DNA from: Deltaproteobacteria bacterium | GTDB lineage: Bacteria; Myxococcota_A; Polyangia; Polyangiales; Polyangiaceae | Direction: 5' to 3' | Assembly: GCA_016875405.1 (NCBI GenBank) | Contig: VGRJ01000031.1 | Span: forward strand, 1-42,204 | Length of the DNA: 42,204 bases | Notes under the pieces: generated by a model | What the model was told of the DNA's origin: nothing | The model's database searches: none | The model's input: the letters and a program-made list of their open reading frames with translations, nothing else | Program-made: the position numbers and the translations under genes | In this document: in pieces, positions 1-42,204 of the stretch | Layout: each line of letters opens with the position of its first letter | Position numbering within the stretch: position 1 is the stretch's first letter

Positions 1-294
1 GACGCCGACGTCGTGGTGTGGGACCCAAACAAAACGCGCGTCATCTCGGCGAAGACGCACCACCAGAACATCGACTTCAACATCTACGAGGGCATGGAGG
101 TCGTCGGCAACCCGGCGCGCACCTACGTCCGCGGCTCGCTCGCGTGGGACGGAGCCAACCTGCACACGCAGCGCGGCTTCGGGCGCTACGTGAATCGACC
201 CTGCCACTCGGTGTTCTTCGAGAACCAGATGACGCGCAACCGCCAGCCAACCCTCGGCCCGGTCGAGCGCGTGCTGCCGACCCGAGTCGGATGA
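1..294 (+). CDS. Dihydropyrimidinase / D-hydantoinase, C-terminal part
   Basis: The reading frame is open from base 1 and ends at TGA 292-294, so only the last 97 residues are inside the window. The segment DADVVVWDPN followed by ISAKTHHQNIDFN, YEGMEVVG and VRGSLAWDG is the typical end of cyclic amidohydrolases that open dihydropyrimidine or hydantoin rings. It corresponds to the small C-terminal beta domain and the tail used for oligomer contacts. The metal-binding TIM barrel lies to the left of the window and cannot be checked. The stop overlaps the next start in an ATGA arrangement, which suggests co-transcription. Substrate (hydantoin, dihydropyrimidine or another amide) cannot be decided from the tail alone. 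Confidence 0.88.
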   Translation, partial: DADVVVWDPNKTRVISAKTHHQNIDFNIYEGMEVVGNPARTYVRGSLAWDGANLHTQRGFGRYVNRPCHSVFFENQMTRNRQPTLGPVERVLPTRVG

Positions 295-1613
295 GCGTGC
301 GGTCGACGTCCTGCGTCGCACGCGGGCTCATCGTCGCCCTCGCCGTGACATGTGGGCTCGCCTGTACTTCGGGCGGGGAGACGCGGGAGCCAGCGGTCGA
401 CGGGTCTCGCATCGAGCCGACCTCGAACTGGGAGCGCGATCTCGTCGCGACCGCGCTCTCGATCGATCTCTCCGCGAACCATGGCGTCGCGGTGCTCTCG
501 GTCGCGAGCGCGGACGCACCCGGTGCATCGTTCGAGGCCTGGGGGCTCACCATCGCGTCGGTGTCGACAGACGCGGGCCCGTTGCCCTTTCGCTTCGAGG
601 GCGGCGTGCTCGACCTCGGCCTCGCCGCGAACGAAGCGGCGGAGGTCCACGTCGACTACCAGTTCGAGCGCCACGACCAGGCCGACGGGGTGTTCGCGAA
701 CGGCACCGTGCTCACCTGGCCGTATTTTTGCGGGAACGTGTTCCCGTGCAAGTCGACGCCTGCCGACGGACTCACCTTCGAGCTGTCGGTGACAGGCGCG
801 CCAGCCGGCGACACGATCGTCTTTCCAAAGGCGATCGTCGCCAACGCGCCCTCGTACATGGCTGCCTGGGCCGTCGGCCGCTACGCCACGCTCGAGCTCG
901 GCACGACGAAGCACGGTCGGCACGTGACCGTCGAGTACCTGCCCGGCGAGGAGAGCGCTGCGAAGAAGGGCGCCGCGCACCTCAGGCAGGCCTTCGAGTG
1001 GCTCGAGGACACGTACGGCGCGTACACGTTCGGCGACCGCGTGGGCTCGGTGTCGGCGGCGTGGGGACCGGAGCAGTACGGCGGGATGGAGCACCATCCG
1101 CTCTGGCACGTCGCCTCGGCCTCGATCGACGACGAGGAGGTCCACGTGCACGAGGCGGCCCACGGCTGGTTCGGCAACGGCGTCCGCATCGCCTGCTGGG
1201 AGGATCTCGCGCTCGCGGAGGGCGCAACGACCTACCTCACCGCGCGCGCCCTCGAGGCCGTCGCAGGCAAGGCCACGAGCGACGCGATCTGGGCGATGTA
1301 CGACGCGGAGCTCGACGAGGCGATCGCGACCGGCGACGTCGTGGCGCTGCCCGACGGCTGCGGCGAGATCGACGTGCTCACCGAGCTCTTCGGCATGGTG
1401 CCGTACATGAAGGGCGCCTATTTCTTCCGCGACCTGGAGCTCGCGATCGGGCGCGCCAAGCTCGACGCCGCGCTGCGCGCCTTTTACCTCGCGCACGTTG
1501 GCGAGGCCGCGCGCATGACCGACCTCTTGGCAGAGCTCGCCGCGGACACCGGCTTCGACCCCGAGCCGCTCGCAGACGCCTGGCTGCGCTCGCTCGGTCG
1601 GCCCGACGGCTGA
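291..1613 (+). CDS. M1-family-like zinc metallopeptidase lipoprotein
   Basis: Predicted 440-residue envelope aminopeptidase-like protein. The chosen ATG overlaps the upstream stop and begins a lipoprotein signal peptide with lipobox GLAC (Cys about residue 26). The zinc site is complete: HEAAH at 287-291 followed by exactly 18 residues and Glu310, the HEXXH-(18)-E signature of gluzincins of the M1 type. The exopeptidase motif normally written GAMEN/GXMEN is here GGMEH (264-268), with Asn replaced by His. A beta-rich N-terminal domain precedes the catalytic part and a short helical domain follows. The protein is only about half the length of classical aminopeptidase N, so it is a minimal member of the family. 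It is probably anchored in a membrane facing the periplasm. Substrate unknown. Confidence 0.85.
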   Translation: MSVRSTSCVARGLIVALAVTCGLACTSGGETREPAVDGSRIEPTSNWERDLVATALSIDLSANHGVAVLSVASADAPGASFEAWGLTIASVSTDAGPLPFRFEGGVLDLGLAANEAAEVHVDYQFERHDQADGVFANGTVLTWPYFCGNVFPCKSTPADGLTFELSVTGAPAGDTIVFPKAIVANAPSYMAAWAVGRYATLELGTTKHGRHVTVEYLPGEESAAKKGAAHLRQAFEWLEDTYGAYTFGDRVGSVSAAWGPEQYGGMEHHPLWHVASASIDDEEVHVHEAAHGWFGNGVRIACWEDLALAEGATTYLTARALEAVAGKATSDAIWAMYDAELDEAIATGDVVALPDGCGEIDVLTELFGMVPYMKGAYFFRDLELAIGRAKLDAALRAFYLAHVGEAARMTDLLAELAADTGFDPEPLADAWLRSLGRPDG

Positions 1614-1662
1614 GGCTCGGCGGCTGTAGCGGCGCGGCGACATGTGGTAACAGCCAACGTCG

Positions 1663-3756
1663 ATGAAGCCCGGCGACGAGCACGACGACCAGAGTGCGGC
1701 CCCGACTCGAGACGGTCCGACGTCGAGCGAGCGAGCGCGAACCGAACCCGGCGACGACGAGGCGGCCGCCTCCGCCAAGCCAGGAGACGACGGAGACGAC
1801 GGAGACGACGGAGACGACGGAGACGACGGAGACGACGGAGACGACGGAGACGACGGAGACGACGGAGACGACGAGGTCGAAGAACGAAACCAGGAGCCTC
1901 GCTACGTCGCGGGACAAGGCGCGACCACCTTCGCCGAGTGGCTTGGAGGCAAACCGCTCGGCCGCGTGCCACACCTCGTGCTCGGGCTGGTGCTGCCGCT
2001 CGTCTTTGGCTTCACGACGATGTGGAAGCTCCGCAGCTTTACCATCGACGACGCGTTCATCTCCTACCGATACGCGCGCAACCTCGCCGAAGGCCTCGGC
2101 CTCGTCTACAACGCGGGCGAGAAGATCGAGGGCTACACGAACTTCTCGTGGACGGTCCTCCTCGCGCTCGGCGCGAAGCTCGGCATCGATCCCTCGGTCG
2201 GCGCGAAGCTCCTCGGGTTCGCGTGCGGGCTCGGCTCGATCGCCCTCGCCTACCACCTCGAAGCGAGGATGCGGCCGCTCCGAACGGTGCCCGCGCTCTC
2301 GCCGTGGCTCCTCGCGAGCACGAGCGCGTTCATGGGCTACGCGATCTTCGGGCTCGAGACGGCGTTCTTCGTCGTTCTGGTGCTCGGCGGGATCGCGCTC
2401 GTGATGCGCGAGAGCGAGCGCAACGAGCACGGCGTCCCGCTCTCGGGGCTGGTGTTCGGCCTCGCCGGCATCACCCGCCCGGAGGCGCCAATGTACCTCG
2501 GCCTCACGATGCTGTTCTTGCCTGGCGCGTCGCTCGTCGGTCTCACCTCGCCGCGTGGTCGGCCGCTCGCGATGTTCGGCGGGATGACGGCGCTCGCGAC
2601 GGCGGCCCTCCTCAAGCTCCAGACACCTCCGCAGAACACCTCGGCGCTCTTCGCGGTCGGGCTGCTCGCGCTCGTTGGGGCGGTCGGCATCGCCGGCGGC
2701 GTCCCGCGCGCGCTGTTCTCGATGCAAAACCTCGTGCGCGGCGGGCTCTTCCTCGCGATCGTCGCGGCGCACCTCGTCTGGCGCAAGAGCTATTACGGCG
2801 CCTGGGTCCCCAACACGTTCACGGCGAAGACGGGCGATCTGAGGCAGCAGATCGTCGGCGGCCTCGACTACCTGAAGCGCTACTCGACGCACGAGGGGCC
2901 GCTCCTCGTCCTCGCGACGCTCGGCGTCGGCGCGGTGCTCGGGGGTCGCAAGCGCTGGCTGCTTGGGTTCGCGACCATCGCGTCATGCGCGACGGCCTAC
3001 GTGATCCTCGTCGGCGGCGACTGGATGCCGATGCACCGCTTCGCGACACCGCTGCAGCCCTTCCTCTACCTCATCGTGGCGTTCGGCCTTCGAACGCTCG
3101 TCGAGGAGCGCCGCGCGACCCTCAACTGGGGCCTCGCCCTCCTCGCCGTCGCCTGCGTCGCGTACCGCGGCGGTCGCCTCGACGAGGATCGCCGCAAGAT
3201 CCTCGTCGACGAGAAGGGCTTCTGGGATCGCGCAGCCGGCGGCGTCTCGCGCTGGTACCTCGAGATGGAGCGAAGGTTCGGCCGCGAGAAGGTCGCAGGA
3301 GAAATCGCGTTGGGTGACATCGGTCAAGTCGGCTACGAGACGCGCATGCCGATCGTCGACCTGCTCGGCCTCGTCGATCCTGTCGTCGCCGCGCTGCCCG
3401 GCGGCTACACGCACAAGGTCGGGCCAGGCTTCCGCGACTACTTCTTCGAGCGCCGACCGCGCTACTTCGTCCTCATCTCGGGCCAGGGAGACTGCTCGCA
3501 CCCGTCGGTCACCGGCTCGATCGCGATCTTCCGCGACCCGCGCTTCCGCCCTGGGTATGCGCTCAGCGGCCGGGTGATCCTGAACGGCGGGTTCTCATGG
3601 TGCGTCTACGAGAAGAACGAGACCGTAGACCTCGAGCGCCCGGTCGTGATCGTGAACGAGGCTGACGTGAGCGAGATGGATCGGAAGACGTTCGGGACGG
3701 TCGCGCTGCCGTTCGCCCGTTCGTCGTTCGCGCCGACGCTCGGCTCGTCGCCCTGA
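1663..3756 (+). CDS. GT-C fold membrane glycosyltransferase
   Basis: A 697-residue polytopic membrane protein. Residues 1-110 are hydrophilic and acidic and contain ten perfect Gly-Asp-Asp triplets (41-70). The first membrane span follows (about 115-132). The loop after it carries the acidic motif TIDDAFISYRYARNLAEG and then EGYTNFSWT, which resembles the first extracytoplasmic loop of GT-C glycosyltransferases that use polyprenyl-phosphate sugars, especially the AftB-like arabinofuranosyltransferase group. About ten further hydrophobic segments follow, then a soluble C-terminal domain (about 520-697). The expected role is transfer of a sugar from a lipid carrier to an envelope polymer or protein. 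Donor and acceptor cannot be read from the sequence. It starts 49 nt after the peptidase gene on the same strand. Confidence 0.78.
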   Translation: MKPGDEHDDQSAAPTRDGPTSSERARTEPGDDEAAASAKPGDDGDDGDDGDDGDDGDDGDDGDDGDDGDDEVEERNQEPRYVAGQGATTFAEWLGGKPLGRVPHLVLGLVLPLVFGFTTMWKLRSFTIDDAFISYRYARNLAEGLGLVYNAGEKIEGYTNFSWTVLLALGAKLGIDPSVGAKLLGFACGLGSIALAYHLEARMRPLRTVPALSPWLLASTSAFMGYAIFGLETAFFVVLVLGGIALVMRESERNEHGVPLSGLVFGLAGITRPEAPMYLGLTMLFLPGASLVGLTSPRGRPLAMFGGMTALATAALLKLQTPPQNTSALFAVGLLALVGAVGIAGGVPRALFSMQNLVRGGLFLAIVAAHLVWRKSYYGAWVPNTFTAKTGDLRQQIVGGLDYLKRYSTHEGPLLVLATLGVGAVLGGRKRWLLGFATIASCATAYVILVGGDWMPMHRFATPLQPFLYLIVAFGLRTLVEERRATLNWGLALLAVACVAYRGGRLDEDRRKILVDEKGFWDRAAGGVSRWYLEMERRFGREKVAGEIALGDIGQVGYETRMPIVDLLGLVDPVVAALPGGYTHKVGPGFRDYFFERRPRYFVLISGQGDCSHPSVTGSIAIFRDPRFRPGYALSGRVILNGGFSWCVYEKNETVDLERPVVIVNEADVSEMDRKTFGTVALPFARSSFAPTLGSSP
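1783..1872 (+). repeat. Ten perfect 9-bp tandem repeats (ggagacgac) inside the GT-C gene
   Basis: Ten uninterrupted copies of ggagacgac encode (Gly-Asp-Asp)10 in the cytoplasmic N-terminal tail of the glycosyltransferase. All copies are identical at nucleotide level, including third positions, so the tract is young or homogenised. Changes in copy number would keep the reading frame. Confidence 0.97.
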
Positions 3757-3771
3757 AGCCGCGCGGCAGGC

Positions 3772-5508
3772 TCAGTCGGCGACGCCGTCGTGCGCGTCGA
3801 ACGAGGTGCAGTCGCCGATCGGCGTCTTCTTCGTGAAGTCCGCGACGCCGAGCGGCTTCGAGTCGACCCCGCCGCTCGTCGTGAGGATGCCACCGAACAC
3901 GAAGCGCACCGCGCTGGGGCTCGAGTGGCCGCTCGCGGCGAGGCCCTGGTGGGTGAGCGGGCCGTCGAAATCTTCGGAGCCGATCGGGACCCAGCTCACG
4001 CCGTCGACCGAGCCGTAGCCCGTCGCGGATTTGCCGCCCGCCGCGACAGCGAGCCTGACGAACGGCACGTCGACGCCGTCGACGGTGTCGGGCGCGGCGA
4101 CCGGCGCCTCGATGGCCTTCGTATCGCCGCCCTTGGTGCGGCGGTGCTGGATGCGCAGGAGGTGCCGATCGGCGGCGCGGCAGACCGCAAAGTACGGCGA
4201 ATCGGCGTCGAGAGTCTCGCGGGCCATGAAGCAGCCCTTGGCCCACTCCTCGACGTGAGAGCTCTCGACCGACACCCACGCGCGGTGCGAGCGCGCCTCG
4301 GTGCCGTAGCTCTTCGAGACGAAGTAGAAGCCATCCTTTTTGCCCCAGAGGTCGGCGGAGCGGACGGAGACCGAGACGAGCGGCGCCGCCTCCTCGAGCG
4401 GCAGCGCGCAGCTCCCGAGGCACGCGAACGGATAGCCCTGGGTCGAGTGCGTACGGGCCCACGGATCCGCGGACACGTTCACCTTGTCCGTCGCGAGCAG
4501 GTTGACGTCCGCGAGGACGAGGTCGTCCCAGGCGGTCGCGTCGTTCGCACTCCACACGCGCGTGACGAGCCCGGCCGCGTGGGCCTTGGCGGCGCTCGCG
4601 CGCAGGGCGAAGCTCATGTTCGCGAAGACGACGTCGCTCTTCGCCTCGAGCTTCGGCACGCCGCAGTCGCTCGTCACCTCCGCCGCGGCAAACGCTCGGC
4701 GCTTCGTCGCGGCGACGCCGAGGTACCCCATCGGGCCGCCGGCGCTGCACGCGGAGCCTCCGGTGAGCACCACGACGACCTTCCCGCGCAACGCGTCGAG
4801 CGAGGGCCAGCCGCACGCGCCGGTGACCGCGCCGCGCAGCGTCGTCGCGCCTGGGCACGAGGCGACGAGCTCCGCGGGCGTAAAGAGCGCGCCCTTGCCG
4901 AGGCTCACCTCGAGCCTCGCGTCGAGGTCGTCGGGGCCATGGTTTGGGCCCTCCAAGGTCGCCTTCAGGTCGAGGATCAGCGTGATCACCTCGTGCGCTG
5001 GGACCACGCGGCGAAATGAGGCGATCGCATCGAGGCAGTCCGAGAGGCGATGGCACGAGGTCTCGCCGTCTCCGCCATCATGGTAGACGAAGAAATCGCC
5101 CGGCACCGTCGGCCAGCCGCTCTTGCTCACGTGCAGATCGAGCTCGAGAGCGCGCGCGCGGTGGTAGACGAGCTGGTCGAAGAGACCCTCGAAGCGTTGG
5201 TATGCGTTGTGGACGGCCTTCGCGCGCACCTCGTCGTAGCGCGCCGACGCAGGCCCCCCGCTCGAGGTCGAGCCGGCTGAGGACGCCCCGCTCGAGGTCG
5301 AGCCGGCTGAGGACGCCCCGCTCGAGGTCGACTCGCCGCCGGACGATGCGACCTCGGCCCCGACGTCCCCGCCGACTGCCGCGGACGACGCGTTCGCGTC
5401 GCCGCCGCCAGCCGTTGAAGGCTGCTGCGCGGTGCCGCACGCGACGGAGATCACCGGCACGACGAGCGCGAGGAAGCTCGACGCGAAGCAACTTATCAGG
5501 TGCCGCAC
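3772..5508 (-). CDS. Secreted PI-PLC-like phosphodiesterase lipoprotein
   Basis: Predicted 578 residues from a GTG start. The start was chosen because it opens a signal peptide ending in SVAC (Cys24); the same frame further upstream only shadows ftsH. No good Shine-Dalgarno site precedes it. Residues 25-88 are a low-complexity Ser/Gly/Ala linker with repeats. The catalytic domain (about 90-385) resembles Ca2+-dependent phosphoinositide-specific phospholipase C and related TIM-barrel phosphodiesterases. It has AVHNAY (His100), the acidic pair in ELDLH (122-126) and VYHDGG (His143). The C-terminal part (about 395-578) is beta-rich and looks like a concanavalin-type carbohydrate or lipid binding module. 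It probably acts on phosphodiesters outside the cell. The true substrate is unknown. It lies 73 nt downstream of ftsH on the same strand. Confidence 0.75.
   Translation of the reverse strand: MRHLISCFASSFLALVVPVISVACGTAQQPSTAGGGDANASSAAVGGDVGAEVASSGGESTSSGASSAGSTSSGASSAGSTSSGGPASARYDEVRAKAVHNAYQRFEGLFDQLVYHRARALELDLHVSKSGWPTVPGDFFVYHDGGDGETSCHRLSDCLDAIASFRRVVPAHEVITLILDLKATLEGPNHGPDDLDARLEVSLGKGALFTPAELVASCPGATTLRGAVTGACGWPSLDALRGKVVVVLTGGSACSAGGPMGYLGVAATKRRAFAAAEVTSDCGVPKLEAKSDVVFANMSFALRASAAKAHAAGLVTRVWSANDATAWDDLVLADVNLLATDKVNVSADPWARTHSTQGYPFACLGSCALPLEEAAPLVSVSVRSADLWGKKDGFYFVSKSYGTEARSHRAWVSVESSHVEEWAKGCFMARETLDADSPYFAVCRAADRHLLRIQHRRTKGGDTKAIEAPVAAPDTVDGVDVPFVRLAVAAGGKSATGYGSVDGVSWVPIGSEDFDGPLTHQGLAASGHSSPSAVRFVFGGILTTSGGVDSKPLGVADFTKKTPIGDCTSFDAHDGVAD
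5251..5331 (-). repeat. About 2.7 copies of a 30-bp repeat in the lipoprotein linker
   Basis: Units at 5251-5280, 5281-5310 and 5311-5331 share the core ccccgctcgaggtcga. They encode repeated Ser/Gly/Ala decapeptides between the lipidation site and the phosphodiesterase domain. This looks like a length-variable tether. Confidence 0.85.
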
Positions 5509-5581
5509 CCCAAGGAGGTTAGCAGGTGCGGCGCGGAATTCGACGGGCCGCACCCGGTCGGACAGGGAGCGCCCTAACCTC

Positions 5582-7528
5582 TCAGGCCGAGGGCACTGGC
5601 TTCGGCTGCCCAAAGATTGAGGCCGCGCGGCGCTTCTCCTTCTGCTTCTGCGCGCGCTCGCGGTAGGTCGGGATCGACACCTTTTGACGCGCCGGGAGCT
5701 CGCGGCCCTCGGCGAGCGCGTCGATCTCGTCGCCGTCGATGGTCTCGCGCTCGAGCAGCGCCTCCGCCATCTTGTCGAGGATCGCGCGCTGCTCGGTGAG
5801 GAGACCGCGCGCAGCATCTTCGGCCGAGCGGACGAGGTTCTGCACCTCTTCATCGATGAGCTGCGCCGTCGCCTCGGAGTAGTTGCGGGACTGCGAGGTG
5901 AAGTCACGCCCGAGGAAGACCTGCTCGTCCTCGCCGCCGTAGGCGACAGGGCCGAGCTTGTCGCTCATGCCAAACTCGGTGACCATCCGACGCGCGAGGT
6001 CGGAGGCCTGCTTGATGTCGTTGACGGCGCCGGTCGTGTAGTGCCCGAACACAATCTCCTCAGCGACGCGGCCGCCCATGAGCACCGCGAGCCGCGCCTT
6101 CGCGAACTCTTTGGTGAGGCTCAGGCGGTCCTGCTTCGGGAGCTGTTGCGTCAAGCCGAGCGCCGGGCCGCGCGGGATGATCGTCACCTTGTGCACCGGG
6201 TCGGTGTGCTTTGCGAGGAGCTTCGCGACGAGGGCATGCCCCGACTCGTGCCACGCGGTCGTCCGCTTCTCGTCGGCTCCGATCACCATGCTGCGGCGCT
6301 CGGTGCCCATGAGGACCTTGTCCTTGGCCATCTCGAAGTCGACCATCGAGACGAGCTCCTTGTCCTGCCGCGCCGCGAGGAGCGCGGCCTCGTTGACGAG
6401 GTTCTCGAGGTCGGCGCCGACGAAGCCCGGCGTCCCACGAGCGATCACCTCGAGATCGACGTCGTTCCCGAGGGGCGAGCGACGGGTGTGAATGGCGAGG
6501 ATCGCCTCACGACCGCGTACGTCGGGGCGGCTCACCACGATGCGACGATCGAAGCGGCCCGGTCGCAGAATCGCGGGATCGAGCACGTCGGGTCGGTTGG
6601 TCGCGGCGATGATGATGACGCCCTCGTTCGACTCGAAGCCATCCATCTCGACGAGCAGCTGGTTCAAGGTCTGCTCGCGCTCGTCGTGGCCGCCGCCGAG
6701 GCCTGCGCCGCGATGGCGACCGACCGCGTCGATCTCATCGATGAAGATGATGCAGGGCGCATGCTTCTTGCCCTGCTCGAACAGGTCGCGCACGCGGCTC
6801 GCACCGACACCGACGAACATCTCGACGAAGTCGGAGCCGGAGATCGAGAAGAACGGCACGCCCGCCTCACCGGCGATAGCTCGCGCGAGTAGCGTCTTGC
6901 CGGTGCCGGGAGGACCGACCATGAGTACGCCCTTCGGGATCCGGCCGCCGAGGCGCTGAAACTTCTTAGGGTCTTTCAAGAACTCGATGATTTCTTCAAC
7001 TTCGTCTTTCGCCTCATCAACGCCGGCGACGTCCTCGAAGGTCACCTTGTTCGCGGACTCGTTCAACATGCGCGCGCGCGACTTGCCGAAGCTCATCGCC
7101 TTGCCACCGCCCGCCTGGAGCTGCCTCATGAACAGGTAAAACATGCCGAGCAGGAGCAGCATCGGCAGCACGGTCACGAGCGCGCTCGACCACATTGACG
7201 AGCCCTCTTCGCGCTCGAATTTCACCGAGACCCCATGCGACCGAAGCTTCTCGACGAGGTCGTGATCGACCTTCATCGGACCTTCGGTCATCTTCCTCGA
7301 GGTGGTGTTTGTCGCGGGGTCCTTCGTGATGAAGAAATACTCGCCGTCCTTGATGGTGACGGACTCGACGAACTGGTCCTTTTCTCGGTTCGCCTCCGCC
7401 ATCGCGAGGAACTCGGTGTAGTCGACCTTTTTGGCAGAGGGGCGGTCGGGGTTCCACACCGTCCACAGACCCAAGAAGGTGAGGATGAGCAGGACCCAGA
7501 TGAGTAGCGACTTGTGCGAGGGCTTCAC
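5582..7528 (-). CDS. ftsH: ATP-dependent zinc metalloprotease FtsH
   Basis: A 648-residue AAA+ membrane protease that degrades misfolded and regulatory membrane and cytosolic proteins. Two membrane spans (about 8-25 and 113-134) flank a periplasmic domain. The AAA module shows Walker A GPPGTGKT (205-212), Walker B IIFIDEID (260-267) and the second region of homology [10 protein letters not shown] ending in GRFDRR. The peptidase has HESGH (427-431) and the third metal ligand in VNDIKQA (Asp504). Length is normal. The start is GTG and overlaps the stop of a 37-codon ORF (GTGA), with no clear ribosome binding site of its own. Translation may therefore depend on coupling from tilS and the small ORF. 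Function assignment is secure. Confidence 0.98.
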
Positions 7529-7638
7529 GTTAGACTCGGGAGGGGTGAGGGGCGCCGAAGCGAGCCCCGGCGGGCAGGTCGGCGAGCCTCGTTGGGAGGT
7601 GGCTCGTCAGGACGCTCGATCACCGAAAGCATGATCAT
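7525..7638 (-). CDS. Putative 37-residue coupling ORF between tilS and ftsH
   Basis: This ORF is predicted from arrangement only. Its ATG overlaps the tilS stop (ATGA) and its TGA overlaps the ftsH GTG start (GTGA), so it exactly fills the gap. The peptide begins [15 protein letters not shown] and ends [10 protein letters not shown]. It is rich in Pro and Arg, with no membrane span or known domain. It may be a translated leader that carries ribosomes from tilS to ftsH, a small protein, or chance. Against chance, both 4-nt overlaps fall in the correct register and ftsH has no obvious ribosome binding site. Against a conserved protein, the composition resembles random reading of GC-rich DNA. 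Confidence 0.42.
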
Positions 7639-8498
7639 TGTTCGTCCGGAAGGACAGGTGTTTTTTGCGAAAAGGTGAGGAGCACGTCGCGGCCACCGCT
7701 CACTCGTACAGTGGCGGAGGTGCGCCCGCTCCGCGCGGCGCGACGGGCTAGAAGGCGCTGCGCGCGCCCCAGGGCTTCGAGGTCGTCGGGTGGAGCGTCG
7801 AGGAGCATGTCGGCGAGGTGGCACAGGTGCTCGGTCACGCCGCTCGAGAGGTCCTCGAGGAGCGGGATCAGCTCGTAGCGGACGCGAACGCGGAGGAAGC
7901 GCCGGTCGGCGTTCGAAGGGTCTATGGAGAACGGTAGCTCGTGCCGGCGAAGGTGCAACTCGACGTCGGCCCGGCGGGCTGCGACCAGCGGCCGCACGAG
8001 ATCGACGCCGCCGACGAACGACGACGAGCGCGGTGCCATGACCGCGAGCCCGCGGGGGCCGGCCCCCCTCAAGAGGCGCAAGAGCAGCGTCTCGGCGCGA
8101 TCGTCGGCGGTGTGCCCGAGGGCAACGCAGGCCGCACCGAGCCGCGCGGCCTCGGCTTGAAGCGAGAGGTGCCTGGCGTGACGTGCGCGCGCCATGAGGT
8201 TCCCGCCTGGCGCCACGGCGACACGCGCGATCGAGAACGGGACGTCGAGCGCCTCGGCGACCGCGCGCGCCTGGGCGAGCTCGCCCTCTGCCTCGGGTCG
8301 CAGCCCGTGGTCGACACCAATCGCTGCGAGCCCGTGCCCGAGGCGCCGTCGAAGGAGCGCGAGGACGTGGAGCAGCGCCGTCGAATCGGGGCCCCCAGAG
8401 ACGGCGCAGAGCACGAGGTCACCGCGACCAAAGAGCGCCTCGTCGCAGACGAGCCGGCGCGCGAGGCTGGTGAGCGAAGGTGGCCTGGCACGCGGCAT
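7635..8498 (-). CDS. tilS: tRNA(Ile)-lysidine synthase
   Basis: A 287-residue N-type ATP pyrophosphatase that adds lysine to C34 of the AUA-decoding tRNA-Ile, changing its charging and codon reading. The PP-loop SGGPDS is at 34-39, after the hydrophobic strand LVLCAV. Motifs GVDHGLRPEA and ALGHTADDRAETLLLRLLRG are family-typical. The protein stops soon after the catalytic domain, so it lacks most of the extra C-terminal domains of the about 430-residue E. coli enzyme. Short TilS proteins are known in other bacteria. It starts 8 nt after the methyltransferase gene, and the tilS-ftsH neighbourhood is common in bacteria. The gene should be essential if no other AUA-decoding route exists. Confidence 0.93.
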   Translation of the reverse strand: MPRARPPSLTSLARRLVCDEALFGRGDLVLCAVSGGPDSTALLHVLALLRRRLGHGLAAIGVDHGLRPEAEGELAQARAVAEALDVPFSIARVAVAPGGNLMARARHARHLSLQAEAARLGAACVALGHTADDRAETLLLRLLRGAGPRGLAVMAPRSSSFVGGVDLVRPLVAARRADVELHLRRHELPFSIDPSNADRRFLRVRVRYELIPLLEDLSSGVTEHLCHLADMLLDAPPDDLEALGRAQRLLARRAARSGRTSATVRVSGGRDVLLTFSQKTPVLPDEQ

Positions 8499-8506
8499 GA
8501 CCGGCC

Positions 8507-9820
8507 TCAGCGGTCGAGCGCGACCACCGCCTCGACGTGGCTCGTCTGCGGGAAGACGTCGAAGAGGTCGAGCGACGTGGGTCGATAGCGAGCCTCGACG
8601 AGCGTCTCGAGATCGCGCGCGAGCGTGGCGACGTTGCAGGAGACGTACACGACGCGACGCGGCCGCAGGGAGGCGATGGCGCGCACCGCACCGACGGCGC
8701 CGCCGCGGGGCGGATCGAGGACGACGAGGTCCGCTCGCGGCAGCGGCGTCGTCTCGGCGTCGCCGACGCGGACTCTCACGGATAGCGCGCGGGCGAGGAG
8801 GTTGTCGCGCAGCGCCGCGACGGCGGGCTCGTCGCGCTCGATGGCGACGAGATCGTCGACGACACGGGCGAGCGCGACCGTGAGGGTTCCGCTCCCCGCG
8901 AAGAGCTCGACCGCGCGTGTGGCGCGCGCCTCGGACGCGAGCTCGGCGACTCGCCGCGCGAGCGCGGCGCCGGCGGCATCCGACGCCTGGGCGAAGCCGC
9001 CGGGGGCGACGACGAGCGGGGCGCCGTCGACGGCGACGACGACCGGACGCGGGTCACCGGCGACGAGCGGCTCGCGCGCCCCGTCGAGCCAGGTCCGTAC
9101 ACCCACGACGCGACCGTCGCGGAGCGCTCGCTCGACCCCGGAAAAGTAGGCGTCGGCGAGCACACCGGAGAAGCGGACGTCGTAGACTCGCTTCGCTTCC
9201 ATTCCGAGCGCGACCGTAGCCTCGCCGTCGCCGCGGCTCCCCGCGAAGAGCTCGGCGAGCTCGGCGAGGGCGGGCGCGAGGGCGGGCGCGAGCACCGCGC
9301 AGTGCTCGACGGGCAAGAGCTCGTGGCTCCGTGTCGGACGATAGCCAACCTCGGCGCGTCGCCCCTTGGTTCGAAGCTGCAGGCGCGCGCGGGTACGGTA
9401 CGCGAGCGGCGCCGGTGCGGCGTGGAGGGCGGGCGCGGGCAACGCGACGCCGCGGCGCGCGAGCGCGGAGTCCAAGGTCCTCATCACGTGTCGGACGTGC
9501 CAGTCGGACTGCGCCTCGGGCGCGAGGTGCATGAAGTCACAGCCGCCACAGCGCGACGCGAGCGCGCACGCTGGGGTGACGCGCCTCGGGCTCGGCGCGA
9601 GCACCTCGAGCAGCCTGCCGCGGCGAGGACGGCCTCCGCCGACCACTGCGCGGACCCGCTCGCCGTCGACGGTGCCAGGGACGAAGACCGCGTCGCCCGT
9701 GGGCAAATGCGCGACGCCCTCGCCGGTGAGCGCGAGATCGTCGATGACGAGCTCGAGCGATTCGCCCGTCGGATCGCGCGACGGTCGGCCGCGTCGCGCG
9801 CGTTGCGAGGAGGAGCTCAC
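8507..9820 (-). CDS. 23S rRNA/tRNA uridine-C5 methyltransferase (RlmD/TrmA family)
   Basis: A 437-residue SAM-dependent RNA m5U methyltransferase starting at GTG. An N-terminal TRAM-like beta domain (about 18-78) is followed by cysteines in the [4Fe-4S] pattern (Cys85, Cys91, Cys94 and Cys174). The Rossmann methyltransferase part has ELFAGSGTLT for SAM binding, the DPPRGG motif and the catalytic Cys395 in YVSCNVATLARDL. Conservation of the cluster ligands favours the RlmD/RlmC side of the family over TrmA, but the target uridine cannot be settled. It starts 13 nt after the kinase stop and ends 8 nt before tilS, so it is probably part of a kinase-methyltransferase-tilS-ftsH transcript. Confidence 0.9.
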   Translation of the reverse strand: MSSSSQRARRGRPSRDPTGESLELVIDDLALTGEGVAHLPTGDAVFVPGTVDGERVRAVVGGGRPRRGRLLEVLAPSPRRVTPACALASRCGGCDFMHLAPEAQSDWHVRHVMRTLDSALARRGVALPAPALHAAPAPLAYRTRARLQLRTKGRRAEVGYRPTRSHELLPVEHCAVLAPALAPALAELAELFAGSRGDGEATVALGMEAKRVYDVRFSGVLADAYFSGVERALRDGRVVGVRTWLDGAREPLVAGDPRPVVVAVDGAPLVVAPGGFAQASDAAGAALARRVAELASEARATRAVELFAGSGTLTVALARVVDDLVAIERDEPAVAALRDNLLARALSVRVRVGDAETTPLPRADLVVLDPPRGGAVGAVRAIASLRPRRVVYVSCNVATLARDLETLVEARYRPTSLDLFDVFPQTSHVEAVVALDR

Positions 9821-9833
9821 GACGCGCTCGCTG

Positions 9834-12068
<2,235 letters not shown>

Positions 12069-12166
12069 CGGGCCGTCGACTCTAGCGCGAATGGCACGCG
12101 GGGTGCTACTCGCCCGTGCGGCGAGGTATCATCACGACCGTGGAGGAACTGCCGGACACGAGGACC
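12069..12166. promoter_or_regulatory. Divergent promoter region between the kinase gene and mnmA
   Basis: This 98-bp region must hold start signals for both directions. On the minus strand TAGAGT (12079-12084) sits 10 nt before the kinase ATG. On the plus strand GGAGG occurs at 12141-12145. No recognisable operator was found. Confidence 0.35.
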
Positions 12167-13261
12167 ATGGGCGCCCGAGCGGAGCGGGTGCTCGTCGCGA
12201 TGTCCGGCGGTGTGGACTCGGCGGTCGCGGCCGCGCGTCTCGTCGAAGCAGGACACGAGGTCGTCGGGGTGACCCTGCACCTCTGGGATTACCCGAGCGG
12301 CACGCCCGAGCGCTCGCGGTGCTGCGCACCGGAGGATGCACACGACGCGCGACTCGTCGCCGACCACCTCGGGATCCCTCACTACACGTTCGATCGTCGC
12401 GCGCTCTTCGCGCGGGACGTCGTCGCGCCCTTCGTCGAGGCTTACCTCGCCGGGGCGACGCCGAGCCCGTGCGTCGCCTGCAATCGCACGGTGAAGATGC
12501 ACGAACTCTTCGGGCTCGCGGACACGCTCGGCGCGGCGCGGATCGCAACGGGACATTACGCGCGCATCGTCGCGGACGCGGCTGGGCGGCCGCGCCTCCA
12601 CGCAGGCCGCGACCCTCGCAAGGACCAGAGCTACTTCCTCCACATGCTGGGCCTCGTCGACCTCGGACGTCTGGTGCTGCCCCTTGGCGACTCGACGAAG
12701 GAGGAGGTCCGCGCGGAGGCGCACGCGCGCGGTCTGCCGGGCGCGGGCAAGGGCGAGAGCCAGGAGCTGTGCTTCGTCCCGACCGGCGACTACGCGAGCT
12801 TCGTCGAGGCGCGCGCGCCCGGGCGCGTGCGACCCGGTCCCATCCTGAACGAGCGGGGCGACGTCGTCGGTGCCCACGACGGCCTGCACCGCTTCACCGT
12901 GGGCCAGCGCCGGGGCCTCGGGGTCACGCTCGGCAAGCCCGCGTTCGTGACGGCGCTCGAGCCCGAGCGCGACGCAGTGGTGATCGGCGACGATCCGGTG
13001 TCGGCCGCCGCCGAGCTCGCCGAGGGTAGCTGGTGCGACGACGTGGCGTTCCCGCTTCGCGCCGAGGTGAAGGTGCGCTCCCACCAGCGACCGCAGCCCG
13101 CGACGATCGAGGAGATCCGCGGCGACGCGGGGGTCCGCTGGAGGGTGCGCTTCGACGCGCCGGTGCGCGCGGTCGCGCCTGGCCAGGTCGCGGTCGCCTA
13201 CCACGACGATCGGGTGCTGGGCGGCGGCACGATCGTGCGCGCGGTCGGGGCGATCGCGTGA
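12167..13261 (+). CDS. mnmA: tRNA-specific 2-thiouridylase MnmA
   Basis: A 364-residue enzyme that thiolates U34 of Lys, Glu and Gln tRNAs using ATP and a persulfide carrier. The PP-loop SGGVDS is at 13-18. The active-site cysteine is in PCVACN (Cys105) and its partner is in ESQELCFV (Cys202); both correspond to the pair known from E. coli. RKDQSYFL and the C-terminal beta-barrel motifs (VGQRRGLGV) are also present. I chose ATG 12167 because it gives the usual short lead to the PP-loop. In-frame GTG codons at 12116 and 12140 would add 17 or 9 residues. The stop overlaps the next GTG by GTGA. Confidence 0.95.
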   Translation: MGARAERVLVAMSGGVDSAVAAARLVEAGHEVVGVTLHLWDYPSGTPERSRCCAPEDAHDARLVADHLGIPHYTFDRRALFARDVVAPFVEAYLAGATPSPCVACNRTVKMHELFGLADTLGAARIATGHYARIVADAAGRPRLHAGRDPRKDQSYFLHMLGLVDLGRLVLPLGDSTKEEVRAEAHARGLPGAGKGESQELCFVPTGDYASFVEARAPGRVRPGPILNERGDVVGAHDGLHRFTVGQRRGLGVTLGKPAFVTALEPERDAVVIGDDPVSAAAELAEGSWCDDVAFPLRAEVKVRSHQRPQPATIEEIRGDAGVRWRVRFDAPVRAVAPGQVAVAYHDDRVLGGGTIVRAVGAIA

Positions 13262-13890
13262 GGCTCCGGGCGCTCCTCGGGCTCGTGCTCCTCGTCGCCG
13301 CGTCCGGCTGCGCGGTCCTCGGCCAGGGAAAAGGCGAGGTCCACAGCGACGCGCTCTACGCCGACGAGTGCTGGCGCGGCCCGTTCGATTTGAACCCCGA
13401 CTTCTTCGCGGCCGTCCCGTTCCGCGACACGCTGCAAATTCGCGTGCAGCGAGGTGACGATCGTCAAGAGGTCTCGGACTCGCTTCTCGTGCTCGTCGAT
13501 GACGTGACGGGGATCCGCAGCCTCGACCTCGGCGCGCCGATCCCCGTCGGCCTCGCGCCCCAGCTCGTCGCCGCGATCGCGCCCAGCGCCACTCGCGGGC
13601 CGGCTCCGCGGGTCGGCCTGTCGCTCGCGCTCCAGAGCTCGTGCCACAACCAGAACGTCGCGCTCTACGCGCTCCGCGGCACCATCACCTTCGACGCGCT
13701 CTTCAGCGGCGATCCGAACGAGGAGGTCGGCTCCGAAAAACTCTCCGAGGCGCGCTTCGAGGTCGAGATGGCCGACCCGCGCGATGCGACCCCGGGAACG
13801 CTCGACGTGCCCGCCGCGAAGACCTCGCTCGTCACCGGGAGCTTCTCGTTCCACTTCCAGCGCGGTCAGCCCGGCCAGCCGTTCCCGTGA
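13258..13890 (+). CDS. Hypothetical lipoprotein
   Basis: A 210-residue predicted lipoprotein. The GTG start overlaps the mnmA stop (GTGA), and the sequence opens with a signal peptide ending AASGC (Cys18). The mature part has alternating hydrophobic and polar residues and few charged helices, suggesting a beta-rich periplasmic domain. The end is SFSFHFQRGQPGQPFP. I recognise no family and no catalytic motif. The position after mnmA says only that it is probably co-transcribed. The start is supported by the signal peptide; an upstream start in the same frame would lie inside mnmA. Confidence 0.8.
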   Translation: MRLRALLGLVLLVAASGCAVLGQGKGEVHSDALYADECWRGPFDLNPDFFAAVPFRDTLQIRVQRGDDRQEVSDSLLVLVDDVTGIRSLDLGAPIPVGLAPQLVAAIAPSATRGPAPRVGLSLALQSSCHNQNVALYALRGTITFDALFSGDPNEEVGSEKLSEARFEVEMADPRDATPGTLDVPAAKTSLVTGSFSFHFQRGQPGQPFP

Positions 13891-13923
13891 CCGAGTCTGG
13901 CCCCGCTCACGTCCGACCGTGTC

Positions 13924-13929
13924 TATACT
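13924..13929 (+). promoter_or_regulatory. Candidate -10 element TATACT 6 nt before purQ
   Basis: TATACT is an AT-rich island in very GC-rich DNA and lies 6 nt before the purQ ATG. That spacing would put transcription start at or near the start codon. No Shine-Dalgarno site lies between, and no good -35 element is visible. Confidence 0.35.
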
Positions 13930-13935
13930 GACGGC

Positions 13936-14634
13936 ATGCGCGCAGCGGTCGTCGTCTTTCCCGGCTCGAACTCGGACGCGGAGATGCTGCGGACCCTGCG
14001 GGACGTCTGCGGCGTACCGACCGAGGTCGCGTGGCACCGCGACGCCGAGCTCCCCGCCGGCACCGATCTCGTCGCGCTCCCGGGGGGGTTCTCGTATGGC
14101 GACTACCTGCGCTGTGGAGCGATCGCGCGGACGAGCCCGATCCTCGCGGCGGTCCGGCGTCATGCAGAGCGTGGCGGCTTCGTCCTCGGGGTGTGCAACG
14201 GGTTTCAGATCCTCACCGAGGCAGGCCTCTTGCCTGGCGCGCTCCTGCGGAATGCTCACCTGCGCTTCGAGTGTCGTGAGGTGTTCCTCAGGGTGGACGC
14301 CGTTGGGCCGTTCACCGACGCGCCGGGCGCGGTCCTGCGAATGCCGATCGCGCACGCCGAGGGGCGCTACCACGCCGACGCGGAGACGCTCCGCGCGCTC
14401 GTCGCGGAGGGCCGCGTCGCGCTGCGGTACGTGACCTCCGACGGACGCGCTGCGGCCGCGGCCAACCCTAACGGCGCGGCCCTCGACATCGCCGGAATTT
14501 ACGGCGGCCCCGCAAAGAACGTGCTGGGGATGATGCCGCACCCCGAGCGGATGAGCGAGCCCGCCCATGGCGGCAGCGATGGCCGACGTCTGTTCGACGC
14601 GCTGCTCTCGTCGGCCGCGCGCCGCGTCGCCTGA
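13936..14634 (+). CDS. purQ: Phosphoribosylformylglycinamidine synthase, glutaminase subunit
   Basis: A 232-residue class I glutamine amidotransferase that releases ammonia from glutamine for the fourth step of purine synthesis, working with PurL and PurS. Visible motifs are VVFPGSNSD at the N-terminus, [15 protein letters not shown], the nucleophile elbow GVCNGFQ (Cys87) and the His/Glu pair near the end in MMPHPER. Length matches stand-alone PurQ. Neither purL nor purS is in the window, so the complex must be completed elsewhere. It begins 45 nt after the lipoprotein gene. Confidence 0.96.
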
Positions 14635-14655
14635 GGTCGCGCGAAGGAGCCGCCC

Positions 14656-15393
14656 ATGCAGAGCGCGCCTTGTCCGCACGGCAACCATCACGGGACCACC
14701 GCACCCCACGACGAGCTGCATCACATCTGCGCGGTGTGCGGCGGGCCGCGCGTGCCTGCCGCAGCGCCGACGAGCGGCTCCGAGATCCCCGCGCTGCGGG
14801 CCGCAAAGGAGGCCTACACGCGGCGGACGTCGTGGCGCTTCGGCGCAAGCTGCAGCGCCGTGATCGCTGCGCTCGGCGGGATCCTTGGCCTCGCGCTGCT
14901 CCGGCTCGACTCGTCGATCGCGACGACGGTGGGCGTCACGTTCCTCGTCCTGACGCTGCCCTTCGCGCTCGTGTTCGCGACCGGCCTCGCGAAGGCCGCG
15001 CGCCACTCTCGCGACCTCTCGCGCGAGCTCACCGAGGCGTGGCAGCGCGCGCTCCGTGACGTCGTGACGCGCGCCCCGGGGCCGCTCCACTCGGCGGACC
15101 TGGCGGCGACGCTCGGCGTCCGCGAGGAGCAGGCCGATCGCTGGCTCGCGGAGCTCTCGGCCGAAGGGCTCGTGCGGTCGGAGATCACCGAGGAGGGCCA
15201 GGTCGTCTACCGACCGACCACCGGCGCGCGGATCGACGCGAGCCCCGGGGCGGCGCATGGCGGCGTGCGGATCGATCCGCAGGGCCTCGGGGTCGCCCCC
15301 ACGGAGCTCGCCGGGTCCGAGCACCTCGACGATCGGGACCTCGAGGCGCGCTTCGCGGAGCTCGCGCGTCGCGAGGGCGCCAAGCCTCGCTGA
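14656..15393 (+). CDS. Membrane protein with Cys/His-rich N-terminus and winged-helix domain
   Basis: A 245-residue protein of unknown function. Residues 1-30 hold Cys6, Cys25 and Cys28 plus six or more His, resembling a small zinc-binding segment (CPHGNHHG and CAVCGG). Two adjacent hydrophobic segments follow (about 63-82 and 87-107). The region after them (about 130-190: SADLAATLGV, ADRWLAELSAEGLV, GQVVYRP) has the layout of a winged helix-turn-helix. The protein may therefore be a membrane-tethered DNA-binding or oligomerisation module. A good ribosome site AAGGAG precedes the ATG. It follows purQ by 21 nt. I do not recognise a named family. Confidence 0.75.
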   Translation: MQSAPCPHGNHHGTTAPHDELHHICAVCGGPRVPAAAPTSGSEIPALRAAKEAYTRRTSWRFGASCSAVIAALGGILGLALLRLDSSIATTVGVTFLVLTLPFALVFATGLAKAARHSRDLSRELTEAWQRALRDVVTRAPGPLHSADLAATLGVREEQADRWLAELSAEGLVRSEITEEGQVVYRPTTGARIDASPGAAHGGVRIDPQGLGVAPTELAGSEHLDDRDLEARFAELARREGAKPR

Positions 15394-15402
15394 GCCTTCG
15401 CG

Positions 15403-15777
15403 ATGCGGATCTCGGGCCTCGCGCGGCGAAGAGCGACTCGTGCCATGAGCGGAGCCCTCGCCGGGTGCGTCCTCCTGAGCTGCGCCTCCGCCTCGCTGCG
15501 AGAGGCGTCGATCGGTGCCGTGCTCGTCCGTGAGCGGAGCGGCGCGGTGCTCGTCCGCGAGGTCCCGCACGGTCGCGCGGCGTGGCGAGCGGGGCTCGCG
15601 ACCGGAGACCGAATCAAGATGGTCGACGGGTCGCTCGTCGACGACCTCGACGCGGCCCGGCTCCGCGGGCTCTTGCGAGGCGCGGTCGGGTCACGGGCAG
15701 TCCTCACGGTGCTTCGCGGAGACCAGGTGCTCGAGCTCACGGTCGCGCGCGAGCCGCTCGGGCCCGCGGCCCGCTGA
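15403..15777 (+). CDS. PDZ-domain lipoprotein
   Basis: A 124-residue protein with an Arg-rich N-terminus, a hydrophobic segment and lipobox VLLSC (Cys27). The rest is essentially one PDZ domain (about 38-117). It includes GAVLVREVPHGRAAWRAGL, the GDRIKMVDG turn and the VLTVLRGDQ strand seen in bacterial PDZ modules of HtrA/CtpA-type proteins. No protease domain is attached, so it is likely an adaptor or peptide-binding lipoprotein. ATG 15403 is preferred over ATG 15445 because it supplies the positive n-region of the signal. It follows the winged-helix gene by 9 nt. Confidence 0.78.
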   Translation: MRISGLARRRATRAMSGALAGCVLLSCASASLREASIGAVLVRERSGAVLVREVPHGRAAWRAGLATGDRIKMVDGSLVDDLDAARLRGLLRGAVGSRAVLTVLRGDQVLELTVAREPLGPAAR

Positions 15778-15785
15778 CGGCGAGC

Positions 15786-16685
15786 TCAGGCACGCGAGCG
15801 CGGCGGCCAAGGGACCAGCATCGACACTCGCCGCATGTGGTCGGCGAAGGCGGGGCGGCGCGCGAGCGAGCGCTTCTCGGCGAGCGGAATCGTGCCGAAC
15901 ACGAACAAGGCGACAATCCCGAGCGGACCGACGGACGTCCAGAGCGCGTCGGCGGGGCTCGCCGCGACGCCGATCACCCAGACCCCGACCCAGAACGAGC
16001 ACTCGCCAAAATAATTGGGGTGCCGCGACCACCCCCACAGCCCCACCTCGCAGATCTCGCCGCGGACGCCGCGCTCCGCGCAGTCCTTTCGGTAGGCACG
16101 CAGCTGCGCGTCGGCGAGCCCCTCGATGACGGTCGCGCCGAGCGCGATCGCCGCGCCCACGGCGTCGAGCGGCCCGAGCGGTGCAGTGCTCGTCGCCGCG
16201 GGCCACATCGGGAGGCCGCTCGCGAACGTGCACACGGTCGGGAAGAAGTGGATCGCCGCGAAGCTGAAGGGCCAGTAGCCGCGCGGGTATTGCTTGCGGA
16301 AGTCGACGTAGCGCCAATCCTCATGCTCGAGCCCCTCCCAGCCGCGCAGCCAGTTGTAGGTGAGGCGCGCGCCCCACGCGAAGGTCACCGCCGCCATCAG
16401 CGCGTGGCGCGGCCCGAGCGGCGCGACTCCGGGGAGCCCCGAGAACGGCAGCCATGCCGCGATCACCATCGGCGCGACGCTCCAGTACGGGTCGTAGAAG
16501 CTCGAGTTGTCGAACGCGCGACTCCAAGCGAAGATCACGACCGTCCCGGCCGTGTCGGCCAGGAAAATCGCGAGCAGCGGCGGCATGGGACCGAGGAGGC
16601 GCAGCGTCCCCCAAGCGGCCGCGAGCGCGACGACGTACGCGAGGGTGACGAGCGCGAGCGCGCGCGGCGGGGCGGGGATCCACAT
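15786..16685 (-). CDS. DUF1295 / steroid 5-alpha-reductase-like membrane protein
   Basis: A 299-residue polytopic protein with about seven hydrophobic segments. SFYDPYWSVAPM near residue 60 and YNWLRGWEGLEHEDWRY are typical of the DUF1295 family. The C-terminal block GLWGWSRHPNYFGE, followed by hydrophobic sequence, matches the cofactor-binding end shared by this family and by isoprenylcysteine methyltransferases and 5-alpha reductases. A reductase or methyltransferase acting on a lipid in the inner membrane is plausible; the substrate is unknown. The ATG chosen (MWIPAPP) begins just before the first membrane span. The gene converges on the PDZ gene with an 8-nt gap. Confidence 0.82.
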   Translation of the reverse strand: MWIPAPPRALALVTLAYVVALAAAWGTLRLLGPMPPLLAIFLADTAGTVVIFAWSRAFDNSSFYDPYWSVAPMVIAAWLPFSGLPGVAPLGPRHALMAAVTFAWGARLTYNWLRGWEGLEHEDWRYVDFRKQYPRGYWPFSFAAIHFFPTVCTFASGLPMWPAATSTAPLGPLDAVGAAIALGATVIEGLADAQLRAYRKDCAERGVRGEICEVGLWGWSRHPNYFGECSFWVGVWVIGVAASPADALWTSVGPLGIVALFVFGTIPLAEKRSLARRPAFADHMRRVSMLVPWPPRSRA

Positions 16686-16887
16686 GGCGGTTCGCCAAGA
16701 ATGACCTCGCAGCCGGATCCGTTCAACAAACGCGACCCTCGCTCGTCGCGAACGTGGGCTGTCGTCGCCGCGCGTGTGCTCGCCGAAGGGCGTTTCGCTC
16801 GGTGCCCCGCGCGGTCGGTTCATCCACCCGCGGGCCCCGCGCCGTGCCATGTGCCCTCGGCCACCCGGAGTGGTCGGCACGCGCCCC

Positions 16888-18288
16888 ATGAGCGACCGAC
16901 CGATCGCCGACGAACCTGGTGACCGCCCTCGAGCCCCCGAGCCCGTCCGCGAGGAGGCGCGTGCGCTGTTCGGCCTCGCGTGGCCGCTCGCGGTGAGCTT
17001 GACCGGCAACGCGGCCCTTGGCTTCGTCATCACCGCGCTCGTCGGTCGGGTCGATCCGACCGAGCTCGCCGGCGTCGCGATCGGCAACGGGATCTTCTTT
17101 ACCGCGACGATCTCGGCGGCCGGCGTCGTGTTCGGCATCGACCCACTCCTGGCCCAGGCGCTCGGGGCGAGAGAAGGGGCGCGCGCCCGCGCGATCCTCC
17201 GGTCGGGACTGAAGCTCTCGCTCGCGCTCGCGCTGGCGGCGATCGCGGTGGTGCTCGTGTCGCCTTGCGCGCTGCCGCTCGCCGGCGTCGACGCCGCGAC
17301 GACCGACGCCGCTCGGCGGTTCTTGTGGGCCCGCGCTCCGGGCGTCTTGCCGCTCGTCGTGGTCATCACGCTCCGCAGCTACCTGCAGGCGCGGCTCGTG
17401 ACGCGCCCGATCGTGCTGTCGATGGTCGCCGCGAACCTCGTCAACGCGCTCCTCGCGGTTCCCCTCGTCCTTGGCGATCGAGGGCTCGCCATGGCGGGCC
17501 TGCCGGCACTGGGCCTCTCCGGTCATGGCGCGCTCGGCGCTGGCCTCGCGACGAGCGGCGCCACGTTCGCCCAGCTGGCGGTGATGGCCCTCGGGTTCCG
17601 GGCGCTCGAGCCGGCCGATGGCGAGGGTGACACGACCGTGCCTCTCGGCTCGTTGCTCCGTCTCGGGCTGCCGCTAGGGCTCACGCTGCTCGCCGAGATC
17701 GGCGCCTTCACGGTCGCCGGCGTGATGGCAGGGCGCATGGGTCCGCTCGCCGCGTCGGGGCATCAGGTCGCGCTGAGCCTCGCGAGCATGTCCTTCACCG
17801 CGAGCATGGCGATTGGCGACGCCACCAGCGTGCGCGTTGGGATGGCCGTCGGCCGCGGCGACACCCCCGGCGCACGGCGCGCGGGCTTCGTCGGGCTCGG
17901 GCTCGCGACCGCCTGGATGAGCTTGACCGCCGCCGTGTTTGCGTTCGGTGGCGAGGCCGTCGCGCGGCTGGTCTCGGATCGGCCCGAGGTGATCGCCTCG
18001 GCGGCGCCGCTCCTGCTCGTGGCCGCGGCCTTTCAGCTCTTCGACGGAGCGCAGGTGGTCGGCGCCGGGGCGCTCCGGGGACTCGGAGACACGCGCCCAG
18101 CCCAGTGGGCGAACCTCGTCGGATACTACGCGGTGGGGCTCCCGCTCGCTTGGTTCCTTGGCTTTCGCGCGGGGCACGGGACGGCCGGGCTCTGGTGGGG
18201 GCTCTGCGTGGGCCTCGCGATCGTCGCGGTGGCGCTCGTCCTGCGGTTCGAGCGCCGCACCCGCACGGCGGTGGGGCGCGTGCGCTGA
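16888..18288 (+). CDS. MATE-family multidrug/Na+ (or H+) antiporter
   Basis: A 466-residue transporter with about twelve membrane spans in two similar halves. Characteristic pieces are LFGLAWPLAVSLTGNAALGF in span 1, ATISAAGVVFGIDPLLAQALGA in span 2 and GLPLGLTLLAEIGAFTVAGVMAGRMG at the start of the second half. LFDGAQVVGAGALRGLGDTRPAQ is typical of NorM-like MatE domains. It should export cationic compounds in exchange for Na+ or H+. I started at ATG 16888 (MSDRPIAD), about 30 residues before span 1. The frame is open 38 codons further upstream, but that stretch is basic and unlike a transporter. The gene is divergent from DUF1295 across about 200 bp in which I see nothing else. Confidence 0.92.
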   Translation: MSDRPIADEPGDRPRAPEPVREEARALFGLAWPLAVSLTGNAALGFVITALVGRVDPTELAGVAIGNGIFFTATISAAGVVFGIDPLLAQALGAREGARARAILRSGLKLSLALALAAIAVVLVSPCALPLAGVDAATTDAARRFLWARAPGVLPLVVVITLRSYLQARLVTRPIVLSMVAANLVNALLAVPLVLGDRGLAMAGLPALGLSGHGALGAGLATSGATFAQLAVMALGFRALEPADGEGDTTVPLGSLLRLGLPLGLTLLAEIGAFTVAGVMAGRMGPLAASGHQVALSLASMSFTASMAIGDATSVRVGMAVGRGDTPGARRAGFVGLGLATAWMSLTAAVFAFGGEAVARLVSDRPEVIASAAPLLLVAAAFQLFDGAQVVGAGALRGLGDTRPAQWANLVGYYAVGLPLAWFLGFRAGHGTAGLWWGLCVGLAIVAVALVLRFERRTRTAVGRVR

Positions 18289-18430
18289 CGCCGACCCCAC
18301 TTGCGCCCCGTCAATCGAGAGAACCTCGCCGACGGCGCCCTCAAGCGAACCCCCGTGAAGGAATTCAAAGGTACTCCGGCGCGCGTCGCCGTTTGACAGA
18401 GGGGGGCCTCTCGGCACAAACTCCGCGCCT
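18289..18430 (+). promoter_or_regulatory. Upstream region of the RCC1 lipoprotein gene
   Basis: TTGACA occurs at 18393-18398, directly followed by the small inverted repeat agagg-gggg-cctct (18400-18413), ending 17 nt before the ATG. TTGACA suits a -35 box, but the position for -10 (about 18416) shows only acaaac. The assignment is therefore weak. Confidence 0.3.
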
Positions 18431-20167
18431 ATGTCGTACCGACTCGACCGCTTCCGTATTTTCACGCCATCGACGACGCTCGGTCTCCTCGGCGCCGCCG
18501 CGATCCTCGCCGCATGCAAGATTGACCCAATCTCCGAAGATCTGCCGGCGTCGACCGCCTCGTCGGGCGGCATGACCGTCACGGTGTCCGTCGGCTCCGT
18601 CGGCGGCGCGGGCGGCGCGGGAGGCGCGGGAGGCGCGGGAGGCGCGGGAGGTTCGGTGAACTGCGCCGACGAAGAGGTCAAGTGCGGCGACGTCTGCGTC
18701 GACCTCAAGACCAGCGTCGACAACTGCGGCGAGTGCGCGAAGAAGTGCGACGGCGCGTCCAACGCCGACGCCACCTGCGCCGACAGCGCCTGCGGCCTCG
18801 CCTGCACGACGGGCTTCGGCAACTGCGACATGGACGCCGTGAACGGCTGCGAGGCCACCCTCGGCACGGACCTCATGAACTGCGGCGCCTGTGGCAATGC
18901 CTGCGCGCTCGCGAACGCCACGCAGGCCTGCGCCGACGGTATGTGCGGCATCGGCCAGTGCAACGCCGACTTCGACAACTGCGACATGAACGCCACGAAC
19001 GGCTGCGAGGCGAACCTCAACGCCGACCTCGAGAACTGCGGCGCGTGCGGTACCAAGTGCGGGGCGGGCCAGGTCTGCGCGACCGGTGTGTGCCAGAAGC
19101 CCGCGGTCGTCAGCGCGATCGCAACCGGCTTCGATCACTCGTGCGCGCTCGTGAACGGCGCCGCGAAGTGCTGGGGTGAGGGCAGCCTGGGTGAGCTCGG
19201 CAACGGTGCCAGCGCAGACTCGCTCACCCCGGTCGACGTCATGAACCTGACCGGCCTCAACGCGCTGGCCGCCGGGGTCTCGTTCGGCTGCGGCCTGAAG
19301 AGCGACGGCACAGCCTTCTGCTGGGGCTCGAACGCGTACGGCGGAAAGCTCGGCGCGGGGAGCGCGGACGATAGCAGCAACGTCGCGCTCCAGGTGAAGG
19401 ATCTCGCGGGCATCGAGACGATCGGCGCGAGCTTCGGGCATGCCTGCGCGTCGACGAAGACGAAGGAGGTCTTCTGCTGGGGCACGAACGGCTTCGGGCA
19501 GCTCGGGACCGGCGGCGGGCCAACGAACGTCCCGGTGAAGGTGCCCGCGGCAAGTCTTCCGACCCAGCGGGCGATTTCGGTGGCGGCCGGGAGCTTCCAC
19601 ACCTGCGCCGCCTTCGAGAATGGCGACGTCTATTGCTGGGGCCGAAATGATTTCGGTCAGGTCGGCGTCACCGCCGGAGGAGACCAGCCTGCCCCGCAGA
19701 AGGTCACTTTGCCTGCGCTCGCGGAAGAGGTCACGACGGGTGAGCTCCACTCGTGCGCGCGGCTCGCGGACAAGTCGGTCTACTGCTGGGGTTACGGTGG
19801 TGGCGGCGAGCTCGGCAACGGCGGCTTCGTGAGCTCGGCGACTCCGGTGAAGGTCACGGGTATCGCGAACGCCCTCCGGATCGGCGCGGGCTGGTACCAC
19901 AACTGCGCGGTGCTCGAGGACAACACGGCGACCTGCTGGGGCGAGAACGAGAAGGGGCAGCTCGGCAACGGCGGCGCGAAGTCGAACGTTCCGGTCGCGG
20001 TCGCCGGCCTCATGGGCGCGGCGCAGATCGATGGCGGCCGCTCGCACACCTGCGCGCGCCTGACCACGGGCGGCGTTCGTTGCTGGGGCGACAACGCTGC
20101 CGGCCAGCTCGGGAACAACCTGACGACGAACAGCTCGACCCCCGTGATCCCGGTCGGTTTCGACTGA
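18431..20167 (+). CDS. RCC1-repeat surface lipoprotein with Cys-rich modules
   Basis: A 578-residue predicted surface lipoprotein. The signal peptide ends LAAC (Cys29). A linker follows with a Gly-Gly-Ala tract (about 58-75). Residues about 77-220 form three Cys-rich units with the recurring pattern NCGxC, NGCEA and CGACG. These resemble the disulfide-rich modules found in many myxobacterial extracellular proteins. From about 230 to the end there are seven RCC1/BNR-like blades, each ending in CWG after a His/Gly-Cys start (for example HSCALVNG then KCWG). Seven blades is the number needed for a closed beta-propeller. The paired cysteine in every blade suggests one disulfide per blade. Expected role: protein-protein or ligand binding on the cell surface. 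No enzyme motif is visible. Confidence 0.88.
   Translation: MSYRLDRFRIFTPSTTLGLLGAAAILAACKIDPISEDLPASTASSGGMTVTVSVGSVGGAGGAGGAGGAGGAGGSVNCADEEVKCGDVCVDLKTSVDNCGECAKKCDGASNADATCADSACGLACTTGFGNCDMDAVNGCEATLGTDLMNCGACGNACALANATQACADGMCGIGQCNADFDNCDMNATNGCEANLNADLENCGACGTKCGAGQVCATGVCQKPAVVSAIATGFDHSCALVNGAAKCWGEGSLGELGNGASADSLTPVDVMNLTGLNALAAGVSFGCGLKSDGTAFCWGSNAYGGKLGAGSADDSSNVALQVKDLAGIETIGASFGHACASTKTKEVFCWGTNGFGQLGTGGGPTNVPVKVPAASLPTQRAISVAAGSFHTCAAFENGDVYCWGRNDFGQVGVTAGGDQPAPQKVTLPALAEEVTTGELHSCARLADKSVYCWGYGGGGELGNGGFVSSATPVKVTGIANALRIGAGWYHNCAVLEDNTATCWGENEKGQLGNGGAKSNVPVAVAGLMGAAQIDGGRSHTCARLTTGGVRCWGDNAAGQLGNNLTTNSSTPVIPVGFD
18602..18655 (+). repeat. Imperfect 9-bp repeats encoding a Gly-Gly-Ala linker
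   Basis: About six near-identical copies of ggaggcgcg (the first with ggcggcgcg) encode the Gly/Ala tether between the lipid anchor and the Cys-rich modules. Confidence 0.85.
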
Positions 20168-20186
20168 TCAGTCTTGAGGCCGCCGT

Positions 20187-20218
20187 CGAGGCGTCTCGTC
20201 AGAAGGCGGGGCGCCTCG
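20187..20218. terminator. Possible hairpin between convergent genes
   Basis: CGAGGCG (20187-20193) pairs with CGCCTCG (20212-20218) across an 18-nt loop. It lies between the RCC1 gene and the convergent gene ending at 20246. A short T-containing stretch follows on the plus strand. The long loop makes it a weak candidate. Confidence 0.28.
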
Positions 20219-20245
20219 CGTCGTTTGTGTGTGGCGCGCGCGAGC

Positions 20246-21244
20246 TCACCGGTCGCGCACGAGCAGACGCCGGAGCAGCTCGAGCGGCTCGAAGCCGAGC
20301 GACGCCTCGAGCGGACGCCCGCCGAGCGCCGCATCGCGCACTGCGGCGAGCGCCGGCTCGAGGAGGCCCGTGGGATCGAAGCGCGCGGTGGCCGCCCGCA
20401 GCGCGTGCCAAGCAGCGCGGCCGGCGTCGAGGCCGAGCGGCACCGCCATGCCGGGTGGCGCGGGGTAGAGGACGACGTCGCGCACCGCGACCGCCATCGC
20501 CCACGCGCCGGGCGTAGGGTCGACCTCGAGCCGGCGGAAGGTCGCGACATCGGCGTAGAAGCCGAGCGCGAGCGGGCCAACACGCGCCTGCGCGGCGCGC
20601 GCGAGGTGCCGGTAGTCGCGGCGGAAGTCGCCCGAGAGCAGGCCGAGCTCGCCGCGGAGCTCCTCAGGCCCGAGGATCCAGTCGAAGCCGTCGGCGCCGC
20701 GGCGCACGCAGAGCGAGGTCCACAGCTCGTCGCGGTCGAACAGCCCGAGCAGCATCGAGCGGCCGACCGGGCATACCGAGTCGAACGTCCGCTCGACGGT
20801 CACGGCTCGCGGGATCGGGACGCCCGCGAGGCGGCGCGGCCAGACGTCGACGCCGCCGCGCTCGACCTCCTCACGGAGCAACGTGAGCAGCGTCAAGAGC
20901 TGGCTGGTCGTGTCGTCCTCGCGTCGAAGCCGCGCGCCGAGCTCCTCGAAGACGCGACCGAGCGCCCCGCTCTCGAGCACGATCGCGTAGCTCGCCTCGT
21001 GACGCCTCGCGAGCGCCTCGGCCGACATCGGCCAGTCGCGCGACACGTCGTCGAGCCGCAACCGACCGGCCTGCGAGTGCAGGAGCTTGCGCAGCCGGCC
21101 GCGCGCATGCACCGCCACGATCGCGCCCTGAGGTCGGTCGGGATCGCGTGGGCGCCCCTCGGGCCGCTGCGGCCGGAAGAGCTCGAGGACGCGCTGCCAA
21201 TCGCGGCAGCCGAACCCCTCGAACCGAACGTCGCGCGAGAACAC
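20246..21244 (-). CDS. Protein of unknown function (332 aa)
   Basis: A soluble, acidic/arginine-rich 332-residue protein starting at GTG (MFSRDVRFEGFG). There is no signal peptide or membrane segment. It has a mixed alpha/beta composition with conserved-looking hydrophobic blocks such as VVAVRDVVLYPAPPGMAVPL, LALGFYADVATF and FDWILGPEELRGELG. I recognise no domain or catalytic motif. It lies 77 nt downstream of another unrecognised gene on the same strand, and the two are likely one transcript. It could be a cytoplasmic enzyme or a partner of its neighbour. Codon use is that of the surrounding genes, which supports it being real. Confidence 0.72.
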   Translation of the reverse strand: MFSRDVRFEGFGCRDWQRVLELFRPQRPEGRPRDPDRPQGAIVAVHARGRLRKLLHSQAGRLRLDDVSRDWPMSAEALARRHEASYAIVLESGALGRVFEELGARLRREDDTTSQLLTLLTLLREEVERGGVDVWPRRLAGVPIPRAVTVERTFDSVCPVGRSMLLGLFDRDELWTSLCVRRGADGFDWILGPEELRGELGLLSGDFRRDYRHLARAAQARVGPLALGFYADVATFRRLEVDPTPGAWAMAVAVRDVVLYPAPPGMAVPLGLDAGRAAWHALRAATARFDPTGLLEPALAAVRDAALGGRPLEASLGFEPLELLRRLLVRDR

Positions 21245-21321
21245 GGTGCAGGGAGGCTACAAGGTCGACGCGCCAGGAGCGAGCCTCATGGCGGCGCGCC
21301 CGTTGCGAATCGCGACGCCGC

Positions 21322-22272
21322 TCAGGCGCGCGGCCCCCACCAGAGGAGCTCATGCCGCGCCTCGCGGCCGAGCACCGGCACCGTGACGACGAGTTTGTCG
21401 CCGTCGACCTCGACCCGGTGCGGCGGCGCCGCGTCCGCGGGAAAGAAGGCCGAGCCGACGAAGCCGGCGGCGTCGAGCCACAGGAGGTGGACACCGTTTG
21501 CCGAGGGGCCATGCAGCAGCAACATGCGGCCGCCCCCGAGCAGCACGAAGTCGAGCCACTCGAAGCCGAGCTCCGAGAAGCGCTCGGCCGTCGGGAAGTG
21601 CTCACCGACGTCGCGCAGCTCGGGGAGGTGGGCCTTCAAGTGTCGGTAGAACGCATCGTAACGGACCTTGGTGAGGCGCGGGAGCTTGCGGTCCGGCGGC
21701 GCTAGCAGGGGCAGCTCCTCTGGCCTCGCGGTCGGCACCTCGACGTGGAGGCGGTAGCGATCTCCGAGGCGCGGCTCGCCGACTTCCTCGTCCGACAGCG
21801 CCTTCAGCCACCACTGGAAGAGCGCGAGATCGCCTGTCCCCGCGCGCGATTCGAGCCGAACGAGCGACTCCCATAGCGGGCTGCGGAGCTGCAACGCGCC
21901 GCCGTGGTTCTTGACGATGCACGCGGCGACGTAGGCGACCCCGTGCGTGACGAGGTGGACGAACGGCGGCACCTCACCGACCTCCGACACCGGCGCGAGC
22001 AGCCGGTCGCGCGCGTCGCGCGTCAGGGCGGCCGCGAGCCGGTGAACCGAGGCGTCCGTGTAGTCGAGCGCGAGATCGACCCCGAGCGCCTCGGGCGCGA
22101 GCTTCGCGAAGGCATCGGCGATCTCGAGGAAGGCCGCGTCGAGCCGCGGGTTCCTGGCGGGGTTCGCGTCGGTGATCCGGACGCGCGCGAGGTCGGCGCC
22201 GGGCGCGTAGAGCGGCAAGAAATAGCGCTCGAAGAGCCGCGCGGCGGTGAGGTTCGGTGCGGCGGTCGTCAT
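21322..22272 (-). CDS. Protein of unknown function (316 aa)
   Basis: A 316-residue soluble protein. The ATG (MTTAAPNLTAARLFERYFLPLY) was chosen because the frame upstream crosses the divergent MFS gene and its promoter. The N-terminal two thirds appear helical, with THGVAYVAACIVKNHGG and LFQWWLKALSDEE. The last part (LLLGGGRMLLLHGPSANGVHLLWLDAAGF, read here in pieces) is beta-rich. No known motif is visible. The protein is divergent from the MFS gene across 123 bp and followed by the 332-residue gene. No similarity between the two unknown proteins is obvious by eye. Confidence 0.74.
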   Translation of the reverse strand: MTTAAPNLTAARLFERYFLPLYAPGADLARVRITDANPARNPRLDAAFLEIADAFAKLAPEALGVDLALDYTDASVHRLAAALTRDARDRLLAPVSEVGEVPPFVHLVTHGVAYVAACIVKNHGGALQLRSPLWESLVRLESRAGTGDLALFQWWLKALSDEEVGEPRLGDRYRLHVEVPTARPEELPLLAPPDRKLPRLTKVRYDAFYRHLKAHLPELRDVGEHFPTAERFSELGFEWLDFVLLGGGRMLLLHGPSANGVHLLWLDAAGFVGSAFFPADAAPPHRVEVDGDKLVVTVPVLGREARHELLWWGPRA

Positions 22273-22382
22273 CGTCGGGGCCCGTCCGGGGATGGTCGTA
22301 CCACCCGGCCTTCGGCGCGCAAAGGGCGAGCCTCTTCGAGCCCGGGCCCGCCGCTTTCTCCTGCACGCGGTCGTTTCGTTGG

Positions 22383-22388
22383 TAGCCT
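22383..22388 (+). promoter_or_regulatory. Candidate -10 element TAGCCT before the MFS gene
   Basis: TAGCCT ends 7 nt before the GTG start, with no Shine-Dalgarno site in between. It may drive a leaderless or near-leaderless transcript. The element lies in the 123-bp divergent region 22273-22395. Confidence 0.3.
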
Positions 22389-22395
22389 CTGTCGC

Positions 22396-23766
22396 GTGCA
22401 AGCCGCCGACGCGACCGAGCCCAGCACCCTCTCCGAAGACGTTCGCGCCCTGCTCGCGTGTCCGCGTGAGCTGTGGCTCGTCTACCTGGCGACGTTCCTC
22501 GAATACATCGGCATCTTCACGTTCTTGCCAACCTTGCCGCTCTGGCTGTCGGGCGACTTCGGGATGACCGACAAGGACGCTGGCTGGTGGGCCGCGACCT
22601 TCTCGATGCTGGTCTCGCTGTTCGTGTTCATGGTCGGCTCGATCGCCGACATCGTGGGCGTTCGGCGCATGTTGATCGCTTCGTTCGCGCTCGCGGCGCT
22701 GACGCGCCTCGGCATGTCGTTTGCCGGGACGAGCCAGACCGCTATCGCGACGCTGCTCGCCTTCGGCTTCGCCTACGCGACGACCTCGCCGGTCCTGCAG
22801 ACCGCGGTGCAGCGCACCTCGTCGAAGCGCACGCGCGCCTTCGCCTTCTCGCTCTGGTACGTGAGCTTCAACCTGTCCGGCGCGATCTCGGGGCCGATCA
22901 TCGACGGCGCGCGCAAGTATTTCCTCGACCCGGTCACGAAAAAGCTCGTCGCGAAGCCCGTCACCCTGCCGCTCCTCGGCGAGCGCGCGATGACCGCAAA
23001 CGCCGCGATCCTCGGAGTCGGGTTCGTGTCGGCGGCGCTCGCGGTGCTGGTCATCTTGATGCTTCGCAAGGACTTCGAGCATCGCGCCGACCCCGAGGAG
23101 GGACCGGCCAAGGCCAAGGCGCACCCGCTCGCGGCGCTCCGCGAGGTGATGAGCGACCGCGCGTTCTGGCGCTTCATGCTGATGCTCGCGCTCCTCTGCC
23201 TCGTCCGCATGATGTTCCAGCACATGCATTTCACCTGGCCGAAGTATGTGCTCCGAGAGCAGGGCGAGGACTTCCCCGTCGGGACGCTGTGGTCGGTCAA
23301 CTCGATGCTGATCCTGGTGCTCGCGCCGCTCGGCACCGCGCTCACCCGCAAGCGGAAGCCTTTCGACGTGCTGCTCCTTGGGGCGCTCATCTCGTCGGCG
23401 AGCCCGTTCGTCCTGTGCTTCGGCTCGTCGATGCCCTTTCAGGTCGGCATGATCCTGCTCCTCACGGTGGGCGAGGCGCTGTGGTCGCCGCGGCTCTACG
23501 AGTACAACATCTCGATCGCGCCGCGGGGCCGCGAGGCGACCTACGTGAGCCTCGCCGCGCTGCCGTACTTCCTAGCGAAGTTCCTCGTCGGTCCGACCTC
23601 GGGTTACCTCTTGTCGGCCTACTGCCCCGCCGAAGGCGCGCGCCACTCGGCGATCCTCTGGGGCGTCATCGGCATGTCGACGATGATCGGGCCGGTCGGG
23701 ATCTTCCTCCTCCGAAACCTGATCCAGAAGAAGGACGAGCCGACGCCCGAGCCGATCGGTCATTGA
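22396..23766 (+). CDS. MFS transporter
   Basis: A 456-residue permease with about twelve membrane spans. Span 1 is LWLVYLATFLEYIGIFTFLP. The loop between spans 2 and 3 has GSIADIVGVRRMLIASF, the D-x-x-G-R/x-R pattern typical of the family's motif A. A cytoplasmic loop (about 225-250) separates the halves. The second half has VRMMFQHMHFTWPKYV and TVGEALWSPRLYEYN, reminiscent of peptide or nucleoside MFS carriers, but I cannot name the substrate. The GTG start (VQAADATEPS) was chosen because the hydrophobic core begins about 30 residues later. The frame upstream covers the oppositely oriented gene. Confidence 0.87.
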   Translation: MQAADATEPSTLSEDVRALLACPRELWLVYLATFLEYIGIFTFLPTLPLWLSGDFGMTDKDAGWWAATFSMLVSLFVFMVGSIADIVGVRRMLIASFALAALTRLGMSFAGTSQTAIATLLAFGFAYATTSPVLQTAVQRTSSKRTRAFAFSLWYVSFNLSGAISGPIIDGARKYFLDPVTKKLVAKPVTLPLLGERAMTANAAILGVGFVSAALAVLVILMLRKDFEHRADPEEGPAKAKAHPLAALREVMSDRAFWRFMLMLALLCLVRMMFQHMHFTWPKYVLREQGEDFPVGTLWSVNSMLILVLAPLGTALTRKRKPFDVLLLGALISSASPFVLCFGSSMPFQVGMILLLTVGEALWSPRLYEYNISIAPRGREATYVSLAALPYFLAKFLVGPTSGYLLSAYCPAEGARHSAILWGVIGMSTMIGPVGIFLLRNLIQKKDEPTPEPIGH

Positions 23767-23824
23767 CCCCATGGCGCCCGTCGCGACGCCGTTGGCTGCG
23801 AGGATGCCTCCTCGGCGGCGCCCG

Positions 23825-23840
23825 CGTGGTAGCCTCCACG
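23825..23840 (+). promoter_or_regulatory. Inverted repeat CGTGG-TAGCCT-CCACG before the small lipoprotein gene
   Basis: A perfect 5-bp inverted repeat encloses TAGCCT (23830-23835), the same -10-like hexamer as before the MFS gene. It ends 13 nt before the ATG at 23854. It could be an operator over a -10 box or a hairpin ending the MFS transcript. Confidence 0.3.
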
Positions 23841-23853
23841 TGAGGTGGTACAG

Positions 23854-24363
23854 ATGTTGATCTGGGCGTCCGTCCTCGCGCTTTTGCCTTGCGCGGGGCT
23901 GCTCCTCGCGGCCTGTGGCCTCGACGGCGACCAGCTGTTCGGAGAGCCGATCGACGCTGCGGTCGTGTCCGCGACCTCGGGCGCAGGCGGCGTGGGCGGG
24001 GACGGTGGCGCGCTGACGGCGTCTTCGGTCGATGCGGGCTCTGGCGTTGGCGGCGGCTTCTCGGTCGCCGCGAGCCAGGCGGCCTCCTCGTCGGTGGGTG
24101 CGACGTCGAGCGCGACGGGCGGGATGGAGGCGATGCCCTGCGAGCCGAAGCCGACCGACAAAGACTGCTCGACGTGCATCAAGTCGCAGTGCTGCGCCGA
24201 GCTCGAGGCCTGCAACGGCGACCCGACGTGCACCTGCATGCTGGTGTGCACGCTGCAGAAGAAGCTCACCTGCTACTCGGAGTGCAAGACGAACTTCAAC
24301 CAGCAGCCGTGGGTCACGTTCTCGAAGTGTCGAACGACGAAGTGCGCCCTCGCCTGCCTGTAG
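23854..24363 (+). CDS. Small Cys-rich lipoprotein
   Basis: A 169-residue predicted lipoprotein. ATG 23854 was chosen over GTG 23845 because GAGG (23842-23845) then has good spacing. The signal peptide ends LLLAAC. A Ser/Gly/Ala linker covers about residues 30-95. The C-terminal 75 residues hold about fourteen cysteines, including CSTCIKSQCCAELEAC and CTCMLVCTLQKKLTCYSEC. The pattern is compact and disulfide-rich, repeatedly seen at the C-terminus of myxobacterial lipoproteins. Function unknown; structural or binding role likely. It follows the MFS gene by 87 nt and converges on rpoN. Confidence 0.82.
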   Translation: MLIWASVLALLPCAGLLLAACGLDGDQLFGEPIDAAVVSATSGAGGVGGDGGALTASSVDAGSGVGGGFSVAASQAASSSVGATSSATGGMEAMPCEPKPTDKDCSTCIKSQCCAELEACNGDPTCTCMLVCTLQKKLTCYSECKTNFNQQPWVTFSKCRTTKCALACL

Positions 24364-24364
24364 C

Positions 24365-24379
24365 GCGGCGACGCGCCGC
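24365..24379. terminator. Compact GC hairpin between convergent genes
   Basis: GCGGCG-ACG-CGCCGC forms a perfect 6-bp stem with a 3-nt loop in the 21-nt gap between the lipoprotein stop and the rpoN stop. It is symmetric, so it could act in both directions. No T-tract follows. Confidence 0.4.
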
Positions 24380-24384
24380 TCACG

Positions 24385-25878
24385 CTAGAAGAGCTTCTTG
24401 CGCTTGGCCGACGACAGGATACCCAGCATTTCGCGGTACTTTGCGACGGTGCGCCGCGCGATCTTGATGCCCTGGTCATCCTTCAGCTTCTTGACGAGCG
24501 CCTGATCGCTGAGCGGCTTGCCTTTGTCCTCGGCCGCACACATCACGCGGATCGCCTGCTTGACGCTCTCGGACGCGATGTCTTCCTCGCCGACGCGCGC
24601 GATCGACGAGTTGAAGAAGTACTTGAGCTCGAAGAGCCCCTGCGGCGTGTGAACGTACTTGTTCGAGGTGACGCGCGAGATGGTCGACTCGTGCATCCCC
24701 ACCGACTCGGCGACGTCGCGGAGGATCATCGGCTTTAGGTACGCGACGCCATTCTCGAGGAACTCGCGCTGCTTCTCGACGATGCACTCGGTGACCTTGA
24801 TGATCGTCCGACGGCGTTGCTCGATCGCGCGGATGAGCCACTGCGCGCTGCGGAGCTTCTCGTTGATGAACTCCTTCGCCTTCGGATCCCTCAACATCCG
24901 CTGCACCAGCGTCTCGTTGATGTAGAGCCGCTGCATCCCGCGATCGTTGTCCGAGACGACGAAGCGCTCGCCGTCCTTGATGACGAAGACATCGGGGGTG
25001 ATAGCGATGGTCCGCTCGTCGACCTCTGAGAAATTGCGCGCCGGAACGCTCTCGAGCTTCTGGATCTCCTGCACCGCGTCGATGACGTCTTCGAGCGAGA
25101 TATCGAGCGCCTTCGCGATCGCGTTCAGGTTGCGCCGCTCGACGTCGTGGAGATGGCTCCTGATGATGGCCTTCTCGGTGTCGTCGAAGCCGATGACCTC
25201 CGCCTGCACGAGCAGGCACTCCTGGAGGTTGCGGGCCGCGACGCCGACGGGGTCGAAGCGCTGGATCATGCTCAGCACCTCCTCGGCGTCCTCGAGCTCG
25301 AGCTCGGCTTCGCGCGCGAGGTCGGCGATGGTGAGGTCGGGCAGGGTCTCGCCGTCGGGCCCGACGCCGCCCTCGAGGTCGAGGTAGCCCTTTTCGTCGA
25401 GGTTGCCGATGACGAGGAGCGCGAAGTTGCGCTCGTGGTCGAGGAAGTCGCTCATCTGCAGCTGCCAGAGGAGGTGCTCGCGCAGGCTGGAGGGCTTGGT
25501 GAGGTTCTGCTCGATCGGCGGCAGCTCCTCGAAGCCGGAGCGTGAGGCCCCGACGGGCTGACGCAGCTGCTGGTTCTCGAGGTAGCTCGCCCAGTCGATG
25601 TCCTGGGTGGTGTCGGGCTCGCGGGCGCGCTCGGCCTCGGCCTTGCTCTGGAGTGCGGACTCGGGCGGCGAGGCAGCGGCGCGACCGCCGTCGTCGTGCT
25701 CCTTCGGCTCGACCCGGTCATCGGCGAGCAGCGGGTTGCCGTCGAGCTCCTTGCGTACCTCATCGACGAGCTCGAGCCGCGACAGCTGCAAGAGGCGGAT
25801 CGCCTGGACGAGCTGCGGGGTCATGACGAGCTGCTGCGTCAGTTTGACCTGCAGCTTCATCTCCATCCCGAACGCCAT
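24385..25878 (-). CDS. rpoN: RNA polymerase sigma-54 factor
   Basis: A 497-residue alternative sigma factor that recognises -24/-12 promoters and needs AAA+ activators. Region I is at the N-terminus (MKLQVKLTQQLVMTPQLVQA), rich in Gln and Leu. An acidic linker (about 50-105) follows. The core-binding region and a helix-turn-helix lead to the RpoN box ARRTVAKYRE (474-483). A strong ribosome site GAAGGAG precedes the ATG by 6-7 nt. The upstream gap holds a palindrome beside a -10-like hexamer. The gene stands alone here, without hpf, ptsN or lptB next to it. Many sigma-54 activators are expected elsewhere in a myxobacterial genome. Confidence 0.97.
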   Translation of the reverse strand: MAFGMEMKLQVKLTQQLVMTPQLVQAIRLLQLSRLELVDEVRKELDGNPLLADDRVEPKEHDDGGRAAASPPESALQSKAEAERAREPDTTQDIDWASYLENQQLRQPVGASRSGFEELPPIEQNLTKPSSLREHLLWQLQMSDFLDHERNFALLVIGNLDEKGYLDLEGGVGPDGETLPDLTIADLAREAELELEDAEEVLSMIQRFDPVGVAARNLQECLLVQAEVIGFDDTEKAIIRSHLHDVERRNLNAIAKALDISLEDVIDAVQEIQKLESVPARNFSEVDERTIAITPDVFVIKDGERFVVSDNDRGMQRLYINETLVQRMLRDPKAKEFINEKLRSAQWLIRAIEQRRRTIIKVTECIVEKQREFLENGVAYLKPMILRDVAESVGMHESTISRVTSNKYVHTPQGLFELKYFFNSSIARVGEEDIASESVKQAIRVMCAAEDKGKPLSDQALVKKLKDDQGIKIARRTVAKYREMLGILSSAKRKKLF

Positions 25879-25926
25879 GCTCGCTCCTTCGACGCGCCGC
25901 GGTGCCGTACCGCGGGGCCAAACGAA

Positions 25927-25949
25927 AGGTTAGCACGCGCGATCGCGCG
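25927..25949 (-). promoter_or_regulatory. Candidate rpoN promoter with adjacent palindrome
   Basis: On the minus strand a perfect 14-bp palindrome CGCGCGATCGCGCG (25936-25949) is followed 3 nt later by TAACCT (25927-25932), 48 nt before the rpoN start. The placement fits an operator upstream of a -10 element. The rest of the 210-bp gap (25879-26088) shows nothing else clear. Confidence 0.35.
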
Positions 25950-26088
25950 CGGTCTGGAATTTGCTTCCTCGCCGACTCAACCTGGGACTGCTGCTGCCTC
26001 GCGCGGCTCCGCGGTCCCTTGGGAGCGTGTCGCCTCCGCGCTGAGTGCGGGACGGGTGACGACGATGCCCGCCCGACCCGACGGGTAC

Positions 26089-27162
26089 TTAAGCTTGGAT
26101 CTCCCGGAGCGCGATCGCGGCGCGGTCGGCGACGCCGAGCCCCAGGGCCGCCGCGACGTCGAGGTAGCTCGGCGAACGGCCGTCCTCGGCGAGGGTCGGG
26201 AGCCCGTTCTCTTTTCGAAACCCCTCGATCACCTCCCAGCCGACGACGTCGAGCGCGACGGGATCGGTCGCCGCGTAGATCGACTCGTGCGGCGCCCGGC
26301 GGCGCGGGTTCACGTCGATCGGGCCCTCGTCGTAGATCACCTGGAAGGCGTCCGTGATGTGGAGCGCGACGCGGCTGCGGACGACCTCTTGTGCATAGAG
26401 GTGCGCGATCTGCGGCGAGGCGTTGTGCGCGTGAAACTCGTGCGGGTTCACGTTGCTGCCGTGCGTGATGTTCTTCATCGCGCCGGTGAAGCCGCAGATC
26501 GAGTGATCCTTCATCTGCGAGACGTTGAGGACGACCGTGGCCGACGTGAACGGCGTCACGTAGCGCGTCGCGACCCCGCCGACGGTGATCTTGTCCATCT
26601 CGGCCTCTTTGTTGAGGTGGACCGCGTAACGAATGCCCGCCGGCATCTCGGGCGCCGGCGCGAGAGTGTCCTTGTTGGTGACGCAGCGCGTGGCGTAGAG
26701 AAAATCGCGGTACTGCTCGAAGACGGTGATCTTCTCGGGCGGGACGCCGACGTCGATGACGGCGCGCGCGATCGCGGCGACGAGCTCGACGTTCGTCGCC
26801 ATCTTCATCGTCTTGCGGCCGGCGATGCCGTTCGGCTTGATCGCGACCACGTCGTCGGGGTGCACGACGGTGGCGAAGGCCTCTCGCAAGGAGGCCTTGC
26901 CGGTGAGCGCAGTCATCGCGGCCTCGAGCATCGCCTGGGCGGCCTCGGGCTTCGGGTACGCGCCGTTGTCTTGCAGCGAGCCCGGGCGCGTCACGCGGAC
27001 GACCTTGCCGGGCAGCGACAGCCGAGTGAAGCCGGCAGGCGGGCGGGCGGCCCAGCGGCGGCCCTCGGCGTCGGAGGTAGCGGGCGCGAGCGCGGCAGCA
27101 CCGGAGGCGACCGCGGCGGCGCCGCCGATGAGCGAGCGGCGAGAGAGGCTGATTCGAGACAC
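26089..27162 (-). CDS. Tat-exported DUF362 protein
   Basis: A 357-residue protein. The N-terminus has the twin-arginine motif SRRSLIGG followed by an Ala-rich hydrophobic segment and a cleavage region near residue 32, so it should be exported folded. The body matches DUF362: IKPNGIAGR, VIDVGVPPEKITVFEQ, LNVSQMKDHSICGFTGAMKN and ATDPVALDVVGWEVIE. There is no ferredoxin-type cysteine cluster, unlike longer DUF362 proteins. The family function is not established; some members are linked to iron-sulfur or redox proteins. TAGGAT (27184-27189, minus) and GAGGAA give plausible start signals. It is divergent from the peroxidase gene across 109 bp. Confidence 0.88.
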   Translation of the reverse strand: MSRISLSRRSLIGGAAAVASGAAALAPATSDAEGRRWAARPPAGFTRLSLPGKVVRVTRPGSLQDNGAYPKPEAAQAMLEAAMTALTGKASLREAFATVVHPDDVVAIKPNGIAGRKTMKMATNVELVAAIARAVIDVGVPPEKITVFEQYRDFLYATRCVTNKDTLAPAPEMPAGIRYAVHLNKEAEMDKITVGGVATRYVTPFTSATVVLNVSQMKDHSICGFTGAMKNITHGSNVNPHEFHAHNASPQIAHLYAQEVVRSRVALHITDAFQVIYDEGPIDVNPRRRAPHESIYAATDPVALDVVGWEVIEGFRKENGLPTLAEDGRSPSYLDVAAALGLGVADRAAIALREIQA

Positions 27163-27271
27163 CGGCGCGATTCCTCGGTCAGCATCCTAGCGAAGCGGAG
27201 GGGCGCGTCCATTCGCATCCGCAGATGGCTTGTCGATCGCGCGCCCGGCTGGTAATCGAAGGTGCAACGTC

Positions 27272-28396
27272 ATGATGGTACTCGCGCGCCTTTCGACGGT
27301 CGTCCTCGCCACGTCGCTCCTCGTTGCCGCTGCCGCCGGCTGTGACGATCGGCCGTTCCAAGAGCTCGAGCAACGCAAGGCCGCGGTCGCGAAGGCCGCC
27401 GTCTCCGCCGCTGCCGCCAAGGCCGCCCCCGCGGTCGCGCTCGACCCGACGGACCTCAAGCCGTTCAGCCCGCTCCCGAAGGAGTTCCCCTCGGAGGCCA
27501 ACCCGATCACCGAGGCGAAGGTGACCCTTGGGCAACTGCTCTACCACGACAAGCGCCTGTCGCTCGCCCAGGACATCTCGTGCAACTCGTGCCACGACGT
27601 CGCACGCTACGGCGTCGACGGCGAGAAGACCTCGCCTGGGCACAAAGGCCACCGCGGCGACCGCAACTCGCCGACCGTCTACAACGCCGGCCACCATGTC
27701 GCGCAGTTCTGGGACGGCCGGGCCGCGACGTTCGAAGACCAGGCGAAGGGCCCGATCCTGAACCCTGGCGAGATGGCGATGCCGGACGAGAAGGCCGTGC
27801 TCGCGGTCGTCGAGTCGATCCCCGAGTACGTGACGCTCTTCAAGAAGGCCTTCCCGAGCGACAAGAAGGCGATCTCGTACGACAACCTCGCCAAGGCCAT
27901 CGGCGCGTTCGAGCGCAAGCTCGTGACGCCCTCACGCTGGGACAGGTTCCTCGAGGGCGACGCGAAGGCGCTCACCGAGAAAGAGAAGCAAGGCTTCGCC
28001 GTGTTCACCAAGACCGGCTGCCCAGGCTGCCACGCGGGCCCGGCGGTTGGCGGAGGGTCGTTCCAGAAGCTGGGCCTCATCAAGCCTTACCCCGACCTGA
28101 AGGACGTCGGGCGCTTCAACGTGACGAAGGAAGAGGACGACCGCTTCAAGTTCCGCGTGCCGAGCCTCCGCAACGTCGACAAGACCGGGCCGTACTTCCA
28201 CGACGGATCGATCGCGACGCTCGAGGAGGCCGTGAAGAAGATGGCCTGGCACCAGCTTGGCAAGGAGCTCAGCGCGACCGAGATCGACCTCGTGCTCGCC
28301 TTCTTGAAGTCGCTCACCGGCGAGCTCCCGGCCGAGCTCGTGAAGGTCCCGGAGCTCCCCGCGAGCACCGCCAAGACGCCGAAGCCGAAGACCTGA
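27272..28396 (+). CDS. Di-haem cytochrome c peroxidase (MauG/CcpA family) lipoprotein
   Basis: A 374-residue periplasmic enzyme that reduces hydrogen peroxide with electrons from small cytochromes, or a related MauG-type oxidase. Two CXXCH haem sites are visible: CNSCH (104-108) and CPGCH (250-254). Family landmarks NSPTVYNAG, FWDGRAATFEDQA, NPGEMAM and RVPSLRNVDKTGPYFHDG are all present. The signal peptide ends AAGC (Cys24), so it is lipid-anchored. An Ala/Lys-rich linker (31-57) follows. ATG 27272 and 27275 are adjacent options. A divergent DUF362 gene lies upstream. The Cys-free glutaredoxin-like gene follows by 29 nt on the same strand, which may indicate a shared redox or stress role. 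Confidence 0.94.
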   Translation: MMVLARLSTVVLATSLLVAAAAGCDDRPFQELEQRKAAVAKAAVSAAAAKAAPAVALDPTDLKPFSPLPKEFPSEANPITEAKVTLGQLLYHDKRLSLAQDISCNSCHDVARYGVDGEKTSPGHKGHRGDRNSPTVYNAGHHVAQFWDGRAATFEDQAKGPILNPGEMAMPDEKAVLAVVESIPEYVTLFKKAFPSDKKAISYDNLAKAIGAFERKLVTPSRWDRFLEGDAKALTEKEKQGFAVFTKTGCPGCHAGPAVGGGSFQKLGLIKPYPDLKDVGRFNVTKEEDDRFKFRVPSLRNVDKTGPYFHDGSIATLEEAVKKMAWHQLGKELSATEIDLVLAFLKSLTGELPAELVKVPELPASTAKTPKPKT

Positions 28397-28425
28397 GCGA
28401 GCCGCGCCCCACGAGCGAATCCGCC

Positions 28426-28806
28426 ATGAACCAACGAGCCTTTCTCTCCGAAGATGAGCTGCATCCGTCGATTCGCGAACAGGTCGCGAGCCACCATCGT
28501 GACACGGTGACGGAAGTCATGGCGGCGGTCGCGAAGCACGACGTGGTGGTGGTGGGCATGGGTCAAAACCCATTCCCGAGGCGTGCCCGCAAGGCGCTCA
28601 CGAAGGCCGGAATTGCGCACGAGTACCTCGAATACGGCTCGTACCTGAGCGAGTGGCGGCGGCGGACCGCGCTCAAGATGTGGACGGGCTGGCCGACGCT
28701 GCCCATGATTTTTATCAAGGGCACGATGATCGGTGGCGCCCAAGATCTCGAGCGGCTGATCGCGTCCGGCGAGCTCGCGACGATGCTCGCGGCGCCGCGT
28801 TCGTAG
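28426..28806 (+). CDS. Glutaredoxin-fold protein without active-site cysteines
   Basis: A 126-residue protein. Residues about 25-120 match the glutaredoxin/Grx4 fold: strand VVVVGMG, helix RARKALTKAG, the cis-Pro loop WTGWPTLPMIFIKG and IGGAQDLERLIASGEL. The dithiol site CPYC (or CGFS) is replaced by NPFP, and the whole protein contains no cysteine. It therefore cannot carry out thiol exchange or bind a [2Fe-2S] cluster in the normal way. The cis-Pro glutathione pocket is kept, so glutathione or protein binding is possible. It lies 29 nt after the peroxidase gene. Two base changes would be needed at each lost Cys codon, so simple read error is unlikely. Confidence 0.85.
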   Translation: MNQRAFLSEDELHPSIREQVASHHRDTVTEVMAAVAKHDVVVVGMGQNPFPRRARKALTKAGIAHEYLEYGSYLSEWRRRTALKMWTGWPTLPMIFIKGTMIGGAQDLERLIASGELATMLAAPRS

Positions 28807-28836
28807 CGACGAAGACCGAAAGGCGTACCGCCACCG

Positions 28837-28872
28837 CTGGCGGCCGCCAGGTCCGCGGTTGGCGGTCGCCAG
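28837..28872. promoter_or_regulatory. Twin palindromic sites 22 bp apart upstream of the ComEA-like gene
   Basis: CTGGCGGCCGCCAG (28837-28850) is a perfect 14-bp palindrome. TTGGCGGTCGCCAG (28859-28872) is a near copy. Their centres are 22 bp apart, about two helical turns, so proteins bound there would face the same side. They lie 106 bp before the ATG and 31 nt after the previous stop. Confidence 0.4.
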
Positions 28873-28977
28873 GCTCCGCCGCCCCCCGAGCTCTCCAGGT
28901 CGGGACGCGATCAGCCCGAAATCTCGGCGAAAACGCTCCGCGCCGTGGCTGGCACGGACGTCGCTACGTCGGCGCGC

Positions 28978-29544
28978 ATGGCGAATGACGAACGGCAGAC
29001 GGGGCGTGCGGGTTGGGGGCGGCGCGTGGCGGGGACGGCCGCGTGGGTCGCCTTGCTGGGCGTGCTCGGGTGGCTCGGCGCACGGAGCGCGACGCGCCTC
29101 GAGCGCCCGGCGACGCTCGTGCTCCCGACGATCGATGCGGCCACCTTCCTCGCGCAGGTCGCCCCTGCGACGTCCGCTCCTCCGCCGTGCCCCGACGCCG
29201 AGCGGGTGCCAGGCGGTGTGCTCGCGGACGGGCGGGTGGTGCTGAACCGCGCGGGCGTGCGCGACCTGATGACGCTGCCCGGCGTCGGCGAGAAGCGGGC
29301 CCGAGGCATCGTCGCGCTGCGGACGCGGCTCGGTCGGTTCCGCAGCCTACGCGACCTGCTCAGGGTGAAGGGGCTCGGGCCTCGGCGGCTCCGCGCCTTG
29401 GAAGCGAAGTGTGTGCTCGACCCGCCGGACGAGGGGTCGGACACGCGCTCCTCGATCGGCGGCGTGGGCGACGCCGCGACGCGCCCGACGACCGAGCGCG
29501 GTGCTGCGCCGGCGGCCCACGGCCCGAGGAGGTCCGGGGCATGA
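28978..29544 (+). CDS. ComEA-like helix-hairpin-helix DNA-binding protein
   Basis: A 188-residue protein with one membrane span near the N-terminus (about 16-36) and an Ala/Pro linker. A double helix-hairpin-helix unit follows (about 90-145): LNRAGVRDLMTLPGVGEKRARGIV and then FRSLRDLLRVKGLGPRRLRALE. This is the DNA-binding module of ComEA, the competence receptor that holds double-stranded DNA outside the inner membrane. The C-terminal 45 residues are low-complexity. ATG 28978 was preferred to GTG 28945 because it gives a normal short cytoplasmic lead. No other competence gene is nearby, so a role in DNA uptake is inference from domain and topology. Confidence 0.85.
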   Translation: MANDERQTGRAGWGRRVAGTAAWVALLGVLGWLGARSATRLERPATLVLPTIDAATFLAQVAPATSAPPPCPDAERVPGGVLADGRVVLNRAGVRDLMTLPGVGEKRARGIVALRTRLGRFRSLRDLLRVKGLGPRRLRALEAKCVLDPPDEGSDTRSSIGGVGDAATRPTTERGAAPAAHGPRRSGA

Positions 29545-29559
29545 GACCCTAGGCTCGCG

Positions 29560-30888
29560 TCAGCGCGCGGGCCATGGGGCGGCCGAGGGCCCGGGCTGCG
29601 CGGTGGCTGCGGGCACGGTCGACGACGACGAGCTAGGCGGCGTCGCCTTGAGCTTCATGTCGACGTCGACGACCACGGTCTGGCCGGCGATGAGCTCGAC
29701 GGTTCGCGTCTCCTCCGGCGCGGACGGGTGGCGGAGGGTGACGGTGTGGCGACCCGGCTTCACCTCGATCGGCGTCGCCATCGGCGTCACGTCGATCGAG
29801 CGCCCATCGACGAACACTTCGGCCCACGGCCGGACGAGGACGCGCACGCGCCCCGGCTCGTCGACGATCCCTCGCGGCCCGGAGGCGGCGTCTCCTGCGC
29901 GCTCGTCGGAGCCTCGCCACCACAGCCCGACGGCGAGCACGAGGCCCGCCGCGAGGCCAACGGCTACGAGGGCCGGCGCACCGAGCGGGAGGCGGAGCGC
30001 CGTGCCTCGAGCGGCGTCGGCGTCGGCTGGGGCGGGCAGGCCTTCGGCGAGCCCTGCCTCCGCGAGCGCGCGGGAGACGAGCACGTCGCTCGGGAGCGAG
30101 GTCTCGCGGCGCAGCTCGCGCGCGAGTAACGAGGCGACGGTGGCGAGATCGGGCGGGCGCTCGTGCTGCCGCTTGGCGAGGCAGTCGAGCACGAGCCGCT
30201 CGAGCTGACGCGACACGGCGGGGTGCTCGCGCGAGGGCGGCGTGGGCGCGTGGTGGCGGATGCGCTGGCTGATGCCATCGCCATCGCCGACGAACGGTCC
30301 GCGCCCGGTGAGCATCGCGTACAGCACCACCCCGAGGAGGAAGACGTCGCTTCGAATCGTAGGCGGCTCGCCGAGGATCTGCTCGGGCGCCATGTGCGCC
30401 GGATCCGCGAGCTCGCTCGGGAAGGCCGACGCGCCGAGCGGATCGTGGAGGCACACCTGACCTTGCGCCGTCAGCTCGATGAGCCCGACGTGCAGCGCCC
30501 CGTGCGCGAGGTCGGCTCGATGAAGGGCGCCGAGGGCCGAGGCGATCTCGAGCGCGATCGCCACCGCCACGGGCGGCGGGAGCGCGCCGCTTCGCTCGAG
30601 GACCCGCGAGAGGCGATGGCCGCCCGCGTCGGCGACGACGACCAGCGGCTCGCCGCCGTCGCGCGCGAGCTCGACGAGGGTCGGCCACCCGCGGTGGCCG
30701 AGCGAGGCGAGGAGCTCGGCCTCGCGCTGGAGCGCGCGAGCGACGCCCGAGCGGTTCGTCAGCCCGGGCCGCGTCACCTTGACGAGCACGGGGAGCTCCC
30801 CCTCGCGACGCGCGCGCCAGGTGAGCGTGGCCGCGTCCTCGGAGGCGCGCTCCTCGATGCGGTAGGGACCGAGCGACTCAGGCTCCAT
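29560..30888 (-). CDS. Membrane-anchored kinase-like protein (predicted pseudokinase) with PEGA domain
   Basis: A 442-residue protein with a Hanks-type kinase fold (about 8-262), a membrane span (304-323) and a PEGA domain (347-412: AEVFVDGRS, VKPGRHTVTLRH). Several catalytic elements are lost. The glycine loop is ERASEDAAT. The HRDLKPxN loop reads HGALHVG (129-135), with no Asp. DFG is replaced by DPLG (149-152). Lys37 in VLVKV and MAPEQ (166-170) remain. It is therefore predicted to be unable to phosphorylate, but it may still bind nucleotide or partners. The ATG overlaps the stop of the upstream mutase-like gene (TGATG), implying translational coupling. Expected topology is kinase fold inside and PEGA outside. 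Confidence 0.87.
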   Translation of the reverse strand: MEPESLGPYRIEERASEDAATLTWRARREGELPVLVKVTRPGLTNRSGVARALQREAELLASLGHRGWPTLVELARDGGEPLVVVADAGGHRLSRVLERSGALPPPVAVAIALEIASALGALHRADLAHGALHVGLIELTAQGQVCLHDPLGASAFPSELADPAHMAPEQILGEPPTIRSDVFLLGVVLYAMLTGRGPFVGDGDGISQRIRHHAPTPPSREHPAVSRQLERLVLDCLAKRQHERPPDLATVASLLARELRRETSLPSDVLVSRALAEAGLAEGLPAPADADAARGTALRLPLGAPALVAVGLAAGLVLAVGLWWRGSDERAGDAASGPRGIVDEPGRVRVLVRPWAEVFVDGRSIDVTPMATPIEVKPGRHTVTLRHPSAPEETRTVELIAGQTVVVDVDMKLKATPPSSSSSTVPAATAQPGPSAAPWPAR

Positions 30889-32513
30889 CACGCGCTCGCG
30901 AGCAGCGATCGGCCCGTCATCTCGGCGGGCGCCTCGAGCCCGAGGAGCGCGAGAACGGTCGGCGCGACGTCGGCGAGTGAGCCGCCGGCGCGGAGCGTAC
31001 CGTGTCCATCGGCCGCGAGGAGGAGCGGCACCGGGTTCGACGAGTGGGCGCCGAGGCGGCGACCGCGCTTGTCTTCATGGGCCTCGCAGCCACCATGATC
31101 GGCGGTGACGACGAGCGCACCCTCGGCCGACGCGACCGCCTCGGTAATTTGAGCGAGCGCACGATCGAGCGCCTCGAGCGCCTCGAGGCGCGCCGCGCGG
31201 TCGCCGGTGCCTGCGACGCGCTCCGCGTTGCCGAGGTGCACGAGGATGACATCGTGCGAGCCTGCGGCGATCGCGGTCGCGGCTCGCTCGGCGACACGCG
31301 CGACGTGCAGGGCTGGACGCTCGTCGGGACGCTCGATGAGGCGGGGCGCAGGGACGAGCTCAAGGTCGGCGCCGACCGGCAGCGTCGCGGCTCGACCGTC
31401 GAAGAAGGTGGTCACGTGGTCGCGGCGATCGGACTCGGCGATCCGCAGCTGGGTCAGGCCGGCGGCCGACAACGTGGCGCCGAGCGTTGCGGCGAGGGGC
31501 GGCGACGAGAACGCGGCGGGGAGCGAGAGGCCGTGCGACATCGGCACCAGCGTCGCGAGGTAGCGGTCGCGGAAAGCTCGCACCGGGTGGTGACGATCCA
31601 TCAAGAGATCCTTCGTGACCTCGTCGGGCAGGTCGGCACGCGCGAGCAGCTGCGTCAGCTGCCGAAGCCCGTCGGGGCGGTGGTTCACGACGAGTCCACA
31701 GTCCTCTCCGGTCCACTCCCAAACAGGCGGGGAGTCCGAGAAATCGCAGAGAAAATCGCCGCGAAGGCCCGCGTACTCGCCGAGGCGCGTCGGCTCGACG
31801 AAGGCGTCGGTCTGCCCCTGCAGGTAGGCGAGGTTCAGCGCATCGAACGCGGATTCGGCGCGGGGCGCGAACGGTCCGAGCACCTTGTCACGGACGATCG
31901 CCTGGTACGCGAGGCTCACGCGGTCCCAGCGCCCGTCGATGTCCATCGCGTAGTGCCGACCGGCGAGTGTCCCGAGCTGGGCGCGCTTGCCCTCGAGGTG
32001 GAGCGAGAGCCGATCGAGCAGCGCGGCCGCGGCCTTCGGCGGGGTGTCGACGCCATCGAGGATCGCGTGCACGACGACCGGGACCTCGTGGAAGGCCGCG
32101 AGATCGACGAGCGCCAGCAGGTGCTCGAAGGCGCTGTGCACGCCGGCGGTGGAGAGCAGCCCGACGAGGTGCAGGGGCGCACCGTCGTAGACGGCGAGCT
32201 GATAGAGGGCGTCGAGCGTCGCGTTGCGGCCGAGCTTGCCCTGCGCCAGCGCCTCGTCGATCCGAACGCACGCGCTCGGCACGATGCGCCCGGCGCCGAG
32301 CGTGAGGTGCCCGGCCTCTCCGTTGCCGCGCGCGCCCTCGGGCAAGCCGACCTGCGAGCCGCTCGCGTCGAGGCTCGTCGCCGCGCCGCGCTCGAGGAGC
32401 CGCCGGTACGTCGGCATCGTTGCGCACGACACCAGGTTGTCCGGGCCCTCGTCCGCGAGCCCGACGCCGTCGAGCACGCACAGGACGAGAGGACGCGGAC
32501 GCGGCTCGGGCAT
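30888..32513 (-). CDS. Phosphoglycerate-mutase (iPGM)-like protein with altered active site
   Basis: A 541-residue full-length homologue of cofactor-independent phosphoglycerate mutase, with LDG (Asp15), AGVHSAFEHL (His126), TADHGG (Asp472, His473) and GAHSSNPVP (His490). The phosphorylated Ser of the GNSEVGH motif is Gly65 (GNGEAGH). The manganese motif usually reading PDMVGHTG is AERVAGTG, so Asp becomes Glu431 and His becomes Gly435. Substrate residues also differ: LDGVD (usually GRD), MDIDGRW (usually MDRD), HRPDGLR (usually RPDR), and Arg363 where Lys is normal. Glycolytic mutase activity is therefore unlikely. The fold is intact, so it may bind a metabolite or protein. It follows the RNase H gene by 18 nt and is coupled to the pseudokinase gene. 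Confidence 0.9.
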   Translation of the reverse strand: MPEPRPRPLVLCVLDGVGLADEGPDNLVSCATMPTYRRLLERGAATSLDASGSQVGLPEGARGNGEAGHLTLGAGRIVPSACVRIDEALAQGKLGRNATLDALYQLAVYDGAPLHLVGLLSTAGVHSAFEHLLALVDLAAFHEVPVVVHAILDGVDTPPKAAAALLDRLSLHLEGKRAQLGTLAGRHYAMDIDGRWDRVSLAYQAIVRDKVLGPFAPRAESAFDALNLAYLQGQTDAFVEPTRLGEYAGLRGDFLCDFSDSPPVWEWTGEDCGLVVNHRPDGLRQLTQLLARADLPDEVTKDLLMDRHHPVRAFRDRYLATLVPMSHGLSLPAAFSSPPLAATLGATLSAAGLTQLRIAESDRRDHVTTFFDGRAATLPVGADLELVPAPRLIERPDERPALHVARVAERAATAIAAGSHDVILVHLGNAERVAGTGDRAARLEALEALDRALAQITEAVASAEGALVVTADHGGCEAHEDKRGRRLGAHSSNPVPLLLAADGHGTLRAGGSLADVAPTVLALLGLEAPAEMTGRSLLASA

Positions 32514-32531
32514 GGGAGTGCAAAGAGCGTA

Positions 32532-33290
32532 TCACGTCGGGGCGGCGGACCGACCGGCCACCGGACGCGGCGCGACGCGGCGCTCGGAGGCGCGGCGGCT
32601 GATCGCGAGCCGCGCGAGCGCGTCGGCGCGCTCATTCAGCTCGACGCCCGCGTGACCGGGGACATAGCGCAGCTCGACCTCGCGCCCGACGAGCCGTCGC
32701 CGCAGCTCGGCGACGAGCTCGGTGTTGGCCTTCGCCTTCCAGCCTTGCTGCACGACGCCGATCGCGTAGCGGCTGTCGGTGTAGATGACGGCTGGCGTCT
32801 TCGGGTCGATCGCCTCGAGCGCGCGGAGCACCGCGGTGAGCTCGGCGACGTTGTTCGTCGCCTGCCCCAAAAACTCGGACACCTCGATGCGCTCGCCCTC
32901 GGTCACGACGACGACACCGAGCCCCGCCGGTCCCGGGTTGCCCGAGCACGCCCCGTCGCTGTAGGCGAGCGCGCTGCTCGGAGGCGGCTCGGTCGGAGGA
33001 GGAGCGGCGGCGGCCGCGCGGGCGGCGGTGGCGCGCGGCCCCGAGCTCGCGCCGCCCCGCACCTGACGCTTCGCGCCGTCACGCGCCGCTTCTTCGGCGG
33101 GGGCGCAGGTGTCATCGGGGAGCACGGTCGCATCGACGATCACGACGTTGGCCGCGACCGCGCGGTACAGCCTGCCGTCGCGCGGCTGGTAGCGGATCTC
33201 GACCCGCCCGCCGACCGTCGCGAGGCGTCCCGTCTCATCGACGCGCGCGTACACCGAGGTGCCGCGGACCTTCCCTCGCACCCACGGCAT
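32532..33290 (-). CDS. rnhA: Ribonuclease HI with an unusual N-terminal domain
   Basis: A 252-residue protein whose C-terminal part (about 106-232) is RNase HI, which cuts RNA in RNA-DNA hybrids. All catalytic acids are visible: Asp112 in YSDGACSGNPG, Glu150 in NNVAELTAV, Asp172 in YTDSRYAI and Asp223 in NERADAL. His213 lies in the VPGHAG loop. Residues 1-60 form a small basic, strand-rich domain (VRGKVRGTSVYARVDETG) that does not look like the usual hybrid-binding domain of eukaryotic or bacterial RNase H1. An Ala/Pro linker (75-105) joins them. The start ATG is 2 nt after the bolA stop, indicating one transcript. The N-terminal domain may aid nucleic-acid binding. Confidence 0.92.
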   Translation of the reverse strand: MPWVRGKVRGTSVYARVDETGRLATVGGRVEIRYQPRDGRLYRAVAANVVIVDATVLPDDTCAPAEEAARDGAKRQVRGGASSGPRATAARAAAAAPPPTEPPPSSALAYSDGACSGNPGPAGLGVVVVTEGERIEVSEFLGQATNNVAELTAVLRALEAIDPKTPAVIYTDSRYAIGVVQQGWKAKANTELVAELRRRLVGREVELRYVPGHAGVELNERADALARLAISRRASERRVAPRPVAGRSAAPT

Positions 33291-33292
33291 GG

Positions 33293-33523
33293 TCAGGGCG
33301 TCCGCGTCTGGATCGAGTCGATCGCGTGGACGGGCGCGTCGTCGCCGCCCATGAGTTCCTTCAGCGAGCCGAGCACGAGGCGGTGGCGCTCGAGCGTCGA
33401 CTTGCCGGCGAAAGCGGCCGAGGCGACGGCGAGCTGGAAATGGCGGCCGTCGCCGCGCACCTCGACCTCGGCGCCGGGGAGGGCTCGCAGGATGGCTTCG
33501 CGGATCGAATCGTCGAGCGGCAT
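33293..33523 (-). CDS. BolA-family protein
   Basis: A compact 76-residue BolA-like protein. The KH-like fold is recognisable from the segments IREAILRALPGAEVEVRGD, HFQLAVASAAFAGKSTLERHRLV and a final His in PVHAI that is conserved in the family. BolA proteins bind monothiol glutaredoxins through a shared [2Fe-2S] cluster and act in iron-sulfur handling or transcription. The glutaredoxin-fold protein in this window has no cysteine and could not supply that ligand, so the partner must be another protein. The gene is packed between the HDOD and RNase H genes (50 nt and 2 nt gaps). Confidence 0.9.
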   Translation of the reverse strand: MPLDDSIREAILRALPGAEVEVRGDGRHFQLAVASAAFAGKSTLERHRLVLGSLKELMGGDDAPVHAIDSIQTRTP

Positions 33524-33573
33524 GCGCGAGGGTGTACCTCAGCGCAGGCGCCTCGTCACGACGAGCGCGACGC

Positions 33574-34515
33574 CTAGCGGCAGATCACGTGGGCCTGGAT
33601 GCCGGTCGCGTCGGCGAGCAGCGACTCGCGCTGCGCGGGGCCGATCCCGAGGCTCGCGAGCGCGGCCGGGACCTGACCGGGCTCGACCTCGTCGAACGCC
33701 GGGAAGCCGAGGTCGGTCGCGAGGCCGTCGGCGAGCGCGACGAGCGCCGCGAGCGGGTCGGGGTTGTTCGCGGGGCGGATGTCGTGGTGGTTCACGACGG
33801 CGTTCGCGAGCACCGCCGGCAGCTTCCAGCGGCTGCAGAGCCACTGCGTGGTGCGAGCGTGCATGGCGCGAATGGCGGGCCACAGCTCCTTCACGTCGAC
33901 CGTGGGCGGAGGCGCGCTCACGGCCGACGCCGCGGCCCCCTGCGCGGCGCCCTCGGGATCGCCGTGGATCATGAGCGCAGCGGTGAGCCCGACGTCGTGC
34001 AAGAGCCCGGCGGTGAAGGCGACCTGCGGATCGACGCTCGAGACGTGGCGACTCGCGAGCTTGGCGAGGTGCGCGGTGGCGAGCGAGTGGGCCTGCACCT
34101 GCTCCATCGTGCGGAGGTACGCGCGCGTTCGAAACACCCGCATCTTGGTGCTCGCGACGAGGAACATCGGCCCGAGCGTGTCGTGGCCGAGGCGCGTTAC
34201 CGCCTCGGCGAGCGAGGAGACCGGGGCGCCGCCGTTGTGCACGGGCGATTGCGCGACCTGGAGCACGCGCCCCGCAAAGAAGGGGTCGCGCTCGAGAAGC
34301 TGATGCGCCTCGGTCGGCTTGAATGGGCGGCGCGACAGCTCGACGAGGCGCGCGGCGACGTCGGCGAGCAGCGGCGGCTGATACGCCGACGACTGGAAGC
34401 GCTCGATGACGCGATTGCCGAGCTCGTCTCCGGCGTTCGACGTCGCTCCGGCGCCCGCGAGGAGCTGGTCGATGGAGGGCATGCCGCCCGTCGGCGCGGG
34501 AAATTTGGGGAGCAT
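33574..34515 (-). CDS. HDOD-domain signalling protein
   Basis: A 313-residue protein with one HDOD domain (about 45-265). Landmarks are PPLLADVAARLVEL at the start, LLERDPFFAGRVLQVAQSP, AVTRLGHDTLG and the HD-like AGLLHDVGLTAAL. Further on are AVVNHHDIRP and ALVALADGLATDLGF. HDOD proteins are usually non-enzymatic regulators that act with two-component or cyclic nucleotide systems. No receiver, GGDEF or kinase domain is fused. It is the first gene of a minus-strand run HDOD, bolA, rnhA, iPGM-like, pseudokinase. The upstream gap to tatA is 257 bp. Confidence 0.9.
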   Translation of the reverse strand: MLPKFPAPTGGMPSIDQLLAGAGATSNAGDELGNRVIERFQSSAYQPPLLADVAARLVELSRRPFKPTEAHQLLERDPFFAGRVLQVAQSPVHNGGAPVSSLAEAVTRLGHDTLGPMFLVASTKMRVFRTRAYLRTMEQVQAHSLATAHLAKLASRHVSSVDPQVAFTAGLLHDVGLTAALMIHGDPEGAAQGAAASAVSAPPPTVDVKELWPAIRAMHARTTQWLCSRWKLPAVLANAVVNHHDIRPANNPDPLAALVALADGLATDLGFPAFDEVEPGQVPAALASLGIGPAQRESLLADATGIQAHVICR

Positions 34516-34772
34516 TGTCGTCCGGCGAGGTGCGACGCATCGCTCAGCGAGCGTGCCCCTCTGCTGCGCTCGTCGCTTACTGCGTCTCTGGGCCCCGGTC
34601 CAGTCTTCGGACGCATGTCCGCGGGCCCCGCGCTTTGGTCACGATCATGAGGGCGCGCTCGCCGAGGCAGGGGGACCGGTCGTGCTCGCCGCTGTCCGCT
34701 TCGAGGGACGGTCCGCGTGGCGTCCGCCTCCGGTGGGGATGCACCGTCCGTACGGTGCCCGACGTGAGCCTG
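34516..34772. promoter_or_regulatory. Intergenic region between tatA and the HDOD gene
   Basis: This 257-bp gap probably contains the promoter of the HDOD-bolA-rnhA run. The only clear structure is the hairpin gcaccgt-ccgt-acggtgc at 34741-34758, 15 nt after the tatA stop on the minus strand. It could end the tatA message, but no T-run follows. Confidence 0.35.
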
Positions 34773-34982
34773 TCAGGCGGCGTCGCCCTCACTCTTCGGG
34801 GCGTCGGCCTTGGCGGCGGGGAGCTTCTCGGGCTCGTCCTCTTCCCGCAAGCCCTTCTTGAAGTTTCGGATCCCCTCGCCGAGCCCCTTGCCGATGTCCG
34901 CGACGCGGCCGGCTCCGAAAAAGAGCAGTGCCACCACGAGGATGAGGATGAGCTCGGTGAAACCAATCCGTCCGCCAAACAT
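34773..34982 (-). CDS. tatA: Sec-independent translocase subunit TatA/TatE
   Basis: A 69-residue Tat component. It has the short N-terminal span (about 8-22, FTELILILVVALLFFG), the FGAGR hinge, the amphipathic helix (VADIGKGLGEGIRNFKKGL) and an acidic/Lys tail. TatA forms the size-adapting pore for folded proteins with twin-arginine signals; the DUF362 protein in this window is a likely substrate. GGAGG sits 4 nt before the ATG. tatB and tatC are not in the window. TatA and TatE cannot be separated by sequence alone. Confidence 0.95.
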   Translation of the reverse strand: MFGGRIGFTELILILVVALLFFGAGRVADIGKGLGEGIRNFKKGLREEDEPEKLPAAKADAPKSEGDAA

Positions 34983-35119
34983 GAGCCTCCGGGTCGCGGC
35001 GGAGCCGCGAGCGATCGTTTAAAGGAGTACCACCCGCCGCAGGGTCGCGCAATCGCGTCGGCACCGTGCTCGCTGGACGACGACGGGGCCCGTGCTTCTA
35101 TCCTCCTCACATCGCCTGT
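34983..35119. promoter_or_regulatory. Divergent promoter region between tatA and the lipoprotein gene
   Basis: The region is 137 bp. On the plus strand TATCCT (35099-35104) is a candidate -10 element 15 nt before ATG 35120. On the minus strand GGAGG precedes tatA. The AT-richer patch gatcgtttaaagg (35013-35025) could hold the tatA start signals. Confidence 0.33.
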
Positions 35120-36208
35120 ATGTTCGGTCCCGTGACGAAGCACACGTCCTCCGCCCCGCGGGGCTCTCGCGTCGGCCTCGCCGTCATCGCCCTCTGCCTC
35201 GCCGTCCTCGGTGTCGGCTGCCCGTGCGCGCGCGGACCGGTAAACGCGAGCCCCGCGCTCCGCTGGTGGCTCTTTTCGAACTTCGGCGCGAGCAAGATCT
35301 GCCCCGAGATGGTGAAGCGCGGCGTCGGCCTGCGACTCCAGGATCGCGGGCCCGCGGTTGGCCGCTTCTTCCCGAACGGCTGCTCCGTCGACGTCGACAA
35401 CCAGAACCAGCTCGTCACCGTCCACTTCACGGGCACGGGTTACGCGTACGCGCCGCTGAGCAAGCGGATCGGCTTCCAGTGCACGGCGTCGGTGCAGTAC
35501 CGCCCGGACTTTTACCTCGGCGAGGACGACATCTACGTCTGGGGCAAGGTCAACCGCATCGTCGCGGGTCCGCGCTTCGAGCTCGGCTACGTCGAGAACG
35601 CCGCGGCGAACGTCGCCACCAGCATGACCCCGCTCGGCGCGCTCGCGAACGGTTTCGGCAACCAGATCGTCGCCGGCGAGCTCACGCGCGGCTTCACGGT
35701 GCTGCAGAGCTGGAGCACGGGGAGCAACAGCTTCGCGCTCGGCCTGCTCACGCCGCCGCAGCGCCCGTCGAGCCCGTACGACACCTCGAAGGACGCGAAC
35801 TTCACCTTCGCGAACGAGGCCACCGAGGTGCAGGCGAACGAGCGCGACTACCTCGGCCCGTTCGAGGTGGTCGAGGGCGGGCAGCAGCTCGTCATGAAGA
35901 TGTTCCTGCAGGGGCCGCCCGTCGATGTGATGGTGGTGCCGAAGACGGTCGGAGACGCATGGCGCGAGAGCTACCAGCTCGGGCGTCCGCTCGGCCCGCC
36001 GCCCGGCCCGGTCGTCGGTGGCGCGCCGCTGTCCCCGGGCCAGGAGGTCAAGGTCGCCTACCCGCTGCCGCCCGGGTCGTACTACGTGGTGATCGACAAC
36101 ACGGCGTACGCCGGCGCCGTCGCGCCTCCGCCGGTCTCGCTGCTCGATCCGCTCGGGGCCGCCGGCGTCGCTCGCCTGAGCTTCGTGGCACAGCTCGCCG
36201 ACAGGTGA
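35120..36208 (+). CDS. Hypothetical lipoprotein (362 aa)
   Basis: A predicted lipoprotein with signal peptide ending LGVGC (Cys34). The mature protein is long, beta-rich and hydrophilic, with sequence such as GCSVDVDNQNQLVTVHFTG and YAPLSKRIGFQ. The C-terminal part has YPLPPGSYYVVIDNTAYAGA, resembling a small beta-sandwich end seen in secreted proteins. I recognise no family. ATG 35120 gives a typical n-region before the hydrophobic core; GTG 35132 is an alternative. The stop overlaps the GNAT start region (GTGA). Confidence 0.78.
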   Translation: MFGPVTKHTSSAPRGSRVGLAVIALCLAVLGVGCPCARGPVNASPALRWWLFSNFGASKICPEMVKRGVGLRLQDRGPAVGRFFPNGCSVDVDNQNQLVTVHFTGTGYAYAPLSKRIGFQCTASVQYRPDFYLGEDDIYVWGKVNRIVAGPRFELGYVENAAANVATSMTPLGALANGFGNQIVAGELTRGFTVLQSWSTGSNSFALGLLTPPQRPSSPYDTSKDANFTFANEATEVQANERDYLGPFEVVEGGQQLVMKMFLQGPPVDVMVVPKTVGDAWRESYQLGRPLGPPPGPVVGGAPLSPGQEVKVAYPLPPGSYYVVIDNTAYAGAVAPPPVSLLDPLGAAGVARLSFVAQLADR

Positions 36209-36705
36209 GGGTTCGCGCGGTCGTGTCGTCGCCGCTCAGCATTCGTCGCGCTCGCGAGGACGAGCTCCTCGACGTCGCCGCGATGGCCGCGAAGCTCCTC
36301 GCGATGCACCACGCGTTCGACGATGCGCGCTTCTTTCTCACCGAGCGGCCCGCCGAGGGCTACGCGCGGTGGTTCGCGCGAGAGCTGCCCCGAGAAGAGG
36401 TCGTGTTGCTCGTCGCCGAGCGGGAGGGCGCTCTCGTCGGCTATGCCTACGCGCGGCTCGAGGAGCGCGACTGGAACCAGCTCCTTGACGCGTGCGGCGC
36501 GCTCCACGATCTCTGGGTGGAGCCGGAGGCGCGGAGAGGCGGCGTCGCCGAAGCGCTCGTCTGCGCGGTGTTCGAGGCTCTCGTGGCGAAGGGCGCTCCG
36601 CGCGTCGTCCTTCACGCGGCCGCTGCCAACGAGGCGGCGCAGGCGCTCTTCGCGCGGCTCGGGTTTCGGCGGACGATGGTCGAGATGACGCGCGAGTTGC
36701 GCTGA
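36205..36705 (+). CDS. GNAT-family N-acetyltransferase
   Basis: A 166-residue acyltransferase using acetyl-CoA. The fold is recognisable from LSIRRAREDELLDVAAMAAKL, VLLVAEREGALVGYAYARL, the beta-4 strand LHDLWVEPEARRGGVAEALV (the R-x-x-G-x-A pantetheine loop) and the end AAANEAAQALFARLGFR. The substrate may be a small amine or a protein and cannot be named. I used GTG 36205, which overlaps the upstream stop (GTGA); GTG 36223 is possible. The stop TGA lies in the palindrome TGACGTCA shared with the stop of the convergent gene. Confidence 0.9.
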   Translation: MRVRAVVSSPLSIRRAREDELLDVAAMAAKLLAMHHAFDDARFFLTERPAEGYARWFARELPREEVVLLVAEREGALVGYAYARLEERDWNQLLDACGALHDLWVEPEARRGGVAEALVCAVFEALVAKGAPRVVLHAAAANEAAQALFARLGFRRTMVEMTRELR

Positions 36706-36707
36706 CG

Positions 36708-37544
36708 TCACTCAGTCTCGGCGTTGACGGCGAGGAGCGCGAAGCCAACCCCGACGACGGCGAGCGCGAGGACGAAGAACACGAAGCGGCGGAGCTCTCC
36801 CGTCTGTCCCGTGAGCGGCTTGACCGTCACGCCGCTGATGCCGTCGGAGCCATGCTCGAGCAGCACCGTCTGCTCCTCCTTCGTTCGGTTGAAGCGATCG
36901 CCGGCATCGCGCACGACGCGGACCGTCCCGAAGAACGCGCTCCCGACCGAGGTGATGAAGAGCGCCTTTCCACTCAACGGCCAGTCGCGAAACGACGCGA
37001 ACAGCGGTCGCGCGTACGGGAGCCACGCGAGCGGAAGGAGCCCGATCAGCGCCGCTCCCCACACCCCGCTCGGCCGCGCGATCGCCATCGCGACGAAGAG
37101 CGCCGACACCAATGTCCCGACCTCGACGACGGCCGACTCGTAGAAGAACTGCGGCAGGTCGCCATCGGCGAGCCAGGTGAGCACGCCAAGCTGCCCCGGC
37201 ACGGCGAGGGTGACGAGGAGCGCGCGTATGGGCTTCGCGTTCAAGCGGTAGCCTTTGACCAAGAAGAGCACGTAGACGACGACGGGGAGCCACGCCGTGA
37301 CCAGCACGGGACCCAAGGTCCGCGCGTGGTAGAGCGCCGGCAGGCCCATCACCGGCAGCGCGAGGAGGTAGGCGAGGTGCACCCAACCGAGCCGGCGCGC
37401 AAACGAGGCGTCTTCGCCTCGCTCCGCGTGCAGCTCCGCGGTGTCGCTCTCGTGGATGGCCGACGTCCGCCGTTCGTGGGTCTCGCGGGCGCGGTCAGCG
37501 CTTCTTTTGCGCGCTCGCCTTTCGGCACGCCTCGCAGACGCCAT
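36708..37544 (-). CDS. Polytopic membrane protein of unknown function
   Basis: A 278-residue protein. The first 50 residues are very basic and polar (RRAERRARKRS, ARETHERR). About seven hydrophobic segments follow, for example WVHLAYLLALPVMGLPALY, LVTAWLPVVVYVLFLV and FVFFVLALAVVGVGFALLAV at the end. A soluble loop (about 215-250) precedes the last span. I recognise no family. The ATG lies inside fur and overlaps it by 50 nt. No in-frame ATG, GTG or TTG occurs before the first span, so either the overlap is real or an uncommon start such as CTG is used. Confidence 0.72.
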   Translation of the reverse strand: MASARRAERRARKRSADRARETHERRTSAIHESDTAELHAERGEDASFARRLGWVHLAYLLALPVMGLPALYHARTLGPVLVTAWLPVVVYVLFLVKGYRLNAKPIRALLVTLAVPGQLGVLTWLADGDLPQFFYESAVVEVGTLVSALFVAMAIARPSGVWGAALIGLLPLAWLPYARPLFASFRDWPLSGKALFITSVGSAFFGTVRVVRDAGDRFNRTKEEQTVLLEHGSDGISGVTVKPLTGQTGELRRFVFFVLALAVVGVGFALLAVNAETE

Positions 37545-37971
37545 AGATCTCGTGCTTGTGCGACTCGATCTCGAAGCCGAGGCGCCGCGCGAGGCGCTCC
37601 TGGAGCCCCTCGATCTCCTCGTCGTGGAACTCGGTGATGCGACGGCACTCGAGGCAGATCAAGTGGTCGTGGTGATGGTCGGCCTCGCCGTCGATCGCGA
37701 CTTCGTAGCGGGTCGGGCCGTCCCCGAAGTCATGCTCGGTCGCGAGCCCGCACTCGGTGAAGAGCTTGAGCGTCCGGTACACGGTCGCGTAGCCGATGCG
37801 CGGATCGTTCGTGCGCGCGCGGACGAGCAGCTCCTCGATGGTGATGTGGCGAGGCCCACCGAAGAATGCGTCGGCGATCGTGCGCCGCTGCCCCGTCGAG
37901 CGCAGGCCCTTCTTCGACATGTACGCCTCGAGCCGCGCGTGGAGCGCGTCGTGTGCGATCGGGGCCCCCAT
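37495..37971 (-). CDS. Fur-family transcriptional regulator
   Basis: A 158-residue metal-dependent repressor (Fur, PerR or Zur type). The N-terminal winged helix includes STGQRRTIADAFF, HITIEELLVRAR and YATVYRTLKLF. The dimer and metal domain has the His-rich loop HHHDHLIC (99-106), the first CxxC (106-109) and a second CxxC in GVCEACR (146-149). The structural zinc site is therefore complete. Which metal or signal is sensed cannot be told from these motifs. It is divergent from the L,D-transpeptidase gene across 91 bp. No clear Fur box is visible there. Confidence 0.93.
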   Translation of the reverse strand: MGAPIAHDALHARLEAYMSKKGLRSTGQRRTIADAFFGGPRHITIEELLVRARTNDPRIGYATVYRTLKLFTECGLATEHDFGDGPTRYEVAIDGEADHHHDHLICLECRRITEFHDEEIEGLQERLARRLGFEIESHKHEIYGVCEACRKASAQKKR

Positions 37972-38062
37972 GACGTTCCGGCACCCTGCTGTCTCTCGCT
38001 CCGCCGGTCAAGCGTCGAAGTTGGCCGGATCCGCGCGAGGTTGATAACGGCCGGACGAGCCG

Positions 38063-39715
38063 ATGCCTCGTCGCCGTGTCCTCCGCGCCGCCCTCGCCAC
38101 CGCCGTGGTGCTCGCCGGGATCGGCGGCGACGCGCGCGGGCTCGTCGAGGAGGGAGGCGCGCTCGCGAGTCGGCTGGGACACCACGTCCCCGGGCCGCCG
38201 GCGCAGAGTCTCGAGCCGACGATGGCCTCGCTCGGGGCGACGCTCACCGCAGCCGCGCGGCCCGAGCCTTTCCTCGGCGCGCCCCCGGGAGATCCGCGCG
38301 ACGGGGAACCGTCCGCGAGCGACGATGCGGCCGCTCCGGTCGCGCCCGACGAGCCGGTGGTCGCAGAGCCGACCGAACCCGCGGAGCCCGAGGGCGGGCC
38401 GGTGCTCGTCAGCATCGGCCGCGAGACCTGGGTGCTCGCGGAGCCGCGCTGGGAGGCGAAAAAGCTCGGCTATTTGCGAGCGGGGGCGGTGGTGCCGCGC
38501 GCCGCAAAGATCGCGACGAGGCGCGATTGCCGCGGCGGTTGGTACCGCATCGAGCCCGAGGGGTTCGTCTGCGCGGGCGCGCGCGCGACCGTCGACCGGG
38601 AGCACCCGGCGGCGCGGCTCAGTCAGCGTCGCCCCGACACGACGGGCTTGCCCTACTTGTACGCGCTGACGCGCTATCCGACGCCGCCGCTCTACGCGCG
38701 CATGCCGACCGAGGAGCAACAGCGCTCGGTCGAGGGCGACCTCGAGTCGCACCTCCGCAACGCCCGCGCGGCCGCGACGAAGCCCGAGTACGTCGCGCCG
38801 CCCGAGCCGGAGCCGCTCCCGCCCGAGCTCGCCGACGGGCGCCTGCTCCCCTCGGTCAACGGCGAGGCGCGCGGACCTGAGCAGCTGGTCCTCGGGCACG
38901 CGAAGAAGCGCTCGGGCTGGGCGATGCTCGGCACCTACGAGTCGGGCGGTCGGCGCTTCGGGCTCACCACCGAGCTCGCGCTCGTGCCGCTCGATCGCAC
39001 GCGCGTCGTCCGGCCCTCGAGCTTCCGCGGAGTCGAGCTCTCGGACGAGTACGGCCTGCCGCTCGCGGTGACGCGCGCGCGGTCGACGAAGCGCTATCAG
39101 CTCGACTCGGCCGGCGGGCTCAGCGCGCTCGCGCCGTTCGGTTCCCGCGAGGCGGTGCCGCTCACCGGCCGCGAACATCGTGCGCGCGAGGGGCTCTTGC
39201 TCGAGACGCGCGACGGGACGTGGGTGCGCGCCGATCAGGTCACCCCGATCGAGCGCTACCGCGAGCTGCCTCGCTTCGCGCGGCGCGGCGTGAAGTGGCT
39301 CGACGTGTCGCTCCTGCGACAGACGCTCGTCGCCTACGAGGGCGCGCGGCCCGTGTACGCGACGCTGGTGTCGAGCGGCAAGGACGGGGTCAAGGACCAC
39401 AAGGACAGCCACGCCACCATCCAGGGGACGTTCCTCGTGCACACGAAGCACCTCAGCGTCACCATGGACAGCGACGACGAGGAGGACGAGTTCGATCTCC
39501 GAGACGTGCCGTACGTCCAGTATTTCAAGGAGGGCTACGCGCTCCACGCGGCCTACTGGCACGACGACTTCGGCACGCCGCGCAGTCACGGCTGCGTGAA
39601 CCTCGCGCCGCTCGACGCCGCCTGGCTCTTCGGCTGGACGACCCCCGGGGTCCCCGAAGGCTGGCACGCCGCGATGTCCCTCAAGGCAGGGACGATCGTG
39701 CACATTCATCCTTGA
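38063..39715 (+). CDS. L,D-transpeptidase (YkuD) with SH3-like domain
   Basis: A 550-residue exported protein that cross-links or modifies peptidoglycan. An Arg/Ala-rich signal segment (1-25) precedes a low-complexity acidic linker (to about 110). An SH3-like domain follows (about 112-175, VLAEPRWEAKKLGYLRAGAVV). A second extracytoplasmic part leads to the YkuD catalytic domain (about 410-550): HAAYWHDDFG and then SHGCVNLAPLDAAWLFGW, with His509 and the nucleophile Cys511. The catalytic motif is intact. L,D-transpeptidases make 3-3 cross-links or attach lipoproteins to the wall; the role here is not resolved. It is divergent from fur. Confidence 0.93.
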   Translation: MPRRRVLRAALATAVVLAGIGGDARGLVEEGGALASRLGHHVPGPPAQSLEPTMASLGATLTAAARPEPFLGAPPGDPRDGEPSASDDAAAPVAPDEPVVAEPTEPAEPEGGPVLVSIGRETWVLAEPRWEAKKLGYLRAGAVVPRAAKIATRRDCRGGWYRIEPEGFVCAGARATVDREHPAARLSQRRPDTTGLPYLYALTRYPTPPLYARMPTEEQQRSVEGDLESHLRNARAAATKPEYVAPPEPEPLPPELADGRLLPSVNGEARGPEQLVLGHAKKRSGWAMLGTYESGGRRFGLTTELALVPLDRTRVVRPSSFRGVELSDEYGLPLAVTRARSTKRYQLDSAGGLSALAPFGSREAVPLTGREHRAREGLLLETRDGTWVRADQVTPIERYRELPRFARRGVKWLDVSLLRQTLVAYEGARPVYATLVSSGKDGVKDHKDSHATIQGTFLVHTKHLSVTMDSDDEEDEFDLRDVPYVQYFKEGYALHAAYWHDDFGTPRSHGCVNLAPLDAAWLFGWTTPGVPEGWHAAMSLKAGTIVHIHP

Positions 39716-39746
39716 TCTGGGGGCGGTCCCGGGGCCATATCCCGGC

Positions 39747-40925
39747 ATGGACCGCCTTTCGTTCGAGAAGCTGATCGCCATCGACGAGCACCTCTCCGAA
39801 GAGGAGCGCATGATCCGCGACGAGGTGCGTCGCTTCGTCCGCGAGCGCTACCTGCCCCGGGCCGGCGAGCTGTTCGCGAAGGAGCAGTTCCCGACCGACC
39901 TCATCCCGGCGATCGGGGAGCTCGGTCTGCTGGGCGGCAGCATCCAGGGCTTCGGCTGCGCCGGGATGAACCAGGTGATGTACGGCCTGGCGATGCAGGA
40001 GCTCGAGTACGGCGACAGCGGCCTCCGGAGCTTCGCGAGCGTGCAGGGCTCGCTCGTGATGTGGCCAATCTCGAAGTTCGGCTCCGAGGAGCAGAAGGAG
40101 CGCTTCCTCCCGAGGATGGCGACCGGCGAGCTCATCGGCTGCTTCGGCCTGACCGAGCCCGACGCCGGCTCCGACCCGGGCTCGATGCAGACGCGGGCGC
40201 GCAGAGACGGCGACCACTACGTGCTGAACGGCACGAAGATGTGGATCACCAACTCGCCGCTCGCGCAGGTGGCGCTGGTCTGGGCGAAGGTCGACGACGG
40301 CGGCGCCGAGTCGATCCGCGGCTTCCTCGTCGAGCGCGGCATGCCCGGCTTCGAGACGCCGACGGTGCACGGCAAGATGAGCCTGCGCGCGAGCTCGACC
40401 GGCGAGATCGTGTGCAGCGACGTGCGCGTCCCGTCGGCGAACATGCTGCCCGGCGTGCAGGGGCTACGCGGGCCCTTGTCCTGCCTGACGACGGCGCGCT
40501 TCGGGATCGCCTGTGGGGCGCTCGGGGCCGCGCGGGCCTGCCTCGACTCGGCGATCGACTACTCGTGCGAGCGCTTGATGTTCGGCAAGCCCATCGCCGG
40601 CAAGCAGCTCATCCAGAAGCAGCTCGCCGACATGGCGACCGACATCGCGACGGGCATGCTCACCTGGCTTCACTTCGCGCGCATGAAGGACAAGCACGGG
40701 CAGATCACGCCGGTGCAGGTCTCACTCTGCAAGCGCAACAACTGTAAGGTCGCGCTCGAGGCGGCCCGCGTCTCGCGCAGCATCCTCGGCGGCAACGGCA
40801 TCCTGCTCGAGTACCCGGCGATCCGCCACATGCTGAACCTCGAGAGTGTGTACACCTACGAGGGCACCAACGAGGTGCATGAGTTGATTTTGGGCAATGC
40901 CCTCACCGGCCACAACGCCTTTTAA
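39747..40925 (+). CDS. gcdH: Acyl-CoA dehydrogenase, glutaryl-CoA dehydrogenase-like
   Basis: A 392-residue FAD enzyme. Motifs CFGLTEPDAGSDPGSMQTRAR, NGTKMWITNSP and WAKVDD are typical for the family. The base is Glu372 in TYEGTNEVH. The sequence around it and MDRLSFEKLIAIDEHLSEEERMIRD resemble glutaryl-CoA dehydrogenases, which oxidise and decarboxylate glutaryl-CoA in lysine/tryptophan breakdown. No other gene of that pathway is nearby, so specificity is less certain than the class. Length and domain order (two helical domains around a beta domain) are normal. It starts 31 nt after the transpeptidase gene. Confidence 0.9.
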   Translation: MDRLSFEKLIAIDEHLSEEERMIRDEVRRFVRERYLPRAGELFAKEQFPTDLIPAIGELGLLGGSIQGFGCAGMNQVMYGLAMQELEYGDSGLRSFASVQGSLVMWPISKFGSEEQKERFLPRMATGELIGCFGLTEPDAGSDPGSMQTRARRDGDHYVLNGTKMWITNSPLAQVALVWAKVDDGGAESIRGFLVERGMPGFETPTVHGKMSLRASSTGEIVCSDVRVPSANMLPGVQGLRGPLSCLTTARFGIACGALGAARACLDSAIDYSCERLMFGKPIAGKQLIQKQLADMATDIATGMLTWLHFARMKDKHGQITPVQVSLCKRNNCKVALEAARVSRSILGGNGILLEYPAIRHMLNLESVYTYEGTNEVHELILGNALTGHNAF

Positions 40926-40937
40926 CGCGGCGGAGTG

Positions 40938-40953
40938 ACGCCGAGCTCGGCGT
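40938..40953. terminator. Perfect 16-bp palindrome after the acyl-CoA dehydrogenase gene
   Basis: ACGCCGAGCTCGGCGT is identical to its reverse complement. As RNA it forms a 6-bp stem with an AGCU loop, 12 nt after the stop. Terminator is the likeliest role; no T-run follows. Confidence 0.42.
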
Positions 40954-40975
40954 TGCTACCTGCGGTGCGATGCTC

Positions 40976-40991
40976 ACGTACATTTGTACGT
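40976..40991. promoter_or_regulatory. Inverted repeat ACGTACA-TT-TGTACGT
   Basis: A perfect 7-bp inverted repeat with a 2-bp centre, AT-richer than its surroundings. This is a typical shape for a dimeric regulator site. It lies 10 bp before the duplicated block. Neither flanking gene has its start nearby, so the target is unclear. Confidence 0.35.
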
Positions 40992-41000
40992 TCCGCTTCG

Positions 41001-41252
41001 CTCCTCGTCAGCGCCTTGATCTCGCCGCCCCTCGCCGCGTTAGCGCCGTGGGAGGGACGACGCTGCGCGCCCTCCTCGTCGCGCGCCTAGGCCGCGCCGC
41101 TCCTCTTCGCGAGCTCTACGCGAGGGAAGCTCCTCGTCAGCGCCTTGATCTCGCCGCCCCTCGCCGCGTGAAAGCATGACGAGGGAATTGCCGCTGCGCG
41201 CCCTCCTCGTCGCGCGTCTAGGCCACGACGCTCCTCTTCGCGAGCTCTGCGC
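41001..41252. repeat. Tandem duplication, two units of about 130 bp
   Basis: Unit 1 is 41001-41129 and unit 2 is 41130-about 41252. Each starts with the same 40 bp (41001-41040 and 41130-41169, no mismatch). A stretch of 20 or 22 bp that differs completely follows (41041-41060 and 41170-41191). Then comes a near-identical block of about 60 bp (41061-41121 and 41192-41252, about four mismatches). Confidence 0.9.
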
Positions 41253-41333
41253 GGCGAAGCGACGCCGAGCGAGGTGTCGCGAACTCGGCCCATTGTCGGT
41301 GCCAGCGTGGAGGCGTCGCGCCGCCTCAGCGCG

Positions 41334-42204
41334 TTAGGGCAACTCGACCACCCAACCCTGGATGATCTTCCCGTTGTTGTCGCCCCCGGCCTCGTCGACG
41401 AGCTCATCGCCAAGGCCCTGCTTCGTCAGGTACTGCGCGATGGTATTCTCGTCGACACTCCAGCTCGAAGCGGGCGCGAACGGGGCTGTGTTCGTGTATC
41501 GAGCTGTCTTCGAATACCGGATTCCACCCAGCGACACGGGAGCGGTCTCATACCCCGGGAAGTAGCCCGCGGCGCTGCCTATTGCCATCGTTGACGTCGC
41601 ATTGATGATCGGGGCGAGGCCGGTCTGGGCGCCTTGAAGAACACCATCCAAGTACGCTCGACCCGAACCATCCCCATCGTAGACCATTGCGAAGTGATGC
41701 CAGCCCGTGTCGAGCGCCGGAATGGGGCTGGTTTTGATCGACATGTTCCACGGCCCGGAGGTGTCATTGTACGTGTAGGCGTACAGCTTTCGTTCGTAGC
41801 TAACAATCGGACGAATCGCATACGCGGCGTAGTTCTCGTTCATGTCGAAAAGATGGCCATAGGTCGGATGGCTGGGATCGGAGGTCGCGTACAGCCCGTG
41901 AATTCGCACCCAGAATTCAAATGTCCACGGCCCTGACCCTCGCGCGAAGCCGGAATTGTTCACCGCAATTCGCGAGTGCTTCATGACAGAGCGCATGGCG
42001 AATAACGGCGCAGCGGAGCACACCTCGCACGCGCCCGCCTGGCAGACCTTGCCTGCGGCGCACTGGGTGTTGCACGCGCCGCAGTTCGAGGGATCGTTCT
42101 TCGTGTCGACGCAGACGTCGTTCGAGTTCGCGTCCTTGCACTGCTTCAGGTTCGCTCCGCACGTCGTCGCGCACTTGCCGAGGGAGCACACCTCACCCTT
42201 GCCG
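41334..42204 (-). CDS. Cys-rich/LamG-like extracellular protein, C-terminal part
   Basis: The frame is open to the right edge, so the N-terminus is missing; 290 residues are visible. They begin with a Cys-rich module (GKCATTCG, NDVCVD, NCGACNTQC, GKVCQAGACEVC) similar to those of the RCC1 lipoprotein. From about residue 60 of the visible part comes a LamG/concanavalin-like domain: WTFEFWVRI, HLFDMNENYAAY, GWHHFAMVYDGDGSGRAYLDGVLQG and SLGGIRYSKTARY. This is the laminin-G_3 type found in secreted proteins that bind sugars or proteins. The LamG-coding part is much lower in GC than the rest of the window. The stop TAA is at 41334-41336. Confidence 0.87.
   Translation of the reverse strand, partial: GKGEVCSLGKCATTCGANLKQCKDANSNDVCVDTKNDPSNCGACNTQCAAGKVCQAGACEVCSAAPLFAMRSVMKHSRIAVNNSGFARGSGPWTFEFWVRIHGLYATSDPSHPTYGHLFDMNENYAAYAIRPIVSYERKLYAYTYNDTSGPWNMSIKTSPIPALDTGWHHFAMVYDGDGSGRAYLDGVLQGAQTGLAPIINATSTMAIGSAAGYFPGYETAPVSLGGIRYSKTARYTNTAPFAPASSWSVDENTIAQYLTKQGLGDELVDEAGGDNNGKIIQGWVVELP

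Follow-up and report, generated by a model that had tools for sequence, protein, structure and literature searches.

Glycolytic enzymes can moonlight, and telling such roles apart from the metabolic one is difficult. The cyanobacterial iPGAM is controlled by PirC, and lineage-specific elements of the enzyme are involved in this control (PMC12077085). In Myxococcus xanthus, the kinase Pkn4 acts on 6-phosphofructokinase, as cited in PMC1262709, and the bacterial tyrosine pseudokinase EcpK belongs to exopolysaccharide synthesis (PMC12004946). A survey of bacterial mutases from 2010 traces how these genes were gained, lost and transferred, and reports the lateral acquisition of a second, plant/kinetoplastid-like iPGM by Sorangium cellulosum (PMC2964296). 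Our search of open-access papers turned up no account of an iPGM pseudoenzyme.

Here, we describe an iPGM homologue encoded at 30888..32513 on the reverse strand of the window, i.e., the whole stretch of 42,204 nucleotides that we analysed. It has lost seven key residues, and we call it pseudo-iPGM. We consider it likely to be a catalytically dead enzyme (a pseudoenzyme), retained because of a function other than catalysis, probably in regulation or as a scaffold.

The iPGM homologue and its active site

The gene has an ATG start and encodes 541 amino acids. The two-domain iPGM fold covers the full length of the protein, according to the Pfam matches (iPGM_N 2.8e-41, Metalloenzyme 6e-44), the score of the equivalog model TIGR01307 (385 bits for a cut-off of 331 bits), the end-to-end alignment with the solved iPGMs 1EJJ and 2IFY, and an AlphaFold2 model for which the window protein was combined with 44 iPGMs (mean pLDDT 88.7, pTM 0.89), whose best match in the PDB is 1ejj (TM 0.86/0.92). 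This bears out the sequence-only reading, which had called the gene a full-length iPGM homologue. The score of this probably dead protein exceeds the TIGR01307 cut-off and is therefore a trap for annotation: pipelines would call it an active mutase.

We numbered residues as in 1EJJ (B. stearothermophilus iPGM) and followed 15 residues which we take, from established knowledge of iPGMs, to be the catalytic, metal and substrate residues of that enzyme. Seven are lost in pseudo-iPGM (S62G, R153V, R191I, R264G, K336R, D403E, H407G) and eight are kept (D12, H123, D154, R185, R261, D444, H445, H462). The losses concern the phospho-acceptor serine S62, replaced by Gly65 (codon GGA, 32319..32321, reverse strand; GNGEAGH for GNSEVGH), the metal ligands D12, D403, H407, D444, H445 and H462, among which the metal-1 ligands D403 and H407 are gone and the other four remain, and the substrate residues R153, D154, R185, R191, R261, R264 and K336, of which R153, R191, R264 and K336 were replaced. 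In the modelled structure the fold is thus conserved and residues of catalysis are lost, as in a pseudoenzyme. These losses are not due to chance, because the 15-residue set is otherwise almost invariant: it is kept in 77 full-length iPGMs from many phyla, except in a degenerate relative from Polyangium (L199), in a protein with a truncated start (L236), and in L251, which shows D403V alone. The latter, from an alphaproteobacterial MAG, keeps all the other key residues.

The alignment with characterised iPGMs that the earlier reading had proposed, run against 1EJJ, confirmed the losses at Gly65, Glu431 and Gly435 and the retention of Asp15, His126, Asp472, His473 and His490. The claimed loss of the GRD, MDRD and RPDR arginines and of the active lysine was right too (R153V, R191I, R264G and K336R), and every residue call of that reading holds. 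Not all substrate arginines are gone, since R185 and R261 are still in place. The serine was also said to require two base changes to become a glycine, which is wrong: the codon of Ser62 is AGC in 72 relatives, so that one change (AGC to GGC) suffices, and the GGA of pseudo-iPGM represents a further silent change.

Could the protein have kept or gained another chemistry, e.g., phosphatase or phosphotransfer activity through the remaining metal site (D15, D472, H473, H490)? These four residues are present in the window protein and in its two nearest relatives. Yet, the nucleophile is absent, and degenerate copies share no common alternative active site, since D444 and/or H462 are gone in G002, G003, G035 and others. 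We regard this explanation as improbable. Artefacts deserve far less credit. The window's genome (G000) is in 218 contigs with 2.3% contamination, which might suggest errors of assembly or sequencing, or a contaminated metagenome bin. However, four congeners have orthologues in the same neighbourhood, and so do genomes assembled into one or two contigs (G035, G100, G115) as well as Polyangium sp. 6x1, whose record is not marked as a MAG. These independent genomes refute the artefact, to which we give practically no weight.

Second mutases and the loss of active-site residues

The sequence-only reading hinged on this iPGM not being the sole phosphoglycerate mutase of its genome, and the search for a second intact gpm gene that it suggested was successful. 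The genome (5.0 Mb, 99.1% complete) has no other iPGM, and it encodes an intact cofactor-dependent GpmA (C40:7898-8623, 378 bits to TIGR01258) with the motifs RHGES, NERHYG and AHGNS. Most likely, GpmA carries out the mutase reaction in the host cell.

We searched for iPGM and GpmA in 108 genomes from the family of this soil bacterium (Sorangium/Polyangium-family myxobacteria) and then read out the iPGM genes. Degenerate type-1 iPGMs were found in 22 genomes from nine genera: 20 are full-length and two (in G128 and G129) are too diverged for full alignment. All 22 genomes encode a second intact mutase, either GpmA or a type-2 iPGM, against only one of the 48 genomes with an intact type-1 iPGM (40 without and eight with the insertion described below, five being partial sequences). 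The raw Fisher test gives p 2.7e-17, a value inflated by kinship; the nine genera with degenerate copies are a fairer count, and formal independent (sister) pairs are only two. The second mutase is GpmA in G000-G004, G017, G035, G100, G114-G118, G066 and G067 (the gene of G002 is partial, at a contig edge), and a type-2 iPGM in G027 (split over two contigs), G033, G086, G087 and G127-G129, as well as in G066 and G067. Hence, seven genomes with a degenerate type-1 iPGM have an intact type-2 iPGM and no GpmA.

The single genome combining an intact type-1 iPGM and a second mutase is G085. Its insertion-bearing iPGM (L173) and its GpmA are both intact, and the iPGM is sister to a degenerate copy, which makes this genome transitional. 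Two other peculiarities appeared in the survey. Genome G030 encodes an apparent circular permutation of iPGM (L081, contig C241, 2776-4389, forward strand), in which profile positions 212-512 precede positions 2-208 in one open frame of 538 aa; most catalytic residues are kept, D154 is replaced by Arg, and the genome also has GpmA. The iPGM-like proteins of G129 (L153) and G128 (L154) are extremely diverged but still encoded between rnhA and the kinase gene, and both genomes have an intact type-2 iPGM elsewhere.

Type-1 iPGMs form two clades that differ by a conserved insertion in the transferase domain, and every degenerate copy falls in the insertion-bearing one. In pseudo-iPGM this clade-specific insertion, placed by alignment and model in the GDFLCDFSDSPPVWEW region (approximately 31716..31769, reverse strand), is modelled by AlphaFold2 as a beta-hairpin of residues 252-269 (local pLDDT about 70). 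The same insertion is present in the catalytically intact iPGMs of Sorangium and Byssovorax, and a scan with the alignment of this region found it in records of Sorangium cellulosum, Byssovorax sp. and Polyangium sp. 6x1; within the order, it was found in Polyangiaceae only. Its residues (F, F, W, W) are near-invariant among degenerate copies. The insertion also separates two fates of the gene. Lineages outside the insertion clade that have a second mutase lack type-1 iPGM, whereas inside the clade all sampled lineages with a second mutase keep the gene.

To count the inactivations we used an iPGM tree built without the 15 key-residue columns. The 20 degenerate copies group with the intact one of G085 in a fully supported clade that excludes Sorangium and Byssovorax. 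Within it, the intact G085 and the degenerate G087 are supported sisters (96/97); the supported branches require that the state changed twice, and a single change is seen in none of the bootstrap trees. A single clade of degenerate copies with G085 outside is not rejected by the AU test (p 0.39), and we therefore base the argument for independent losses on the pattern of residues. No site is lost in every degenerate copy. S62 is lost in the window protein, G001, G004, G087, G100, G033, the genus of G017 and G114-G118, G066, G067, G086 and G127, whereas G035, G027, G002 and G003 have kept S62 and lost D444, a residue still present in the window protein and in others lacking S62. Barring reversion, this split means that inactivation occurred independently two times or more.

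The degenerate genes are maintained by selection, as indicated by open frames in 22 out of 22 and by dN/dS (Nei-Gojobori) of 0.11-0.46, close to the 0.08-0.45 of intact groups, although several dS values exceed 1 and the estimates are rough. One might still see in these genes decaying relics, which lost catalysis after the arrival of GpmA and are on their way out. Active-site losses are indeed heterogeneous, the gene is absent from other lineages with a second mutase, and the copies of G127-G129 are extremely diverged. Positions outside the active site are relaxed as well: 25 of 99 conserved non-catalytic iPGM positions changed in the window protein, against 3-7 in intact family members, and the enrichment of losses at catalytic relative to other conserved sites is not significant per protein. 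The constraint has changed along the whole protein, which we count against our preferred explanation, even if such relaxation is expected once catalysis stops constraining these positions. Against this stand the open frame in all 22 cases, a dN/dS of 0.11-0.46 over divergences down to 61% identity, near-invariant residues in the insertion, and an intact fold. We find a relic unlikely. The loss of residues is tied to redundancy and occurred in more than one way, while fold, frame, place and purifying selection were retained. The earlier view of a conserved fold with a new role, rather than decay, remains the best reading of these genes, given their open frames and a dN/dS like that of intact iPGMs; that this role consists of binding or regulation is something we only infer.

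The neighbouring kinase-PEGA gene and a possible signalling role

Downstream of pseudo-iPGM lies a gene (29560..30891, reverse strand) encoding a kinase-fold protein with a single hydrophobic segment and, at its C-terminus, a PEGA-like domain that scores below Pfam's cut-off. Its start overlaps the stop of pseudo-iPGM (GTGATG). In place of the catalytic Asp of HRD, the metal-binding Asn and the Asp of DFG of Hanks-type kinases, it has HGA, Leu and HDPL, and by its sequence it is therefore a predicted pseudokinase. The gene on the other side, 18 bases upstream of pseudo-iPGM, is rnhA-like (32532..33290, reverse strand), and it is adjacent in most related loci too.

In the family, the kinase gene comes after nearly all type-1 iPGMs, intact or dead, and this order is kept in every degenerate locus with a flank long enough to check. 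Kinases beside iPGMs without the insertion mostly keep HRD and DFG. Beside insertion-bearing iPGMs, the HRD aspartate is lost in all sampled lineages except that of G116 (a Polyangium-like genus), including kinases next to the intact iPGMs of Sorangium, Byssovorax and G085. Within the insertion clade, the mean identity is 59% for the PEGA-like domain vs 39% for the kinase domain. Most genomes of the family that we searched have one strongly matching copy of kinase-PEGA, and in several lineages its kinase residues decay as the PEGA-like domain stays conserved. The pairing with iPGM is not obligate: we read the locus in 19 genomes that lack type-1 iPGM and found the orthologous kinase still there, without an adjacent iPGM. 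In a quick kinase tree, these kinases fall on the non-insertion side (SH-aLRT 99).

The overlap of the two genes, and the presence of the kinase gene after almost every copy, raise the possibility that the iPGM frame is kept only for translational coupling and not for its protein. Coupling alone would hold neither a dN/dS of 0.11-0.46 nor the fold, and lineages without iPGM do keep the kinase gene. This makes coupling a very unlikely reason for the retention of the frame, somewhat less credible still than a different chemistry.

We favour the retention of a function other than catalysis, which probably predates the loss of the catalytic residues and would be tied to the insertion. Its age is argued from the fate of the gene in lineages with a second mutase, which lack it outside the insertion clade and, in all those sampled, keep it inside. 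Intact insertion-bearing iPGMs are still present in Sorangium and Byssovorax, beside the same membrane kinase-PEGA gene, and the insertion-bearing iPGM probably had another task already at the time when its catalysis could be spared. In lineages with another mutase, which is GpmA in the window's genus, this iPGM has lost its catalytic set, through different residues in different lineages, and the protein has nevertheless remained whole, at its locus and subject to purifying selection. It might serve as a cytosolic scaffold or as a regulator that responds to metabolites, in either case by binding the membrane (pseudo)kinase-PEGA protein. The latter is a candidate partner of pseudo-iPGM, and the hairpin of the insertion a candidate contact surface, two suggestions that we make with more reserve than that of the function itself. 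More tentatively, at slightly less than even chances, a signalling role with the pseudokinase-PEGA protein would predate the loss of catalysis, and each acquisition of a second mutase would have allowed the enzyme function to be independently discarded and the signalling kept.

The iPGM is found in one and the same gene neighbourhood as an intact enzyme in Sorangium, in a transitional state in G085, and dead in Polyangium and the window's genus, and a second mutase is present where catalytic residues were lost. Evolution seems to have split a moonlighting from a metabolic role, and the hidden function could be tested in culturable genera. If true, this would be a natural, replicated experiment separating the moonlighting function of a glycolytic enzyme from its catalysis.

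Comparison with described systems

Pseudo-iPGM resembles iPGM/GpmI (1EJJ, 1O98) in its full-length two-domain fold (TM 0.86/0.92), with 34% identity and eight of the 15 key residues. It differs from these enzymes by the absence of the serine, D403, H407, three substrate arginines and the lysine, and by the extra hairpin in its transferase domain. In the passages used here, the survey in PMC2964296 describes the presence of genes only and mentions no degenerate iPGM. The second iPGM it reports in Sorangium is probably of the same kind as the type-2 iPGM of the seven degenerate genomes without GpmA.

The PirC-regulated iPGAM also carries lineage-specific extra elements, there tied to control by a partner (PMC12077085). 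Yet, that enzyme is active and has its loop after H462, close to the C-terminus, whereas pseudo-iPGM carries its insertion in the transferase domain and has lost catalytic residues. Pkn4 and 6-phosphofructokinase, as cited in PMC1262709, are a precedent for a myxobacterial Ser/Thr kinase that acts on a glycolytic enzyme. In that case both kinase and enzyme are active; here most of the HRD/DFG residues are missing from the kinase-like protein, and the enzyme is devoid of its active site. Finally, EcpK is a precedent for the non-enzymatic use of a dead kinase-type protein in a myxobacterium (PMC12004946), but it is a tyrosine pseudokinase, whereas the neighbour of pseudo-iPGM is of the Hanks type with a PEGA-like domain.
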